64,000 bases of DNA from Deltaproteobacteria bacterium CG11_big_fil_rev_8_21_14_0_20_45_16 (GTDB lineage: Bacteria > Bdellovibrionota > UBA2394): contig PCXB01000004.1 in the NCBI GenBank assembly GCA_002787535.1, positions 1 to 64,000 of the forward strand. Direction: 5' to 3'. A program made the translations under genes and the position numbers. Shown piece by piece: positions 1 through 64,000 of this stretch. Numbering within the stretch: the stretch's first letter is position 1; the number at the start of each line of letters is the position of its first letter. The notes beneath the pieces were generated by a model, which worked only from the letters and a program-made list of their open reading frames with translations, did not search any database and had not been told where the DNA came from.

Positions 1-279
1 GGATTCCCTGATCACCTGGTGTTTTTTTATCACCCCATTTGAAGAAATGCTCTAAAAACTTCAAGCACTTACGACTTTTTCAGACACGACTAGATAGGAT
101 TATTCGACGCACCAATTGAAAACCAGAAAGTCTAAAGCGTTTAACATTTGGAAAGAACTCAAAATAAGTCGGATCAACGGCGACTTGGGTTAGATCATCT
201 CCTCTCCATATCAGCAAATCATTTGGATACAATTTATTGTACCCAGCAGAGCGCCCAAAGTTATGGTCTCGAGTCTCTA
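1..279. other. No gene recognised at the left edge
   Basis: I see no convincing coding region here. ORF 148..402 (+) runs into the 3' end of the exported-protein gene on the other strand and has no ribosome binding site or recognisable motif. No clear terminator hairpin with a T-run is visible downstream of the minus-strand gene ending at 280. Confidence 0.5.
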
Positions 280-1233
280 CTATATATGCAGCTTCTGGAC
301 AGCACTCGTATCGACACTTGCAACAATTCGGAACTCTTGAAGGCCCGAGCCATCTTCACCAAACACCGCTATTGTTGTTGGTTCTGTTTCAATAGGCTTT
401 AGGCTGCCCTCAAGAAGCTCCCACTTAAGATTAGTGGATCGGGGCGGGCGCAGATCTTTGAAGAAAAGCCAAAGATGGGCAGAATTCGTAAGACTAAAGG
501 CAATATAGGGGCGCGTAGGTGGATTCGGCTGAGGTAGCACTTCACCGACCGGCCTCAGAGATTCCAGCCCTTCTTCGCCCGATCCAGTTAGATGTACCTC
601 GTAGGGAATCAATAAACTTGGAATGTCTCTTACATATATGTCTTTTAAGGCCGGAATGAGACGAGTGCGTACAAAGTCAAAATCATTTGGACCCTGGAAC
701 TGAACCCCTGCCGAGAAACTTTCTCGAGTAAGAATTCTCTCCGCTTCTTCACCGCCTACGGCGGGAATTTCATCGGTGGTCGGACCTGAGATTAAATAGG
801 ATTCTTCAAAAGGACTAAGGTCGTTGGCAGAATGCCAACCCTCCAGTTCAACCGGGCTTTCGCCCGCCGGAGTTTTCAACAAATAGGCGGTCACGGTCCA
901 CCAAGAAGTAGCCCTTCCGGACCAAGCCGAAATCTTAGGAACATCAAAGCTTCCATCGGCGCGAATTCCAATTGAAATAAAACGCCGCTTCATTGCTCGT
1001 TGCGCAGTTATCGTCATTGCCGAACGATGGCTTATAAGTTCCAATACGATTTGAAATTCACTGCAGTCTCTTCCTTCCAAAGCATGGATCTGACCGGAAA
1101 ATGCTGGAATTTGAAGCCGAGCCGCTCGCCATGGAAGATTGTCGCTCCAGGACTGAGCCAGAATGCTCATAGGAAGAAGTAAAGAAATTAGGTACAAACA
1201 GAGACGTTTTTGAATTCCACAATATCTTCGCAT
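280..1233 (-). CDS. Exported protein of unknown function
   Basis: I do not recognise the family. The chosen ATG at 1233 gives a basic n-region, a hydrophobic stretch (LYLISLLLPMSILA) and a likely cleavage before QSW, so the product should leave the cytoplasm by Sec. The ORF extends upstream to a TTG at 1299, but that adds 22 residues ahead of the signal peptide and is less likely. The mature part of about 290 residues has mixed alpha/beta composition, several Trp residues and a Pro-rich patch (LPQPNPPTRP) near the C-terminus. There is no lipobox and no enzymatic motif I can name. It lies directly downstream of the flavoprotein gene on the same strand, so the two may be cotranscribed. Confidence is high that it is a gene and low on role. 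Confidence 0.75.
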   Translation of the reverse strand: MRRYCGIQKRLCLYLISLLLPMSILAQSWSDNLPWRAARLQIPAFSGQIHALEGRDCSEFQIVLELISHRSAMTITAQRAMKRRFISIGIRADGSFDVPKISAWSGRATSWWTVTAYLLKTPAGESPVELEGWHSANDLSPFEESYLISGPTTDEIPAVGGEEAERILTRESFSAGVQFQGPNDFDFVRTRLIPALKDIYVRDIPSLLIPYEVHLTGSGEEGLESLRPVGEVLPQPNPPTRPYIAFSLTNSAHLWLFFKDLRPPRSTNLKWELLEGSLKPIETEPTTIAVFGEDGSGLQEFRIVASVDTSAVQKLHI

Positions 1234-1300
1234 TCGCTTTGCATCGCATACTTCTGATACGAATTGCAAGGCAGTTATGAAACCAAAAACCTTATCCAAA

Positions 1301-2587
1301 TTAGATGTTTACGCAGCTTACAGGCTCTGCCCGCTTCGACCTCAAATCGTCGGCCACGGACTCCGCCGCAACCCAGGCTCCCGACCAACAGTTCTGAAAA
1401 TTAAAGCCACCCGTGACAGCATCAATATCGAGAATTTCGCCCGCAAAATAAAGTCCGGGAATAATTTTGCTCTGCATGGTTTGAAAATTTACCTCGCGGC
1501 GATCAACGCCGCCGGCTGTAACGAATTCTTCTTTATAGGTTGTTCTCGCTTCCATCTCAAACTCGGCTCTCAAAATTTCTTTGAGCAGCTTTTCGATCGC
1601 TGCCTTGGAGACTTGACCCCAGCTGCATCGGTCATCGATTTCACAAGCCTCTAGAACCTTAAGCCAGTAGCGACTAGGCAAGGGAACAAGCCGGTCGTTC
1701 TTTAGGCCTCGTGTTGGATAATGTTCGCGACGATAGGCAACATCTTTTCGCAGGTCCGTTTCTGATTTATCAGGAGAAAAATTAATTTTGAAACTGGAAC
1801 GATATTCCGAAGCAGCAAGTTCTCGGGCCGCAAAGGCCGAGAGTTTCAATATTGCCGGTCCACTCCAACCCCAGTGCGTTATCAAAGCCGGCCCCTCGGA
1901 TTTAAACTTTTTATCTTCAAACTTCATTTCGATTTTAACATTTCGAAAACTCAATCCCGGAAGTTCGGCAATACGAGAATCCTTAACATTAAACGAAAAT
2001 AAGCTTGGAACTGGCGTTACGATACTATGCCCAAAAGATTCAGCAAGACGACGGCCCGTTTTTGAGCTGCCGGTCGCTAACAAAAGATGTCGACAGATTA
2101 ATTTTTCGTCTTTTGAAAACTCAATTTCAAAAACCAAAGACTCATCGTTATATTTCACCGCCTGAACCAAGTGATTAAGAAATACCTTAACACCCAAACG
2201 CTCCGTCTCTTTCATAAAGCATCGGATAACTGATTCGCTTGAATCTGAAATAGGAAAGATTCTCCCGTCGTCCTCTATCTTTGTAGGTACGCCGTGATCT
2301 TCTAGCCATTTCAACATATCTTTGGGTTGAAAGCGGCTAAACACAGATTTGAGTTCGCGCTCGCCTCGCGGATAGTTCTGCACAAGTTTCGAAACTTCAA
2401 AACAATTATGCGTGATATTGCAGCGACCCCCGCCCGAAACTCGGACTTTCTGAAGCACATTGGAACTAGATTCCAAAATGACGATGGAGGCATGCGGTAC
2501 CAATTCGGCCAGTCGAATGCCCGAAAAGAAACCAGCGGCTCCGCCGCCAAGGATGGCATAATCTACTATTCGAGGGCTTGTGTTCAT
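1301..2587 (-). CDS. YhiN/HI0933-family FAD-dependent oxidoreductase
   Basis: Probable flavoprotein of the HI0933 (YhiN/BaiN-like) family. The N-terminus carries the dinucleotide-binding motif GGGAAG followed by an acidic residue at the end of beta-2 (ILESS). The family-typical VSGGGRCNITH motif is present about 50 residues in, and the C-terminus has the FAD-contacting pattern GGV...VTGGFNFQNCWSG. At about 428 residues it matches the family's usual length of about 400. The physiological substrate of this family is generally not known; one branch (BaiN) reduces bile acid intermediates in gut bacteria. The ATG at 2587 places the Rossmann motif about 10 residues from the N-terminus, as expected. 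An upstream ATG at 2608 adds seven residues. Neither start has a strong Shine-Dalgarno. Divergent from rmuC. Confidence 0.9.
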   Translation of the reverse strand: MNTSPRIVDYAILGGGAAGFFSGIRLAELVPHASIVILESSSNVLQKVRVSGGGRCNITHNCFEVSKLVQNYPRGERELKSVFSRFQPKDMLKWLEDHGVPTKIEDDGRIFPISDSSESVIRCFMKETERLGVKVFLNHLVQAVKYNDESLVFEIEFSKDEKLICRHLLLATGSSKTGRRLAESFGHSIVTPVPSLFSFNVKDSRIAELPGLSFRNVKIEMKFEDKKFKSEGPALITHWGWSGPAILKLSAFAARELAASEYRSSFKINFSPDKSETDLRKDVAYRREHYPTRGLKNDRLVPLPSRYWLKVLEACEIDDRCSWGQVSKAAIEKLLKEILRAEFEMEARTTYKEEFVTAGGVDRREVNFQTMQSKIIPGLYFAGEILDIDAVTGGFNFQNCWSGAWVAAESVADDLRSKRAEPVSCVNI

Positions 2588-2659
2588 TGAGAGGGCCTGA
2601 TCTAGCATGACTCGAGTTTTTTGTGGATACTTCCACCCGCCTTTTGCTTAGATAGACTA

Positions 2660-3895
2660 ATGAGCGTAATACTCGCGTCTTTAGGCGCCTTTGTGGCTGG
2701 ATTTGTTATTTCTTACTTTTGGGGTCGATCTCGTCAGGCCATCTTGGAAACCAAACTTGAGAACGAAATCAATCAAGCTCAGGAGAAAATTAAGCTTATC
2801 GAAGAGGCTCGTCAAAGCTTAGAAAACTCATTTCGAAGCCTATCTTCCGACGCTCTTCAGAAAAACAACGAAGCTTTTTTATTGTTGGCTAAGACTCAAT
2901 TCGAGAATTTTCAATCCGCTGCTAAAAATGAGCTGGATAAGAAACAAGATGGGATTTTAGATTTGGTTAAGCCGGTTCGCGAAAGCCTCGAAAAAGTAGA
3001 TCTTAAACTTCAGAATATTGAAAAAAATCGAATTCAAACCGAGGAGCGTTTGAAAGAACAAATGCGTTCTCTTACCGAAACACACCAAAATCTTCGAACC
3101 GAAACCTCGAGTCTGGTGGCAGCCCTTCGGTCACCTCAAACTCGCGGGCAGTGGGGCGAGATGCAACTTAAGCGAGTTATTGAGATGGCCGGAATGCTTG
3201 ACCACTGTGACTTCGTCACTCAAACTTCGGTCACCGACGATCAGCAAAATCGATTGCGTCCCGATGTCATCGTCAGTCTACCGGGCGGCAAAAATATTGT
3301 GGTTGATGCCAAGACGCCTTTGAACGCCTATATGGATGCGATGCAAGCTGAGTCACCCGATCTCAAAAAACAAAAATTCACAGACCATGCTCGTCATATT
3401 CGAAAGCATATCGATGATCTGAGTAAAAAGGCCTATTGGAGTCAGTTTCAACCCTCTCCTGATTTTGTTGTTTTATTTTTGCCCGGTGAAAGCTTCTTTA
3501 GCGCAGCCTTGGAGCAAGATCCGTCTCTTATTGAAGTGGGTATCACTCAAAATGTCATAATCGCTACGCCGACAACTTTGATCTCGCTTTTGCGCGCTGC
3601 CTCTTATGGATGGCAGCAAGAAAGATTGGCTGAAAATATCCGCGAAATAGCACGAATGGGTCAGGAACTTTATAAGCGGCTTTCGGATATGACCGAACAC
3701 TTCAATCGAGTGGGAAAAAATCTGGGACAAACCGTACAGGCCTACAATGACAGCATTGGCAGCCTCGAAAGACGAGTCTTGGTAACGGCCAGGAAATTCC
3801 AAGATCAGAAAATTCTCGGCCAAATAAACTCTTTGCCCGAACTAGCGAATGTCGACCAATTGCCCAAGGAACTTCGGATTCCTGACTTGAATTGA
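2660..3895 (+). CDS. rmuC: DNA recombination protein RmuC
   Basis: RmuC-family protein, thought to limit recombination at inverted repeats and related to restriction-type nucleases. From the ATG at 2660 (the ORF opens upstream at 2621) the protein has one N-terminal membrane segment (SVILASLGAFVAGFVISYFWG). A long helical, coiled-coil-like region follows to about residue 155. The conserved RmuC core then includes RGQWGEMQLKRVIEMAGM near residue 160 and the nuclease-like PDVIV...VVDAKTPL segment near residue 210. The C-terminal helical region is about 100 residues. The length of 411 residues is close to typical (about 400-480). It is probably a single-gene unit, divergent from the flavoprotein gene. 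Confidence 0.93.
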   Translation: MSVILASLGAFVAGFVISYFWGRSRQAILETKLENEINQAQEKIKLIEEARQSLENSFRSLSSDALQKNNEAFLLLAKTQFENFQSAAKNELDKKQDGILDLVKPVRESLEKVDLKLQNIEKNRIQTEERLKEQMRSLTETHQNLRTETSSLVAALRSPQTRGQWGEMQLKRVIEMAGMLDHCDFVTQTSVTDDQQNRLRPDVIVSLPGGKNIVVDAKTPLNAYMDAMQAESPDLKKQKFTDHARHIRKHIDDLSKKAYWSQFQPSPDFVVLFLPGESFFSAALEQDPSLIEVGITQNVIIATPTTLISLLRAASYGWQQERLAENIREIARMGQELYKRLSDMTEHFNRVGKNLGQTVQAYNDSIGSLERRVLVTARKFQDQKILGQINSLPELANVDQLPKELRIPDLN

Positions 3896-4213
3896 GGGGA
3901 AGACTTGTCCAAATAAAGGTGATTGCATGTCGCAAACTCCCCGTTCAAACTAAATAATCGGCTACAAGCAACGACTGAAGAAAAATAAATTTTCAATACT
4001 TCCAAGCGGATACTACACTTTTGGAGAAAATATCCGAAACATGGCATGACAATTGCTTATGTGGTCGCCGGATCGAGCCTGCATATTTGTCGTTTCATGC
4101 AGATTTTGGTCTGGAGTCTCTAGTTTGGTGTGTTCGTGTGCCTAGTTTCACGATTGTTACTTCAAGTTAGCAGTCTCGTAATCGAAATTCGGGAAATAGA
4201 AGGGACTATCATT
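3896..4213. other. Intergenic region, nothing clear
   Basis: This gap of about 318 bp lies between rmuC and the next exported-protein gene. I see no ORF with coding character, no strong terminator and no confident sigma-70 promoter. ORFs on either strand here (3702..3935 -, 3805..4047 -) are shadows of rmuC running into the gap. Confidence 0.5.
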
Positions 4214-5464
4214 ATGAAATTTTTGGCTATTACGAGTTTATCGTTTTTGCTCGTCGGTCATATCTCCGCTCAAGAGCGAGAGGCTGCGACGGCTTTAACC
4301 TATCGGATAAACCAACCTGGAAAGGTAAAAATGCTTTTGCCCGAAAGCGAAAGCCTCATCAATATGGGACTGGATCTAGTTCAAAGCGGTGCCGCTCAAG
4401 ATCTTGCCGTAAACTTAAACGAAAATCTCTTTGGATTAACCCAAGCTATCAGCCCCTTTCGTCAAAACGCATCGAAAGGAAATGCCGAGTATTCAAAACA
4501 AGCAGTAAGAGAAATCTCCAAGCAAATTGCCACCCTGGACGATGCCCTATCACAAACAAATATCGACAATCTAAAGGGAGAGGGCTTGCATCGCATCCAC
4601 GCTATACAGACGACCGTTAAAACCTTTGTAGACGCGATGAAGGTTTTTTTGAAGGATATTACCGACCTCAACCAGCAATTTGTAAATATTGATCTTAAAA
4701 AGCTCAATCGCCGAGCTGAAGCTTCTCAAAACGAAAAAATAGTTGCCTTAATGAATAGCTACGATGAACAAGCCTTACGTTTAAAGCAAGCCGTTGATCA
4801 AACAAGTCATGCAATCAACTCTGAGTATCTCGTTTTTGAAAATATCAAGTTAGTATCTAATGATCGTGAGGAGCGTGCGGATGCGGCAAGTATCCAATTC
4901 TTTCTAAGACGGATCGCAAATATCACAAGAAATCTTTATACAAGTTTTGCTTGGGAAGTTCCTCTGGATGATATTTACAAAAGCTTAGAGCCAGGAACCA
5001 AGACAGAAAATGTATTTTTGTTTTTTGGTCGAAAGGAAGTTAAAGAATACAAAACTCTTGGCGAATACGCAGACGCTTTACAGCAAATGGTTTCCGCTAC
5101 GGGTCAAACAGTTCAAGCTTTTTCGAAGGCTCTGGACGAGCTGACAGGTCTCTTGGCCGAGGTTGATTATCGCGGTAAAGCAAGAAGCGAAGTTATCCGT
5201 GTCTATACTCTCGCGGTCGATGCTCTTGTTGAAGACTCTTTAAACTCTCATGGGCTGAAGGAATCAGACTGGCAGCTTTTGCGCAACAATATGATCACCG
5301 CCATAGATACTCATACCGTCCCCGAACTAAAGGTCTTAATAACAAACGTAAGTGCAGAAGGCCGAAAAATATCGGAAGCGCGACGCGAAGTTACGAACCG
5401 AGCCACTCGTTTTGAGATGGAGACTCAAGAGATTCAAGAACGCCTCAACCAAGACGGCTATTGA
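4214..5464 (+). CDS. Exported helical protein of unknown function
   Basis: The ORF opens at 4130, but the ATG at 4214 is preceded by an AGAAGGGA-type ribosome binding site and starts a clean signal peptide (MKFLAITSLSFLLVGHISA, then QERE). The mature part of about 395 residues is almost entirely predicted helix, rich in Gln, Glu, Lys and Asp with heptad-like spacing, and lacks cysteine. I recognise no family. It is followed 22 bp later by a second exported unknown (5487..6464), probably in the same transcript. A periplasmic structural or scaffold role is possible but is only a guess from composition. Confidence 0.8.
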   Translation: MKFLAITSLSFLLVGHISAQEREAATALTYRINQPGKVKMLLPESESLINMGLDLVQSGAAQDLAVNLNENLFGLTQAISPFRQNASKGNAEYSKQAVREISKQIATLDDALSQTNIDNLKGEGLHRIHAIQTTVKTFVDAMKVFLKDITDLNQQFVNIDLKKLNRRAEASQNEKIVALMNSYDEQALRLKQAVDQTSHAINSEYLVFENIKLVSNDREERADAASIQFFLRRIANITRNLYTSFAWEVPLDDIYKSLEPGTKTENVFLFFGRKEVKEYKTLGEYADALQQMVSATGQTVQAFSKALDELTGLLAEVDYRGKARSEVIRVYTLAVDALVEDSLNSHGLKESDWQLLRNNMITAIDTHTVPELKVLITNVSAEGRKISEARREVTNRATRFEMETQEIQERLNQDGY

Positions 5465-5486
5465 ACCTCCTAATCAAGGTTAATAA

Positions 5487-6464
5487 ATGCTGACGCTCTC
5501 TCGCATTCGAAATTTTACAGCGGGGATTTTGATCCTTCCTCAGCTTTTAATCGCTCAGGATCAAGGCAGTCTGACCCAGCAAGAGGCTGCCTTCATTCCC
5601 GTTAGTCCGCAGGAAAATATTAAAGATCAACTTCAAGACTGGATCGAAATAGCTGACGACGTCCTATTCAATAAGAAGTTCAAGTACAAAGATTCCGGCC
5701 TACGAAATCGAGCCTACGCGCTTATCGACCTACGCATCAAATTTTTAACCACGTTAATCCAGATGGCAAAGTTAGAACTCGTCAATCCAAGAGATTGCAA
5801 ACACCCTCAATCCTGCCGAAGCTTGGACGAATCCAAGACAGCCTTTTACGATGCGATGACACGCGCCTTCGACAACTATAACTGCTTCATTCCGAAGGAT
5901 TTTAGAGACTATAGGAATGATTCTTTCATTCATGGGTACGAAACAATTAGGCAATGTTTTCGCCAGGGCATTGACAGTCCTCAGGGAGTAAAGGACGAAA
6001 TCGGACTTAGTATTAAGGCGGCAAGCGAAGCCGGAATAACTGGTGATATTTTTGCAAAGAGCGTCTCGGACTTTCTGAGCCTAAGTCTAAGTAGTTTTGA
6101 TAGAGATTTACGAAACACAGACTTTCTTTATCCCAACAGTGATGGCAAAAACCCCAATCGGGAAGAGATAATTCATTTGATTGAACATCATATGTTAGAA
6201 AATATGAATTTCTTTCTTGATTCGATGATTCGAGCGGTTTCAAAAAATCAAGTTTGGTCGATCGTTCTGAATAACGAGAGACTATCCAATCGACGAACTG
6301 AAATAGGTGAGACCCTATTGGGTTTTGCCAGAAGTGGAGGACCTTCGTATCAAGCACCCTCTACCGCCATCAATCGAGAGTCCGAAGAGCGTGAAATTAC
6401 AGATTTGGAAATGGATGTATTAGGGCTCCTCAATATCTCTGAAGGGATATTAGCCGGGGGCTAA
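5487..6464 (+). CDS. Exported protein of unknown function
   Basis: The N-terminus MLTLSRIRNFTAGILILPQLLIA followed by QDQG looks like a Sec signal peptide. The mature part of about 300 residues is mainly helical, with four Cys residues concentrated around residues 95-160 (two in CKHPQSC, then NCF and QCF), consistent with disulfides outside the cytoplasm. No family is recognised. It sits 22 bp downstream of another exported unknown on the same strand and ends 7 bp from a convergent gene that also encodes an exported unknown, so no room is left for a terminator between them. Confidence 0.78.
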   Translation: MLTLSRIRNFTAGILILPQLLIAQDQGSLTQQEAAFIPVSPQENIKDQLQDWIEIADDVLFNKKFKYKDSGLRNRAYALIDLRIKFLTTLIQMAKLELVNPRDCKHPQSCRSLDESKTAFYDAMTRAFDNYNCFIPKDFRDYRNDSFIHGYETIRQCFRQGIDSPQGVKDEIGLSIKAASEAGITGDIFAKSVSDFLSLSLSSFDRDLRNTDFLYPNSDGKNPNREEIIHLIEHHMLENMNFFLDSMIRAVSKNQVWSIVLNNERLSNRRTEIGETLLGFARSGGPSYQAPSTAINRESEEREITDLEMDVLGLLNISEGILAGG

Positions 6465-6471
6465 GATTTCT

Positions 6472-8655
6472 TTATTGATTCTCTAGATTCAACTGACAGT
6501 TTGAAAATTTAGTTTTTAGAAGCTCAAGAATTGATTGAATCTCCTCCTGGCCTCTCCCCAGTCTCGTCTCAACTTCTCTTCTCCCCTCAGGACTCAACAT
6601 CTTGGATTGCCGTAACCTTAAATCTGATTGCGTCCTTTGAAGGCTAACATACTCGGTAGCTGTATGAATTATGCCTGATTCATCTCGATAGCCATGCTCT
6701 ATTGCGTAATTTTCCATGACCCGAAGGATTTCATCCTTCTTAGTATCGGAAGAAAATCGAATCCTGAAAATCCCCTCTTGAGGTGACGTTTGAGTTGCTA
6801 TTACTTTTAAAGACTTCGATTCAAATAGATGCACAAAGAAATCTAACTCACCATCGTTAGGACTAGCTTGAGTGCCGAGCATTCTCTCTTTTTCAAAGAC
6901 TTGCATAATTTCGGCCCAAGAATAGTCAGTACGCTTACGAAGCCACTCGGGATCCTTCTTTATAAGTGCATTATAAATTCTAACATCCAATACGGGTTTC
7001 GAATAATGTACGACAAGCTCATGATAGGACGGGCCGAAACCAAGAAGACCAGTCGATACTGACTCAACTTCGTAAACCAAATTCATATCAGATGGATGAA
7101 GTTTATTTTTTGGGATCCCGAGAACCGCCTCCCACTGGTTTACAGTCAGCCGAGATGCATCACCGTCTCTCGCTACAAATGATCGTACCTGAATAGGTCG
7201 ATTCAAAAGCTCATCCACGACCACACTCTGATCAAAAAGCCCTCTTCCTGATTCACTCCTAATCGGGCTCGCGACATAATCTCGAAGCAGCGCCCGAACT
7301 TGTTCTAGACTTATCCCCTTTGGAAATTCAATAAGATGAGTAAAGGCATCGGTTCCTTCTAGGGGTTTTGTATTAACAGTGTTGACGCCCAGATGCTCAA
7401 ACAAACCCCTAAAGAACTCCGCGTCTGCCTCCGCTCTCGCTTTCTCCAAAGTGACAGAGACCTGATGAATATCTTTTCCTGTTATTTTTTCCAATAGACT
7501 CGGATCCAAATGATCAAGCTGAGAAATCAAATCATAATCGAGGTAGTAATTCTCACGTCTCATTTCCAATCGCAAAGGCTCGTTGATTGTTGACGGATAA
7601 AATCGATAGACATAATCAAAGCGTGAAAGGGGTACCAACTCGATAGGTAAATCTGTATTTAGAAGATAACTCTGGTCGCCATAGCTTAGATCCCGCGGTT
7701 CACTGGCACGAGAATCGCCGGTAAGCCGAAAGCGACTTTCGACTTGCTGTTCAATTTGACTACGCTCTCGCTCGGCTCTTAAGCGCTCTTGCCTTTGTTG
7801 CTCCGCCTCCCATTTCTCCACAGCAGCCGTTCGTAAATTCAGCAGGTAACTATCGTCCCACATCAAACCACGCAGATCCTTCATAAGAGGCGTTAGATCG
7901 TCCGGATTTCGCACGATGACCCGAGGGAAACTTCTAAGGTCTGGAAATCCATTTTCTTTAGCCCCTGCTGCCGCAAGCAAGCTTAACTCCGAAACCGGAA
8001 TAAGATCGAGAGGTTCGGTTTCTCCGAAGATCACAGCGTAGTCTTTGGAATTTTCTGAACTCGATAATAGATCCGTGATATCTGCAAGCAAGCCCTGGAT
8101 ATAAGGGTCGATCTGGTAGTTCACGATTAGGCCCGTCGCGTTGTCGATTTTGGGTTTTAGATTAAAGCGAGTCTTCCCAATGAATAAGATCAATGTATTT
8201 TTTGGCTCTGCGAACAGGCCGAGGCTCTCGTGTTTTTCCCATTTGAGAAGAATTTCTAAACTTCGCAGCCCATCGTATATCTCCACATTTCCTTTCCCAG
8301 CAACCATAGAAGCGGACGGACTGGATTTTTGCTCCAGTTTGGAGCCATGCAAACTCATCAAGGATGGGTGCGGCCTTTGATACTGAAACGAATACGGGAT
8401 AAGTTTAAGATTAACTTCCTCCTTTAAATTCTCATCGGCAGATAGGAGGTCCATGACTTGTTGGACTAAAGAAAGGCTTCTTTCAAATTCTGATGGCGAA
8501 TCATCGTATACTAAGATGATTTCAGTCGGCCTCGAGCTATCGAATATATTTTCTTGTGAGTATGAATACCCCACGAATAGCACGGAAGAAAACAAAACCA
8601 CATGCAACGCCAAACAAGCCTGACGCAAGCCATTTGTCACCGATTCCAACCCCAC
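6472..8655 (-). CDS. Large exported protein, possibly VWA-like N-terminus
   Basis: I do not recognise the family. A GTG at 8655 has a GGAAG site just upstream. A second GTG at 8640 overlaps the stop of the preceding gene (GTGA) and gives a tidier signal peptide ending before SQEN. After the signal, the segment TEIILVYDDSPSEFERS and the following alternating helix/strand pattern resemble the start of a von Willebrand A fold, but a canonical DxSxS MIDAS is not present. Around residues 280-310 there is a strongly charged Glu/Arg/Gln-rich stretch (coiled coil), and the C-terminal half has mixed alpha/beta character. The 5' end overlaps the upstream gene, implying translational coupling with that exported protein. 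Role unknown. Confidence 0.75.
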   Translation of the reverse strand: MGLESVTNGLRQACLALHVVLFSSVLFVGYSYSQENIFDSSRPTEIILVYDDSPSEFERSLSLVQQVMDLLSADENLKEEVNLKLIPYSFQYQRPHPSLMSLHGSKLEQKSSPSASMVAGKGNVEIYDGLRSLEILLKWEKHESLGLFAEPKNTLILFIGKTRFNLKPKIDNATGLIVNYQIDPYIQGLLADITDLLSSSENSKDYAVIFGETEPLDLIPVSELSLLAAAGAKENGFPDLRSFPRVIVRNPDDLTPLMKDLRGLMWDDSYLLNLRTAAVEKWEAEQQRQERLRAERERSQIEQQVESRFRLTGDSRASEPRDLSYGDQSYLLNTDLPIELVPLSRFDYVYRFYPSTINEPLRLEMRRENYYLDYDLISQLDHLDPSLLEKITGKDIHQVSVTLEKARAEADAEFFRGLFEHLGVNTVNTKPLEGTDAFTHLIEFPKGISLEQVRALLRDYVASPIRSESGRGLFDQSVVVDELLNRPIQVRSFVARDGDASRLTVNQWEAVLGIPKNKLHPSDMNLVYEVESVSTGLLGFGPSYHELVVHYSKPVLDVRIYNALIKKDPEWLRKRTDYSWAEIMQVFEKERMLGTQASPNDGELDFFVHLFESKSLKVIATQTSPQEGIFRIRFSSDTKKDEILRVMENYAIEHGYRDESGIIHTATEYVSLQRTQSDLRLRQSKMLSPEGRREVETRLGRGQEEIQSILELLKTKFSNCQLNLENQ

Positions 8656-9389
8656 TTGTCTTCCGTTAAGCTTTGAAATCCTCGATGCACATCCTCATCC
8701 GAACCCACAGCTCGGATATTTTGGATAATGACATCTGCTTCAGTTCGAGCCGAATTCCAAATTTCGGGCGCATGATCCTGAACTTCTCCAAGTGCCTGAT
8801 TAAATATTTCCACGGCTCGTGCATCAAATTGACTTACTTGAGTTGGATAGTGATTTTCCAAGACCTCATGACCAACATAGCCTCCTCCACTAAGAAGCAA
8901 GCTTATGACAATGGGCTTCTTCAAGCGATATAGGCTGTATCCAATGCTGCTTGAAACAATGTTTGAATCCACGGCCTGCTGAAGCACGGCCTCTGAAATT
9001 TTTAGTTTAGCTGCAAGCTCTCTTGTTAGATTGATGTTTTGCAAGGCTTCGAAAGATCGACGACGAATGGCTCGGCTAACCGCCTTGTATAGCCTTCGCA
9101 ATCGAACTTGCTGCATCGGTGTCAAAGGTCGAGAGTTGGCCGCACGTCCTTGAATATCTGCCAACTTATCTCTGGCGCGCGCGCTCCGCGTCCTACGATC
9201 AAACTTCTTTTGACCAGCTCGAAGGCCGCTTTCAATTTGACCCTGAATAGTCCTGGCGACTTCCTTACTACCCCTGGGACTAAGCGAACCTGCAACCTCA
9301 GCAAACTGCTCGCGGCAACGAGCACTCAGACTAGTGTTAAATGAAATAAAAATGATGCTCACAAACAGGCTTAAGCGAATGCCACACAT
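8637..9389 (-). CDS. Exported basic protein of unknown function
   Basis: The ATG at 9389 is chosen over the ORF's far upstream start because GGAGGACATTT sits directly in front of it and it opens a signal peptide (MCGIRLSLFVSIIFISFNTSLSA, then RCRE). The mature region is rich in Arg and Lys to about residue 130 (many R-R and R-x-R pairs). A hydrophobic segment (KKPIVISLLLSGGGYVGHEVL) lies near residue 170 and may be a transmembrane helix, followed by a short acidic C-terminal tail. No family is recognised. The last codons overlap the next gene by 19 bp, so the two are one transcriptional unit. The long upstream extension in the ORF track is noncoding. Confidence 0.75.
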   Translation of the reverse strand: MCGIRLSLFVSIIFISFNTSLSARCREQFAEVAGSLSPRGSKEVARTIQGQIESGLRAGQKKFDRRTRSARARDKLADIQGRAANSRPLTPMQQVRLRRLYKAVSRAIRRRSFEALQNINLTRELAAKLKISEAVLQQAVDSNIVSSSIGYSLYRLKKPIVISLLLSGGGYVGHEVLENHYPTQVSQFDARAVEIFNQALGEVQDHAPEIWNSARTEADVIIQNIRAVGSDEDVHRGFQSLTEDKWGWNR

Positions 9390-9513
9390 AAATGTCCTCC
9401 TCGATCCGCCATTCATTAAAGCAAGAATTGTGCTCCCTGTTTGCAAAATATCACTAAAAATAATAAGTGATTTCATGTGCTTAACGATGGACCCTGATTT
9501 TTTGAAATAGTCC

Positions 9514-9531
9514 TGGGGCCTAACGGCCCCA
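9514..9531. repeat. GC-rich hairpin between divergent genes
   Basis: TGGGGCC-TAAC-GGCCCCA is a perfect 7-bp inverted repeat with a 4-nt loop. It lies in the divergent promoter region, about 60 bases before the GTG start of the receiver protein gene. No T-run follows on either strand, so it is not a standard intrinsic terminator. It could act in the 5' leader of the rightward transcript or as a protein binding site. Confidence 0.5.
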
Positions 9532-9593
9532 AAGTTTCTATCTATGTCCCAGTTTAGACCCTCAGGGAAGTCTGCTTCGGATAAAATAGATTT

Positions 9594-11084
9594 GTGGATA
9601 AACTGCTTCTTTTCTTGCTCAGCGCCAACTCGAAAACTCGAGATCAGCTTAAAAATGCTTTGAAAAGCGAGTTTGAAGTTGTGAGCCACTCTACAGCCGA
9701 ATCACTCCTGAGTGAGTTAAGAAAGCAACGCCCCCACGGAATTGTTATGGACCTTAGTGTCAAAGACAAGCCGCCATTCTATATCATCGATAAGGTTCGA
9801 AACTCCCCTGCCACCAGAGGCCTTGAGTTCGTCATTGTTTCGCGGGATGCAAGCAAAGAAAATCTCGAAAAAGCCGTTCGTGCCGGTGTCAGTCATTTTA
9901 TCGGCATTCCTTTTGAAAAAGATGTTCTACTAGAGAAAATCCGAATTGCCTTTGGAGCCATTCCTGCTCACCAAGTGCAAAATTATTTTAGTCTAGAAAA
10001 TGAAAGCAAAGTTAAGGTCGTCAGCTATGGGAGAATTTCGTATATCTCAAAGGAAGGCATTCATTTTGAATGTCGGCTCAGATTAGCGCCAGATGATGAA
10101 CTCTATATCACAAGCCCTCTGTCACAAGAGCTTGGCCTACAGGGAATAAAATTAAAGGTCACTGGAACCTCCCAAGATGTGTATTACAATTATCCATCAG
10201 CTGTCGATGCCGCTTGGGTGGACGAAAAGCAGAAGAAACTGATAGGCAGCTGGGTAACAAGCCACCGTGAGTTGAATTCGCCAAAGAAAACTAAGATTCT
10301 TTTTATTCACCCCGAACTGAACAGCCAGCGAGAATTTTTAAATCAAACAAACCAAACTCACTATAGCGTCCGCTTTGCAAATCATATTGACGAGGCTCTA
10401 GAGAGTTTCAATTATATGAAGCCTGCCTGCGTCGTGATTCACTCAAAAGAATGGACGCAAACCTCCAGCGTCCTTCAGTCTAAAATCCAAGACAGTCTAG
10501 TAAAATTAAACGCCCAATGGATCTTCGTCCAAGATGAAGATTCGGAGCCTCCCGACCAAAGCCATTTCAAACTCCTACCCGGCTTTTCGCCCCCTCAAAT
10601 CAGCGCGACGGTTATGGCGGTTGAGAAACTCTGTCCTATTTTGCCTGCTGATCCAGATAAACTTTATTTTTCAAAAACCCTTGAGGACTCAAGACTCAAA
10701 ATATATTTTTTTGGGAAAACTCTTGAACTCGGCGAGACAGGATGCCGATTGGCTCTAGAGTTCGAACCCGTACCTCCTTGCAATCTTCAGCTGGATATGA
10801 AATCTCTGAGCAAACAAAATTTACGAAATCCCTATGTTCGCGCCTGGCCCCCCGTAATGAAACTAAGTGGCGACCTCGCTGCAAAAGAAAAACTTCGATT
10901 TGGCGTGATGACTCACTTTCTCGGAATTGATGATCACCATGGTCAGGCCCTCCGACTTTTTATTCGAGAGGCAGAAATGAAAGAAAGAATCGCCGCTGTC
11001 GCCGCCATCGCTCCAAAGATGGGCGATGAACCCGCTCCTGCCGATGAATCATCTCAAGATACACCACCTAAGAACGAGAATTAA
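9594..11084 (+). CDS. Degenerate receiver-domain protein
   Basis: GTG start. Residues 1-125 have a response-regulator receiver fold: the phosphoacceptor position is kept as D53 in GIVMDLS. The N-terminal acidic pair is replaced (LLSANS) and the usual Lys-Pro near the end is IGIPF without Lys, so normal phosphotransfer is doubtful. Residues about 135-230 look like a small beta-barrel domain, possibly PilZ-like (YGRISYISKEGIHFEC), but I cannot see an RxxxR c-di-GMP motif. Residues about 235-330 resemble a second receiver (KILFIHPELNSQREFL, ACVVIHSKEW) with no phosphoacceptor Asp, and a second beta-rich segment follows. The C-terminus is Ala/Pro/Asp-rich. No output domain is recognised. It ends with a 4-bp convergent overlap with nrdB. 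Best described as a pseudo-receiver signalling protein. Confidence 0.75.
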   Translation: MDKLLLFLLSANSKTRDQLKNALKSEFEVVSHSTAESLLSELRKQRPHGIVMDLSVKDKPPFYIIDKVRNSPATRGLEFVIVSRDASKENLEKAVRAGVSHFIGIPFEKDVLLEKIRIAFGAIPAHQVQNYFSLENESKVKVVSYGRISYISKEGIHFECRLRLAPDDELYITSPLSQELGLQGIKLKVTGTSQDVYYNYPSAVDAAWVDEKQKKLIGSWVTSHRELNSPKKTKILFIHPELNSQREFLNQTNQTHYSVRFANHIDEALESFNYMKPACVVIHSKEWTQTSSVLQSKIQDSLVKLNAQWIFVQDEDSEPPDQSHFKLLPGFSPPQISATVMAVEKLCPILPADPDKLYFSKTLEDSRLKIYFFGKTLELGETGCRLALEFEPVPPCNLQLDMKSLSKQNLRNPYVRAWPPVMKLSGDLAAKEKLRFGVMTHFLGIDDHHGQALRLFIREAEMKERIAAVAAIAPKMGDEPAPADESSQDTPPKNEN

Positions 11085-12079
11085 AATACCTCGTCAAAGC
11101 TTACGTCACCGGTAACGGCGACTTGGTAAGCTGACACTCGCCTTTCGAAAAAGTTGGCAAGCTCTTGGGCATCTTGTAGAGCCATAAAATCAAATGGATT
11201 CTTGGAGCCATAATGCAAAGGAATGCCAAGACTTCGAAGACGCTGATCAGCGATAAACTGCAAATAGGTTCGCATATCTTTACTCGTCAAGCCCGCCACG
11301 CCTTCGCTCAAAAGATCGTGCGCAAAACCCATCTCACAGTCGATAGCTTCATCAACCATATTTACAATATTTTGCTCAAGCTCTGGCGTCCAAAGATCGG
11401 GCTCCTCCTCTTTGACAAATTCAATTACACGCATGGCGTAATCAATATGTGCGCTCTCATCACGGAAAACCCAGTTGGTTCCCGTTGCCAACCCATTCAA
11501 AAGACCTTTCGATCGCAAAAAATAAACATAGGCGAAGGCTGCAAAGAAAAACAGCCCTTCGATGCAAGAGGCGTAACAGATAAGATTTAATAAGAATTTT
11601 CGTCTTGCTTCCTTCGAATCCAATCGATCAAGCTCACTAATACTATCCATCCATTTGAAAGCGAAGTCCGCCTTTTGCTTAATCGACGGAATCGTATCAA
11701 TCGCCGAAAACGCATCGGCTCGCTCCTTGTGATCGGGAATATAAGTATCTAAAAGCGTCAAATAAAACTGAACATGAAGAGCTTCCTCATACAACTGCCG
11801 TGACATATAAAGCCGCGCCTCGGGTGAATTGATGTGCTTATACAAATTGAGAACGAGATTGTTAGACACGATTGAATCGCCAGTAGCAAAAAAGGCCACC
11901 AAACGTCGTATTAAATGTCGTTCTGAGCCGCTAAGCTTGCTGTTTAGATCAACAACATCGGAACTAAAATCTACCTCCTCAACCGTCCACGTATTTTTGA
12001 TCGCGTTACGATACATCTCGTAGAAATCAGGATACTTCATGGGTCGCAGGGTTAGATTGAGTCCGGGTTCTAAAATCAT
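11081..12079 (-). CDS. nrdB: Ribonucleotide reductase class Ia, beta subunit
   Basis: Radical-generating small subunit of aerobic ribonucleotide reductase, partner of NrdA. All expected di-iron ligands are visible: D68 (ATGDSIV), E99 and H102 (EEALH), E174 (CIEGLFF), E208 and H211 (RDESAHID). The tyrosine at H+4 (Y106, HVQFY) is present, so this is a tyrosyl-radical enzyme rather than a Phe-type class Ic protein. The C-terminal tail ends in VSFDEVF, an acidic and hydrophobic peptide of the kind that docks onto NrdA. The length of 332 residues is slightly short but normal. The ATG is preceded by AAGGAGAAAATA. It lies 50 bp downstream of nrdA on the same strand, in an operon. Confidence 0.97.
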   Translation of the reverse strand: MILEPGLNLTLRPMKYPDFYEMYRNAIKNTWTVEEVDFSSDVVDLNSKLSGSERHLIRRLVAFFATGDSIVSNNLVLNLYKHINSPEARLYMSRQLYEEALHVQFYLTLLDTYIPDHKERADAFSAIDTIPSIKQKADFAFKWMDSISELDRLDSKEARRKFLLNLICYASCIEGLFFFAAFAYVYFLRSKGLLNGLATGTNWVFRDESAHIDYAMRVIEFVKEEEPDLWTPELEQNIVNMVDEAIDCEMGFAHDLLSEGVAGLTSKDMRTYLQFIADQRLRSLGIPLHYGSKNPFDFMALQDAQELANFFERRVSAYQVAVTGDVSFDEVF

Positions 12080-12129
12080 TATTTTCTCCTTATAGAAAAT
12101 TTCTCAAAGCCAATGTAGCGAATCAAGCC

Positions 12130-14541
12130 TTACTGACAAGCATCGCAAGTCTCGGGATTTTCGAGACTACAAGCCACGGCCTCTGCATCCTCAACCTGCT
12201 TCTTGCTTACGGAACTCGGTTCTTGAGTCGTAATCTGCTTAATTCGCGTCGCCGGTCGAGATCGAAGGTAGTAAGTTGTCTTCACCCCCTGCTTCCAAGC
12301 ATAAAAATACATTGATGAAAGCTTCCCAATATTGGGGCTCTCAATAAAGAGGTTCAAAGACTGGCTTTGATCAATATAAGGCCCTCTCCCTACAGCCATA
12401 TCAATCATGGCTTTTTGGGGAATCTCCCAAACTGTTCGATAAATCAGCTTCAAATCTTCTGGGATTTCATCAATTTTCTGGATAGAGCCTTCATACATTT
12501 TGAGTTTAGTTCGGATATCCTCCGTCCAGAGTCCTCGCTTTTTCAGTTCTGCCACCAAGTATCGATTCACCTGTAAAAACTCACCTGACAAAGTCTCGCG
12601 CTTAAACAAATTAGAGATTTGCGGTTCAATAGATTCATAACTACCTACGATCGAAGCGATGGTTGCCGTAGGTGCCACCGCAATCAATAGCGAGTTTCGA
12701 AGTCCGTGCTTTTTGATTCGGGCCTTAAGTTCTTTCCACGGAATATCATTGGATGGCTCGACTCCCCAAAGATCAAATTGTAGCTGACCTTGCGCCACTC
12801 GCGTCTCAGGATAGGCAGGATGCGGCCCATTTTTCTCAGCCAAATCACATGAAGTTTTAAGCGAATTAAAATAAATCACTTCTTGAATGCGTGTCGAAAG
12901 CTTTAAGGCCTCTTCCGAATCGAAAGGTAAATTCATCAAAAACAAGGTATCTTGCAAGCCCATCAAACCAAGACCAACGGGTCGCCATTTATGATTTGAA
13001 CTGCCAGCGCTATCGATAGGATAAAAATTAATATCGATGACTCGATCTAAATAGCGAACTGCCGTTTGAACGTTTTTGGCTAGTTTTTCCCAATCAAACT
13101 TTCCGTGATCTACATAACGAGCAAGATTGATGGATCCTAAATTACAAACTGCTGTCTCCGTCGCTGAAGTTACCTCCAAGATTTCTGTGCAAAGATTGGA
13201 CAGATGGACAACATTTCCTTTTAGAGCCGTTTGGTTGCATCGGGAATTTGAAGGGTCCTTAAAGGTCATCCAACCATTCCCGGTTTCAGCTAAAGTTTTC
13301 ATCATTCGGGCATAGAGATCGCGCGCCTTAACTTGTTTCTCGTATAAGCCATTGTTTTCAGCCTCTACATAGGCCGACTCAAAGTCATCTCCATAGGTGT
13401 CCGTAAAATGAGGAACTTCTTTAGGATCAAAAAGCGACCACTTCCCATCAGCCTCAACGCGCTTCATAAAGAGATCTGGAACCCAGTTAGCAAGATTCAA
13501 GTTAAAAGTACGCTGAGCTTCGTCACCAGTGTTTTCACGAAGCTCTAGAAATTCAAATATATCGGCATGCCAAGTTTCTAGATAAACGCAAGCTGCGCCC
13601 TTTCGCTTCCCGCCTTGATTGACGGCAGCCACAGATGAATCAAGCGTTTTGAGCCAAGGAACAATACCATTGGATTTTCCATTTGTTCCCTTGATTAAAG
13701 AGCCTCGACTACGCACTCGATGATAGGCCAGGCCAATCCCTCCTGCAAACTTGGAAAGCAACGCCACATCGGTATACTTTCCATAAATCGAAGCGAGATC
13801 ATCATCGGGCGAATCCAAAAGGTAACAAGACGAAAGTTGAGGCCTTAAAGTCCCCGAATTAAACAACGTCGGTGAACTTGGCATATATTCAAGAGTCGAA
13901 ATGAGTTTATAAAAATGGACGGCTTCCATGAGATTTTCGCTAAGGCCACAAGCCACTCGCATAAAAAAGTACTGTGGGTTTTCAATAACGTCCCGCGACT
14001 CAGGATTTTTTAATAGATAACGATCATAAAGAGTTCGTAAGCCAAAATACTCAAATAGATCGGTCCGAGAAGAGTCAATGGCTCGATCCAACTCTCGTGC
14101 ATGAGCCGCCACAAAAGCTGTCAGCTTGTCTGCCACCAATCCCATTTTGGAGCCTGCCAAAACCGAATGGGAAAACTTGGCGATACCTTGGGTGGCAACT
14201 TCTTCATCAATGAATTCAGCCAAAAGACGTGCGGCTAATTTAGAATACTTGGGCTCTTCAAATGTAAGCATCGAGGCCGTCTGAATACAAAGTCGATCCA
14301 ATTCAACAGTTGTCGTCCCATCATAAATCCCGCTAATCGCCTTGGTGGCTACCCTCATGGGGTCAACATTTTCTAAACCTCCGGCGCAGTTGGTTACGCG
14401 TGTCACGATTTTGTTCACATCCACCGGAACAAGTGATCCGTCTCTCTTTCGAACTCGCATTCGATGTGCGCCTGTATGAACTTCTCCACTGGAAGTTTTA
14501 GACACCGACGATTGAGAAGATAGGTTTTGTTGAATCTCCAT
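12130..14541 (-). CDS. nrdA: Ribonucleotide reductase class Ia, alpha subunit
   Basis: Catalytic large subunit that reduces ribonucleoside diphosphates to deoxy forms. An N-terminal ATP-cone (RKRDGSLVPVDVNKI to about residue 120) suggests dATP/ATP activity control. The catalytic set is present: first active-site Cys in SSCYLL, the N-x-C-x-E triad in NLCTEIL, and the second disulfide Cys in VCNLGSINL. The C-terminal shuttle pair is in CDACQ at the very end. The length of 803 residues matches the family. The start ATG has a strong GAGGAGG site 5 bases upstream. nrdB follows 50 bp downstream. The leader contains inverted DnaA-box-like sites and a perfect palindrome (separate entries), so control coupled to replication initiation is plausible. 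The reductant gene (thioredoxin or glutaredoxin) is not in this window. Confidence 0.97.
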   Translation of the reverse strand: MEIQQNLSSQSSVSKTSSGEVHTGAHRMRVRKRDGSLVPVDVNKIVTRVTNCAGGLENVDPMRVATKAISGIYDGTTTVELDRLCIQTASMLTFEEPKYSKLAARLLAEFIDEEVATQGIAKFSHSVLAGSKMGLVADKLTAFVAAHARELDRAIDSSRTDLFEYFGLRTLYDRYLLKNPESRDVIENPQYFFMRVACGLSENLMEAVHFYKLISTLEYMPSSPTLFNSGTLRPQLSSCYLLDSPDDDLASIYGKYTDVALLSKFAGGIGLAYHRVRSRGSLIKGTNGKSNGIVPWLKTLDSSVAAVNQGGKRKGAACVYLETWHADIFEFLELRENTGDEAQRTFNLNLANWVPDLFMKRVEADGKWSLFDPKEVPHFTDTYGDDFESAYVEAENNGLYEKQVKARDLYARMMKTLAETGNGWMTFKDPSNSRCNQTALKGNVVHLSNLCTEILEVTSATETAVCNLGSINLARYVDHGKFDWEKLAKNVQTAVRYLDRVIDINFYPIDSAGSSNHKWRPVGLGLMGLQDTLFLMNLPFDSEEALKLSTRIQEVIYFNSLKTSCDLAEKNGPHPAYPETRVAQGQLQFDLWGVEPSNDIPWKELKARIKKHGLRNSLLIAVAPTATIASIVGSYESIEPQISNLFKRETLSGEFLQVNRYLVAELKKRGLWTEDIRTKLKMYEGSIQKIDEIPEDLKLIYRTVWEIPQKAMIDMAVGRGPYIDQSQSLNLFIESPNIGKLSSMYFYAWKQGVKTTYYLRSRPATRIKQITTQEPSSVSKKQVEDAEAVACSLENPETCDACQ

Positions 14542-14649
14542 TTAGCCTCCTCATTATCTGAGTACTTTGTAGCCAAGATTTTGACCACAGCGTCCTGCTG
14601 ATCGCCACCAACCAGCAAAACCTTTGTTAACTGTACTAAACCCTCCCCG

Positions 14650-14675
14650 TCACATTAAGACAAATCTTAATGTGA
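14650..14675. promoter_or_regulatory. Perfect 26-bp palindrome upstream of nrdA
   Basis: TCACATTAAGA-CAAA-TCTTAATGTGA has 11-bp perfect arms around a 4-nt centre, located about 110 bp before the nrdA start codon. No T-run follows on either strand, so I favour a protein binding site over a terminator. It does not match the NrdR box I know (ACACWATATWTGTG-like). It could be the operator of another dimeric repressor or activator of the ribonucleotide reductase operon. Confidence 0.55.
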
Positions 14676-14712
14676 TTTTGTCGATAGTAGTTTTGAGCCT
14701 AGCGGCCCAAAC

Positions 14713-14772
14713 AAGGTGGATAAAAAAAAAGCTCCCGAATTCTCTTGATTCGAAAACTTCCTTATCCACCTT
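14713..14772. promoter_or_regulatory. Two inverted DnaA-box-like sites upstream of nrdA
   Basis: AAGGTGGATAA (14713-14723) and TTATCCACCTT (14762-14772) are an 11-bp perfect inverted repeat separated by 38 bp. The core TTATCCACC differs from the DnaA box TTATNCACA only at the last base. In Escherichia coli the nrdAB promoter carries DnaA boxes that affect its expression, so a similar role is a reasonable inference here. A weaker copy (TTATCCAAA, reverse strand) is at 15003-15011. Confidence 0.5.
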
Positions 14773-14901
14773 CACATAAAAGGTTTTAGTTGAAATTCCC
14801 CTGCCGCCCTTTTGTCTGCTGTCGCAAACATATCGACTTACCTATAAGTTATCGTTCTGAGTTTCGGAGTGTCAATGCTGAACAGATTTTGAAAATCTTT
14901 T

Positions 14902-14926
14902 TTTACAAAAAATATTTTTTTGTAAA
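14902..14926. repeat. AT-rich inverted repeat in the nrdA-rpmG gap
   Basis: TTTACAAAAAA-TAT-TTTTTTGTAAA has 11-bp perfect arms. It lies between the converging ends of transcription from rpmG and the distal nrdA leader. A U-rich half would follow an A-rich stem on either strand, so a weak bidirectional terminator is possible, as is a protein site. The rest of 14542-15098 holds no gene I can support. Confidence 0.4.
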
Positions 14927-15098
14927 CTTGATGACCTAGTCCGCGGACAAGATTTGTGCCCGATAGTAACAATTTCGAAACAAAACAAATCACCGAGCAA
15001 CCTTTGGATAAGCTTACTCACATCGCGGCATTCGGATCAGTCAAAAGCTTCACGACGACCGCTGAAATTCACACCACGAAAAAAATTTAAATTTGAAA

Positions 15099-15278
15099 TT
15101 ATTTAATTTCTTTATGAAGAGTGTGGCGACGCAAGAAAGGATTATACATCTTCTTCTCAAGCCGATTGGGAATATTCGTAGGATTCTTCGTCGTTGTGTA
15201 TCGAGAAGTGGGTTTGCCTTCGGCCTTAGCTTCCGTGCATTCCAAAGTGATGATTCGCTTTTTGCCTTTCTTAGCCAT
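15099..15278 (-). CDS. rpmG: 50S ribosomal protein L33
   Basis: This gene is missing from the ORF track because it is only 59 codons long. Translating the minus strand from the ATG at 15278 gives [16 protein letters not shown], then [12 protein letters not shown], and ends with [15 protein letters not shown]. This is unmistakably bacterial L33. It has a single Cys and no CxxC pairs, so it is the zinc-independent form. No strong Shine-Dalgarno is visible. The 12-bp palindrome AAATCTAGATTT lies at 15310-15321, about 30 bases upstream of the start. It sits 59 bp downstream of the diguanylate cyclase gene on the same strand. The plus-strand ORF 15093..15317 is its antisense shadow. Confidence 0.97.
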
Positions 15279-15337
15279 GGAAAACAGAAACTAATAAGAG
15301 GTCACAAAAAAATCTAGATTTAAATGTCGCCAAAAAA

Positions 15338-16387
15338 TCAGCTCTCAATAGCGGCTTTAGCGCCTTCAAAAGCCGCCTTATGTCCCACTAAATGCGTTTG
15401 CTCGAACTCGCCTCTGGAAACCACGCAGTTTCTGCCCCGATTTTTGGCCTCATAGAGCGCCTCATCTGCCCATAAAATCAACTCTTGGGCTTCATCCGAG
15501 CATCCCGCAGGCAGAACACTGCTAAAACCCAAACTTGCGGTCACTTGAACATTATCAGTCTCTGAAACACGAATTTTGTGGTCGGAAATCCGCTTTCTAA
15601 GGCTTTCGGCTACGACTCGCGCCCCAGCCTCATCGGTATAGGGTAATAAAATGACAAACTCTTCGCCCCCGAGCCTCGCAACCATGTCGCCGGGGCGCTT
15701 TACTCCCTCTCGAAGGCTCTGAGCCACCTCCTGAAGGCACTCATCACCCGCCAAATGCCCATAAGTATCGTTAAAGACCTTGAAGTGATCGATGTCTAAT
15801 ATAATTAAACTGACCGCTCCGCCAGCACGTTTGGCGCGCTTCCATTCACTATCAAGAGAGGCTTCAAAGTAGCGTCGATTGGGAAGATTGGTAAGTGCAT
15901 CCGCATACGAAAGCTTTTCCCACTCCTTGTTCAAAGCGCGAAGCAAGCTCGTCATTTCGAATAGATCTTCTTGCCGCGATCGCGCCTCTTTCAACTCTTT
16001 GGCAAAACTCAAAATGGATTCGAGTCTGATCTTCCATTCAATCGGCCTCGAAGCACTGCTGATCCAGTCCACTGGAAACTGATGCTTCATCAAGCCCTCT
16101 ACCCACGGGCCCGGTTCAAAGCTCGAAATCAAAAATGGTAAGGAAGGATCTTTCATCGCCGCACGTAACTTGCGAATAAAAGATGTGGTATCAGTCTTCA
16201 AAAGCTGATCGCAAAGAATGATACATTCCGTTGGAAACCTCAAAATTTCGATGAGCTTTTCATAGGATGTCAAAATGTCATGAGATCGAAGTAGTTTGTG
16301 ATCTTTAAAACCAATCAGTCGGAGCTGGTCGGCTAAATTCGTATCTGCATCAATCAATAATAATCCCATGATTTCGACTGAGATCAT
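15338..16387 (-). CDS. Receiver-like GGDEF diguanylate cyclase
   Basis: Probable c-di-GMP synthase. The C-terminal half (about residues 170-330) is a complete GGDEF domain: LTNLPNRRYFE, DIDHFKVFNDTYGH with the metal Asp, and the signature ARLGGEEF. The I-site RPGD sits five residues before the signature, so product inhibition is expected. The N-terminal part (residues 7-120) has a receiver-like fold with LLLIDADTN at beta-1 and CIILCDQLLK at the beta-3 position, joined by a helical linker. It starts at the ATG at 16387, or the ATG at 16369 which begins directly with the receiver fold. Neither has a clear Shine-Dalgarno. It follows the glycosyltransferase gene by 17 bp and is probably in the same operon, suggesting it supplies the second messenger controlling polysaccharide synthesis. 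Confidence 0.92.
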   Translation of the reverse strand: MISVEIMGLLLIDADTNLADQLRLIGFKDHKLLRSHDILTSYEKLIEILRFPTECIILCDQLLKTDTTSFIRKLRAAMKDPSLPFLISSFEPGPWVEGLMKHQFPVDWISSASRPIEWKIRLESILSFAKELKEARSRQEDLFEMTSLLRALNKEWEKLSYADALTNLPNRRYFEASLDSEWKRAKRAGGAVSLIILDIDHFKVFNDTYGHLAGDECLQEVAQSLREGVKRPGDMVARLGGEEFVILLPYTDEAGARVVAESLRKRISDHKIRVSETDNVQVTASLGFSSVLPAGCSDEAQELILWADEALYEAKNRGRNCVVSRGEFEQTHLVGHKAAFEGAKAAIES

Positions 16388-16404
16388 TTTTGCAAAAATA
16401 AAAA

Positions 16405-17793
16405 TTAAAAGCCAGCACGCTTCATCTCACCCCAAGATTTTGTCCCGGTGAATAACTTGATCATTCCTTTGAGACGAAACAAATTGCAAAGCTGCCGATA
16501 TCCTAAATGTTCCAAAATGGACGCAGCAAAAAGTCGAGTAAGATCGAAAAATTTTGGATATCGATGAAAGGCGCTTTCATCGATAAGCACAGCAATGAAG
16601 GAAAGCAGAATGCCATATAAAATATCGGCTGCTAGCAACAATACAAGCAATTCAGGATCAAGAAGAGAAAAAGCCATACCTATTATCATCAGACAGTAGC
16701 TAATGATCTCAATGAGCGGGCCCATAAACTCAACGATGGCAAAATACGGATAGCCAAGCATACCAGCCATGCCGTAGCGGGGATTAAAAAGAATTTTCCG
16801 ATGCGCCAGCAAACTTTCCGCCAATCCACGTTGCCATCGATCCCGTTGACGCGACAGGACGTTCAAGCTTTCGGGAACCTCCGTCCAACAGATGGGGTCA
16901 GGTACAAAGGCGACTCGGCAGTCTTCGCCTTTTTCAGCAAAATGCCGCCGAAGGCGGAGTACAAGCTCCATATCTTCGCCGACAGTGGACGCCTGATAAC
17001 CACCCGCCTGAATCACGGCTTCCTTTTGGAAAACCCCGAAAGCTCCACTGATAATAAGCATACTGTCCATACTGCTCCAACCGACCCGCCCAAAAAGAAA
17101 AGCTCGGAGATATTCGACGACCTGAATCAAGGGAAGTAATTGAAGAGGTAGCCTAGCACGGGTGACTCGCCCATACCTAACATCAGAGGAATTCACAGGT
17201 CGAATGCTTCCACCCGAAGCCACCGTCCCTTCGGATTCCGTAATAAAGGGAATGATAACTCTCAAAAGAGCGTCCGGCTCCAAAATGGAATCTGAATCAA
17301 CGGAGGCAAAATGTTCATAACGCGAGTATCCGATTCCCACATTGATGGAGTCAGCCTTTCCAGAGTTTGGCTTATCGATCACGAATAGATTCCGATGAAT
17401 TTGACTTTGATAAACCTGCTGTGCGGGTATCGACGCGAGTCGATCATCAAAAAATAAGTCTGTCGCTTCTAGCTTAAAACTTTCGATAAGCACTCTAAGC
17501 GTCCCATCTGTGGATCCGTCATTGACTATCCAAACATCGTGGCGAGGATAGTCGAGAGTCAAAAAAGACTGTGCGGCATGCACAATGCTCTTCTCTTCGT
17601 TAAACGCTGGAGCAATAAGACTCACCGGAGGGACAAACTGAAAACCATAGCGTCGCATGCTCTCGAGCATTGGCCCCGATCGAATAAGTCTTCTAATTTG
17701 AATAAATGACAATAACAAAAGAATAAGCGTCACGCTGTTGGCAAATAAAAAATAAACGATCAGGGCACTAATGATCCATTGAAAGAGACTCAT
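16405..17793 (-). CDS. Membrane glycosyltransferase family 2 (processive type)
   Basis: Probable polysaccharide synthase of the cellulose/hyaluronan/PgaC-like type. An N-terminal membrane helix precedes the GT-A domain. Visible motifs in order are the nucleotide-binding VNDGSTDGT, the DxD-type SVDSDS, the acceptor-site GEDMEL (general base Asp), and the processivity motif RQRDRWQRG (QxxRW type). Two to four further membrane segments follow (FMGPLIEIISYCLMIIGMAF, LLVLLLAADILYGILLSFIAVLI). At 462 residues it fits PgaC-like enzymes. No PilZ domain is fused. GGGAGG lies 7 bases before the ATG. Its ATG abuts the stop of the HEAT-repeat gene, and a GGDEF protein follows. The sugar polymer cannot be deduced. 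Confidence 0.92.
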   Translation of the reverse strand: MSLFQWIISALIVYFLFANSVTLILLLLSFIQIRRLIRSGPMLESMRRYGFQFVPPVSLIAPAFNEEKSIVHAAQSFLTLDYPRHDVWIVNDGSTDGTLRVLIESFKLEATDLFFDDRLASIPAQQVYQSQIHRNLFVIDKPNSGKADSINVGIGYSRYEHFASVDSDSILEPDALLRVIIPFITESEGTVASGGSIRPVNSSDVRYGRVTRARLPLQLLPLIQVVEYLRAFLFGRVGWSSMDSMLIISGAFGVFQKEAVIQAGGYQASTVGEDMELVLRLRRHFAEKGEDCRVAFVPDPICWTEVPESLNVLSRQRDRWQRGLAESLLAHRKILFNPRYGMAGMLGYPYFAIVEFMGPLIEIISYCLMIIGMAFSLLDPELLVLLLAADILYGILLSFIAVLIDESAFHRYPKFFDLTRLFAASILEHLGYRQLCNLFRLKGMIKLFTGTKSWGEMKRAGF

Positions 17794-18825
17794 CTAAAAA
17801 CCTCCCTTCATGGCATAATAAGCTGAGCGACGAACTCTATAGTCCGGATCCTCCATCGCTGTTGTCAATAGAGTGTCACCGGATTTGCCCATAATTCGAG
17901 CAACAGCCTCAACAGCTTCTGCGCGCACTTCTGCGACGGGATGTTGCAGCTGGAATTGAATGAGCTGCAAAGACTTCTGAGATCTAATCCGGCCAAGCGC
18001 CTTAATACTTTCCGCCGCCACAAGATCATTTGAACTTTTTATTAGGCCTAGCAGATAATCTTCAGCTCGTTCGACCTTAAGATCCCCCAAAGTACGAATA
18101 CAAAGACTTGCGATATAGGGATCATAGCAATCAAATAAATACTTTAGAATTTCATCTGAATTGTCGTAACCAAGATTACTTAGAATGCTCATAAAAACAT
18201 CTCGACGCGTTGGGGCTCGGCGACTTAACGCATCAAGAATATTTTTAATCTTATTGGGATACTGCAAGCGACTCAGAGCGCGCATGGCAGCAAGAGCAAC
18301 AATGTCGTGGTCATCTTCAATAAGTTGCTCGAGTCGTGGTATAGCGTCGTAGGTCGCCAAGCTTTCCAGGCGAATGACGGCGGGTAAGCGTTTCCACCAA
18401 AACCAGGATTTGGTTTGCCTTAAGTCTTCAGCGAGATAGCCAAGCTCTCTATAAAGACGCGAAAAAACTTCATGATCTCGCCCACTGAACCGGCTGCTTG
18501 TTTGCAGGAGTATTCGACGAATGAAGCCTCGACTCTCCCAAAATCCAAATTTTCGTTTTATCAAAGGGACGACGGTCCCCGGACTTTGAAATTTATCAAC
18601 ATTCTCAAAATAATAATCGATAAGAATTCGACGAATACGTTCTTCTCGCTGTTTATTCCTGATGCGACTAAATAATCGACGAACGCGTTGAAAGCCAACC
18701 AACCCGAGTAGAGAAACAATAATCACCAATTGAATACTAATGATTGATGCAACAACCATTGCTATCGGTTGTCTCGCAAAGAGAGCGGACAAATAAATGC
18801 CGATCTGGTGACCCATACCCCCCAA
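17794..18825 (-). CDS. Membrane-anchored HEAT-repeat protein
   Basis: One N-terminal transmembrane segment (MVVASIISIQLVIIVSLLGLVGF, residues about 23-45) is followed by a basic juxtamembrane stretch and then about 250 residues of HEAT/PBS-lyase-like helical repeats. Examples are EDDHDIVALAAMRALSRLQ, SSNDLVAAESIKALGRI, HPVAEVRAEAVEAVARI and DPDYRVRRSAYYAM. Such repeats usually bind partner proteins. The start is probably the TTG at 18825, with AGGAG 11 bases upstream; an ATG three codons later is the alternative. The stop is immediately followed by the ATG of the glycosyltransferase, so a scaffold or regulator of the polysaccharide synthase is the likely job. This arrangement resembles other HEAT-plus-GT2 pairs in biofilm loci, but the role is inferred. 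Confidence 0.85.
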   Translation of the reverse strand: MGGMGHQIGIYLSALFARQPIAMVVASIISIQLVIIVSLLGLVGFQRVRRLFSRIRNKQREERIRRILIDYYFENVDKFQSPGTVVPLIKRKFGFWESRGFIRRILLQTSSRFSGRDHEVFSRLYRELGYLAEDLRQTKSWFWWKRLPAVIRLESLATYDAIPRLEQLIEDDHDIVALAAMRALSRLQYPNKIKNILDALSRRAPTRRDVFMSILSNLGYDNSDEILKYLFDCYDPYIASLCIRTLGDLKVERAEDYLLGLIKSSNDLVAAESIKALGRIRSQKSLQLIQFQLQHPVAEVRAEAVEAVARIMGKSGDTLLTTAMEDPDYRVRRSAYYAMKGGF

Positions 18826-19003
18826 AAAACTTCCAACTCCTATTCTATTTATATTGTAGCAATGTCCCGGCCTCTTGCGTTGAAGAAGAAAGTAGAGTCG
18901 TTTGGGATGCTTAGAGTAGAATCGACGCGCGGCAGCGCTCTGCCCGGACAGAGTTGAAATCCGAAATGAATTCCTAGGAGCTCATCAAAATGATTCTGAG
19001 CGA

Positions 19004-20293
19004 CTAAATTACCCGATAAGATACTTTGACGCTCAATTGCTCATCTGGAGGAAAGCCATCGAAGGCTCCTGGAAGCAGTTGAATTCGCTTTTGATCGATC
19101 ATTACTTGATAGTATTGAGGATCAACCGGAATATTATTAATTGTTACCTGAACTTCTGTTGGGGAGCAGATCAAATTTGTCCCTTGCTCAGAATAGATGA
19201 TTTGCTCTTGAAGTTGATCAAATAAGGGACCGTAGTCTTCTGAGCGTATATCGAAGAACGCTCCACCAGTACGCTTGGTCAACGCAAGATGCGCCGTACC
19301 AATCCTGTTGATTCCACCACCAGAAGTATCTCCGACAATAGAATAATACTTGTAACCGGCGTTGTTATCCAGGCTCGATATTACATCGGAAAACATCAAA
19401 TCAGTTATTTCGGGATAGGCGTTTTTATTGGGATCAGTGAAATCAAAATCGGCGCGATCGAAGGCCACATTCAAATCATCATCGGACAGAGTCACAACGT
19501 TAACAGTAATATCCGGCAAAAGAACCTGAGAAATGTCTTGGCCCAGAACCGCAGAAATACAGGCGGGAGTACCATTGAAATTCGATTGATAGTCCCGAGG
19601 GCGATAGTACTTTCCGGCGCCCTGACAATCACTAGGTTCTACAGGTAGTCCCACATAAGGAGTGTCCGCGGGAATTACATCGGGAAGCGTTTGAATAAAA
19701 TCAAATGGCATAAAGACTCTCGCAAAAGCCATATCCGCCCACTTTGACCACGTCTCCATTTCAAAATAGAAAACATCTGGATCAGCAATCTGCGGAGCAA
19801 ATGGATTGGCCCCGCCCCATCCTGATCGAATGGCGGCGCCATCTTTATCAAAGATCAAAAGCATCTTAAAATTTTCAGCTTGCGACAAAATTCCATCAAT
19901 AAAACCCTGAACTTCATTCACGACTTTAGCGATTTCGTTCGTCATTGAACCGCTATCATCAATTAAAAACACAACATTGGCGCCACTTACATAGTTTGGT
20001 GTTAGGAGAAAGGTTTCGTCCCTTTGCGTTCCAGGCGTACAATCTCCGCCACCCGATCCATCATCTGAACCGTCGCCCGATCCATCATCCACCGGAATTT
20101 TAAGTGGATCGGATCCAGTCTTTGTAGGATCTACATTAATTCCATCCGTAGTGTCAGCTGATACAGGTACAACTCGATTGACTCCAATATTTCCATTAGC
20201 ACAAGAAGCAAGCAAGGATCCCACTCCTAAGAGCAAAAAGCTCCGCTGAAACAACTTCAAAAGATAGTTTAAATTTTTCTTCCTTGTTCCCAT
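19004..20293 (-). CDS. VWA-domain lipoprotein
   Basis: The ATG at 20293 has CAGGAG upstream and begins a lipoprotein signal with lipobox LLASC (Cys31). An Asp/Gly/Ser low-complexity linker follows (PVDDGSGDGSDDGSGGG). A von Willebrand A domain then starts near residue 110, with an intact MIDAS first motif in VVFLIDDSGSMTNE. Residues up to about 380 alternate strands and helices as expected for VWA. The C-terminus is a small beta domain (VQVTINNIPVDPQYYQ). Lipidated VWA proteins in this group of bacteria are usually surface or periplasmic adhesion or assembly factors; the exact role is unknown. It is divergent from the Agl/Glt-like cluster across a 361-bp regulatory region. Confidence 0.88.
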   Translation of the reverse strand: MGTRKKNLNYLLKLFQRSFLLLGVGSLLASCANGNIGVNRVVPVSADTTDGINVDPTKTGSDPLKIPVDDGSGDGSDDGSGGGDCTPGTQRDETFLLTPNYVSGANVVFLIDDSGSMTNEIAKVVNEVQGFIDGILSQAENFKMLLIFDKDGAAIRSGWGGANPFAPQIADPDVFYFEMETWSKWADMAFARVFMPFDFIQTLPDVIPADTPYVGLPVEPSDCQGAGKYYRPRDYQSNFNGTPACISAVLGQDISQVLLPDITVNVVTLSDDDLNVAFDRADFDFTDPNKNAYPEITDLMFSDVISSLDNNAGYKYYSIVGDTSGGGINRIGTAHLALTKRTGGAFFDIRSEDYGPLFDQLQEQIIYSEQGTNLICSPTEVQVTINNIPVDPQYYQVMIDQKRIQLLPGAFDGFPPDEQLSVKVSYRVI

Positions 20294-20490
20294 ATACTTA
20301 CTCCTGAACATCCAACTCAATATTCCTGCAAGGGATATACCGCTTTTGCAAAAGTACAAAGAATTTCCATATACAGACGTTTCACTTAAATTCTGCATAG
20401 GTCGATAAGGCAAAAACGGGGCGAATGGCAAATTAAGCCAGACATTTCTGCCAGACTCTGGAGTATCCCCTAGGCAGTTTAGACGACATA

Positions 20491-20513
20491 AATTGTAAAC
20501 TATTTTTACAATT
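20491..20513. promoter_or_regulatory. Inverted repeat AATTGTAAA-N5-TTTACAATT
   Basis: Perfect 9-bp arms with a 5-bp centre, lying in the divergent region between the VWA lipoprotein gene and the TolQ-like gene. The size and spacing fit a dimeric regulator operator. Which of the two genes it would control is not clear. Confidence 0.45.
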
Positions 20514-20559
20514 CAAGAAATTCAGGCGCTTAGACCATGAACGCCACTTCATAGATGTC

Positions 20560-20599
20560 TCGGTACGACTCTTGAATATTCGGTACGACTCTTGAATAT
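20560..20599. repeat. Tandem 20-bp direct repeat before the motor cluster
   Basis: TCGGTACGACTCTTGAATAT occurs twice, back to back and without a mismatch, ending about 55 bp upstream of the TolQ-like start codon. The perfect identity and the two-turn (20-bp) period suggest either a recent duplication or a pair of binding sites on the same DNA face. AAGGAGG follows directly but has no useful ORF. Confidence 0.85.
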
Positions 20600-20654
20600 A
20601 AGGAGGATGATCCCTTAAGGGGAATGACCAGTTTTTAATGAAAGGAATACTGAG

Positions 20655-21419
20655 ATGGTCGAGCAAATTAATGAGACAGCACAACAGTCACTAATCGGAT
20701 ACTTCTTTGCTGGTGGGGTTTTTATGTGGGTAATCCTTGCGATCAGCTTTGTCGCCATGGCAATTGGCCTCGAAAGATATTTTGCCCTTCGACATCGGTT
20801 CTCAATCGATGGCCGCCGACTATTTAACGAGGTCAAAAAGTATATTACCGCCAACGACTGGCGACGAGCTCTCGAAACTTGCCGTCAGTATGCTCACAAG
20901 CCTTTGGCACAAGTTTTAGGCGCCGGACTTAGCCATGCCGACCAACCAGTTGAAGAAATTGAAACCGCGATGGAATCACAAACACTTTACTATGTTCCAC
21001 GAATTAATGATCGACTGAGCTATCTTTCAACTTTGGCAAATATCGCTACACTTGTTGGATTACTTGGGACGATTTCGGGCTTGATTGCCGCCTTCTCGGC
21101 CGTAGGAGGTGTTATCGACGCGGGAATTTCCAAAGAAGAAGCCCTCGCTCAAGGTATCGGGATCGCGATGTATACTACAGCTTTTGGTTTGATCGTTGCG
21201 ATTCCCAGTTTGTTAGCTCATATGTACCTTTCAAACAAAGCTAATCAAATCATCGATGATATCGATCACTATGCGACCTCGCTAAAGCAACTTATTCAGC
21301 GAGTTAAGGCGAAAGGACAGGTTCCTCAAGTGGCCTTAGATTTTTCAACCGACTCTAAAGTGTCTCAAAAATCCGAATCACGAGTTGGTGCCCCTGCAAC
21401 TGACACAGGAACCAATTAA
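20655..21419 (+). CDS. MotA/TolQ/ExbB-family proton channel (AglR-like)
   Basis: Inner-membrane proton-channel subunit. Three hydrophobic segments are visible in the TolQ arrangement: GVFMWVILAISFVAMAIGL (about 17-36), LANIATLVGLLGTISGLIAAF (about 122-142) and AMYTTAFGLIVAIPSLLAHMY (about 172-192), with the cytoplasmic loop between the first two. The TVGLLGT..G and GI..AL.TTA.GL.VAIP family signatures are present. The length of 254 residues is typical. AAAGGA precedes the ATG. It starts a run of nine same-strand genes with two TolR-type partners, so it is likely the channel of an energised envelope machine like AglRQS of Myxococcus rather than the housekeeping Tol-Pal system (no tolA, tolB or pal nearby). 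Confidence 0.9.
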   Translation: MVEQINETAQQSLIGYFFAGGVFMWVILAISFVAMAIGLERYFALRHRFSIDGRRLFNEVKKYITANDWRRALETCRQYAHKPLAQVLGAGLSHADQPVEEIETAMESQTLYYVPRINDRLSYLSTLANIATLVGLLGTISGLIAAFSAVGGVIDAGISKEEALAQGIGIAMYTTAFGLIVAIPSLLAHMYLSNKANQIIDDIDHYATSLKQLIQRVKAKGQVPQVALDFSTDSKVSQKSESRVGAPATDTGTN

Positions 21420-21442
21420 ATAGTTTTTGGAGAAAGAATAAT

Positions 21443-21928
21443 ATGAGTTTTCTTCGCAAAAAACAAAGACGACGAGAAAGCCAGGAACAAGAACTAAATC
21501 TCATTCCGGTTATGAACCTCTTCGTTTGTCTCGTACCTTTTCTGCTCTTGACGGCTGCTTTTGTTAAGCTGGGCGGGGTGGATCTTGAATTGCCTAAGGC
21601 GGCTTCGGGAGAGGCCGTAAAGGAGAACGAAAAATCTAACGAAGTTGATCTTATTGTCCAATTGGATGGTAGTCGCATCATGCTTACTGGCTACGAAAAA
21701 GGCTTCACGAACGAGATTGAAAATCTACGAAGTGAATTCAACGTGGATTCTCCCGAAAAGTTAGCAAAATTTTTAACGGAAGTTAGCCTGGGTAGCCGCA
21801 AGTTAAATGCTTCACTATTTAAAGCTAGTCCTCAAACTCGATTCGAAGATGCCGTAAAAGTTTTGAGTGTATTGCGAAAACACGAGGCCCTTAAGTCAGT
21901 CGTTTTAGCGACGGATAGAGTTAATTAG
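21443..21928 (+). CDS. TolR/ExbD-family protein lacking the channel Asp
   Basis: Partner subunit of the TolQ-like channel. It has a short basic cytoplasmic N-terminus, one membrane helix (residues about 20-40), and a periplasmic domain ending with the repeat-like VLSVLRKHEALKSVVLAT seen in TolR folds. The key position is unusual: where ExbD and TolR have the proton-carrying Asp (P-x-V/M-D), this protein reads IPVMNLF with Asn25. It therefore probably cannot relay protons itself and may be a structural partner of the second TolR-like subunit encoded directly downstream. The ATG has GGAG about 10 bases upstream. It lies 23 bp after the channel gene. Confidence 0.88.
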   Translation: MSFLRKKQRRRESQEQELNLIPVMNLFVCLVPFLLLTAAFVKLGGVDLELPKAASGEAVKENEKSNEVDLIVQLDGSRIMLTGYEKGFTNEIENLRSEFNVDSPEKLAKFLTEVSLGSRKLNASLFKASPQTRFEDAVKVLSVLRKHEALKSVVLATDRVN

Positions 21929-21942
21929 TTTTGGGAGCAGCC

Positions 21943-22398
21943 GTGAAGAAAAAACGTCGACAAAGACCAAAAACAAGCCCACTGATGCTAACTCCCATGG
22001 TCGATATGCTTACGGTAATCTTGATTTTCTTGATCGTTCATTATTCTCCTGAAACGGCCAAGATTAAGAAATCGGCTGACATCAAACTTCCCATGTCAGA
22101 ATTATCACTCAAGAAAGTGCCCCGAATTCAAATCGAAATTAATGACCAACATATTCAATTTAACGGCTTAGCCCTAGACGGTTTAAACCCGTCTGACGCT
22201 CATTCCGCATCATGGAAACCTTTGAGTGAGGCTTTGGCTCGAGGTTCCGTAAAGAAAGACGAGCCAATTTTGATTATGGCCGACAAGAACACATCCTTTG
22301 TGTATGTCGACCGCACCGTTGGACATTTAGCAGCCAACGGATTTTCTGAAGTTTATTTTCTGACCGAACAAGATAAAAAAGCCAAGGAGGGGAATTAA
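21943..22398 (+). CDS. TolR/ExbD-family protein with channel Asp
   Basis: Second TolR-type subunit. The GTG at 21943 is preferred over the TTG at 21931 because GGGAG lies just before it and it gives the usual short Lys/Arg-rich N-terminus. The membrane helix starts with LTPMVDMLTVILIFLI; D21 is at the position of the essential proton-conducting Asp of ExbD/TolR. The periplasmic part contains the family-like segment DEPILIMADKNTSFVYVDRTV. It begins 14 bp after the previous gene. With the Asn-containing paralogue it probably forms a heteromeric stator like AglQ/AglS. Confidence 0.9.
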   Translation: MKKKRRQRPKTSPLMLTPMVDMLTVILIFLIVHYSPETAKIKKSADIKLPMSELSLKKVPRIQIEINDQHIQFNGLALDGLNPSDAHSASWKPLSEALARGSVKKDEPILIMADKNTSFVYVDRTVGHLAANGFSEVYFLTEQDKKAKEGN

Positions 22399-22399
22399 A

Positions 22400-22639
22400 A
22401 TGATACCTTTTGTATTTTTTATGATGACAGAAGTAAGCCCTGGCCCTCAAGTAACTGTAGAAAAGGAAGTCGTGTATCAAAAGGAGACCACTATTGACCT
22501 AGAAGGCTCTAAGGTTGAGGGTGAAAACCAACTTCCCCCAGCTTTCTTCGTTACCAAGATGGCAACACCGAAAGCCGAAAGCCTCTTGGCACAACGCTTG
22601 AAGTTTAAACTTAAAGACTACAACGAGCTCGGATTTTAA
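22400..22639 (+). CDS. Small conserved-looking protein of motor cluster
   Basis: A protein of 79 residues with an excellent ribosome binding site (AAGGAGGGGAATTAAA before ATG), one base after the preceding stop, so it is clearly translated with the cluster. The N-terminus MIPFVFFMM is short and hydrophobic. The rest is polar, with a C-terminal motif-like part (LPPAFFVTKMATPKAESLL, RLKFKL). I do not recognise a family. Its position between the TolR-like and AgmX/PglI-like genes suggests a small accessory subunit, as seen in Glt-type clusters. Confidence 0.8.
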   Translation: MIPFVFFMMTEVSPGPQVTVEKEVVYQKETTIDLEGSKVEGENQLPPAFFVTKMATPKAESLLAQRLKFKLKDYNELGF

Positions 22640-22657
22640 AGATAAAGGAACCTAGGC

Positions 22658-23944
22658 GTGAATTACTGGAGACTCAAAGTTAAGCGGCCCCTGGAGATCG
22701 AAGAAAACTTCGATCTCAGACAATTTCCGCATATCTTGGCAGGAGACGAGAGTTCCAATCAGATTTGTCTTTATACAACTGATATTCCATCTTCCTTTCC
22801 TCTTTTGAAGATGCGATTTGGCAAACCCGTCATTCGTCTCACCGAGGAGATCTTGCCAAGTTTCAGGGGAAAATTTGTTAAATCAAAAAATTGGAAATCA
22901 AGACTCTATTCAGGCCAAGAATATACACTGGATTCCAACGCCGAATGGAAAATTGGTGATATTGCATTCCGACTTGAATCGGCACAGAACCTTCCCTTGG
23001 CAATCGATCCATCTAACAATGACCCTCTTGAGCGAAAACATGCTATTCAATCCGTTGCGCAATCAGCACTTGCTCATATTTCGATGGTCGTCTTGTTGTT
23101 TTTACTCTCCTTTGCCATCAACACGCTTCGACCCAAAAAAGAAGAGCTGATGGTCGAGAAAATTAGTATTCAAAAAGTAGAAGATCTTTTTAAGAAGAAA
23201 GAAGAGCCCCAGCCTGAAATTATGTTAGCCGAGGATGAACCCCAACTGGCTCAGGCACCAGAAACGGAAAAGGCCAAGAAGTCGGCCTCTCCCAAAAAGG
23301 TCAAGAAGGCTCGCGCTTCTGCGGCGGCAGGTGGCAAAGCTCTCGCCCCCAAGCCTGATGTCTCCAAAATGGGCTTACTTGCCATTCAATCTGCCAGCAC
23401 TTCTTCCGACCGAAGCTTAAGCATCAACAAACCCAAGATCGTTAATACCAGCTCTCAAGTTGCCGAAATGGGTGCCAGCCTGGCCCCTCTTAGTGCGGGC
23501 GTTCGTGCTGGAATGGGAACGCAAGAGGTCGCTAGTCTCGGTGGTTTGTCCGGCGGAAATTATAAAAATGGAGAATTCAGTAATTCCATTAAAGGAAAAT
23601 CGACCCCTTCCATTCAGCTTGTTCGGAAAGAAATTGAAATTCGTGGGGGACTAGACCCCGCTATTATCCAGCAGATTATCGAGGAGCGATTGGCTGAGGT
23701 CCGATACTGCTATGAGAACATCCTTTTGAAGAAAACGAATCTAAGCGGAAAATTGTCAACATCTTGGACAATCTTAGCTGACGGATCGGTCTCCGAAACG
23801 AAGTCAAGCTCCAACGATATTAAGGAAAAAGACCTACATGACTGTGTTCGTCAAAGAATCAATCAATGGAAGTTTCCGAGCCCCAAAGGTGGCGGGGTCG
23901 TACACGTAAAATATCCTTTTGTTTTTAGTTCGTTGGGTAGCTAA
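22658..23944 (+). CDS. AgmX/PglI (GltG/GltJ)-type envelope protein
   Basis: GTG start with AAAGGAACC upstream. Residues 1-120 form a beta-rich N-terminal domain (SNQICLYT, EWKIGDIAFRLE) that could be FHA-like. One membrane helix spans about 138-156. A Lys/Glu/Ala/Pro-rich linker (about 160-235) could cross the periplasm. The C-terminal 100 residues are the AgmX/PglI, TonB-like domain: VRYCYE after the first helix, LSGKLSTSWTILADGSVSE, and WKFPSPKGGGVVHVKYPF. The two Cys in the domain (RYCYE, HDCVR) are typical and probably form a disulfide. This protein likely couples the inner-membrane TolQ/TolR motor to outer-membrane components encoded downstream. Confidence 0.88.
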   Translation: MNYWRLKVKRPLEIEENFDLRQFPHILAGDESSNQICLYTTDIPSSFPLLKMRFGKPVIRLTEEILPSFRGKFVKSKNWKSRLYSGQEYTLDSNAEWKIGDIAFRLESAQNLPLAIDPSNNDPLERKHAIQSVAQSALAHISMVVLLFLLSFAINTLRPKKEELMVEKISIQKVEDLFKKKEEPQPEIMLAEDEPQLAQAPETEKAKKSASPKKVKKARASAAAGGKALAPKPDVSKMGLLAIQSASTSSDRSLSINKPKIVNTSSQVAEMGASLAPLSAGVRAGMGTQEVASLGGLSGGNYKNGEFSNSIKGKSTPSIQLVRKEIEIRGGLDPAIIQQIIEERLAEVRYCYENILLKKTNLSGKLSTSWTILADGSVSETKSSSNDIKEKDLHDCVRQRINQWKFPSPKGGGVVHVKYPFVFSSLGS

Positions 23945-23953
23945 ACTTGGACT

Positions 23954-24601
23954 ATGAGAAATTTACATTCCTACTTATTGCTGATCCTAGGTGCTTCTTT
24001 GCTTTCAACCTCTCTTCAAGCTCAAGATGAATTCGAGCGCGTCGAGGTCTTAGACCATCCCCGCTTTTCGCTTACCAATCGCCTCGTCATCGATGCCGAT
24101 CTTAGCTTTCTTCCTTTAGATGCCTATTACAAACCCATCCTGGTTGATATTGCAGCATCTTATCAGTTTACTGACTGGTTTTCTTGGGAAGTCGCTCGCC
24201 TCTCGTGGTCTCTCACAAACTATGACACAGGTCTTAATGACGTCATTCAAGCTAAAATCCAAGAAGAAGCCGAAGATCCTACGATTCGTACAACAACGGA
24301 TCAAAGCCTCAAGGACACAACATATAAAGTTTCTTCAACTGGATTTATCAATCTTCTCTATAGTAAAAGCAATTGGTTCAACAACGCTGTTGTTTATCAC
24401 TATTGGCAGGCTGGCGTTGGCTTTGGGATGTACCAGCTAGATTACGAAATGCAACAGACCCTGGACTTAGTCTTGCGAGCCAGATTTTTCTTAAATGAAC
24501 ATTTTATGCTCAATATCCGAGGCGGACATAGCTTTGGCTTCAATAGCAATGCCCCCAAAAATATAAGCTTTCTTTCGCTCGGAGGTGGATTTGCTTTTTA
24601 G
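23954..24601 (+). CDS. Outer-membrane beta-barrel protein
   Basis: Signal peptide (LLLILGASLLSTSLQA, then QDEF) followed by alternating amphipathic strands with abundant aromatic residues (FTDWFSWEVARLSWSL, WFNNAVVYHYWQAGVGFGMY). A C-terminal strand ends in FAF, the terminal-Phe signal used by the Bam machinery. The length of 215 residues fits an 8-strand barrel. It resembles the proteins annotated as outer membrane beta-barrel domain proteins in Myxococcus and Bdellovibrio relatives and matches GltA/GltB/GltH-type components by position. The gene starts 9 bp after the AgmX/PglI-like gene. Confidence 0.85.
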   Translation: MRNLHSYLLLILGASLLSTSLQAQDEFERVEVLDHPRFSLTNRLVIDADLSFLPLDAYYKPILVDIAASYQFTDWFSWEVARLSWSLTNYDTGLNDVIQAKIQEEAEDPTIRTTTDQSLKDTTYKVSSTGFINLLYSKSNWFNNAVVYHYWQAGVGFGMYQLDYEMQQTLDLVLRARFFLNEHFMLNIRGGHSFGFNSNAPKNISFLSLGGGFAF

Positions 24602-25523
24602 TCTTGGCATTTTACTGATTGCTCAAACATCGGCCGAGACAGCGATTATCAGCAAAGTCCCGGATGATTGGTATCGGTCGACGACCAAGCTTTTTAAATA
24701 TTGTGTTGACGTAAAATTTGAGCATCCGATCTGTCCCCAAATCAATCGCGGAAATTTTGGAGAAATTAATTTTGAGTCTGAGTTTTTTAAAGCTCCCGTG
24801 GGAGGATTAACCTCTAAAACACTTTTTCAAGCTCAGGTTCTTTATGAGGTTAATCGACCCCCTGTGTACTGGTTAGTGGGACTGAATTTGACAGGGCCGA
24901 AACCAGAAAAAATAGATCCTCGTTTGTGGGCGGAAGCTCAATGGCTTTACGCGCGGAGCTTATTCGATCGACATGAATATCAAAAGAGTTTGGAGGTCTT
25001 TGATAAGCTTGTAGATGAAATGAAGGGCCGTGCGCTCTTTCATCAGCAAAGAGCCTGGGCGCAATTCTTTAATCGGCAGTTTGATAAAGCGCTTGGCAGC
25101 ATTGTCTCATCTGAAAGTCCGCTAATTTACGAAGTGGCTTTCTTTGAAAAGTGGTTTTTGCGCGCTCTTATCGAAAAGGAAAACTGCCTATACGGTGACG
25201 CCATTAAAAGCATTACGGAGGGTCGCAAACAGCTAACGGCTCGAAAACCTGATCCGGGGAAACATCCTTGGGTTATTTTGTGCAAACGGGAAGGTCTCGG
25301 CACAACCTGCAGCCGTTTAAGTGCCTGGTACGACCGAGTCTACCAACAAAAATCAAAAAGCTCCCTGGATGATTTGGATTTACTGGAAATTGAACTTAAA
25401 GATCGCTTAACCCCTGGTCAAAAGGAAAAAAGTAGCTCCTCCATTGTATGGCCCTTTGTAGGAGAAAATTGGAAGGATGAGTTGGGCCATTATTCGGTTC
25501 CAATTAAATCGGCATGCTCTTAG
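24591..25523 (+). CDS. Exported TPR-like protein of motor cluster
   Basis: The preferred start is the TTG at 24591, five bases after GGAGG; a GTG at 24585 is the alternative. Either overlaps the end of the barrel gene, implying coupled translation. The N-terminus LLFSLGILLIAQTSA is a signal peptide. Residues 100-210 contain tetratricopeptide-like helical pairs (LWAEAQWLYARSLFDRHEY, ALFHQQRAWAQFFNRQFDKAL), and there are paired Cys residues (YCVDVKFEHPICP, LCKREGLGTTC). A periplasmic adapter is the likely role, comparable in position to GltE/AglT-type TPR proteins; the assignment to a particular Glt subunit is inference. Confidence 0.8.
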   Translation: MLFSLGILLIAQTSAETAIISKVPDDWYRSTTKLFKYCVDVKFEHPICPQINRGNFGEINFESEFFKAPVGGLTSKTLFQAQVLYEVNRPPVYWLVGLNLTGPKPEKIDPRLWAEAQWLYARSLFDRHEYQKSLEVFDKLVDEMKGRALFHQQRAWAQFFNRQFDKALGSIVSSESPLIYEVAFFEKWFLRALIEKENCLYGDAIKSITEGRKQLTARKPDPGKHPWVILCKREGLGTTCSRLSAWYDRVYQQKSKSSLDDLDLLEIELKDRLTPGQKEKSSSSIVWPFVGENWKDELGHYSVPIKSACS

Positions 25524-28318
25524 TACAACGAATAATATTCTATTTTATGGGACTGTTTTTAATGATCGGTGCCGCTTATGCAGCCAATGCTGAGGCGTCT
25601 AAAAAGGATTTTAGACTTCCCAAGAGTACAGTCGACGCAGCAGAGCGTATGCTGAATTCCGAAACGGACCCTAACAAGAAGCTTCAGATCTTGTTGAGAT
25701 GGATAAAAATTAAAGAAGAGTATGAGAAAACTCAGATCTTCGACGGCGATGTAAAGGGAGATAGTAAAGATCTCGAAATGTCCAAGGCCGTAATTATCGC
25801 CAGAATCGAAAGGGAGCTGCCAGATTTATTTCAACGTCAAATAAATGTGGAGCCTCTTTTTAGGGAGTTGGGTTTTCGCTATTATGAGCTTCGCAACTTT
25901 GAGAAGTCAGCCGAGAATTTCCAGAGAATCGAACATAAGAAGCCAGACGATCAGCTCGCTCTTGGAGATGCGTATGTTCAAATGAATAAAATGCCGGAAG
26001 CTTTAAATGCGTACAATGAGGCTGGCCGAGAATATCGAATTAGCAATACCGCAGCCTACAAAAAGGCATGGGCCTATATGAAACTTAATGATTTTGCGGC
26101 AGCACTGCGCGAGTTTGAAATCGCGCTTAAACCCAATCCGGATGCGGGGGCGCAACTTTTGGAAGAAGCTTTTACTGACAGGCTTCGTCCCTATCTGGAG
26201 ACATTCCAGAAATCTAGTTTTGATCAAGAAGAAGCGGATCGACTCAAAAAGTTATCGCGAGGCATTTATGGTGCCGATGCTCAAAAGGCTAAAGACCTAT
26301 ACGTCAAGGGCCTCACGTCATTGGTGCAAGGCTTTACCGATAAATCTCAGATCGAACGTGCTCAAAACGCCTTTTTCTTTATCTCGCAAGAAATACCAGA
26401 CACCTCTACGATCCTTATCTTATCAGCCCCCACCTGGATCAAAGTGTATCGAGGTCGCCTGGAGCATGCGGAAGTGGAAAGAATTATTGATGCTCTTCCG
26501 AAAAATCCCATCGATCCGAACTCCTCTCTAACTCTTCGAGCTGAGCTTCATAATACGGCCGTATTCTACGAGACATTTAAAGACAACGAACCGAAGGAAG
26601 CCAATACGGAAGTTGGCATCGCGGTTCCTATGCTTTCTTCAACCTATGGCAAATATTTTCAGCTATACCCTAAAGACAAGGAAGCCGATGACCTTCGTGC
26701 AAATTATGCTCACATTCTTTTGGAGGAGAATAACGCTAAACTTTGTTTGGATATATTAGCTGATCGATCTGGACAAGATACGGCGGTTGAAAAAATCGCC
26801 TCCAGCCTAGAAGGCAAATGTGAGCTTAAATATTTGGATCAACTTTACACCAAGAAACATGACGACGCGTTCTATGAACGGCTTTCTCGAGCATTGGTTA
26901 CTACCAAAATTTATGAGAGGCCAGACCTCGGATTGCCGCGCGAGCAAATTTTTACCAGCCTTGTCCGAATGTTAATGGGATCTCTCAAGAAAAATTTGGA
27001 ATCTCCAGTTCTAAGAAAATCTCTAAGGGAAGTTAGTGAAGATTTCCCTCTCGATAAGAGTGGAAATCTGTTTATTGAGATTCGGACAACCCTTGCAGAG
27101 CTCAAATTTTCAGACCTCATGGCCGAGAAGTCAAAGTCTTCGGAAAAGGCCCCAAGGTTTTTCGAAATTTATCAGGAGGCACCCGCTGGAACTTCGATCG
27201 CTGAGAAATCGCTCACCAATAGCATTGTGCTTGGCAACAACGAAGAAACCTTAGAACGCTGCGATGTCTTTCAAAATGTCTATGCATTTAATTTTAAGCC
27301 CTCTTCTGGAGTATTTGATCGATGCATTGAAATATCGGAACACTTTTTGAATTTGGAAGCAGAATATCGATATTGGATACCTATTCAAAAAACATTAAAT
27401 CGTGACCAAACTTTACGCTTGGGTCTATTGGAACTTGGCCTTAAGAAATTTTCAGGTCGAGATCGAATCCTTAGTTTAAATGATGAAAAGGCCAATCAGA
27501 TTTTAGAACTATGGGAAGGTGTGGCTCCCAAAAAAGTGAGTATTGATCCTCAATGGCAAAGACTTCATCGAGAAACGCAGGTTTTTCTATCAGAGTTAAA
27601 GAAAATTCGATTTGCTCAAATTCAAAAGGAAGTTCCTCGTAGGGTTAAAGATTTTGAACGAACAGATTTAGCAATCGTTCGCTATTACGAGTCCTCCCCT
27701 GAACCAATTTACATGTCGAGAAGTCTCGCCCTGCGTTCGGAACTTACGATTCGAATGTCAGAGTGGATGAAATCTCTCCCCCTACCAACAGGTTTAGCCG
27801 AGGAAGAACTTAAGCTTTATGAGACTCAAACCCAGCAATTGGTCCAGCCCTGGCTCGATCGTGCTGCCGAAAGAAAGAAGCAATGCGGAGAACTCGCCTT
27901 TAGTCTGACTTCCGAATATCGGCAGGATGAAGCTCCCGACTATTGTCCAGAAGCTACACCCGCCGCTACCTTGCGAGAGTTTTTCAATAAATGGCGCTCA
28001 AGTGTTCAACGCGGGGTGAAGCTTCAAAATATGCTTAAACTCATCCTCCAGAGATCAGAATCGGAAGAGGACTCGATGAAGGCACAATATTTTTTGTTTC
28101 GTGGACTAGAACTATCAAAGACTGATGCTGAGAGTGCCCGAGTACATCAAGCACTCGCCAGATTGACTAAGAAAGATCGCTTTTGGCTTAGCGCTTCAGC
28201 GCTAGATGGCGGTTTAGAAGAGCCAATCCAGTGGCTAAAGTCTGGGGCAGAGGGAAACCCGTTCTTTGGTAGGCTGTATTCTGCGGAAATTAGAGCACTC
28301 CGAGCACGCACCAATTGA
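25514..28318 (+). CDS. Large exported TPR protein (AgmK/GltD-like)
   Basis: The ATG overlaps the previous gene by 10 bp. The signal peptide is IIFYFMGLFLMIGAAYA, followed by ANAEAS. The 934-residue product is almost entirely helical, with recognisable tetratricopeptide repeats around residues 115-220 (ELGFRYYELRNFEKSAENFQRIE, LGDAYVQMNKMPEALNAYNEAG, KAWAYMKLNDFAAALREFEIAL). More degenerate repeats extend to the C-terminus. It is the last and largest gene of the cluster and corresponds by type to the big periplasmic TPR proteins of Glt machines (AgmK, AgmU). The exact orthologue cannot be fixed from sequence reading alone. Confidence 0.82.
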   Translation: MLLVQRIIFYFMGLFLMIGAAYAANAEASKKDFRLPKSTVDAAERMLNSETDPNKKLQILLRWIKIKEEYEKTQIFDGDVKGDSKDLEMSKAVIIARIERELPDLFQRQINVEPLFRELGFRYYELRNFEKSAENFQRIEHKKPDDQLALGDAYVQMNKMPEALNAYNEAGREYRISNTAAYKKAWAYMKLNDFAAALREFEIALKPNPDAGAQLLEEAFTDRLRPYLETFQKSSFDQEEADRLKKLSRGIYGADAQKAKDLYVKGLTSLVQGFTDKSQIERAQNAFFFISQEIPDTSTILILSAPTWIKVYRGRLEHAEVERIIDALPKNPIDPNSSLTLRAELHNTAVFYETFKDNEPKEANTEVGIAVPMLSSTYGKYFQLYPKDKEADDLRANYAHILLEENNAKLCLDILADRSGQDTAVEKIASSLEGKCELKYLDQLYTKKHDDAFYERLSRALVTTKIYERPDLGLPREQIFTSLVRMLMGSLKKNLESPVLRKSLREVSEDFPLDKSGNLFIEIRTTLAELKFSDLMAEKSKSSEKAPRFFEIYQEAPAGTSIAEKSLTNSIVLGNNEETLERCDVFQNVYAFNFKPSSGVFDRCIEISEHFLNLEAEYRYWIPIQKTLNRDQTLRLGLLELGLKKFSGRDRILSLNDEKANQILELWEGVAPKKVSIDPQWQRLHRETQVFLSELKKIRFAQIQKEVPRRVKDFERTDLAIVRYYESSPEPIYMSRSLALRSELTIRMSEWMKSLPLPTGLAEEELKLYETQTQQLVQPWLDRAAERKKQCGELAFSLTSEYRQDEAPDYCPEATPAATLREFFNKWRSSVQRGVKLQNMLKLILQRSESEEDSMKAQYFLFRGLELSKTDAESARVHQALARLTKKDRFWLSASALDGGLEEPIQWLKSGAEGNPFFGRLYSAEIRALRARTN

Positions 28319-28334
28319 TACTAAGGTGGTAGTG

Positions 28335-28346
28335 ATACTTAAGTAT
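28335..28346. promoter_or_regulatory. 12-bp palindrome before the histidine kinase gene
   Basis: ATACTTAAGTAT is a perfect palindrome lying about 75 bp before the start of the kinase gene, in the 101-bp gap after the motor cluster. A related half-site (GATACTAAG) lies 15 bp to its left. It may be an operator; it has no terminator features. Confidence 0.35.
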
Positions 28347-28419
28347 TGGGGTGCTTGCGGTCACGGCAACCTGGGGCTATAGAAGAGTAATTCGGGCCAG
28401 AAAGTGGGCTTGAATTAGT

Positions 28420-29853
28420 ATGAATAAAACCGAACCTATAAAATCTACCGCTTCAATTTGGGAGGCCATTTGGGCTCATAGCTCGGAAGGGCTTTGTGAG
28501 CTGTCGGCAAACTCTAAAATTCTTCGTCGCAATCCGGAGTTTGAAAGCTTATTTGGCAACCTGAATGCAAATGAGATTTTTGGAAATAACCTACCGACTC
28601 TGACCGCGGCGGTTCGAAAATGCATAAAAAATAATGAATTCGCAAAATGGCGAATGAGTCTTCAAGATATCTCCCAGAATGAACGTTTTTTTGATTTTAA
28701 ATTGGTGCCGACCTCTACATCAAACGACAAAACGGCCCTTTTGATTGTTCAACCTCCGGAAATATATTCTGTAACTAAAATGAATAAGATCGGAAAACAT
28801 TCGGTCGATCTTATTTCAATGATTGTTAATCACTTGCCGGTGGTGCTATTTGCAATTGATGAGAATGGAGTGATTACGCTTTCGGAAGGGCCCGGACTAA
28901 AAATCAGGCCAAGCGAAGTAGTGGGCCATTCTGTCTATCAACGCTACAAGGATCGCCCCGATATCTTGGCAGATATCGATTGGGTGTTGCAAAACAAGCG
29001 ACCCCGTTCAAGTATTTTTAGTCTTGAAGATCGAACCTTTCATGTTCGATTTAATCCTTTTTATGAGGGGAAAAATTTTAAGGGCATGGTTGGTGTGGCC
29101 ATGGATATTACGGATCGAATTGCCGCCGAAGCCAGTCGAAACGCTATTAAGGATCGGGTTCTGAAAATGACCGCGCACGATATCCGTGGCTCACTTGCAG
29201 GGGTAATGGCGTTTCTAAAGGATATTGTTGACGGTGATATAATGGAAAATCTAAGTGCCAATCAGCGTCATATTTTTAAAATGATGCAATCCAATTGTGA
29301 ACAGGTTTATTCTTTGACCAATGAAATTGTCCAAGCTCATACTCTGGAACACCAGGAGTTCCGACTTAGCTTACGAAATGTCAAAGTGGTCGAATTCTTT
29401 CTAGATTTATTTGAAAGATCCAAAGCGATCAGTGCCGAGAAGTCAGTGCCGCTAAGAATTCGTATTGAAGAAATCCCCCATGAATACGTCTTTGATCCAG
29501 CCCTGATTGAACGTGCTGTAACTAATTTGATTCGAAACGCGGTTGAGCATAGCAGTACGGGGTCAGCTGTAGAGCTGAAGATTTCTACAGCTGATGAGCA
29601 ACTTCTTGTCTCGGTAAAGGATTATGGCGAAGGCATTGCCGAAGATCAGATCCCCTATTTGTTTGACGAGTTCAAGGCGTTTTCGGGTTCTCAAACGCGC
29701 TCCGATAGATTGAGTCGCGGCCTGGGACTCTATATCGTCCGTAGAATTGTAGATTTGCATAATGGAAATATCTGGCTTGAGTCGAAAAAGGGAGAAGGTT
29801 CGGAATTTTTCCTTAGCCTGCCCTTAGGCTCTGGCGAATATGTCGAAGAATAG
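28420..29853 (+). CDS. PAS-domain sensor histidine kinase (soluble)
   Basis: No membrane segment is visible, so this should be a cytoplasmic sensor. Residues 1-120 form a divergent PAS-like domain (LCELSANSKILRRNPEFESLF). Residues about 140-245 are a clearer PAS domain (LPVVLFAIDENGVITLSEG) ending with GMVGVAMDITDR. The H-box has H253 in MTAHDIRGSLAG. The catalytic domain is complete: N-box ERAVTNLIRNAVEHS, G1 VKDYGEGIAED, F-box YLFDEF and G2 SRGLGLYIVRRI. The length of 477 residues is normal. It is convergent with a LuxR-type response regulator 24 bp away; that regulator may be its partner. The sensed signal is unknown. Confidence 0.93.
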   Translation: MNKTEPIKSTASIWEAIWAHSSEGLCELSANSKILRRNPEFESLFGNLNANEIFGNNLPTLTAAVRKCIKNNEFAKWRMSLQDISQNERFFDFKLVPTSTSNDKTALLIVQPPEIYSVTKMNKIGKHSVDLISMIVNHLPVVLFAIDENGVITLSEGPGLKIRPSEVVGHSVYQRYKDRPDILADIDWVLQNKRPRSSIFSLEDRTFHVRFNPFYEGKNFKGMVGVAMDITDRIAAEASRNAIKDRVLKMTAHDIRGSLAGVMAFLKDIVDGDIMENLSANQRHIFKMMQSNCEQVYSLTNEIVQAHTLEHQEFRLSLRNVKVVEFFLDLFERSKAISAEKSVPLRIRIEEIPHEYVFDPALIERAVTNLIRNAVEHSSTGSAVELKISTADEQLLVSVKDYGEGIAEDQIPYLFDEFKAFSGSQTRSDRLSRGLGLYIVRRIVDLHNGNIWLESKKGEGSEFFLSLPLGSGEYVEE

Positions 29854-29877
29854 ATGGACGCGGACCATCCATTTTAT

Positions 29878-30504
29878 TTATGTGGAATAAATACAACTCA
29901 CCAACTCAGATCTACTCTTGACACCAAATTTATCGAAAATACTCGTAATATGAAACTTCACGGTCTTTTCGGTAACCTCTAAGGCCGAACCAATTTCTTT
30001 GTTCGATAATCCTTTAACCACAAGTCGGCAAACTTCTTGCTCTTTGGAAGTTAGACGATTGAGCTCCATCCACCTTTCTAACATCGAAACCAAAAACTTC
30101 GGTTCCTGCCAAACAGCTTGGATTTGATTTACTAAAGCAACTATTTCAAATGGCTTTTCGAGCAAGCCACAAGCCCCTCGATTGATCGCTTCTTTCGCAA
30201 TTTCTAAATCCGCTCGAGAGGTAATAATAAAAACTGGAATATCGATCTTCAAGCATTCATCTAATAGCTGAAGCCCCTCTTTTTCATCTTTTTGAATGTA
30301 CACATCAGTTACTACGGCGTGCACTGGCGGAAGAGTTGTCGAACCTACTCGAGATTTGGCGGAGTCATAATTATTTGTCCACTCGGCATCCATTCCCTGC
30401 CGCGACAGTCCTGAACCCAACCACTCGCCCATTACGGCGTCATCTTCAAGAATTAAGACGCGCCCGTCCGGTTTTTTAAGTGGTGAAAAAATTTTTCCCG
30501 TCAT
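29878..30504 (-). CDS. NarL/LuxR-type response regulator
   Basis: Receiver domain, residues 14-130: acidic pocket in LILEDDAV, phosphoacceptor D67 in VVTDVY, Thr/Ser position in FIITSRAD, and the conserved Lys in LLEKPF. The C-terminal LuxR-type helix-turn-helix, residues about 148-205, reads LTSKEQEVCRLVVKGLSNKEIG, then VTEKTVKFHI. All key residues are intact, so it should be a phosphorylation-controlled DNA-binding regulator. It ends 24 bp from the end of a sensor kinase gene read in the opposite direction. The short convergent gap holds only a weak hairpin. Targets are unknown; the 180 bp upstream of it separate it from the giant lipoprotein gene on the same strand. Confidence 0.94.
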   Translation of the reverse strand: MTGKIFSPLKKPDGRVLILEDDAVMGEWLGSGLSRQGMDAEWTNNYDSAKSRVGSTTLPPVHAVVTDVYIQKDEKEGLQLLDECLKIDIPVFIITSRADLEIAKEAINRGACGLLEKPFEIVALVNQIQAVWQEPKFLVSMLERWMELNRLTSKEQEVCRLVVKGLSNKEIGSALEVTEKTVKFHITSIFDKFGVKSRSELVSCIYST

Positions 30505-30685
30505 CCCAGCTTCCCGTCTTCCTTCTAGCTTCTAGCACGAACCTTCTATCGTCAGATAAATTAACAACTTTTAGACTAATAACACCTTAGGTAGCCGGAC
30601 AATAGTCACACTAAACTTAAGACACCATGGACCCAGGTCTGTATATATCATTCAACAGTTTCAACTACTTACATAGACCGTTAGC

Positions 30686-33600
30686 TTATTGGTCGATCCT
30701 AAGGCGAAATGGGGTGCCCAGGAGATTGGTCGTCGTATCAAGAATTTCGATAGTATCGTTGCGTTCGCAATCAATATAGAGATAGTCGGTGCCCCCAACA
30801 TCGATCGAAAACATTTGGCCCGGACGACAACCGTCCGTTAGCGACACCGTCGCCGCAACAACATCAGGGTTACCTGAGTTGTTAATGACCGTGATCGTGT
30901 CATCCGCATAGTTGGCAATATAAACACGATTGGCGGAATCAAGAACGTAGATGGAGCTTGGTTCATCGCCTAGGGCTAGATCCGTCTGGACTGAATTGAC
31001 TTCATCATAGATTCGAACAGCGTCGGCATAAGGGTACAAAATATAGGTTTTATCTTCGGCTTCACTAATATCGAGATCATGTGGATTTGTATTCCCAATT
31101 AGATTATTTGAGGACGAAAATGACAAAGGACCTTTGTAAATCGTACCAAGCGACTGACTAATAGCCCAAACAGTTCCCGTCCCTTCATTTACATTTACTC
31201 TTTGAAGTCCACGCTGTGTCGTATCCGTGTAAGTAGGAACGGCGGGATTTCCCGTATTACCGGCAAACTGCGTTAATTCCTGAGACACTTCACTAACAAC
31301 CGTTACTAGGTTGGTCGCTAAATCGACATCCATCGCAACCGGATGAGATCGCGTCACGGCCCTCGTAACTAGAGTGTCCGTGGTTGTATCGTAAACCATG
31401 ACGTTATCCGAGCCATTGTTCACGACAAAAAGCCTGTCAATGGCGTCATCAACCTTCATCGAGCGAGGCGCAAGATCGGTCGCGATAAGACCTAAGCCGC
31501 TAGGATCACCATTGCCATCCAAACTAACAACAGCAATGGATTCAGACGGTGCGCAAAGAACATAGAGCTTGCTTTCGCTAAGATCGATCGCAAGCTCACT
31601 CGGCGCTTGGCAAACAGAGTAAAAAACTGAACTTCCATCCGTGGCATCGATTGCCATTACTGCATTCATATATTTCAGAGCCACATAGATACGATCATTG
31701 GCATCCCAACCAACGACATCCACAGGTCGATTAAGTAGAGCATTTGAAATGGATATCTGCTGAAGATCTGGATCGATTCGTAAAAATTCTGCACGCAAGG
31801 AATCTACAAACCAAATATTTCCAGCGGAATCTGTGCTCGACTTATCTACTTCGATATCGGTAGGAACGATAAAGGATGGGATATTGGAAGCTCCGACCAA
31901 TCCAATTGGATAGAGTCGAATAAGATCTCGAGTTGCTTCAAACGTCATAAAGTAAGTGCTATCGGCAAAAAGAGCCGTAAAGGGATTCGTTTCATATTCC
32001 ACACCATTTACATAGAGCAAATCATCATTAGTATGTCCCGCAACCGTCGTCGCTGCATCGTCCGTCACGAGAAAACTTGGAGAATGATCCAAAATAGTCT
32101 GCGTCGCAGCGCCTCTCGTAATATAGTGAAGATCAAAACCATTGATAGAACTGACGACGACTCCCGTACCTCCTGAAGTCGTGCGAGCCATATCTGTAAA
32201 GGCTTGTGGAAGAGTATCAGACCGAACGGCAGCCATAGTGGCGGCAGTGTAACTACTCACCGTTGTCTGCCCACCGACAAAGACGGTACCCACGCCATCG
32301 TTTACGTAGAGTAATTTTTTCGGGCGAAATCCAATCGCCGTATGGTCGACAAAAGCCTCGGGTCCTGTCGGATCGATATCGTATCTTGAAATGGATTGTC
32401 CGTTTTCGTTGGCAATCCAAAGTAAATCCGACGCACTATTCCAATCTAAAAACACGGGGCGATCTTGGGTTGAAAGCGTAGAGACTGTAGCCCCCGTCCC
32501 GGCATTGATGATCGAAAGACTGTCAGAGTCGCGGTTCACGACATACAATCTGTCATTTGCTCCGTTATTCCGATACGAAATCTGAACCGGGTAATCGCCT
32601 ACATCATAATGACGTAGACGCCAATTGTCCGCACTCATTTCTTGGAAACTATAGGCCGTGTCTTGTTCGCTCGAAACAAAATGCAAAATGGAGGAGGATT
32701 CAGCAAATGGACTTCCAATACTTAAAGGAAGTTTGAGACGATCGCCCTCTACTTGATTCGTTAAATCCAAAGAAAGAACCTGATCTTGATCTCGACTTAC
32801 TAAATATAATTCGTCCGTGACACCAAACATTCCCATTCCAATAAATTTACCATCTAAGTTTAAATAGCTCGTCGTTAAAGACTGCCCAATATTAGTGGCT
32901 GCCTGGGGCCACTGAATGAAAAACATTTGAGAGTTGGATTGCAAAATAGATACAAACCGATTGGCCCCATCCGAGTGAACCATCATTGACTTTGGATAGT
33001 TTCCACTAGATAAATGCGCCAGGTTCGAAAAGCTATTGGCTGCATCTAAAACATCCACTCTCTTCGCGGCTGCACAATGCACATAAACATATCCAAAATG
33101 ATCCTGCTGAACCTCCGAGGGGGTCCGGCAAGTTGGAACGGTTGATGTCGTCGCGAGATCCGCCGAATAGATTCGTATATGATCATCACCATTTGTGGCG
33201 TCTCCAGTTTTTGTCAGAGCAATAGCTAGTTGCGCCGTACTCGTTTCATAGAGAACACCTCCAAAATCATTCCCAGAAAAATTAGATAAAGTCATATGCC
33301 CCTGAATCATTCCCAAATCATCGGAATTATACATGGCCAGGCGCAATCGATTGATCAATTTTGAGCCAACATAGACTCCTGCCGGCGCAACCCCAACAAC
33401 ACTCGAACGAATCCATAGTGGTTTCGTTACATCCACACTCACTTCATCTACACATAGCGAGCTGTCCATTGTATCAATATCAAAGGAATAGACTTTGTTA
33501 GCGACATCGTCGGCGACGATCAGTCGATCCAAAGCTCCTCCAGCCTCCGTTAGATGAATATCACTGATATGCTGAAAATCGCCGCAGAACTTCGGATCGA

Positions 33601-36202
33601 CTGTAATATCACCAGCTCCATCTTTGGTAGCGTAATAAATTCGAGTCCGCGCGGGATTAGTAAAAACGATTTCATCCGAAAGTTCGGTTCGAACATAAAA
33701 GAGTGAGCTTGCACCGACAAAAATTCCTTCTGGCAATCGAGTCGCAATCAAATCGCGAGTGGAAAAATCCGTTGCTGTAAACGAATAGAAACCTGAATCA
33801 CTCGCATCGGGCAGAACATAAAGTAGCCGCCCGGCTCCACCAGCTCGAATTTCGGGCGCCATAATCTTGGATGGATTACGAGGCAGTTGAGTTCCAATTG
33901 AAGTCAGCGCCGGATATTCAGCCACGGATTGATAGGGGGCACTGGTTTGTGATTGTGGATCATAGACAGTTAGGCCCGTCGTGGTCTGGGCTGAGAAATA
34001 ATATTCGATGACTTGGCCCTCAGACAAAAGAGGCAAATCAACCGTATAGACGTTGACTCCGCCATCGGTCATAACTATTTGCTGCCAGCTCCCTCCGTCG
34101 ATGCGATAGAAGAAAATACCCGTATTATCTAACGCGGCCGAAAGTCCGTTGGACACAGTTAGAGTAATGGTCACGGTGGCTCCCGGAAGAATAACTCGAG
34201 GAATCGAACTATAAGAAAAATTTAGGTAAGTTGGACAGGAGATGCCGTGCGCTTCCAGGGCATTACAAATTTCTTCTTGATTGGGAGTAGAGTCCTCGAG
34301 GTCAGCGTTATCGTCATCGATGGTCAGTAATTCAACAGCCGTTGTGGGGTGTGCTGAATTCGTACCCGCACCCCCAGCCGTCGCGACCAACCAATCAACA
34401 AAAAGCTGCTGAGTTGAACTCAAGCCCATAGTCTGCCGAAGATCCCAAAATATTCCCGCTAGTACCTGGCCACAATAATGTATGGCGCCACTGCAAGGAT
34501 ACTGCACATCTGCGGTTGCAGGATTTCGTAGATAGTCACCATCGATCCGAAGGTCATAACCTACGCCCGAAGTATCATACAGGAGCATCGCCAAACTATC
34601 TCCGACGCCTTCACCAAAGGCTCCTTGAACAAGGCCCAATTCATTAACTACATGATGGCCATATTCATGAGCAACGACGGTACTATAGGCAGAATTCCGA
34701 CAATCTGCTTTGGATCGATAAAAATTAAATTCCGTACCCGCAATATAGGCCGCATTACAAGGATCTGTTGGGACCGCGTAATCCATGTTCACACGAGAAT
34801 CGATATTATTATTGAGTGTTAGGATTCCCGCCGTTCGATCTCGGATGAAATTGTAAGCTAAGCTCCCAACATAAAACGCATTGACCTGAGATGTATCCTC
34901 TTCCGCTGGATCTGGATTGAATTCAAAATCGATGACATCGTTTACCATGCCAATTGCTTGAGTGAAGCTTAAATCATTTCCTTGATCGTCGATCACAGTG
35001 ATTCGAGGTCCATCTAGGGCAACGCCAACGTTTTGGGGAAGCCCTCCAGCATCGACTATCGCATAATCACCATTTTGATCCGTATCATCGCTATTACCTC
35101 CAGCAATCTGAACGGTAATTTCTTCTAAAGCCACGGATTCAGCTTCGTTTGACGTGGTGTCGGGCTCAATACCTGGCGTTGCGAAGCCTGTAACGTTTCC
35201 AGAGATATCCGCATCACTTTTTTCGGATTGTGTATTTATAATTTGGCCAGTCGTTGCATCAAGAAAGAATAGCTTTTGGTCGATTACGGAATTGGAGTCC
35301 CCATATTTTTTTCCACGTACTTTCCAGGTTCGGACGGATTCTGAAATTATGGGTGAAGGATGATCGATGAGGATTACCAACTCAGGCGCTTCGAACTCAA
35401 ACTCTGTTCCATACACTAGATCCGATCGGAGATTGTCTAAGATATTTTGCGATGAATAATTTATCGCTCCAAAACCTGTCGATGGAGGGTGCGCAATCTT
35501 TGAGTACATAAAGGCCACACGAGGTGAGCCGTTGATTCTTTTAAGCATCAAGCGAATCAAACTCGCTTCAACAGGACTTTGACTTAGATACTGTCGATAA
35601 GAATAAACAGTAATGCTGCCGTTTTTGATATCTTCCTTTCTTAAAAATCGAAGATCGATTTGTGACAAACCAATCACAGAACCGTTCTGAGCGATCCAAT
35701 TGGAAACAATATCATCATCACTTTGTGGAGAGTCCTCGGACAAAGTGGAACCAAAAATAATTCGCTCAGATGCACTGGGCTCCATCGTCATTGCACCCGG
35801 GTTCTGCTGCAAAATCATCTGAAGAGCTTCAGAGCCTTCTGTCTGGAACTCAAAACTTTCTAGCTCCGGAAGTGGCCGGTTTGGCTCGGGTTGTACTTCG
35901 GGTTGAGGTTCAGGCGTCGGCTCGGGTTGCAACCCGAGAATTTGTCCTACATCTTCTGGTGCCTCTTCAACTTCAATGGGCAACTCAATGGGTGCCTCCG
36001 AAAAGTTCGGCAAATTCTCAACCGCAGGCGTGTCCGAAACATTCTGAGGAATGAGAGCCGATCCTTCTGACGCAGGCGTATCCGCCGGCAGATCGGGGGA
36101 AGACTCGGACGTTTCAATTTTGGTTCCCCTCTCTTCCGGGATACAAGACGCCAAACCGACGCTGAGCATAAAAACCAAACTGAGCCTTATGGCATCTTTC
36201 AC
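30686..36202 (-). CDS. Giant lipoprotein: M36-like metallopeptidase plus beta-propeller
   Basis: 1838 residues. The signal ends in the lipobox LASC (Cys20), and an acidic/Pro-rich stalk follows (about 25-115, with PEPTPEPQPEVQPEP). Residues about 120-340 look like a fungalysin/thermolysin propeptide-type region. The catalytic zinc motif is HEYGHH at 512-517, with the third ligand expected in GEGVGD (E531), as in M36 fungalysins. A beta-sandwich (about 660-770) follows. More than 1000 residues then carry repeated YVTN/NHL-type blades such as NRDSDSLSIINAGTGATV, NNGSDNVMVYDTTTDTLV and NYADDTITVIN. It is probably outer-membrane anchored. The peptidase could mature itself or act on external proteins, and the propeller probably binds a partner. 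Fusion of these parts at this size is unusual. Confidence 0.85.
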   Translation of the reverse strand: MKDAIRLSLVFMLSVGLASCIPEERGTKIETSESSPDLPADTPASEGSALIPQNVSDTPAVENLPNFSEAPIELPIEVEEAPEDVGQILGLQPEPTPEPQPEVQPEPNRPLPELESFEFQTEGSEALQMILQQNPGAMTMEPSASERIIFGSTLSEDSPQSDDDIVSNWIAQNGSVIGLSQIDLRFLRKEDIKNGSITVYSYRQYLSQSPVEASLIRLMLKRINGSPRVAFMYSKIAHPPSTGFGAINYSSQNILDNLRSDLVYGTEFEFEAPELVILIDHPSPIISESVRTWKVRGKKYGDSNSVIDQKLFFLDATTGQIINTQSEKSDADISGNVTGFATPGIEPDTTSNEAESVALEEITVQIAGGNSDDTDQNGDYAIVDAGGLPQNVGVALDGPRITVIDDQGNDLSFTQAIGMVNDVIDFEFNPDPAEEDTSQVNAFYVGSLAYNFIRDRTAGILTLNNNIDSRVNMDYAVPTDPCNAAYIAGTEFNFYRSKADCRNSAYSTVVAHEYGHHVVNELGLVQGAFGEGVGDSLAMLLYDTSGVGYDLRIDGDYLRNPATADVQYPCSGAIHYCGQVLAGIFWDLRQTMGLSSTQQLFVDWLVATAGGAGTNSAHPTTAVELLTIDDDNADLEDSTPNQEEICNALEAHGISCPTYLNFSYSSIPRVILPGATVTITLTVSNGLSAALDNTGIFFYRIDGGSWQQIVMTDGGVNVYTVDLPLLSEGQVIEYYFSAQTTTGLTVYDPQSQTSAPYQSVAEYPALTSIGTQLPRNPSKIMAPEIRAGGAGRLLYVLPDASDSGFYSFTATDFSTRDLIATRLPEGIFVGASSLFYVRTELSDEIVFTNPARTRIYYATKDGAGDITVDPKFCGDFQHISDIHLTEAGGALDRLIVADDVANKVYSFDIDTMDSSLCVDEVSVDVTKPLWIRSSVVGVAPAGVYVGSKLINRLRLAMYNSDDLGMIQGHMTLSNFSGNDFGGVLYETSTAQLAIALTKTGDATNGDDHIRIYSADLATTSTVPTCRTPSEVQQDHFGYVYVHCAAAKRVDVLDAANSFSNLAHLSSGNYPKSMMVHSDGANRFVSILQSNSQMFFIQWPQAATNIGQSLTTSYLNLDGKFIGMGMFGVTDELYLVSRDQDQVLSLDLTNQVEGDRLKLPLSIGSPFAESSSILHFVSSEQDTAYSFQEMSADNWRLRHYDVGDYPVQISYRNNGANDRLYVVNRDSDSLSIINAGTGATVSTLSTQDRPVFLDWNSASDLLWIANENGQSISRYDIDPTGPEAFVDHTAIGFRPKKLLYVNDGVGTVFVGGQTTVSSYTAATMAAVRSDTLPQAFTDMARTTSGGTGVVVSSINGFDLHYITRGAATQTILDHSPSFLVTDDAATTVAGHTNDDLLYVNGVEYETNPFTALFADSTYFMTFEATRDLIRLYPIGLVGASNIPSFIVPTDIEVDKSSTDSAGNIWFVDSLRAEFLRIDPDLQQISISNALLNRPVDVVGWDANDRIYVALKYMNAVMAIDATDGSSVFYSVCQAPSELAIDLSESKLYVLCAPSESIAVVSLDGNGDPSGLGLIATDLAPRSMKVDDAIDRLFVVNNGSDNVMVYDTTTDTLVTRAVTRSHPVAMDVDLATNLVTVVSEVSQELTQFAGNTGNPAVPTYTDTTQRGLQRVNVNEGTGTVWAISQSLGTIYKGPLSFSSSNNLIGNTNPHDLDISEAEDKTYILYPYADAVRIYDEVNSVQTDLALGDEPSSIYVLDSANRVYIANYADDTITVINNSGNPDVVAATVSLTDGCRPGQMFSIDVGGTDYLYIDCERNDTIEILDTTTNLLGTPFRLRIDQ

Positions 36203-36417
36203 AAGACTTACTTCGGCAAAGCTTCAACTTGCGCAAAGAGTCAGAGTGAATCTTGCTTCCTGAAGTAAAAAAATTGGTCCAGACCTGCAAAATCAATAGT
36301 GTGTCAATCAAAGGACGCAAAATTGCCCTTTCTGTTCTCTTGCTTAACCCCCTGTGTCATTAGATAATGATTAGAGTTTTCATCGTCCTTAAGTTCTAAT
36401 TTAAAAGGAGAAAATCC

Positions 36418-38313
36418 GTGTCTGTAGTCGATGCCGTCAAAAGATCCGAAGATGAACGTCAAGCCATGCAAGTCGCCGAGGATGCTCGGGAAGATAGTTG
36501 GAAACATAAAAGTTTCTGTGAGGAGCTATTTTCAGGAAAATTTAATTTTGGCTTAATCTATCCTTTTCCAGAGCAATCTCAAGATGACAAAAAAATTGGA
36601 TCAGAACATGTCGCCAAGGTACTAAAATTTTTGGAAGACAATCTTGATCCTTTGACCTTGGAACAAACTCGTGAAATCCCGCCGACCGTAATCAAGGGCT
36701 TGGCCGAGATGGGAATGTTCGGCATTAAGATTCCCAAGGAGTATGGGGGCCTTGGACTTTCTCAAACCAACTACAACCGGATCATTCATGCGGTGGGAAG
36801 CTATTGTGCTTCGACCGCTGTTTTACTCTCCGCACATCAGTCAATCGGCGTACCCCAACCTTTGAAAATATTTGGAACGCCGGAGCAAAAGAAAAGGTTT
36901 CTACCTCGATTGGCAAAAGGTGCCATTTCAGCGTTTGCGTTAACTGAACTTGAAGTGGGATCCGACCCCGCTCAAATGAAAACCACCGCCACTCTTTCGG
37001 AAGATGGAAAGCATTGGATTATCAATGGAACCAAACTCTGGTGTACTAACGGTCCAGTCGCGGAAATCATTATTGTCATGGCCGTCACGCCTCCAAAAAA
37101 ATTACCCGATGGTCGAGAGAAAAAGCAAATTTCAGCTTTCATCGTTGAAAGCAATTCGCCTGGATTCAGCGTTTTGTATCGCTGTGACTTTATGGGCCTC
37201 AAAGGAATTCAAAACGGTCTACTAAAGTTTGATAATGTAAAAATCCCGCGAGAAAATTTGTTGTGGGACGAAGGTAAGGGTCTCAAACTAGCTCTCGTTA
37301 CCCTAAATACAGGACGTTTGACTTTGCCCGCGGCCGTGGCGGGTGGCTCTCGAGTGTGTTTCGAAATCTCAAGAACCTGGTGTAAAGAGCGTTCTCAATG
37401 GGGCGGCCCCATTGGCGATCATGAATCAAGCGCCGCTCGATTGCTTGTTGCAGCCGGAGGAACGTATGCTCTCGACGCGGTAGCCAAACTTACCTCGGGG
37501 CTCGCTGATAGAGGTCAAACTGATATTCGAATTGAAGCTTCAGTTGCTAAATTGTTTTCGACCGGACTTTCGTGGAAAATCATCGACAATACTTTGCAGC
37601 TTCGAGGCGGGAGAGGTTATGAAACCGCTCTTAGCTTAAAAGGTCGCGGCGAGGATTATTATCCGATTGAAAAATTAATGCGAGATTCGCGAATTAACTC
37701 GATCATTGAAGGTACGAGCAATATTCAAAGGTTGTTTGTTTCGCGAGAAGCGCTTGATCGTCATTTGAGATTAGCCGGGGCGTTATTTAATCCCAAAGCT
37801 AGTATAGGTGAAAAACTGACGGCTGTTGTCAAAGCCAGCGGATATTACGCGTTTTGGTATCCTCGACTTTGGCTTAATTTCGCCTTTTGGCCGCGATATG
37901 CATGGGCTGGAGGATGGGAAGGCTGCTATCTTCGTTATGTACATAAAATGAGCGCCAGACTGGCTCGAAAAATGTTTCATGCTATGGTTTTGAATGGACC
38001 CAAATTGGAGAAGAAACAGCTAACCCTGGGTCGGATCGTCGATACGGGTTCAAACCTCTTTGTGATGGCCGCAGTTTTATCGCGCTATATGACTAGAAAG
38101 AAAAATGGCCTTCTTAATCCGTCGGAAGATATTGTCGCTCGGCGGGTTTGCGCATCGCTAAAAGCAGCTACATGTTCTTCTTATAATAAAATCCGAATAA
38201 TGCCCGGCAAAAGCCCGGTTCTAAGCCTTTCGAAAAAGATTATGGCCGGTGAACTCGACTGGTTGAGTGAGGATATTGCGGACGTAATCCGATTATCACG
38301 AGCTAAGAAGTAG
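36418..38313 (+). CDS. Acyl-CoA dehydrogenase
   Basis: FAD-dependent first step of fatty acid beta-oxidation. The GTG start has AAAAGGAG seven bases upstream. The N-terminal helical domain (LAEMGMFGIKIPKEYGGLGLS), the central FAD/acyl-CoA beta domain (FALTELEVGSDPAQMKTTA, WIINGTKLWCTNG) and the C-terminal helical domain are all recognisable. The catalytic base is the Glu of SIIEGTSNIQRL, the position used by most acyl-CoA dehydrogenases. At 631 residues it is longer than the usual 380-400, with an extra C-terminal region of about 200 residues as in VLCAD/ACAD9-like enzymes, so long-chain substrates are likely. No other beta-oxidation genes are adjacent. Confidence 0.93.
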   Translation: MSVVDAVKRSEDERQAMQVAEDAREDSWKHKSFCEELFSGKFNFGLIYPFPEQSQDDKKIGSEHVAKVLKFLEDNLDPLTLEQTREIPPTVIKGLAEMGMFGIKIPKEYGGLGLSQTNYNRIIHAVGSYCASTAVLLSAHQSIGVPQPLKIFGTPEQKKRFLPRLAKGAISAFALTELEVGSDPAQMKTTATLSEDGKHWIINGTKLWCTNGPVAEIIIVMAVTPPKKLPDGREKKQISAFIVESNSPGFSVLYRCDFMGLKGIQNGLLKFDNVKIPRENLLWDEGKGLKLALVTLNTGRLTLPAAVAGGSRVCFEISRTWCKERSQWGGPIGDHESSAARLLVAAGGTYALDAVAKLTSGLADRGQTDIRIEASVAKLFSTGLSWKIIDNTLQLRGGRGYETALSLKGRGEDYYPIEKLMRDSRINSIIEGTSNIQRLFVSREALDRHLRLAGALFNPKASIGEKLTAVVKASGYYAFWYPRLWLNFAFWPRYAWAGGWEGCYLRYVHKMSARLARKMFHAMVLNGPKLEKKQLTLGRIVDTGSNLFVMAAVLSRYMTRKKNGLLNPSEDIVARRVCASLKAATCSSYNKIRIMPGKSPVLSLSKKIMAGELDWLSEDIADVIRLSRAKK

Positions 38314-38401
38314 GCGATTCGAAAACCAAACTTGTTAAATTTTCGATTGGCAGAGATTGAAGAATCCTATTATAGCTAGCTCAGGTTTTTTGGGTATTTA
38401 A

Positions 38402-39427
38402 GTGGGCAAATTTAGTTATTTTTTAATATCAGTTATTTGTGTGGCGACTTATTCAGAGCTGAGTTTTGGCTGTCCTGCATTTCAAAAACTCGCCACTAGA
38501 GATCACCCTACCTTGGATCGAGCTGCCCTTGAGTATCAATCTACGGGGACTCAAAGTTCACAAAACATTATGTATGGACTGATGTGGTCCTATATTGAAA
38601 GAACCGCAAAGAAACTTGCTAATCGACTGCCTCCCAATATTGAAATCGCGGATCTCGAGACAGAGGGCTTCCGAGGAATGTTGGATGCTGCCACAAACTT
38701 TGATGTAACCAAGGGGGCCGTATTCGCGACCTATTCTCAGCCAAGAATCTTGGGCGCCATGTTAGATTTTATAAGGGATACCTCAGAAATTCCTCGAGTA
38801 ACGCTTACTCGTAAAAAGTTTCTTAATCGATGCCTGGAGAGATATAGAACCACATACGGTCGAAACCCTTCCCCAGAGGAACTTAGAGAGGCAGTCACTC
38901 AAGCCGTTGAGGCTAAGCGCCAAGCAGCATTAAAGAAGGGGAAACTTCCAGCCAACTTCGAATCCATTCATAGTATTGATAAAATTTTGGATACACTCAC
39001 AGTAAAGAACAACAGCTCTCTGGATAGATCAATTGATCGCCCCGAGTTCGAAAAAAGCAAAGATGATTTGGTAATTGATACGCTTTCTAGCGAAAGAGAA
39101 GGAAATCCACGAGACACTACAGAAGCTCTAAGTTTGTTTAAGTGGCTAGAAAGGAAATTAATTGACCCTGTTGATAGGGATATTTTTAGGCTCTATTTTG
39201 GCCGAGCCCTCAACTACCGTGAAGCCGGAGCCATTTTAGATCTAACTGAAAGTCGTATAAGTCAGCGTGTAAAACTGATCCGTGAGAGACTGGTTCAAGC
39301 GATTTGGAGAGAGTTTCCTGATGTAGCCTCTCGATTGAATTCACAAGCTTCAGTTGTGTCGCGGAATATCCTTTTGGGCGGTGGACTAGAAGATCTTGAA
39401 TTTGAACTTGAAACAACTCCTGAGTAA
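38402..39427 (+). CDS. FliA-like sigma factor with signal-peptide-like N-terminus
   Basis: Residues about 57-128 match sigma-70 region 2 of the FliA/WhiG type (RLPPNIEIADLETEGFRGML, FDVTKGAVFATYSQPRILGA). Residues about 135-165 match region 3 (TYGRNPSPEELREAV). Residues about 255-305 match the region 4 helix-turn-helix (YREAGAILDLTESRISQRV). Unusually, the protein begins MGKFSYFLISVICVATYSEL followed by SFGC, which looks like a Sec signal peptide with a possible cleavage after SFG. The start is a GTG with only a weak Shine-Dalgarno. In-frame alternatives are a TTG near residue 38 and an ATG at residue 57; the latter would trim the helix before region 2. It is convergent with the SpoVR-YhbH fusion gene, one base apart. 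Whether it acts in this cell, is tethered to the membrane, or is exported is open. Confidence 0.8.
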   Translation: MGKFSYFLISVICVATYSELSFGCPAFQKLATRDHPTLDRAALEYQSTGTQSSQNIMYGLMWSYIERTAKKLANRLPPNIEIADLETEGFRGMLDAATNFDVTKGAVFATYSQPRILGAMLDFIRDTSEIPRVTLTRKKFLNRCLERYRTTYGRNPSPEELREAVTQAVEAKRQAALKKGKLPANFESIHSIDKILDTLTVKNNSSLDRSIDRPEFEKSKDDLVIDTLSSEREGNPRDTTEALSLFKWLERKLIDPVDRDIFRLYFGRALNYREAGAILDLTESRISQRVKLIRERLVQAIWREFPDVASRLNSQASVVSRNILLGGGLEDLEFELETTPE

Positions 39428-39428
39428 C

Positions 39429-42400
39429 TTATTCCTTCCCAAAATAAGTCAGTAGCGCTCGAATCATACTCGCGCCATCCGTGCCAAGTTCGGCATATCC
39501 GATTTTCTTTGAATCTTCCTGGGATAAGGCTTTAAAGGCCTGGGATAAAACGGCCATCTCCCCGCGATACATTCCAAAAGCATCAATATGAGCGTATCCC
39601 ATATACTCGACTTGCTCAGCGAGTTTTCGGATCATCTCTACCGCCGCCTCAGTATTAAAATCATCTCCATCTGAAAAATTGAAAATATATCGATTATATT
39701 GTGACCGAGGAAAGCGCTTAAGAACTTCATCAGCTTTCTTATAACCCGAAACGGCTTCTGTTCCGCCCCCAGTGTTTTTTCTGTAATAATCCTTTTCGCT
39801 GAGTTCCTCAGCCTCCGTTCCATAGCCGATATAAACCAACTCAATATCATCGTAGACCTTGCGCAATAGCGCGGTGGTCAACTTGGCAAAAGTCTTCTCT
39901 ATCTTTCGCTTGTGCTCGTCCATGCTTCCCGACCGATCGGCTACAAACATAATAACCGCTTTCATAAAGGGCTTGGGGTGTTCTTCGCGACGATAAACAT
40001 GCAAATGCTCGGGTTTCATTCTTGAATAGCCCAACTCCAAAATATCTTGGGGATCCATTTCTTCGATGTCTTTGCCTTCCTCAATGGCCGCCGCCATACC
40101 TAGTCGAATGGCTTCTTGAGTAGTTTTGACAATATGAATTTCACCATCGCTTTTTCGAACCGAAGATTTTCTTTGATAGCGAATATCTTTGTTATTACCT
40201 TCGGTCTCTCTAATATTTTTGAGACTTAATTTTTGCAAGAGCGCTTCTAAAAATACTTCTGTGGGAATTTTGAAATCTGCGGGATTATCCTCACTTCCTT
40301 GCTCACCTCGACCTTGCCCTGCTTGAGTGCTCCCTTCTTCCTCTCCGGGCTCACCTTCCTCAGACTCCTCTCCTTGTTCCCCTTGGCCCTGGCCTTTCCC
40401 TTGAGGCTCAGGCTTCCAACTTTCGCCAGGCAAGTAAGGACCTTCACCCAACTCAAGATCTTCATCACGAAGCATTGGGAAATTCGAACTTTCTGGTTGC
40501 AAGTTCGAAGACCGCCCTAAGGCTTCTGCACCAAAGGCATCAAAAGGATTGGTCGCTAAATTTGCCCAGGAACGATCCGGCATACTCGTTGGCAATATCG
40601 AAGCACGCAAATTTCTTGCACGCTTATCCAATTGAAAGCTTGGAATGTCCGGCAAAACCTTAAGTCCAATGGACTTACCATCTGCCGAAATATTTATGGC
40701 TCGCTCTCCCTTAAGAGCTTCTTCCATAATTCGATGAAGCCGATGACTCATAAAGTTCATATACTCGATAATGGCTCGACTTGCTGAAGCGGCATGAAGG
40801 GCATGGTTTTCAGCCGAATCAACTCGGATATTATTGGCGCTCATTACTGCATCGATGTATTTTTGGAAATCCGCACGCATCGGCTCAATTACATAGCTAA
40901 GTTGAGAATTTGCGATGTATTCCTGCACACTGGAGTTTACAATTGACTTGATTTGTTCGGAGAGGGCTTGCTCGCCTTCTTCCACAATAAGTTCACCATT
41001 TGGCCGAACCGTTAGGCGTACGCGAAAGGTTTTAGCGAGATCTTCCATTCTTTCGATCGGAGGATAGGGCAGCTCTCCATAAAAACTTTCGAATTGTTTC
41101 CGCTTCACGGGGTCTTGAACAATGCTCAAGGGAACTTTTTCGTGAGCCATCCACAGACCCGAGCCAATCGTATCAAGAGTGACCGGTCTCTCTAGAATTT
41201 GCGCCAAGACATACAGTGTTGGGCCAATGGAAGCCGGATCCAAGGGAATATCAAGATAAGGATCGTGTCGGAGCAAAACTCGTCCGCTTTCGTTAAAATC
41301 AACGATTTCAATTCGAGCCTGTTTCAGATCCGGGTTGGCCACTCGATGAGCAATCAAATCTGCAATACGTTCGGGATCACGAGTGATCGCTAGGTTTTTG
41401 GGCCCTGCCTGGGGATCATCAACTTCATTTGGCTTTTGTTTTCGATAGAGCAAAAGCCCATGACGCTCAACAAATTCATGATTATAGGCCAGGCGCAACA
41501 AACTATAATCCGTTAGCCCACTCTGCATCAAATCTCTTGCGTAGTCCGCGAACTGGCGATCTTGCTCCAACACACTTAGGCTCACAATTTCCGGACGCCT
41601 TAAGAATCTTTCGTATAAAATGAACCAAGCCTGAACACCCGTAAAATATGGACTCGATAAATCCGGTCGAGCAGCGACTCCTGCATTGATATTTCCAAAC
41701 TCAATCGCATTCGCCGGGGAATTATATTTACTGTGCTTGAGAATCAGATACTCAGAAAAAGTTGCCCAACCTTCATTAATAATTCTTCCATGATAGAAAA
41801 CAGGATCAAGCCGCCGCTTTCTCTCAAAAAGTTCGAGTAGTTCCGTCTTCCACGACGCTGCAGAAGACGGGAGATTATATACCAGCGCCTGCATGACGGA
41901 TCGCGTGGGAGCTAGGGGATGCCTCTGCTGAGTTTCGACGACCCTTTGGATGGGCTTTCCGTCGGCCCGCTCACTCTCTTGAAGACGCGCGCGTTGATTC
42001 ACGACCGAATTCTCATAACGCTCAGGCAAATCAATACTGCCACGTGAAAAATCCTGTAGACTCACAAGGCTTTGAAGCCATTGATAGTAACGAGTAACCT
42101 CCTCGTAGTCTTCCGTCTCGATCAACTCGCCCATTCGGTGCGCCAGCAGCGATGAATCAAAGATTCGATCCGGAGCTCGCTGTAACTTTAGAATAAAATG
42201 CTTATTAAAATCATAATGACCCGCGACATGGGATAAAACGATCAAAGTAGCTTCATCTGAACTTGTATCATTAAGATATTGAAGGTCCCGCGTATGACCC
42301 GCTTCGATAAATTCAAGGACGCTGGTTCCCATCGATGCCGCCTGAAGAATGGAGTAGCCATCTAACCAAAATGGCGCCGGATCGCCCAAACCGCCTATCA

Positions 42401-42644
42401 GACCAACCAGGGAGTTGGGAGTTAGTGATTGAATCATCATATCGGGAACTTGATAACCAAGTTGCGGTGCAATCCTATGGTAGATCTCCTGAGAAGCATC
42501 GGCATAGAACTCCATCCGATCAGAGTCTCGCCCACTTCCGTGGATAACAATTTTTGCTAAATCATGAGAACAGCGCCCGCCATTGTGAGCGTGCAACGTG
42601 ATCGGAGCTAAACAGGAAAAGAGCAATAAGCCTAAATTTCTCAT
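39429..42644 (-). CDS. Exported SpoVR-YhbH (DUF444) fusion protein
   Basis: Signal peptide MRNLGLLLFSCLAPITLHA, then HNGGRC. The N-terminal two thirds match SpoVR/YcgB: LSHVAGHYDFNKHF near residue 136 and NEGWATFSEYLIL near 290, then a RPDLSSPYFTGVQAWFILYE-type region. An acidic Gly/Gln/Glu linker follows (about 730-770). The C-terminal 300 residues match YhbH/YeaH (DUF444): IRYQRKSSVRKSDGE, a VWA MIDAS FVADRSGSM near 899, YIGYGTEAEELSEKDYYR, then TGGGTEAVS. In other bacteria SpoVR and YhbH are separate cytoplasmic proteins encoded beside PrkA. Here they are fused and carry an export signal. The ATG overlaps the upstream gene's stop by 4 bp (ATGA). It is the last gene of a three-gene operon. 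Confidence 0.88.
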   Translation of the reverse strand: MRNLGLLLFSCLAPITLHAHNGGRCSHDLAKIVIHGSGRDSDRMEFYADASQEIYHRIAPQLGYQVPDMMIQSLTPNSLVGLIGGLGDPAPFWLDGYSILQAASMGTSVLEFIEAGHTRDLQYLNDTSSDEATLIVLSHVAGHYDFNKHFILKLQRAPDRIFDSSLLAHRMGELIETEDYEEVTRYYQWLQSLVSLQDFSRGSIDLPERYENSVVNQRARLQESERADGKPIQRVVETQQRHPLAPTRSVMQALVYNLPSSAASWKTELLELFERKRRLDPVFYHGRIINEGWATFSEYLILKHSKYNSPANAIEFGNINAGVAARPDLSSPYFTGVQAWFILYERFLRRPEIVSLSVLEQDRQFADYARDLMQSGLTDYSLLRLAYNHEFVERHGLLLYRKQKPNEVDDPQAGPKNLAITRDPERIADLIAHRVANPDLKQARIEIVDFNESGRVLLRHDPYLDIPLDPASIGPTLYVLAQILERPVTLDTIGSGLWMAHEKVPLSIVQDPVKRKQFESFYGELPYPPIERMEDLAKTFRVRLTVRPNGELIVEEGEQALSEQIKSIVNSSVQEYIANSQLSYVIEPMRADFQKYIDAVMSANNIRVDSAENHALHAASASRAIIEYMNFMSHRLHRIMEEALKGERAINISADGKSIGLKVLPDIPSFQLDKRARNLRASILPTSMPDRSWANLATNPFDAFGAEALGRSSNLQPESSNFPMLRDEDLELGEGPYLPGESWKPEPQGKGQGQGEQGEESEEGEPGEEEGSTQAGQGRGEQGSEDNPADFKIPTEVFLEALLQKLSLKNIRETEGNNKDIRYQRKSSVRKSDGEIHIVKTTQEAIRLGMAAAIEEGKDIEEMDPQDILELGYSRMKPEHLHVYRREEHPKPFMKAVIMFVADRSGSMDEHKRKIEKTFAKLTTALLRKVYDDIELVYIGYGTEAEELSEKDYYRKNTGGGTEAVSGYKKADEVLKRFPRSQYNRYIFNFSDGDDFNTEAAVEMIRKLAEQVEYMGYAHIDAFGMYRGEMAVLSQAFKALSQEDSKKIGYAELGTDGASMIRALLTYFGKE

Positions 42645-45600
42645 GGCAATAAACCCCTCAATAAGTAATCACATCGACCGCTAAACCGTTCGGCCCACTT
42701 GCTTTCGCGTTCGGCTGTCTCATTGACGAGTCGAATGCTAGAGGCCAGACCCGAAATCCAGCTCTGGTCAAATGGTTTGAGGGGTGAGGAAGAATTTTTG
42801 CTAAACAGCAAGTCATGAACAAAGCTGGACTCTCCGATGGAAAGGTCCTCGCTCGCCAATCGCAAAGATTCTGACAAAAATCCCGAAATCGCATCCCAGG
42901 GCATTTGATAGATCGCCCGATCAATGGCCATAACAAAAAATCTGATTGCCTCATACTGGCTCATTCTTAAGCCCTCTTTGGCTATCTCTCTTTGCTCATC
43001 GGTAATCTCTTCCGGACTGATCGAATCAACTCCAGATGCAGCCACCGAGAAAATTTCATCTACATAGGTCGCCAGTATTTTTCCAAAGTCAGCCACAACT
43101 TCGGATGAAGCTCTCGGCACTTCACTACCCTGTTTGAGCCAGGTTTCCACTTCAGGCAATCGATCCACATCTTGTACTCGAATCATTTTGGCCAATAACT
43201 GCTCGAAACCAGTCTGCAGGCCTCGAATGGTTTCGGCGAGCACGTGTTGCCGAGTCTTCTCTTCTGGCATCGAGCTAAAACTTCCAAACTCTTGTGCGGC
43301 CCGAACGCTTGAAACTATTCCAACCGGCAATTTTCGGGAGTTATCTCCCTGAATTCTAGCTTGGGCGATCTCCGCCCTTAAGGTTTCCATAAAAGCTTCT
43401 CGGGTCATCACATCCAAAATTCCAAAGTACTTGGAGTCAATGGTTAGTTCTTCTAGATTGGCTTTCGGATGTTCTTCGAGATGTCTAAGTATAGATTGAG
43501 CCAATGGTAGAACCGTTAGCTGGCGAACCTCAGGCCTTGAAGCAAAGCGCTCATCTTCGGATATGCTTCGAAGAACAAACTCAAAAGCTCGTCTTCTAAA
43601 ATTTTCGATAAGAAATTTCATAAAGGAAACTTGGCCTCGGTGATCGCCGACTATAGGAATCGCTTCGAATTGCCGACGCACGCTCTCACGGATCTGGCTT
43701 GCATTCCCTCCACCTGAAGCTTCGAAATGTGAACGCGAGGGTTCGCCTCGTGAGATCAGACGACGAGGGACAATCATAAAAAGATTGCCATCACCACTAG
43801 GAAGCCCCAAAAAGGCATTAGAGGCTTCTGTCAAATAATCTCGAGCATCGGCATTTGGAAATTGGCTGCTAATTTTTTCGACGCTGTCGGCGCCGACTAG
43901 AATCAGCCTTTGTTGATTCATAAAACTTGAATCCGAAGCTCCCGAGAGAGTATCCAGAAGTGCTGAGGTCTTCGAACCCACTCCAAAACTTCCAAAGTTG
44001 ATAATCGCTCCAAAGCGTGTGAGCGTCGAAGGCTCAATTTCGCCGCGTGAATCTGCCAAAGTAGCCAAGGTGATTTCAACGTCAGTAGGATGACCTTTAT
44101 CTTTAGAAAATTTTGCAATTTTTTCGGAAGAGACTGTCGGATTAATAAACAAAAGAAGAGAAATATTTCGAACAGGTCTTTCAAAATATTTTTCTCCCAC
44201 CCGGCGCTTAAAGACGGGATTGTCTTGAAACTCTCGTACAAGTCTCAAAACTTCATTGCGCACGTTTTCGGAGGCCGTATGAAAGTCATCCAAAATAATA
44301 TAACCACGAGGACCGTTTGGCAGTGACAGGAACACCAGAAGATGCTGCATAAAAGCTTGAGCATCATTAACTTCATTCATGCTGATATAGAAACCGTTGG
44401 CCTCACGGTTCTCTTGAGGTTTAACCAAAAAATCATAAAGTTTGAGCCCTAGAAAATTAATGAGACTCATGGCCGTCCGAGTTTTGCCAGTTCCGGAGTT
44501 CCCCAATATAATGGCGGACGAGGGCATATTTCGAACTTGGTGAGAAGAAAGCTGGCCCTTCAAAACATCAAGAAGTCTTTCACGCAGTTCAAGGGGGGCT
44601 GGACATCCGGCTCGCTTCCACAAAAAGGAGGCATTCTCCTGACTAATAATTTGGAGAGGATCATTGGGGGGAAGATAGCGAACATTAAGGGGCGTTGAGA
44701 AGTTGGCGGCCAAAACTCGCTCTATCATTGCACGACCAAATTCTCGCCGGTTACGAAACTCCGAATTATAGAAAAGCTCTTGCTCAAAGTCTTCCAACAG
44801 CCACAAAAAGGACTCAAACACCGATCGCTTCTCATCCAAAGCAAGTCGCTCGGCACGATTGACCATAAAGCCAAACAATAAATCAAAGGCCTGTTCATTG
44901 CTGACTCCTTCGGCGCTAGTTTTCACGCCATCCAGACTCGGCTCATAGCCTAAGCTTGCAATGTCTGGTCGCCTGAAAAGGGATTTTAGTATGTTTTTTC
45001 GAAATTCAGCGTTGGGCTCACCCAATTCGACAACCTCAAATGAGTCGGATACGGCAAGTTCCCCTTCAATACCGGCAGAGGCGACAAGCTCTTCCCACTC
45101 TGCTTTCGTGCCAACTAAAATCATCGGAACACTTGCTTGAACCTCCTGAGACTTGTACGCGTTAAGCGGAATTCGCCTACCCTCCGTCGAAAGCAAATAA
45201 AGAATATGCGGCTCAATCGCCACTTTCTCAGCAGACTCGCCTACACTACCCAAAGAGATCCCACGCTCTCTTGGCTTCAAGGCCTCTATATAAAAATCCC
45301 TTTCGCCACCGGCCTTTGGACGATCCAAAGCCATTAAATTGCGAAGATTGGCCATCAATACAGGCCGCTTATTTCGGCGAACTTCTTCTCGAACGGCTTC
45401 AAGATTTTTCATCACCGTGGCTTGATCAGCTTTATCGCCGACTATTGACAGGGAATGGGCCGCTTCTTTTGTAGTCCAAAATTCTGCGCCCAACTCAGAC
45501 TGTAATCTGAGAGCTTGGGGATAGTGGTAGGCATATTCTGCCAACTCAGGGCTTACGAGAAGCACGATATGCCTTGCGGACACGGCTGGATTGGCCAGCT

Positions 45601-48004
45601 GCTCTAGTAAGTTTCGATACTTTGGGAAGACATTGCTTTGATAAATTGTGGCAAAACGGAGCTTTTCCTGTTCGGACTTATCTTTCGAGCGAGAGTCTCG
45701 ATTTACAATTCGCCAAGAGTCTGATGACGCCGCCTCTTCTTTTTCCGCCCGTCTACCCAGTTCGTAATAGTTGCGAAACCCGTCTCGCTCAGAACCAAGG
45801 ACTTCCAAATCCTTGCCATCCTGAACACGCATCAGCACCAGCTTTTCGTCGTACTCGCCTTGATCTCCCCGTTTGGTCCAGTAAATGAATCCCTTATCGT
45901 CAAAAAGTACTCTCGACAAAACATCTTCACGATTCAAATCCGAGGTCGAAACTTGGCGTCCATCTCGACCGGCAACCTCCCAAGAATCTTGCGTCCTTCG
46001 AAGATTGATCTGAAACACAAAGGTTCCTTGGTCTCTAAAACTCGCAAAAGCATAAACAGGTCGAGAATCTCGTTTGGATTTTTCAGACCCAATATCGGAA
46101 GACGCCGGCGTCGCGATAAGTCCAAAATCCAAAAGCTGATCAGGATCAAAGCTTAGATTGTCTTTTTTAAGAATCGCGATGTCTTCCTTGCGAGCATTGT
46201 CGGTACTCGATTTGCTTACAGCTATATAAAGCTGAGAATATTTTTCCCCATCTTCTTTCGTCGGCGCCAATAAAAATAGGTTTATTTCAAGGCCATCCTG
46301 CAAACGCACGCTGTCCAAGCCCCAACTAATATCCTTTCTAACATTTGGATGATCGACGAGTCGGCCTCTCATCAAAAGAGCCTCTTGATTATCTTTCCCA
46401 TCAAAGGAATAGGGATAAATACCTGTTCTCAAATCCTTCCCTTCAGCGCTTTCGTATTCCAAATACTTAAAGCGATAACCAAGACTTCTTGTGGATTTTG
46501 GAGAAGGAAAAAAAATCCTTGTTTCTGAATCGGTAAGACTTTGAACAATATCTATATGCGGCGCCGTTAACCGATGGAGTTGGGTATATTGATCATTATC
46601 AGTAGAATCTGGAGTGACCGCATCAAAAGCCAACTTGCCTCCGTACACGCCTACTCTTCTTTGAAGCTCTTTCGCATTAAAGAACCTACCGGCTATCTCT
46701 TGTTGAGAAACCAAGCGAAGTGGCCCCTCTTCAATACGATAAGCCGAGGTTTTTTGGTCGGCATCTGTTTTCCACGAAACCAACAGAAGCTTAGAATCTG
46801 AAAGGTAGCGCCACTTAATATCTTTAATTTCCCCTTGAAATCCAAAGCTTGGCCGAAGGCGTAAACTCTGAAATCCATTTGCATTAGAAATAAAGTAAAT
46901 TTCTCCTGATTCCAAATAAACCATGGCGTGCCGACTATCTCGACTATTCTCCACCTTAGGTTCGTTTTTGGAGTCCAATAATGGTCGTCCGCGAAATGCG
47001 GGCTTAAGACTCGTCCAGTTATATGTTGAAACCACGGTCTCAGCCAGAAAGTAAGCTCCCTCTCCGTTTCGAGGATCAAAGCAAAGCTTGAACTCTTGGC
47101 CCGCTATTCGCACCATCTTAAATGGCAGCTCACCAATCTCGGGAGTTCCGGAAATAATATCCAATACGGGAAGCCAAGAAATAGGCGTTCGCAATCTTAC
47201 GGTCTCAACAGTCGGAGAATCACGAAGCATTCCTCGCCACTGCTTCAAGCTAGGATTATCGAAGACTTGAGGCTCTTCAAAGGATCGAAGGAGATTGAGC
47301 GAAATCGCAGAAGGCCGTGGCGCCTTGGTAACAATCATCGATTCAAGATCAGATTTGGGATGAAAATTCCAATCCAAAAGAATCGGATCTTGTAACAGAT
47401 TAATCTGAGTTCCTATCTGATTTCGGGGATCCAAGGCCAGAACGAAGCTAATACCCTCGCCGTGCACAGATTGAAACTTGGTTGAGACAATAATTAATTG
47501 AAGAGGGCCATCAGGACCATCGACCAATCTCTGAATGGCACGTATATCGTCCAAGTTTTCAATTTTGGGAAGCTTAAAGCGAGCCTTACTCACTGGATCT
47601 TTAATCTTGATAAGGTCGCTGCCAATTTCCGCAAAGCTACCCACGCTATCCTGAGCCGATTCAATTGAAAAAATTCCGAGACGGCCATCAACAACGCTCA
47701 ATATCTCATAGCGGTCGGTAAATTTTGTGATCTCAAGCTGAAGCTGTACGCCTCCCACTCGAGGCGTCGGAAAAAAATTTCCATCAAATACTTTCTTCCA
47801 TTTACCGTCGGCTCGAACGTAAAGGCCTGATGATTCGCGCCGTGAACTCCCCTGAGGATCGTCATAAACAATAAGAAAAGGCGAACCCCCTCCAAAAGCG
47901 CTAGTAATCACTTCTTCCGCACGTTGCGCGATGAGATCAGGAGTCATAAGCCCCCAGACTATCGCCGCGCCAAAGGTGAAAAGTTTCAGCGATACTTGCT
48001 TCAT
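42641..48004 (-). CDS. Exported propeller-AAA+ (Clp-like) protein
   Basis: 1787 residues. The signal peptide MKQVSLKLFTFGAAIVWGLM continues to a likely cleavage before QRAEE (DLIA-Q). Residues about 30-790 are beta-rich with repeated strand-turn patterns suggestive of one or more propellers. Residues about 800-1080 resemble a Clp/Hsp100 D1 domain without Walker A (FEVVELGEPNAEFRKNILKSL matches the ClpB pattern F..V.V.EPS.E). Residues about 1140-1400 are a complete D2-type AAA+ module: Walker A GNSGTGKT at 1168-1175, Walker B YIILDDF at 1235-1241, and sensor-1-like LLLFINPT. A helical C-terminus of about 350 residues follows. Both gene ends overlap neighbours by 4 bp. An ATPase behind a signal peptide is highly unusual, since ATP is not available in the periplasm. 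Confidence 0.8.
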   Translation of the reverse strand: MKQVSLKLFTFGAAIVWGLMTPDLIAQRAEEVITSAFGGGSPFLIVYDDPQGSSRRESSGLYVRADGKWKKVFDGNFFPTPRVGGVQLQLEITKFTDRYEILSVVDGRLGIFSIESAQDSVGSFAEIGSDLIKIKDPVSKARFKLPKIENLDDIRAIQRLVDGPDGPLQLIIVSTKFQSVHGEGISFVLALDPRNQIGTQINLLQDPILLDWNFHPKSDLESMIVTKAPRPSAISLNLLRSFEEPQVFDNPSLKQWRGMLRDSPTVETVRLRTPISWLPVLDIISGTPEIGELPFKMVRIAGQEFKLCFDPRNGEGAYFLAETVVSTYNWTSLKPAFRGRPLLDSKNEPKVENSRDSRHAMVYLESGEIYFISNANGFQSLRLRPSFGFQGEIKDIKWRYLSDSKLLLVSWKTDADQKTSAYRIEEGPLRLVSQQEIAGRFFNAKELQRRVGVYGGKLAFDAVTPDSTDNDQYTQLHRLTAPHIDIVQSLTDSETRIFFPSPKSTRSLGYRFKYLEYESAEGKDLRTGIYPYSFDGKDNQEALLMRGRLVDHPNVRKDISWGLDSVRLQDGLEINLFLLAPTKEDGEKYSQLYIAVSKSSTDNARKEDIAILKKDNLSFDPDQLLDFGLIATPASSDIGSEKSKRDSRPVYAFASFRDQGTFVFQINLRRTQDSWEVAGRDGRQVSTSDLNREDVLSRVLFDDKGFIYWTKRGDQGEYDEKLVLMRVQDGKDLEVLGSERDGFRNYYELGRRAEKEEAASSDSWRIVNRDSRSKDKSEQEKLRFATIYQSNVFPKYRNLLEQLANPAVSARHIVLLVSPELAEYAYHYPQALRLQSELGAEFWTTKEAAHSLSIVGDKADQATVMKNLEAVREEVRRNKRPVLMANLRNLMALDRPKAGGERDFYIEALKPRERGISLGSVGESAEKVAIEPHILYLLSTEGRRIPLNAYKSQEVQASVPMILVGTKAEWEELVASAGIEGELAVSDSFEVVELGEPNAEFRKNILKSLFRRPDIASLGYEPSLDGVKTSAEGVSNEQAFDLLFGFMVNRAERLALDEKRSVFESFLWLLEDFEQELFYNSEFRNRREFGRAMIERVLAANFSTPLNVRYLPPNDPLQIISQENASFLWKRAGCPAPLELRERLLDVLKGQLSSHQVRNMPSSAIILGNSGTGKTRTAMSLINFLGLKLYDFLVKPQENREANGFYISMNEVNDAQAFMQHLLVFLSLPNGPRGYIILDDFHTASENVRNEVLRLVREFQDNPVFKRRVGEKYFERPVRNISLLLFINPTVSSEKIAKFSKDKGHPTDVEITLATLADSRGEIEPSTLTRFGAIINFGSFGVGSKTSALLDTLSGASDSSFMNQQRLILVGADSVEKISSQFPNADARDYLTEASNAFLGLPSGDGNLFMIVPRRLISRGEPSRSHFEASGGGNASQIRESVRRQFEAIPIVGDHRGQVSFMKFLIENFRRRAFEFVLRSISEDERFASRPEVRQLTVLPLAQSILRHLEEHPKANLEELTIDSKYFGILDVMTREAFMETLRAEIAQARIQGDNSRKLPVGIVSSVRAAQEFGSFSSMPEEKTRQHVLAETIRGLQTGFEQLLAKMIRVQDVDRLPEVETWLKQGSEVPRASSEVVADFGKILATYVDEIFSVAASGVDSISPEEITDEQREIAKEGLRMSQYEAIRFFVMAIDRAIYQMPWDAISGFLSESLRLASEDLSIGESSFVHDLLFSKNSSSPLKPFDQSWISGLASSIRLVNETAERESKWAERFSGRCDYLLRGLLP

Positions 48005-50490
48005 CGTCGCTGTACCGACCGCACCTCTTGGATCAACCGTCGAACCGACTCGGGGGAATAGCCCAAGTTTTGTTCTAATGATCGCACGACATCATCCGCA
48101 CGTTGCCGCACTTGATCGGTCACTTGGCCTTCTTGACCGGCGACAACCGATAAGAGCGTATCCATATTCATGCGATTCGCTTCGAGTACGGCGTCTGCTT
48201 GATATAAGCGAATAGCTTCCATCAATCCCTTGTGCTTTTGCTGGGCACCTGCACGCCCACCAGACTGCGTAGCCGAAAATTGTACGAGCCACTTTCCGAT
48301 CTCCGGCACCTCGAAGCGGACTCGATTAACTCGAGCAAAAGCTTCACCTATCTTCTTCAAGCGCTCTCTATCGATCATCTGCTGATGAGAGTCAAAATAG
48401 GATTGAGCGTCCGGATCCACATGAAGAGCGGCGATTTCTTGAATCACTTCAGAATAAATCCGATCTACGACATCTGAATTGCCGCCAGCCACAGCAAACT
48501 GAAGATCTCGATTCATCGCCGGAAGCGTAAATTCGGACCAAACAAGTTGGGCATATTGGGCCACCAAAACAGCGGCTTCGGCCTGATCTTTAAACAACTC
48601 ACCCTCTCGAATTTTTTCGATCAGTACGTCTCGGATAAGCATGGGTGTAATCACGCCGCCGCGATCAGCTTTTTGCGCGTGATAGGCCGCCTCGCTCCAA
48701 ACTGAAACCGCTTCCCGATGCGATAGGCCGAAGGTTCCTTCGTCACTGGCTTCACTGATTTCAGCCAACTCCACAAGATTAGTTCTTGAGACTTCAGCCG
48801 TTCCCGTCAAAGCGCGCAGTCGCGAAACGGGATCGCGAAAAAGATTGCTGTTCGTTTTAACCATCGGAAACGCATCGGCAAAACGAACCTTGCTACGCTT
48901 AAAGTTGCTACGACTAAGGGACGCCAACATAGAGAGGAATTCCAAAGTATGAGGCATCACTTGAATGGCTTGCGCACCCTCCCCCAGTTGCAAAGCGTAA
49001 CGACCCGCCGGACTAAGAATAGGACTTCGTGGATCTTGATTCGGAGGGAATAGTTCATCGAGTCGATTCTCTTCTTCGGCGCGAGGATCTACTGGAATAA
49101 AACCAGCGTTGGATTCTCCAAGACGACGCATATAGAGGTCGGGCATTTCCATCGCCAAGGTTTTCCCAATCGTGCTGGGTCGTATGCTGAGATTCATCTG
49201 AACCTCATCCAAGCGATCCAATAGTGGGGGGCGCTGCTCCTTAGCTCGAATTTTTCGAACATCTTCAGTGTTCGTCGCGGTCAACCATGTGATATCCGCT
49301 TCAATTGTTGGCACCCCGTTTGCAGATATTGTTCCCGACTGAAAGGCTTCTAAGAGTGTGCGCAACAAAGCATCTGGATTCTTCAAAACTTCATCTAATA
49401 CCGCCAAACTTCCGTTAGCCTTTGGAAGCCGTGATAAGTTCCAAGCCATAGGATGGTCGGCACCATAGGTCGCACCAACTAAGGCGTGTTCCGAGGCAAA
49501 AAGTGCGCGTTCATTAATTTCATCGCCTTGCGCAGTAATAAAAGGAGTGTTTTCTTCGGTCCCCAAAATCCGTCTGACAATTCGAACATGCTTATTTAAG
49601 GCTTCGACAACCTCCATATTCGATAGAGGCCCTTTTTTAAGCTCAGCGTAATGTTGAATAATTTCTCGGCGAATAAAGTCAGTCTTGAAGTCTCGATTAC
49701 GCTTAGGTAGGGGCTTCCGACCAATTCTTTCTTGAACGAGATCGGTGGTCATCGCTATGAGTCGATTTTGAAAGCTTTTAGGCAAAAGCACAAAAGGCGA
49801 ATCTGCCATCGGCGCAGGATAGCCCACGGTTGTCCCCGGCTCGCGTGCGGCTTTTGGTACAAAAGGCGCCGATCGAATAGAGGGAATTTGATCTAAACCT
49901 ATGAACTCAAAAGTATAAGCATAGTACTGTGGAAACTTAAGCGTTGCCGTATAAAGACTGTTACGTAGAATTTTTAAAAAGAGAGATTTACCAGTCCCCG
50001 GGTCGCCCGCCAAAAGCACAACATTTCTGCCGCTCTGACTGCCGCTGGCTTGTGCTTCAAAACTTTGGATCACCCTTTCGACAGCGCTGTATTGTTCGTT
50101 CAAGCGCAATCCACCTGCCAAAGGATGCCCACTAGATATTAGATTGTAGATTCGCCTAAGCCCCATTCGCCCCGTGGGATCAGGAACCTCTTCATAACCC
50201 GCGTCGCGGATGATGGAGTACACCCGCTGAGGGCTCCGCATGACGATAAAGGGATGCTTGAGGGCCAAGTTTTCAGCGTCGGGTCGAATCAAATCGATTA
50301 ACTGATGTCTTTCGGCCAGCGCCTTTTCCATATCGTCACTACTATTTAAGGCGGATTCAATATCTGTTTCCTCACCGGCTGCACCAGCTAGAAAGGCCCG
50401 ACAAAGACCCTCGATTTCACCTTGAGCCCATAGCGAACTGCCCCCCATTAAAAATAATGCCACTATAGGTAGCGCAAATAATTTCCCCAC
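48001..50490 (-). CDS. Exported PrkA-like AAA+ protein
   Basis: Start at the GTG at 50490, because CAGGAGGGGGAACGATA precedes it and it opens directly into a signal peptide (KLFALPIVALFLMGGSSLWA, then QGE). An in-frame ATG at 50565 also has GGAGGGG and would add 25 residues. Residues about 60-500 resemble the PrkA/YeaG AAA+ region: Walker A GDPGTGKS at 162-169, a FVLLPKS-type segment, and GSLAVLDEVLKNPDALLRTL, which parallels the PrkA EFVEMFKAP...LHPLL segment and includes the Walker B position. PLLDRLDEVQMNLSIRPST follows. The last 300 residues are helical and do not clearly match the PrkA kinase part, so kinase activity is uncertain. It is first in an operon with a Clp-like protein and a SpoVR-YhbH fusion. 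Confidence 0.83.
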   Translation of the reverse strand: MGKLFALPIVALFLMGGSSLWAQGEIEGLCRAFLAGAAGEETDIESALNSSDDMEKALAERHQLIDLIRPDAENLALKHPFIVMRSPQRVYSIIRDAGYEEVPDPTGRMGLRRIYNLISSGHPLAGGLRLNEQYSAVERVIQSFEAQASGSQSGRNVVLLAGDPGTGKSLFLKILRNSLYTATLKFPQYYAYTFEFIGLDQIPSIRSAPFVPKAAREPGTTVGYPAPMADSPFVLLPKSFQNRLIAMTTDLVQERIGRKPLPKRNRDFKTDFIRREIIQHYAELKKGPLSNMEVVEALNKHVRIVRRILGTEENTPFITAQGDEINERALFASEHALVGATYGADHPMAWNLSRLPKANGSLAVLDEVLKNPDALLRTLLEAFQSGTISANGVPTIEADITWLTATNTEDVRKIRAKEQRPPLLDRLDEVQMNLSIRPSTIGKTLAMEMPDLYMRRLGESNAGFIPVDPRAEEENRLDELFPPNQDPRSPILSPAGRYALQLGEGAQAIQVMPHTLEFLSMLASLSRSNFKRSKVRFADAFPMVKTNSNLFRDPVSRLRALTGTAEVSRTNLVELAEISEASDEGTFGLSHREAVSVWSEAAYHAQKADRGGVITPMLIRDVLIEKIREGELFKDQAEAAVLVAQYAQLVWSEFTLPAMNRDLQFAVAGGNSDVVDRIYSEVIQEIAALHVDPDAQSYFDSHQQMIDRERLKKIGEAFARVNRVRFEVPEIGKWLVQFSATQSGGRAGAQQKHKGLMEAIRLYQADAVLEANRMNMDTLLSVVAGQEGQVTDQVRQRADDVVRSLEQNLGYSPESVRRLIQEVRSVQRR

Positions 50491-50671
50491 TATCGTTCCC
50501 CCTCCTGAAGTTGCTCGAAGATACAAATGAAATTGAAATGCAAAATTACTTTGAAAAATCCCCATCGTCCCCTCCATCACGTAACAGAAGGATAAGTTAG
50601 AGAAATTCGACTTCAAGCGTCAACGTCTAGTTGCATTGCGCCAAAAATTTGCGTCATAAACATTTGAATCG

Positions 50672-50686
50672 TAACGCATCGCGTTA
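50672..50686. promoter_or_regulatory. Inverted repeat TAACGC-ATC-GCGTTA
   Basis: Perfect 6-bp arms with a 3-bp centre, in the 258-bp divergent region between the exported PrkA-like operon and the glycerophosphodiesterase gene. It could be an operator for either direction. I see no confident -35/-10 pair nearby. Confidence 0.4.
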
Positions 50687-50748
50687 GTTAGATTATTCTA
50701 AGCTTAGTATTTCCTCAGTCGCCAAAGGGGTAGAAAATTGAATGGCTC

Positions 50749-51504
50749 ATGTCATTATCAGCTAGACGCTTTAAAGTTTTAGGACATCGGGGCTTTTCAG
50801 CTAAGTATCCCGAGAACACACTGCTCTCGCTTTCTAAGGCCATTGAAGAAGGTGCGGACGGATTCGAGTGTGACCTTCGAATTTCAAGAGATAATGAAGT
50901 TCTTGTTTTTCATGATGATGATTTCAAAAGACTATGTGGATCGAATGGGTCAATCGAAGAAAGCTCCTGGAAAGAAATTAAAAAATTAAAAGTTAAAAAT
51001 AAAGAGCCTATTTGCCACTTCGATCAGCTAGTCGAGAGCTTTTTCGGCCACCATCTTTCCATTAACCTAGAAATCAAAGAGTCTCCACTTGCTCCTCAGC
51101 TCATTGAGGTGCTCGCAAAAAAACTATTAGCCTTGCTAGAGTCTTGCACCGCCCAGCTGATGATTTCCAGTTTTTCGAAGGACCTTCTACTAAATGCAAA
51201 AGATAAACTGAGAGATCCTAGAATTAATTTCAGCCCGATTCTTGGTCAATTTAAGGATCCGATCGTCCGAAGTCTCAAATCTGCCGATGAGGTTTACTCT
51301 TGGAATATTCACTACTCCGCCCTCAAAGACTTTGCCGCCGATCCGACTCGTTTTTGGGCGCCCGTCTCCGAAACTTTTTGGTGCTGGACCGCAAATGATT
51401 CCGACGCCTGGAAGCTAATTGAAAAGAGTCCTCTTTTTGTGGAGGCCGTCATGACCGATCATCCCGACAAACTAATTGCCTACGAAAATGATGCCGCGTC
51501 TTAG
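50749..51504 (+). CDS. Glycerophosphodiester phosphodiesterase
   Basis: Hydrolyses glycerophosphodiesters to glycerol-3-phosphate and an alcohol (GDPD family, UgpQ-like). The catalytic signature is clear: GHRGFSAKYPENTLLS near residue 12, then FECDLRISRDNEVLVFHDDDF (E-x-D and the second catalytic His). Later LEIKES supplies the third acidic metal ligand, and a family-like FWCWTANDSDAW precedes the C-terminal GVMTDHP-type motif (AVMTDHPDKL). No signal peptide, so it should be cytoplasmic like UgpQ. The 251 residues are typical. The Shine-Dalgarno is weak (AAGGGG lies about 20 bases away). Divergent from the exported PrkA-like operon. Confidence 0.93.
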   Translation: MSLSARRFKVLGHRGFSAKYPENTLLSLSKAIEEGADGFECDLRISRDNEVLVFHDDDFKRLCGSNGSIEESSWKEIKKLKVKNKEPICHFDQLVESFFGHHLSINLEIKESPLAPQLIEVLAKKLLALLESCTAQLMISSFSKDLLLNAKDKLRDPRINFSPILGQFKDPIVRSLKSADEVYSWNIHYSALKDFAADPTRFWAPVSETFWCWTANDSDAWKLIEKSPLFVEAVMTDHPDKLIAYENDAAS

Positions 51505-51604
51505 CTAGATCTTTATCTACCCTGAACTCTCCTAAGAAAGATTAATCTTATATTAGGCTAAGGCTAACCCCCGATTTTCCCAAACTCCATTACTCTAACC
51601 TTGA

Positions 51605-52561
51605 ATGTGGATGGCTGACTTTCATATGCATACTAAATACAGCGACGGAAAACTCGAGTTGCGAGACTTGGTTGATTTGTACGGAAAACTTGGCTTTGGA
51701 GCGATCGCCATCACCGACCATCTTTGCGAAGAAAAAACTCTTCTCGGCAAGGCCGCCGCCTACCTCGACAAAACCCTAACGCCTCAGAGTTTTCCCCTCT
51801 ATCTTGAAGAGATTCGAATAGAAGCCGATCGCGCCTGGACGCTTTATCGAATGCTTGTCATTCCTGGCATTGAAATCACAAAGAACTCTCTAAGGCATCA
51901 TCGGTCAGCGCATATCCTCGCCTTAGGAATTAAAAATTATATTCGAGCCGACCTTTCTATCCCGGAAATTTTAAAAGAGATACGAAGCCAGGGAGCTATA
52001 AGCGTTGCTGCCCATCCCATTTCGAAAAATTATGTGCGAGGCGGCCACTACCATCTTTGGGATCATCGAGAAGAATTGAAAGATCTCTTTGATGCTTGGG
52101 AAATTACTGACAATGGTGAATTGCTCAAAGCCGTGGCGGAGACCAAACTTCCTAAACTTGCCAACTCTGACTTACATCGTCCCCATCAAATTCAAAGTTG
52201 GAAGAATACTTTTGGCTGCGAACGCTCCTGGGAAGCCGTAGCTGATGCGATTAGAAATCAAAATCTTGATTTCAGATTTTTCTCTTCTCCAGTCGAACCC
52301 ATGACATCCACTCTATTTCCAATTTTGCAAAACTTCAGGTCGCTTAAACATTTAGGTTCTAAACATTTTGCATCAACGGATCGTGTCAAAAGATTAAAAT
52401 ATTTTTATGCGGTGGATATATTTTCTCGATCCCGCGCAGCACGAAAGGTAAGATCGTCAGTGGGGGAGGAACTTAATGTCTCAAATATCAATGCGGGCTC
52501 GCGTCTGCATACTACTACTATCATCATTAGCAACATCATCAATCATCACACGGGCGGCTGA
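51605..52561 (+). CDS. PHP-domain phosphoesterase
   Basis: Metal-dependent phosphoesterase of the PHP family. Visible metal-binding motifs are HxH at residues 7-9 (DFHMHTKYSDG), ITDH, the Glu of PGIEIT, the His of AAHPI and the closing NSDLH. Substrates in this family range from nucleoside phosphates to histidinol phosphate and DNA ends; none can be assigned here. The ATG at 51605 or the in-frame ATG at 51611 would serve. The last 29 codons overlap the start of the subtilisin-like protease gene in another frame (86 bp). This suggests either a lost upstream stop codon or true coupling; the C-terminal tail after about residue 260 has no PHP features. Confidence 0.9.
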   Translation: MWMADFHMHTKYSDGKLELRDLVDLYGKLGFGAIAITDHLCEEKTLLGKAAAYLDKTLTPQSFPLYLEEIRIEADRAWTLYRMLVIPGIEITKNSLRHHRSAHILALGIKNYIRADLSIPEILKEIRSQGAISVAAHPISKNYVRGGHYHLWDHREELKDLFDAWEITDNGELLKAVAETKLPKLANSDLHRPHQIQSWKNTFGCERSWEAVADAIRNQNLDFRFFSSPVEPMTSTLFPILQNFRSLKHLGSKHFASTDRVKRLKYFYAVDIFSRSRAARKVRSSVGEELNVSNINAGSRLHTTTIIISNIINHHTGG

Positions 52562-53948
52562 TCTCGATGACAACCTTAACGCCTGGATGAACCAACGACC
52601 GTCTTCAAAATCTCAACTCACAAATGAAACCAAAGATGTGATTGTATATTTTAAAGATCCACAGTTTCACGATAGGTCTGGTCTTCTTCGATCTCATGCA
52701 CTCGAAGAAGAACAGACCTATGTTACAAGCGAGATTGCGATCAACAATGTCGGTCTTCGAAAGGACCTGGATGGAAACTCAAAAGTAATCGATTCCTTTT
52801 GGTCTTCCAATGCAAGTTTCGTTCGAGTTGATCGAGCCAGCCTCAAGCGTCTAGCTAAGCGAGACGATATCAAGGGCATTCTAGCTAACGAAATCATTAG
52901 TCTTGATGTTCCGATCGTATCGAACGCCACCAAGGCGTCGTTAGGCGAAGACGAAAATACCTACGGGCTTGATCTCATTCATGCGCCTCAGGCGTGGGAA
53001 AAGGTCGATAAGCGAATCGCTCCCGTTGTGGGAATCATCGACTCAGGGATTGATCAAACACATCCCGACTTACTCGATCGTGTGATCGCCGGTCAGGACT
53101 TTACTTCTGACGGAACCATTGATGATCGCAACAGTCACGGAACACATGTGGCAGGAACGATCGCGGGTGGTAATCGATCAGGTACGGCCATCGGCGTGGC
53201 GCCTAACGCCAAACTGGTCATCGGCAAAATATTTGATGATCGTGGATCAACTGATCTTGCGACTATCTTAAGAGCCATGGAATGGATCATGAACCCAGAC
53301 GGTGACCCCAATACGGATGACGCACCTCGCGTTGTCAGCAACTCGTGGGGAGCTTCAAGCCAATTCATTTTGGGCTTTCGAAATATTGTCAAAACTTGGC
53401 GGCGATTTAATATCTTTCCAAGTTTTGCAGCAGGAAATTCTGGATCCGGTTGGATGACGACAGGTGCCCCGGGTCGCTACCCAACAGCTTTCGCCGTTGG
53501 CGCTCTTGATTCGAAGCAAGTCGTCACAAGCTTCAGTAGCCGAGGTCCAAGCTTCTGGTTTAAGGCCTGGGGCACCCGCGAAGATCGCGAAATGGGTTGG
53601 TTCGAGCGGTGGACGCCTCGACTCTATACGAAGCCTGATATTGCCGCGCCTGGATTGGATGTCTTGTCCTCTTTGCCTGGGGGCAGCTACGGTCGCTACT
53701 CAGGAACAAGTATGGCAACGCCACATATCACCGGCGTTGTTGCCTTAGCATTATCAGCCAATCCTGGTTTAAGCGTTGATCAGCTTGAGCACATTATCGA
53801 ATCAACTGCCGTGGATCTTGGAAAATCCGGACACGATAATGCTTACGGCAACGGATTGGTACAAGCGGATAAAGTCGTCGAAGCGGCCCTTGCACTACCC
53901 AACCAATCGAAAGCATTCACTGATACGAACCCAGACTCAATGGATTAA
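52476..53948 (+). CDS. Exported subtilisin-like (S8) serine protease
   Basis: Signal peptide (RARVCILLLSSLATSSIITRA) followed by an I9-type propeptide (about 30-150; VIVYFKDP, SFVRVDRASLKRLAKRDDI). The catalytic domain has an intact triad: D189 in GIIDSGIDQTHPD, H221 in NSHGTHVAGT and S412 in GTSMATPHITG. The oxyanion Asn is probably in FAAGNSGSG. The 490 residues are a normal length for a secreted subtilase with prodomain and no extra C-terminal domain. The ATG has GGGAGGAACTTA in front, although it lies inside the 3' end of the PHP gene. A strong intrinsic terminator follows 63 bp downstream. It probably degrades extracellular or prey protein. Confidence 0.95.
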   Translation: MSQISMRARVCILLLSSLATSSIITRAADLDDNLNAWMNQRPSSKSQLTNETKDVIVYFKDPQFHDRSGLLRSHALEEEQTYVTSEIAINNVGLRKDLDGNSKVIDSFWSSNASFVRVDRASLKRLAKRDDIKGILANEIISLDVPIVSNATKASLGEDENTYGLDLIHAPQAWEKVDKRIAPVVGIIDSGIDQTHPDLLDRVIAGQDFTSDGTIDDRNSHGTHVAGTIAGGNRSGTAIGVAPNAKLVIGKIFDDRGSTDLATILRAMEWIMNPDGDPNTDDAPRVVSNSWGASSQFILGFRNIVKTWRRFNIFPSFAAGNSGSGWMTTGAPGRYPTAFAVGALDSKQVVTSFSSRGPSFWFKAWGTREDREMGWFERWTPRLYTKPDIAAPGLDVLSSLPGGSYGRYSGTSMATPHITGVVALALSANPGLSVDQLEHIIESTAVDLGKSGHDNAYGNGLVQADKVVEAALALPNQSKAFTDTNPDSMD

Positions 53949-54011
53949 TTTGTACAAAGTTTTTCTCCCGCTCATGTGAGAGAAATCCCAACAACAAACA
54001 GAAATCCCCAC

Positions 54012-54043
54012 GGAGGCCGACCCCAAGTCGGCCTCCCTTTTTT
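54012..54043 (+). terminator. Rho-independent terminator after the protease gene
   Basis: GGAGGCCGAC-CCCAA-GTCGGCCTCC forms a perfect 10-bp GC-rich stem with a 5-nt loop, followed by CTTTTTT. It ends the transcript of the subtilisin-like protease, and the next gene starts 68 bp later. Confidence 0.93.
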
Positions 54044-54110
54044 GTACTCCAAGCCCCTGGCAGAATACTCCTTGCTTGGCCGGTCTAAATATTGCAATAC
54101 AAGATCTTAA

Positions 54111-55967
54111 ATGACGCCCCGGAAGTTCCTTCAAATCTTGATCGGCCTTCTATTTTGGCTTCAAATCCCAAGACTTGAAGCTCAGGTTTATTCCGATCTT
54201 CCCAGCGCGCCTTGGGTATTAAGGCTGATTCTTCCGACCCCGGAAGGGCGAACCGATTCTGGAGTTCGGTGCGAAATTCTTGCTTCTCCTGATGCTTCCT
54301 TAATAGGGCAAATAGGACATCTAAGTCTCAAGCAAGCAGAGGGGGAGAGCCGTTGGACCGACCACTTATACAATATTCCTCTCAGCCCCGACGGCATCGA
54401 TGTTCAAATGGATAAGAGAGCCGAGCACGGCCGTGAACAAGGCCTTATTCAACCAGAACGCCTAGATGGCCTACAAAATGTTAGCCTCCTCCAGAGTTTG
54501 GCTGGAGCTCGTCCCAAAGACGATATGATTGTTCGACTGGATGAAGTGCCCGAGATTCAAAAAACTAATGAAGGTTTTAAAATCATTATTTCGCGAGAAC
54601 CTATTCAGGTCGCCGGACCCGCACGGATTTTTGTTCAGTTTCAAGGGCCCGTAGGAAAAATTGGCTGGTCCAATTCTATCTACACGGCAGGATATGTTCG
54701 TCATTATGATCCGCAAGCCAGAGGTTTCCGTGGTGCCATTGAGTTGATTCGTTTCAATCTAATCGATTCAGATCTAGACGAGGGCAATGAAAGTGTTGGC
54801 CCCCTCTACCGACCTATCGCCACGCTTCGAGGCATTGGGTCCCATCCTTGGAACGAAGGTGGATTTTTTCTCTACGGAAGAAGAGACTCAGATGGAATTT
54901 TTTTCGCTGAAGCTTTGGTCCCCGCCGACTTATATCGCCTGCCTTCCGCGCAAGAGGATCTGCCCCTTCTTGAGTCACAATTGCCCTTCCGAGATGCGAT
55001 ATGGGAAGACATTGAAGATTTACGCGCTACGGGTGAAATGCTTGAAATTCCATTTGCTATGCCGGCTTGGAATTTACACCAAGGTTCTGAGTTCCTCCTT
55101 CTCCATACGTTTGGTGGAAACTCAGCTTCCCCTCGAACTTTTGGATTTATCGCCGGTCATTCATCCTGGGGAACGGCTCGCGTGGAGCGCAACCCCTGGA
55201 CCCATGAGGCCCTACTTGTTCCAACTTACGAACAAGTCTACGCTCACAATTCTCGAGGCATCATTTCGGGCCGTCAGGATGCCGCTGAATATTGGGGTAA
55301 TTTTCAACGGGGCAATGGTTGGTCTCGTGCAGGAACTGATATCGCTTTTCCCTTGCCCATCTTGACGGATCCTTTGCGAATCAAGGGTCAAAATATTGTT
55401 CCTATGGATTGGATTCGCTTTCATCTTTCCGAAATGATGTATCGCTATCGAACAGGCGATGGATCTGGAGTTGCCTTTGTCACCGCGTGTAGTTCTTGTG
55501 CACAAGATTCCAATCAGGCCTTTCTTACGGCGATCGAGGAATTTATCCGTTGGCATAAATCTCAAACTAAAGACTTAGAGCTATCGCCTCAAGATCGTAC
55601 GCAAATTGCCTTACTCGAACAACTCGCTTTGGATTATCGACGGGAATTCGGAAGCCAGCATCTGCTACCATTCTTGGGCAATGAACCCATTTCAACTGTT
55701 GTACGAAATGCGGATTCTAAGACTGAAAAACTAAGGGCTATCTATTGGGGACTGACACGCTATCGAAGTCTTTTTCCGCGGGCTTTCGTAGATCGAATGT
55801 TTGGCGTCTTGAGGCCATTTGCTTTTGGACGAACTCTTATCATCCAAACCGGCTTAATGGCGCTTGATCCTTCGGCTCCTGAGAATCTTCAACCAAAACC
55901 GCCAACGAGCCCGCTAAGCAAGCTTCGTGGATTTTGTAGAAGTCTTTTCGGCGCCCTGGTCAATTAG
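54111..55967 (+). CDS. Exported protein, weakly like cyanobacterial CAAX-protease-annotated proteins
   Basis: Signal peptide FLQILIGLLFWLQIPRLEA, then QVYSD. No catalytic motif that I can name. The region around residues 345-480 has a distinctive pattern (GFIAGHSSWGTARVERNPWT, YAHNSRGIISGRQDAAEYWG, YRTGDGSGVAFVTACSSCAQ). From memory this resembles conserved parts of large cyanobacterial proteins annotated as CAAX or Abi-like proteases. I would treat that as a family hint only, because the membrane-protease motifs themselves are not evident. The CSSC pair suggests a disulfide. It ends with a 4-bp convergent overlap with the next gene. Confidence 0.75.
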   Translation: MTPRKFLQILIGLLFWLQIPRLEAQVYSDLPSAPWVLRLILPTPEGRTDSGVRCEILASPDASLIGQIGHLSLKQAEGESRWTDHLYNIPLSPDGIDVQMDKRAEHGREQGLIQPERLDGLQNVSLLQSLAGARPKDDMIVRLDEVPEIQKTNEGFKIIISREPIQVAGPARIFVQFQGPVGKIGWSNSIYTAGYVRHYDPQARGFRGAIELIRFNLIDSDLDEGNESVGPLYRPIATLRGIGSHPWNEGGFFLYGRRDSDGIFFAEALVPADLYRLPSAQEDLPLLESQLPFRDAIWEDIEDLRATGEMLEIPFAMPAWNLHQGSEFLLLHTFGGNSASPRTFGFIAGHSSWGTARVERNPWTHEALLVPTYEQVYAHNSRGIISGRQDAAEYWGNFQRGNGWSRAGTDIAFPLPILTDPLRIKGQNIVPMDWIRFHLSEMMYRYRTGDGSGVAFVTACSSCAQDSNQAFLTAIEEFIRWHKSQTKDLELSPQDRTQIALLEQLALDYRREFGSQHLLPFLGNEPISTVVRNADSKTEKLRAIYWGLTRYRSLFPRAFVDRMFGVLRPFAFGRTLIIQTGLMALDPSAPENLQPKPPTSPLSKLRGFCRSLFGALVN

Positions 55968-57175
55968 CGCAAGCGGCGCCAAGGAGCGGCCGCATTGGCC
56001 GTTGGGATATCTCCAAATTCTGTGGCCGAAGTCTTTACTCGAAGAATAACTGAGGAAAGACTCTGATCATTTGAATAAGATGGCTCCAACCATATGGGGT
56101 GCTTAGGATAGTTAAGGTCATCTCCCGCATGAATGAACTGATAAGCGAAGTATCCCGTTGGATCCACTGAGGTAGTGAGTGGAAATGTATAAGTCGCAAT
56201 GATTGAGGCGCAGTTCGCAAGAAGGGCCTGTCGATATCTCCCGAAATAATCGACCGCCCGCTTCTCAAATAACTTAACCGCCTCACTATCATCCAAAACT
56301 TTGACATCCTCAAAGTAATCTCGAAAGGCTGTGGCGATGGCTGACGCGTTTGCTTGCAAATCTTCCGGCTTTTGAAATCCTATCCGTTTCGCTCTCAGCC
56401 AGTCCATGAGCTCAACAAATCGAAAAGCGAACTTCATATCTTCATTCGAAGGACCAAATCGCCGAGTGAGATAACGAGAAATAAAACTCACGGTCGAAAA
56501 TACACCCCCGCGCCCTAAAGATTCACCCGACTTATCTCTCCACTCAACATCCACCCAAAACAAATCTTCATCCATTCCGTTAGGCTTCCCAACCGACCAA
56601 TAAAAATTCATTTGAGGAGTCAAACCCGGCGATGATTTCTCGATGCGAGCTCCAATAAAATCTGGAAGCTTTGTATTTGAAGTCGAGCTGCCCCAAATCT
56701 CAATCTGATCGATGGACTGAGTAGAGCCAGATTCCAAAGAGTCTACAACGATTCTTTGGGTGTCGTCAGGATGCGGCATTTTAAAGTCCGTTGGAGATTT
56801 TCGGATCATCCAAAATTCCATGATCGAATCATCCAGATCTTTACTCGGAAATCTCAAAAATAAAGTCTTGTTATCGATCTCGGCATTCAGAATATAGTTT
56901 GCGCTTCTGTCTGGAGCAACCAAAAGGGCCAAGGCCCTTTGTTGTTTACTGTGACCTTTGTAACGAGGATTTCTTGAGAACAGCCACTGATCGTAGGTTG
57001 GATTATCCACACGAATAATCTGAAGCTGCCAAGAGTTGGACGAAGGGGTTTGAATGGCGATATCCAAAACCGAAATCGTACCAAATACCTCTTCGGCTTC
57101 AGCTCGCGATGTTACGGGAGGGGCTAGTAGATCTCCTCCCAATAACATTACGAATAATAGTGGTGATAACAACAC
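55964..57175 (-). CDS. Exported protein of unknown function
   Basis: The GTG at 57175 has AGAGAAAG upstream and a hydrophobic N-terminus (LLSPLLFVMLLGGDLLA), probably a signal peptide. The mature part of about 380 residues mixes beta-rich segments (LQIIRVDNPTYDQWLF, FWVDVEWRDKSGESLGRGG) with a helical section around residues 235-310. No family is recognised. It starts 12 bp after the stop of the TAG-interrupted Cys-rich gene on the same strand, so both are probably cotranscribed. Its stop overlaps the convergent exported protein by 4 bp. Confidence 0.75.
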   Translation of the reverse strand: MLLSPLLFVMLLGGDLLAPPVTSRAEAEEVFGTISVLDIAIQTPSSNSWQLQIIRVDNPTYDQWLFSRNPRYKGHSKQQRALALLVAPDRSANYILNAEIDNKTLFLRFPSKDLDDSIMEFWMIRKSPTDFKMPHPDDTQRIVVDSLESGSTQSIDQIEIWGSSTSNTKLPDFIGARIEKSSPGLTPQMNFYWSVGKPNGMDEDLFWVDVEWRDKSGESLGRGGVFSTVSFISRYLTRRFGPSNEDMKFAFRFVELMDWLRAKRIGFQKPEDLQANASAIATAFRDYFEDVKVLDDSEAVKLFEKRAVDYFGRYRQALLANCASIIATYTFPLTTSVDPTGYFAYQFIHAGDDLNYPKHPIWLEPSYSNDQSLSSVILRVKTSATEFGDIPTANAAAPWRRLR

Positions 57176-57186
57176 GAAGACTTTCT

Positions 57187-57738
57187 CTAGTCACAAGCAT
57201 TCGAATTTGATTTGCACCAATCGAAAGCGTCTACTTCGCAGAAGTCCCCGGTTCTGGTTTGGCAAGTGTCTTTGGTTTGGCCTTTTTGACAACATTCGTT
57301 GTTAGCCGGACAATTTTCATCCATGGTCATCTGAAAAACAGTATTCATGATTTGATTGGCTTCACCAAAAGCCCGCGCATAGACTCGCTCGGCTTCCTAG
57401 GCCGTTTGATCTTGAAAGCTAAAAGGATCCGCGGGAAAAGGAAAATTTACAAATGTTTGACGGCCAGGGTAAGCCAGATCGTTAAAGCCACTCAGTATGG
57501 GGCATTTTCCTTGCGAGTTTGACCGCTGAAGTCGAAGTTGAACGCCCGGCCATTGAGCAATTACCTTAAATGGTACTAATTTATCGAACTGGCCAATTGC
57601 CGCAAAATAATTGGCCGCCCACTGATAGCGTGAATTGGCCGTGTTTTGATTCGACGATTCGTTTTCAGGGCGCTGAGAAAAGCCTGCGAATGATATAAGT
57701 GCAAATAAAATAGTAAGTATGAGGGGTGAACGTTTCAT
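57187..57738 (-). pseudogene. Small exported Cys-rich protein gene with an internal TAG
   Basis: AAGGAGATTACTT precedes the ATG at 57738, which opens a clear signal peptide (SPLILTILFALISFAGFS, then QRPE). The ORF track stops at 57397 after 113 codons (...FQDQTA), but the same frame continues past that single TAG for 69 more codons without another stop. It reads EAERVYARAFGEANQIMNTV and then a Cys-rich tail (DENCPANNECCQ, DTC, DFC, DWC, NAC), ending at the TAG at 57187-57189. The continuation has normal composition and seven Cys, so it looks like the rest of one protein. Alternatives are a recent nonsense mutation, a sequencing error, suppressor read-through, or two products. No family is recognised. 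The next gene follows 12 bp later. Confidence 0.7.
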
Positions 57739-57760
57739 AAGTAATCTCCTTCGTTTATAA

Positions 57761-57787
57761 ATTTGAAATTCAAATCGAAATTCAAAT
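57761..57787. promoter_or_regulatory. AT-rich repeat cluster before the Cys-rich gene
   Basis: ATTTGAA-A-TTCAAAT (57761-57775) is a perfect inverted repeat, and AAATTCAAAT occurs twice at a 12-bp interval (57766-57775 and 57778-57787). The cluster lies 23-50 bp before the ATG at 57738, where a promoter would be expected, so it may be a regulator binding site. The remainder of 57788-57900 shows no gene. Confidence 0.45.
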
Positions 57788-57900
57788 TCGAGTTGATGTT
57801 CACTTAAGCCCCATGACTTAGTGTGTCAATTTCGCTGGGGCACGATGTTTGCGTTTGCTGGGCGTTTGTGAAACGAGGAAATTGCTCATAATCCAGACAC

Positions 57901-58263
57901 TTGCATTTGTTTCGAAATGAATGCAACTTTGCAGGCAAGGTGGACCTTGAAAAGCATTCGACTGAAGCAGAATACATCGTTGGCAATGAACTTGAACTGA
58001 AGGAGCTCGACTCAGCGATTAATTTGGAATCAAAAAATGGCGTTACCGTTCTCCTTAACGCGCGAGCCTTCCAAACCTCTACTGGGGAACAGCGAATTCA
58101 TGCGAAGGTAACGGTAACAGGCACTGAACAAGCCGCTCAAGTTCCACCACTCGCGATAAATCTACCCCTTGATACAACAGGATTTACCTATTCAGGTGCT
58201 TGTGATGATCCTAGTGATGTAGGAACGTATTCCGTTCACCTTGCAATTAGGGATACGGACTAA
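57901..58263 (+). CDS. Small orphan ORF, possibly 5'-truncated
   Basis: An open frame of 120 codons starting after a TAA. The first usable starts are a TTG at 57901 or a GTG 13 codons later; no ATG or strong Shine-Dalgarno lies near. The composition is plausible for a beta-rich domain (GVTVLLNARAFQTSTGEQRIHAKVTV, then ACDDPSDVGTYSVHLAIRD), and two Cys are present. No signal peptide is visible, unlike most neighbouring unknowns, so it may be the remnant of an exported protein that lost its 5' end. It is convergent with dusB, 3 bp away. I am not certain it is expressed. Confidence 0.45.
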   Translation: MHLFRNECNFAGKVDLEKHSTEAEYIVGNELELKELDSAINLESKNGVTVLLNARAFQTSTGEQRIHAKVTVTGTEQAAQVPPLAINLPLDTTGFTYSGACDDPSDVGTYSVHLAIRDTD

Positions 58264-58266
58264 AGA

Positions 58267-59286
58267 TTATCCATGCCCACCCATCAAAAAATCCTCTTTA
58301 AGAAATTCGAAGTCCCGCCCCTCTAGATGCGTCTCAAAAAACTCACGGCCATAAACCCAGACTTCTTCAAAACTTGTAAGTGAAAAGGTTTTTTGACGAA
58401 ATTCTTTGCAATGAGGAAATCCGGCGGAATACCAAATCAAAAATTTCTTCGATTGCAATAAGGCTGATCGAGCATTGCTTCGCATTTCCAAAAGCTTCTT
58501 TTGCAGATCCATCAGTGCGAAATACTCGTCGGCTGTGGCGATGGCGTATGAGCCCGTGCGCAAGAGTTCGCGAGCCTGACGGAAAATAAATGGATTACGG
58601 AGCGCTCCCCTTCCAATCATAACGGCATCCACGGCATAAGTTTTCAATCTCTCGACCGCTTTTTCCGGCGTATTGATATCCCCGTTACCTAAAATCGGAA
58701 TCTTAACCTTAGATTTGATATTTCCGATTAATTCCCAGTCTGCCTCACCCGAATAGCCCTGCGCTCGCGTACGCGCATGGATTGCCACCCACGTAATGCC
58801 GACATCCTCAGCCACGCGAACAACCTCTAAGGCATTGACACTTTCGGCATTCCATCCCGAGCGAATCTTTATCGTTACCGGAAATTTGACGGCCCTGACC
58901 ATGGCCGATAAGACTTTGCCCAATTCAACGGGGTTTCGGCACATCACACTCCCTGCGCCCTTTTTAACAATTTTACTCACGGGGCAGCCCAAATTAAGAT
59001 CCACAAAATCCGCTCCCAGCTTCTCTATATATTGAGCTGCCTTTACTAGGAGCTCGGAGCGCTCACTGAAGATCTGCAAACCAACCGGCCTCTCTCCCTC
59101 ACGAAATTCCAAAAGTTCTCGAGTGCGCCCACTATCGTATTCAAGGCCGTTGGCCGACGCCAATTCGGATACCACTACCGAAGCCCCTACCCGTCTCATA
59201 AGCTGCCGAAACGGGCTATTGGTGATCCCCGCCATGGGGGCCAAGACAAAAGGCGTCTCCAGCTCAAAAGGCCCAAGATTATGCAT
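58267..59286 (-). CDS. dusB: tRNA-dihydrouridine synthase (DusB type)
   Basis: FMN-dependent reduction of uridines in tRNA to dihydrouridine. The signature is complete: VLAPMAGITNSPFRQ at residue 14, PVGLQIF, then FVDLNLGCPVSKIVKKGAGS with the catalytic Cys (C101). VTIKIRSGWN, IHARTRAQGYSG and PILGNGDI follow, and FMN phosphate contacts are expected in AVDAVMIGRGALRNP. The length of 339 residues is typical of bacterial DusB. Unlike Escherichia coli, fis is not adjacent. Divergent from fabD across 103 bp. Confidence 0.96.
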   Translation of the reverse strand: MHNLGPFELETPFVLAPMAGITNSPFRQLMRRVGASVVVSELASANGLEYDSGRTRELLEFREGERPVGLQIFSERSELLVKAAQYIEKLGADFVDLNLGCPVSKIVKKGAGSVMCRNPVELGKVLSAMVRAVKFPVTIKIRSGWNAESVNALEVVRVAEDVGITWVAIHARTRAQGYSGEADWELIGNIKSKVKIPILGNGDINTPEKAVERLKTYAVDAVMIGRGALRNPFIFRQARELLRTGSYAIATADEYFALMDLQKKLLEMRSNARSALLQSKKFLIWYSAGFPHCKEFRQKTFSLTSFEEVWVYGREFFETHLEGRDFEFLKEDFLMGGHG

Positions 59287-59389
59287 TATGGGGCCTTACC
59301 TATCATAGATAGCCAAATTTCCCAGCCTTTTCATTTTCAGGTGATAAGCTCTTGAGTCGTCAAGATCTTGGAGTAAAAGTCTCTTCAAT

Positions 59390-60358
59390 ATGATGATGGT
59401 TCCCTCTTCCTTTAGTTCAAAAAAATTAGGTTTTGTTTTTCCCGGACAGGGCTCACAAAGCGTTGGGATGGGCTTTGAGTTAGCCGAAAGATTTGGGGAC
59501 TTTCAAAAAATCTATGGCCAGTGCCTCCAAGAAGCTGACGATACTCTAGGTTTTAATCTCTCAAAGCTAATGAGGAATGGGCCAGCCGATGAATTGAAGC
59601 TTACCCCAATCACTCAACCTGCCCTCCTATGCCTAAGCACAGCTCTTGGTGGGTGGCTTAAGGCCAATGATATTAAGGCCGATATTTGCATGGGCCATTC
59701 GCTTGGTGAGTATTCGGCACTTGTGCATGCCGAATCACTTTCTTATTCGGACGCGCTCCGCATCGTTCACGCTCGAGGAGAATTTATGAACGAAGCTGTC
59801 CCGGCGGGACTTGGCGGAATGGCCGCTCTGGTTGGCGCCTCCATCGATGACGCTCGCGCCATTTGCCAGGCTGTTGCGACGAAGGATTTAGTTCTCGAAC
59901 CATCCGTCATCAATTCTCCTGGTCAGATCGTTATATCGGGACATAGCAAAGCCATCGACCTTGCGGAAGAAAAAATTCAGAATCTGGGCATTCGAAAGAT
60001 TGTTAAGTTGGAAGTTTCAGGACCCTTTCACTGTTCGCTTTTGAAATCAGCCGGTGAAAAACTTGGCGAACTGTTGGCAGGCGTTTCGGTAAAAGCGCCT
60101 TCGGTTCCGGTCGTGTTCAATACAACCGGCAAACCCGAGACCGATCCGAAACATATAGTACAAAATCTTATCCACCAGGTTTCTCGAACCGTACTTTGGG
60201 CTGACTGCATTCACTATGCGTCGGATGAGACTGGAATTAATGACTTTATTGAGCTTGGTTCGGGAAAGGTTTTGACAGGCCTCATTCGAAAGATCCTTCC
60301 CGATGCCCGATGCACGCCACTCGAAGGCCTGCAAAAACTGGAGCTTATAGCAGCCTAG
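59390..60358 (+). CDS. fabD: Malonyl-CoA:ACP transacylase
   Basis: Loads malonate onto acyl carrier protein for type II fatty acid synthesis. FVFPGQGSQSVGMG near residue 16 is the family N-terminal signature. The nucleophile is S104 in GHSLGEYSAL, and the catalytic His is in SGPFHCSLL near residue 205. Substrate-binding Arg and Gln positions (ITQPALL, VHARGEFM) are present. The 322 residues are normal. Other fab genes are not adjacent; miaB follows 64 bp downstream on the same strand and may be cotranscribed. Two further ATGs directly follow the first, so the exact start is uncertain by one or two codons. Confidence 0.96.
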   Translation: MMMVPSSFSSKKLGFVFPGQGSQSVGMGFELAERFGDFQKIYGQCLQEADDTLGFNLSKLMRNGPADELKLTPITQPALLCLSTALGGWLKANDIKADICMGHSLGEYSALVHAESLSYSDALRIVHARGEFMNEAVPAGLGGMAALVGASIDDARAICQAVATKDLVLEPSVINSPGQIVISGHSKAIDLAEEKIQNLGIRKIVKLEVSGPFHCSLLKSAGEKLGELLAGVSVKAPSVPVVFNTTGKPETDPKHIVQNLIHQVSRTVLWADCIHYASDETGINDFIELGSGKVLTGLIRKILPDARCTPLEGLQKLELIAA

Positions 60359-60422
60359 ATTCGTTTTTAAAGCCGTCTTGAGCTCCAAAGACCTATTTGC
60401 TAGCTTTCGGTAGAGCTTCAAT

Positions 60423-61775
60423 ATGAAAAAAGTCTTTATACAGACCTATGGCTGCCAAATGAATGAATACGACAGCCAACAAATGCTTCAGGTTCTTAGC
60501 GCCAAGGGCTTTGAAAAAACTACGCGACCGGAAGAGGCTCAACTTTTGCTGATTAACTCCTGCGCCGTTCGTGAAAAATCCGAAGTAAAAGCACTAAGCT
60601 TTTTAGGACGAATAGCCAAACTTAAGAAAACCGATCCTAGCAAAGTCATTGGCTTTGGTGGATGCGTCGGCCAAACCGAAGGCCCCAAGCTCCTGAAACG
60701 TCATTCGTTCTTGGACTTTGCTTTCGGCACAAATAATTATCGTGAACTTCCTCAAATGATCGAAGACTTTGAACATCGATGGGCCGATACAAGTGCCGAC
60801 GATGAACGGGATACCTTACTACCAAGTTTTCGGCCGGACTCTAAAAGCCAAGCCTTTATTACAATTACCAATGGGTGCGATAAATTTTGTTCCTATTGCA
60901 TCGTCCCCTTTACACGTGGTCGCGAACTGAGTCGCATGCCCGAAGAAATTGTAGCCGAAGCGGAGATCCTCGTGCAGAGAGGCGTTTCGGAGATCATGTT
61001 GCTTGGGCAGAATGTAAATTCTTATTGGGGCAAAAATCAAAGTGGACGATACACCAAACTTCATGAGCTTCTTCATATTTTTCAGAAAGAAAGTGAAGGT
61101 GGAAAACTTTCGGGCCTCAAACGTCTGCGCTATACAACCTCCCATCCACGAGACTTCGACGAAGATCTCGCAAGAGACTTTCGAGACCTTGAGATTTTGT
61201 GTGAATATCTTCACCTGCCATTTCAAGCAGGCTCGGACGCCGTCCTTAAACGAATGCGACGATTTTATAGGATTGATTCCTATTTGAGAAAATTGGAAAA
61301 ACTTCGAGAGTATTCACCAGATATCGCCCTCTCGACAGATATCATCGTGGGATTTCCAGGCGAAACTCGAGAGGATTTTCAAAAGACTTTGGATGTGCTC
61401 CGACAAGTAGAGTTTGATAATGCCTATTATTTTAAATACAGCGCACGCCCGTACACACGTTCGGAACAAATGGAAGATGATGTTTCGCCTGAAGAGAAAA
61501 CAGAGCGCATCCAGGCCCTGAAGGAATTACAGCGCTCAATAAGTCGAAAAAAATATCGCGAAGATATTGGTCGTAAGGTTGAAATCATGCTGGAAGGACC
61601 CTCGCGCACGAAGTCTCATCTCTGGACAGGACGGACACGTGGCAATCGTCTTGTTCACCTGCCCAAGGAAGATACGTTTGCAAACGGTGATATCCTTTGG
61701 GCCGAAATTTTGGATGCCACTCATTGCTGGCTCGATGGGCGGCGTCTCGATCTTCCACGAGCGATAGTTGCTTGA
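60423..61775 (+). CDS. miaB: tRNA-2-methylthio-N6-dimethylallyladenosine synthase
   Basis: Radical-SAM methylthiotransferase acting on position 37 of tRNAs. The N-terminal UPF0004 domain has its three cluster Cys (YGCQMN, NSCAVRE, GGCVGQ). The radical-SAM CxxxCxxC is in NGCDKFCSYCIVPFTRG. The C-terminal TRAM domain begins around residue 380 (GRKVEIMLEGPS, GRTRGNRLVHLP). The 450 residues match the family. The MiaB subgroup rather than RimO or MtaB is indicated by QTYGCQMNEYDS and VPFTRGRELSR. The VanZ-like gene overlaps its stop. Confidence 0.97.
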   Translation: MKKVFIQTYGCQMNEYDSQQMLQVLSAKGFEKTTRPEEAQLLLINSCAVREKSEVKALSFLGRIAKLKKTDPSKVIGFGGCVGQTEGPKLLKRHSFLDFAFGTNNYRELPQMIEDFEHRWADTSADDERDTLLPSFRPDSKSQAFITITNGCDKFCSYCIVPFTRGRELSRMPEEIVAEAEILVQRGVSEIMLLGQNVNSYWGKNQSGRYTKLHELLHIFQKESEGGKLSGLKRLRYTTSHPRDFDEDLARDFRDLEILCEYLHLPFQAGSDAVLKRMRRFYRIDSYLRKLEKLREYSPDIALSTDIIVGFPGETREDFQKTLDVLRQVEFDNAYYFKYSARPYTRSEQMEDDVSPEEKTERIQALKELQRSISRKKYREDIGRKVEIMLEGPSRTKSHLWTGRTRGNRLVHLPKEDTFANGDILWAEILDATHCWLDGRRLDLPRAIVA

Positions 61776-62209
61776 GACTTAAAAGCATAATCCGTTATTG
61801 GTCGCCAGTTGCCTTTCAGGCGAGCATAATTTTTTACCTCTCCTCGATCCCGCAAAACAACCTGCCTCATTTTGAGTTTTTTATGCTCGATAAGGTTGTT
61901 CACTTTATTCTTTTTTTGTTTCTTGGACTCTTTACCATGCGACTATTGGTTAACTTTACGCGATGGCGACATCGTCGAAAAATTGTTTGGGTGGCCGTGG
62001 CAATGGCAAGCCTCTATGGATTCATGGATGAATTTCACCAGATGTTTACGCCAGGTCGGGGGGTTGAATTGGGAGATTTTTTGGCGGATTGTATGGGAGC
62101 CACCGTGGGGGCTCATTTGATCGATGTCTATTTGAGTTTAAGAGCGCGCTGGACGAAGAGACAAAACTTGCCGGAAAATCTCAGTCGAGGGAAGATAAGC
62201 CGTGGGTAA
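61772..62209 (+). CDS. VanZ-family membrane protein
   Basis: The ORF opens inside miaB, but the likely start is the TTG at 61772, which overlaps the miaB stop (TTGA). It places the protein start just before the first membrane helix (YWSPVAFQASIIFYLSSIPQ). The VanZ pattern follows: DKVVHFILFLFLGLFTMRL, a third helix (VWVAVAMASLYGFMDEFHQ), then FTPGRGVELGDFLADCMGATVG. Family members other than VanZ itself have no well-established function; glycopeptide resistance should not be inferred. The last codons overlap the next gene by 8 bp, so translation is coupled. Confidence 0.85.
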   Translation: MRLKSIIRYWSPVAFQASIIFYLSSIPQNNLPHFEFFMLDKVVHFILFLFLGLFTMRLLVNFTRWRHRRKIVWVAVAMASLYGFMDEFHQMFTPGRGVELGDFLADCMGATVGAHLIDVYLSLRARWTKRQNLPENLSRGKISRG

Positions 62210-62678
62210 GTTCACCAGTTTAGAAAAGTGCTGTCTTACGAAAGATTGGCGAATAGAAGAGCGAGCCGCTCTGGCTCACTATCTTGAGAAACAAGAACTT
62301 ACAAAAAATGAACCCTTATTTATTGAGGACCATAGCGAACGAAAACTTTATATTATCGACAGTGGCCTTGTTTCTGTCTCCTTGGGATTTATGACAGTGG
62401 AAATGGGCCCTGGTCAGTCGCTCGGCGAATTTTCACTTTTTCAAGACACCAAGAAAAAAACAACGGCTATCGCCTTGGAAGATTGTAGCTTTTGGGTTCT
62501 TACACTCGAAAGATGGGAACTCGTCAAAGAAGAGGTGCCTGATGTCGCCGCGAAGCTCACACAGAGTATTAATCAGAAAATGGCCAATTTGTTGGAAATC
62601 TCTCAGTTGCCGCCAAGAGTTTCAGAGATGATTACGGGCCGAAGTTTCCATGATACCGAGGTCCATCGGCAAATCTGA
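62202..62678 (+). CDS. Cyclic-nucleotide-binding-domain protein
   Basis: GTG start with GAGGGAAG in front, overlapping the VanZ-like gene. Residues 15-135 form a cNMP-binding beta-roll: PLFIEDHSERKLYIIDSGLVSV, then the phosphate-binding-cassette region GPGQSLGEFSLFQDTKKKTTAIA. The cassette has the G-E of the consensus but lacks the usual Arg that binds the cyclic phosphate (R-x-A/S replaced by KKKTTA), so ligand binding is uncertain. There is no helix-turn-helix; the protein ends soon after the helix that follows the roll. It may be a stand-alone sensor subunit or a structural relative. The last 57 bp overlap the 3' end of lipB on the other strand. Confidence 0.82.
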   Translation: MGKFTSLEKCCLTKDWRIEERAALAHYLEKQELTKNEPLFIEDHSERKLYIIDSGLVSVSLGFMTVEMGPGQSLGEFSLFQDTKKKTTAIALEDCSFWVLTLERWELVKEEVPDVAAKLTQSINQKMANLLEISQLPPRVSEMITGRSFHDTEVHRQI

Positions 62679-63320
62679 CTTTTGCGATCCGAATCGGCTT
62701 ATAAAGATCGACTCTAATTCCTCGGCAACTTCTTTCAGGCTCAACTTGACTGACTCATTTTTCATGGATGTCATAATCGAAGCATCAAAATCGCATGGAC
62801 GAATTTTATCAAAAAGCGAAAGATCATTCGAAATATTTAAAGAAATTCCATGATAGGTTACCCACCGCCGCACCGCTATCCCAAGACTCGCAATCTTTTT
62901 AATTTGATTCCCTGAATCTTTAATCCAAACTCCCGTCGGGCCAAATCGCCCCGCACGGAGACCCTTGTTTATAAGATAATCAATAATGATCTGCTCACAA
63001 AATCTTAAGAAACTACTGAGACCGCCCAGAAATTCGCCCCCTTGCAATTTGATCAGTAGATAAATAACAAGCTGTCCTGGCGAATGAAGCGTGACATCCC
63101 CACCTCTCTCAATATCAAATACCGGCAAGCCCGTCTTATCTACAATATTCGAATCTTGACTGCGGCGCCCTTTGGTAATGACGGCTTCATGTTCACAAAA
63201 AATAAGACTCTCTGCCGCCTGTCCACTTACAATATCCTTCACTCGCTCTTGCTGAAATTTCCAAATTTCTTCGTAAGATCGGCTTTGAGCGCCATAGAAA
63301 TGAAAGACCTCCAACTTCAT
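62622..63320 (-). CDS. lipB: Octanoyl-[ACP]:protein octanoyltransferase
   Basis: Transfers octanoate from acyl carrier protein to lipoyl domains, the first step of lipoate synthesis. Family motifs are intact: DIERGGDVTLHSPGQLV, GPTGVWIKDSG, KKIASLGIAVRRWVTYHGISLN with the active-site Lys, and IRPCDFD with the catalytic Cys. The ATG at 63320 follows a GTG at 63323 that overlaps the lpd stop. The gene lies directly downstream of lpd, a subunit of lipoate-dependent dehydrogenase complexes, which fits its role. The C-terminus is longer than the core by about 30 residues and overlaps the convergent cNMP-domain gene. lipA is not in the window. Confidence 0.95.
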   Translation of the reverse strand: MKLEVFHFYGAQSRSYEEIWKFQQERVKDIVSGQAAESLIFCEHEAVITKGRRSQDSNIVDKTGLPVFDIERGGDVTLHSPGQLVIYLLIKLQGGEFLGGLSSFLRFCEQIIIDYLINKGLRAGRFGPTGVWIKDSGNQIKKIASLGIAVRRWVTYHGISLNISNDLSLFDKIRPCDFDASIMTSMKNESVKLSLKEVAEELESIFISRFGSQKSDLPMDLGIMETSARNHL

Positions 63321-63322
63321 CA

Positions 63323-64000
63323 CTAGGCTGTTGCACTCGACTTATCAGATCGAGAATGCCCCGGTTGATAAACATGAATGGCATGTCCAAAGTAAGCTTC
63401 GGCAGCCTCCATGACAGATTCTGGGTAGGTTGGGTGTGTATGAATCGTGAGAGCCAGATCTTCGACACTCGCGCCCATTTCCATCGCCAGCGCACCTTCG
63501 GCAATCAAGTTGCCCGCATCCGGCCCGACGATATGCATACCGAGCAAATCATTGGTCTTGGCATCGCCAATAATTTTAACAAAACCTTCGGGATGATTGT
63601 TGGCTAGCGCCCGTCCCAAGGCGGCGAACGGAAACTTCCCGATTTTGACATTGAGACCTTTGGCCTTGGCTTCAGCCTCAGAAATCCCTACTGAAGCGAT
63701 TTCCGGATCTGTAAACGTGGCTGCCGGAATAACTTTGTAATCAACAAGCGATTTGGCATCACCCGCGACATGGGCTGCCGCTATCATGGCCTCATGAGAA
63801 GCTCGATGCGCCAAAGCCGGGCCCGTGGTGACATCTCCAATGGCATAGATATTGGAAATATTTGTTTGAAGCGCACGATTGACCGGAATGAAGCCTCGTT
63901 CATCTTTTTTGACTCCCGCTTTCTCGATAGCCAATTTATCCGTAAAGGGTTTTCGTCCCACCGAAACCAAAACAATATCCGCCTCGAAGGTCATTTCCTC
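63323..64000 (-). CDS. lpd: Dihydrolipoyl dehydrogenase, C-terminal part (cut by window edge)
   Basis: The start codon lies beyond base 64000. The visible 223 residues contain the end of the NAD domain (ADIVLVSVGRKPFTD), the FAD-contacting SNIYAIGDVTTGPALAHRAS, and the dimerisation domain with FTDPEIASVGISEAEAKAKG. The catalytic His-Glu motif HTHPTYPESVMEAAE is present. This is the E3 subunit shared by pyruvate and 2-oxoglutarate dehydrogenase complexes. The stop overlaps the GTG/ATG start of lipB (TAGTGATG), so the pair is coupled. The internal ATG at 63994 in the ORF track is not the real start. Confidence 0.95.
   Translation of the reverse strand, partial: EEMTFEADIVLVSVGRKPFTDKLAIEKAGVKKDERGFIPVNRALQTNISNIYAIGDVTTGPALAHRASHEAMIAAAHVAGDAKSLVDYKVIPAATFTDPEIASVGISEAEAKAKGLNVKIGKFPFAALGRALANNHPEGFVKIIGDAKTNDLLGMHIVGPDAGNLIAEGALAMEMGASVEDLALTIHTHPTYPESVMEAAEAYFGHAIHVYQPGHSRSDKSSATA

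Follow-up and report, generated by a model that had tools for sequence, protein, structure and literature searches.

A predicted lipid-anchored zymogen of the M4/M36 metallopeptidase group fused to a multi-propeller region in an uncultivated Bdellovibrionota family

Among described zinc endopeptidases, the fungalysins (M36; Aspergillus-type Mep, PDB 7z6t, 7qfy, 4k90; 7qp3) carry a prodomain ahead of a catalytic domain marked by HEYxH...GEGxxD and a downstream HxxG, and thermolysin (M4) joins an FTP/PepSY-type prodomain to an HExxH gluzincin domain. In enzymes of both families, activation removes the N-terminal prodomain. Known propellers of the YVTN/YncE/lactonase type, such as the surface layer protein 1l0q and YncE (3vgz), are single and are built from repeats that fold into blades.

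The gene analysed here lies in a 64-kb stretch of DNA (hereafter the window, taken at its full length) and encodes a protein with features of all three. It has the motifs and the domain order of fungalysins, but falls below the PF02128 cut-off, is predicted to be lipidated and continues into an Ig-like domain and propellers. It shares the gluzincin domain type with thermolysin and has a putative, degenerate prodomain of the same kind, whereas its third zinc ligand stands in GEGxxD and that of M4 in NExxxD, and by nearly equal scores M4 appears slightly less similar to it than M36. Its C-terminal part has the repeat sequence and blades of the YVTN/YncE/lactonase-type single propellers, yet its blades are some three times as numerous, and they are joined to a protease. 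FibA of Myxococcus, a bacterium that is both social and predatory, is reported as an extracellular metalloprotease (PMC3236237); it is likened to this protein by description only, as an exported metalloprotease of a bacterium with such a lifestyle.

Layout of the fused gene

The initial annotation had reported a giant reading frame with a lipobox, a Pro/Glu stalk, a peptidase and propeller repeats, and its coordinates, strand and length of 1838 residues were confirmed; upstream of the GTG start the frame is open and holds no further start codon. The domain order is lipobox signal, Pro/Glu-rich stalk, prodomain, zinc peptidase, Ig-like domain and propeller, with the following features.

30686..36202, minus strand: complete fused gene with a GTG start, encoding 1838 aa; genus G004 has a homologue over the full length (1845 aa)
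36143..36202, minus strand: signal peptide with lipobox LASC and predicted lipidated Cys20, read from the sequence
35861..36142, minus strand: stalk of low complexity, with 19 Pro and 17 Glu in residues 21-114
35204..35860, minus strand: degenerate FTP/PepSY-type prodomain region, residues ~115-333, from profile alignment to M36/M4 zymogens
34199..35203, minus strand: peptidase region, residues ~334-668, from homology; boundary at 440 and Cys pairing assigned by eye
34652..34669, minus strand: HEYGHH zinc-binding and catalytic motif, residues 512-517, aligned with fungalysin HEYTH
34598..34615, minus strand: GEGVGD, residues 530-535, with third zinc ligand Glu531 and Asp535, aligned with fungalysin GEGWGD
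34466..34483, minus strand: IHYCGQ, residues 574-579, in which His575 is aligned to the conserved M36 His (HxxG)
33908..34195, minus strand: Ig-like domain with a CBM_56 match (PF22184 when scored alone), residues ~670-765
30689..33895, minus strand: multi-propeller region, residues 770-1838, from repeat models and AlphaFold2; ~22-23 blades, roughly three propellers

The homologue in G004 has the same layout as the window protein and all 15 cysteines of the two fused proteins stand at matching positions, which argues that the architecture did not arise by chance. Identity between the two is 42% in the catalytic region, 47% in the Ig-like domain, 22% in the prodomain and 27-29% in the propeller. 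The genomes of this family are draft assemblies of 20-280 contigs, in which a misassembly or a wrong gene call might have joined two genes; however, the independent G004 assembly also has the fusion, as an uninterrupted frame of 1845 codons beside the same neighbouring gene, which refutes such an artefact and leaves it vanishingly improbable. The gene is a real, unusual domain fusion whose component parts are ordinary, and our literature search, limited to open-access papers, found no description of an M36-propeller fusion. No Rfam family was found in the 64-kb window.

The lipobox and stalk stood up to inspection, with LASC ending at Cys20 and an abundance of Pro and Glu between residues 21 and 114. 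In both fused copies the lipobox Cys, judged by eye together with the signal, is followed by a residue other than Asp, as expected of outer-membrane lipoproteins: Ile at position +2 in the window protein and Phe after Cys23 of the LLTGC lipobox in G004 (LTGC-F). Pfam gave no FTP or PepSY match in the window copy, and the scores for the G004 copy (FTP, 0.0053) and for the peptidase paralogue C68 of the window genome (PepSY, 0.19) were both below cut-off; the hhalign alignment to M36 and M4 zymogens begins within the prodomain region. The predicted lipid anchor is N-terminal to the prodomain, an order that had been overlooked.

Also missed earlier was the predicted Ig-like domain between protease and propeller. 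Scored on the domain alone, PF22184 reached 27.3 bits (4.1e-6) in the window protein and 27.7 bits (3.2e-6) in the G004 copy against a cut-off of 27, and on the whole protein it gave 20 bits, below that cut-off. CBM56 is a beta-1,3-glucan-binding module; a marginal score of this kind to an Ig-like model offers a lead, not a specificity.

The more than 1000 residues of YVTN-like blades proposed for the C-terminal part were borne out by repeat models above cut-off and by ~1070 residues that AlphaFold2 models as all-beta. Lactonase PF10282 matched at 1.5e-12 (47.8 bits, cut-off 21.7) and the TIGR02276 YVTN repeat at 37 bits (cut-off 27.85), PQQ_ABC_repeats reached 1.9e-19 at a score below its curated cut-off, and the 1l0q surface layer propeller of the PDB matched at 6.2e-21. 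The model of residues 766-1838 has 91 strands (pLDDT 74, pTM 0.55), and at ~47 residues per four strands these would amount to 22-23 four-stranded blades, which most simply form three propellers. Because of the pTM of 0.55 and the low TM scores in Foldseek, how many propellers there are and where each ends can be given only approximately. Foldseek returned generic multi-propeller proteins (LRP2, DDB1) at TM 0.13-0.30, and we claim no specific structural relative. The eight propeller cysteines, in four apparent pairs, all have matches in the stand-alone homologue of genus G001.

Family identity of the peptidase

By eye, the peptidase region consists of an N-terminal beta-sandwich insert (~334-440) followed by the zinc metallopeptidase domain, with apparent Cys pairs at 482/501, 570/577 and 646/656. 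The fungalysin-like arrangement of HEYGHH and GEGVGD noted at the outset was upheld by alignment to fungalysin structures, and the zinc ligands are intact in both fused copies. In the G004 protein (locus L002), the motif IYTCG places Tyr where the window copy and fungalysins have the conserved His575, so its peptidase activity may be reduced. With an alignment of two sequences, AlphaFold2 modelled residues 115-768 at a pLDDT of 35; the fold and active-site geometry proposed here are predictions from sequence.

Direct assignment to M36 or M4 by Pfam or NCBIfam was rejected, with no match above cut-off. The whole protein gave no match to Pfam M36 (PF02128), which found nothing above cut-off in the window genome and reached at best an E of 0.084, below cut-off, in one of six family members; Pfam M4 (PF01447) on the whole protein scored 14.6 bits (E 0.046), below its gathering threshold of 22.4. 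A PDB search with the single protein also returned no match. A family profile from an alignment of six members (the window protein, the G004 copy and four relatives, some partial) had its best PDB matches in fungalysin chains (4.9e-5 to 0.0024), which it covered at the zinc site and in the region that follows it, and thermolysin chains were absent from that match list. Profile-profile comparison by hhalign with M36-like proteins of the phylum, found with PF02128, gave 98.5%, 1.4e-15 and a score of 130 over 434 columns including the prodomain, and with M4 proteins of the phylum 98.2%, 5.8e-14 and 118 over 432 columns; column-shuffled controls lay at 0.12-0.76, and M4 compared with M36 itself gave 1e-12. 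As these scores are nearly equal, a divergent M4/M36-group label is safer than M36, and we describe the peptidase as a probable third, divergent branch of these gluzincins, perhaps marginally nearer M36. The M36-like character first assigned to it therefore stands for the active site, the prodomain layout and the fungalysin matches in the PDB, but not as a family membership, with no direct Pfam M36 match and M4 nearly as close.

Relatives of the peptidase occur in 61 of 369 Bdellovibrionota genomes at 1e-5, and among the matches listed only the two fused proteins have open frames longer than 900 aa. Stand-alone members of the same, uncurated subfamily, at 28-40% identity, are the paralogue C68 of the window genome (539 aa), a protein in genome G030 and WKL33747.1 of Sinorhizobium meliloti; they share the catalytic motifs and several cysteines with the fused protein but lack the propeller. 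The S. meliloti protein (pSymA, L109 2146-4503) has 785 aa, is annotated as hypothetical and is 29% identical over 370 residues. Viral contigs yielded one weak peptidase match (27%). Another paralogue in the window genome (contig C10, L014, 73-1048) is split in two frames near the contig start and could be a pseudogene or an assembly error.

Distribution and history of the propeller

In a search of 97 genomes (its own and relatives), the propeller region proper matched four genomes besides the window genome, all of one GTDB family, and a scan of the genome collection with a single peptide pattern retrieved the same four. Within the range of these searches, the propeller thus appears restricted to five genera that belong to a single uncultivated Bdellovibrionota family; the collection scan used one pattern, and relatives at a greater distance may exist. 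A further weak match, in G047, was generic. In the window genome (G000) the propeller is present as a single copy.

The fusion occurs in two sister genera, G000 and G004, and the propeller is separate in G001, G002 and G003. The G001 and G003 propellers have an N-terminal signal-like sequence of their own and no protease, the G003 copy being cut by a contig end; in G002, ambiguous bases interrupt the propeller sequence. The RpoB tree pairs G000 with G004 (94/95) and G001 with G002 (100/97), G003 having no RpoB match, and both fused genes divergently adjoin an acyl-CoA dehydrogenase gene, the two being 73% identical. This pairing and this shared neighbour fit a single fusion or split event, for which one fusion in the common ancestor of G000 and G004 is our preferred and simplest history; a single split on the side of the other clade is the less preferred alternative. 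No propeller outgroup was found in the genomes searched, and the direction of the event is provisional. The close peptidase subfamily is found in G000 and G004, and only distant members in G001-G003, which would fit an origin of the fusion in a peptidase already resident there. Branches in the propeller tree are long, and the peptidase tree has too little resolution to place the two fused copies as sisters or otherwise.

In G001 (contig C4, L025 8959-14932) and G002 (contig C97, L027 3757-9414), the propeller gene is followed by a response-regulator/DUF4388/DnaJ/TPR gene, 30-60 bases downstream on the same strand, and then by a gene whose product has a type IV pilin-like N-terminus. The regulator gene, with an adjoining pilin-like frame, is present in all five family genomes, and the gene upstream of it in G000 and G004 is a different one, not a propeller; the link between propeller and pilus is therefore suggestive only. 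The regulator gene was also considered as the missing peptidase of G001 and G002 and rejected, its product being the response-regulator/DUF4388/DnaJ/TPR protein common to all five genomes.

Elsewhere in the window, a histidine kinase gene (plus strand) is convergent with a NarL-type response regulator gene (minus strand) at 28420-30504, just downstream of the fused gene. BLAST gave no match to this response regulator in those stretches of G004 that were compared, and no link is claimed. Three large abutting genes at 39429-50616 (minus strand) encode a PrkA-like AAA protein of 871 aa, a protein of 1787 aa with only weak AAA matches and a protein of 1071 aa that combines SpoVR and DUF444/YhbH in one chain; the trio resembles a PrkA-SpoVR-YhbH stress module in which two of the partners are fused.

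Proposed working and alternatives

The reading that we favor, and consider probable, is that the protein is the outer-membrane-anchored zymogen of a divergent M4/M36-group zinc endopeptidase, fused once, through an Ig-like domain, to some three propellers that sister lineages secrete alone, and that activation releases the enzyme. Export by Sec and lipidation at Cys20 are predicted from sequence. Disulfides would then form in an oxidising compartment, a location suggested by the conservation of the evenly spaced cysteines (15/15 between the fused copies, 8/8 between the propeller and its G001 homologue). By profile homology, the FTP/PepSY-type prodomain would fold the enzyme and keep it inactive. 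Cleavage between prodomain and peptidase would activate it. Since that boundary lies C-terminal to anchor and stalk, the cut would also free the peptidase, along with its Ig-like domain and propellers, provided that the severed prodomain does not remain attached. These non-catalytic parts may hold the enzyme on a polymer, a protein or a cell surface, where protein would be cut. The higher identity of the catalytic and Ig-like domains (42-47%) relative to the propeller would be consistent with a maintained enzyme joined to a faster-changing binding part.

The initial annotation had proposed a lipid-anchored surface protease; its lipoprotein signal is supported, but permanent anchoring is doubtful, as canonical processing would cut the enzyme off its anchor. 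The recognition platform and the contact with other cells that it suggested are hypothetical. A permanently tethered surface protease, with the putative recognition platform formed by the propellers, needs an exception to normal processing, in which the prodomain is not removed or stays bound. The occurrence of lipobox and stalk in both fused copies would be consistent with this, and in a degenerate prodomain the usual processing could have been lost; the prodomain can nevertheless be aligned over its length with M36/M4 zymogens, and Ile after the lipobox Cys, by the E. coli rule, speaks only against inner-membrane retention and not for surface display, so that we hold lasting tethering to be unlikely. 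The protein might instead stay on the inner face of the outer membrane as a periplasmic lipoprotein of quality control or envelope remodelling, its propellers binding envelope partners and its enzyme trimming envelope proteins. Lipoproteins of many Gram-negatives face the periplasm by default, and YncE-type propellers, which the C-terminal region resembles, include periplasmic proteins; however, exposed proteins are the more usual setting for a huge, fast-diverging propeller and a stalk rich in Pro and Glu, and although this is not decisive, a periplasmic role seems quite unlikely to us.

If the peptidase were vestigial or inactive, the function would lie in the propeller, as it would in the homologues that stand alone in three sister genera, and the Tyr in place of His575 in G004 would agree with this; as both fused copies keep their zinc ligands and the catalytic region is more conserved than the propeller, we regard a binding protein of this kind as very improbable. 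Release on activation, which we prefer, could further be combined with the pilus context: a secreted propeller linked to a type IV pilus, captured in a sister lineage by a lipoprotein protease zymogen, would have become part of a tethered and then released enzyme directed at the same cell-surface ligand as the pilus-linked propeller, a scenario that we offer as speculative and improbable.

The family provides a natural experiment, in which one clade has the propeller alone and the sister clade has it joined to a protease zymogen. The fusion of two genes points to a common task, so propellers that stand alone may likewise act beside a protease. The position of the predicted anchor ahead of the prodomain gives a simple, testable idea, that activation would equal release. 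The finding adds an unusual architecture, and no new principle, to a poorly known family of Bdellovibrionota.
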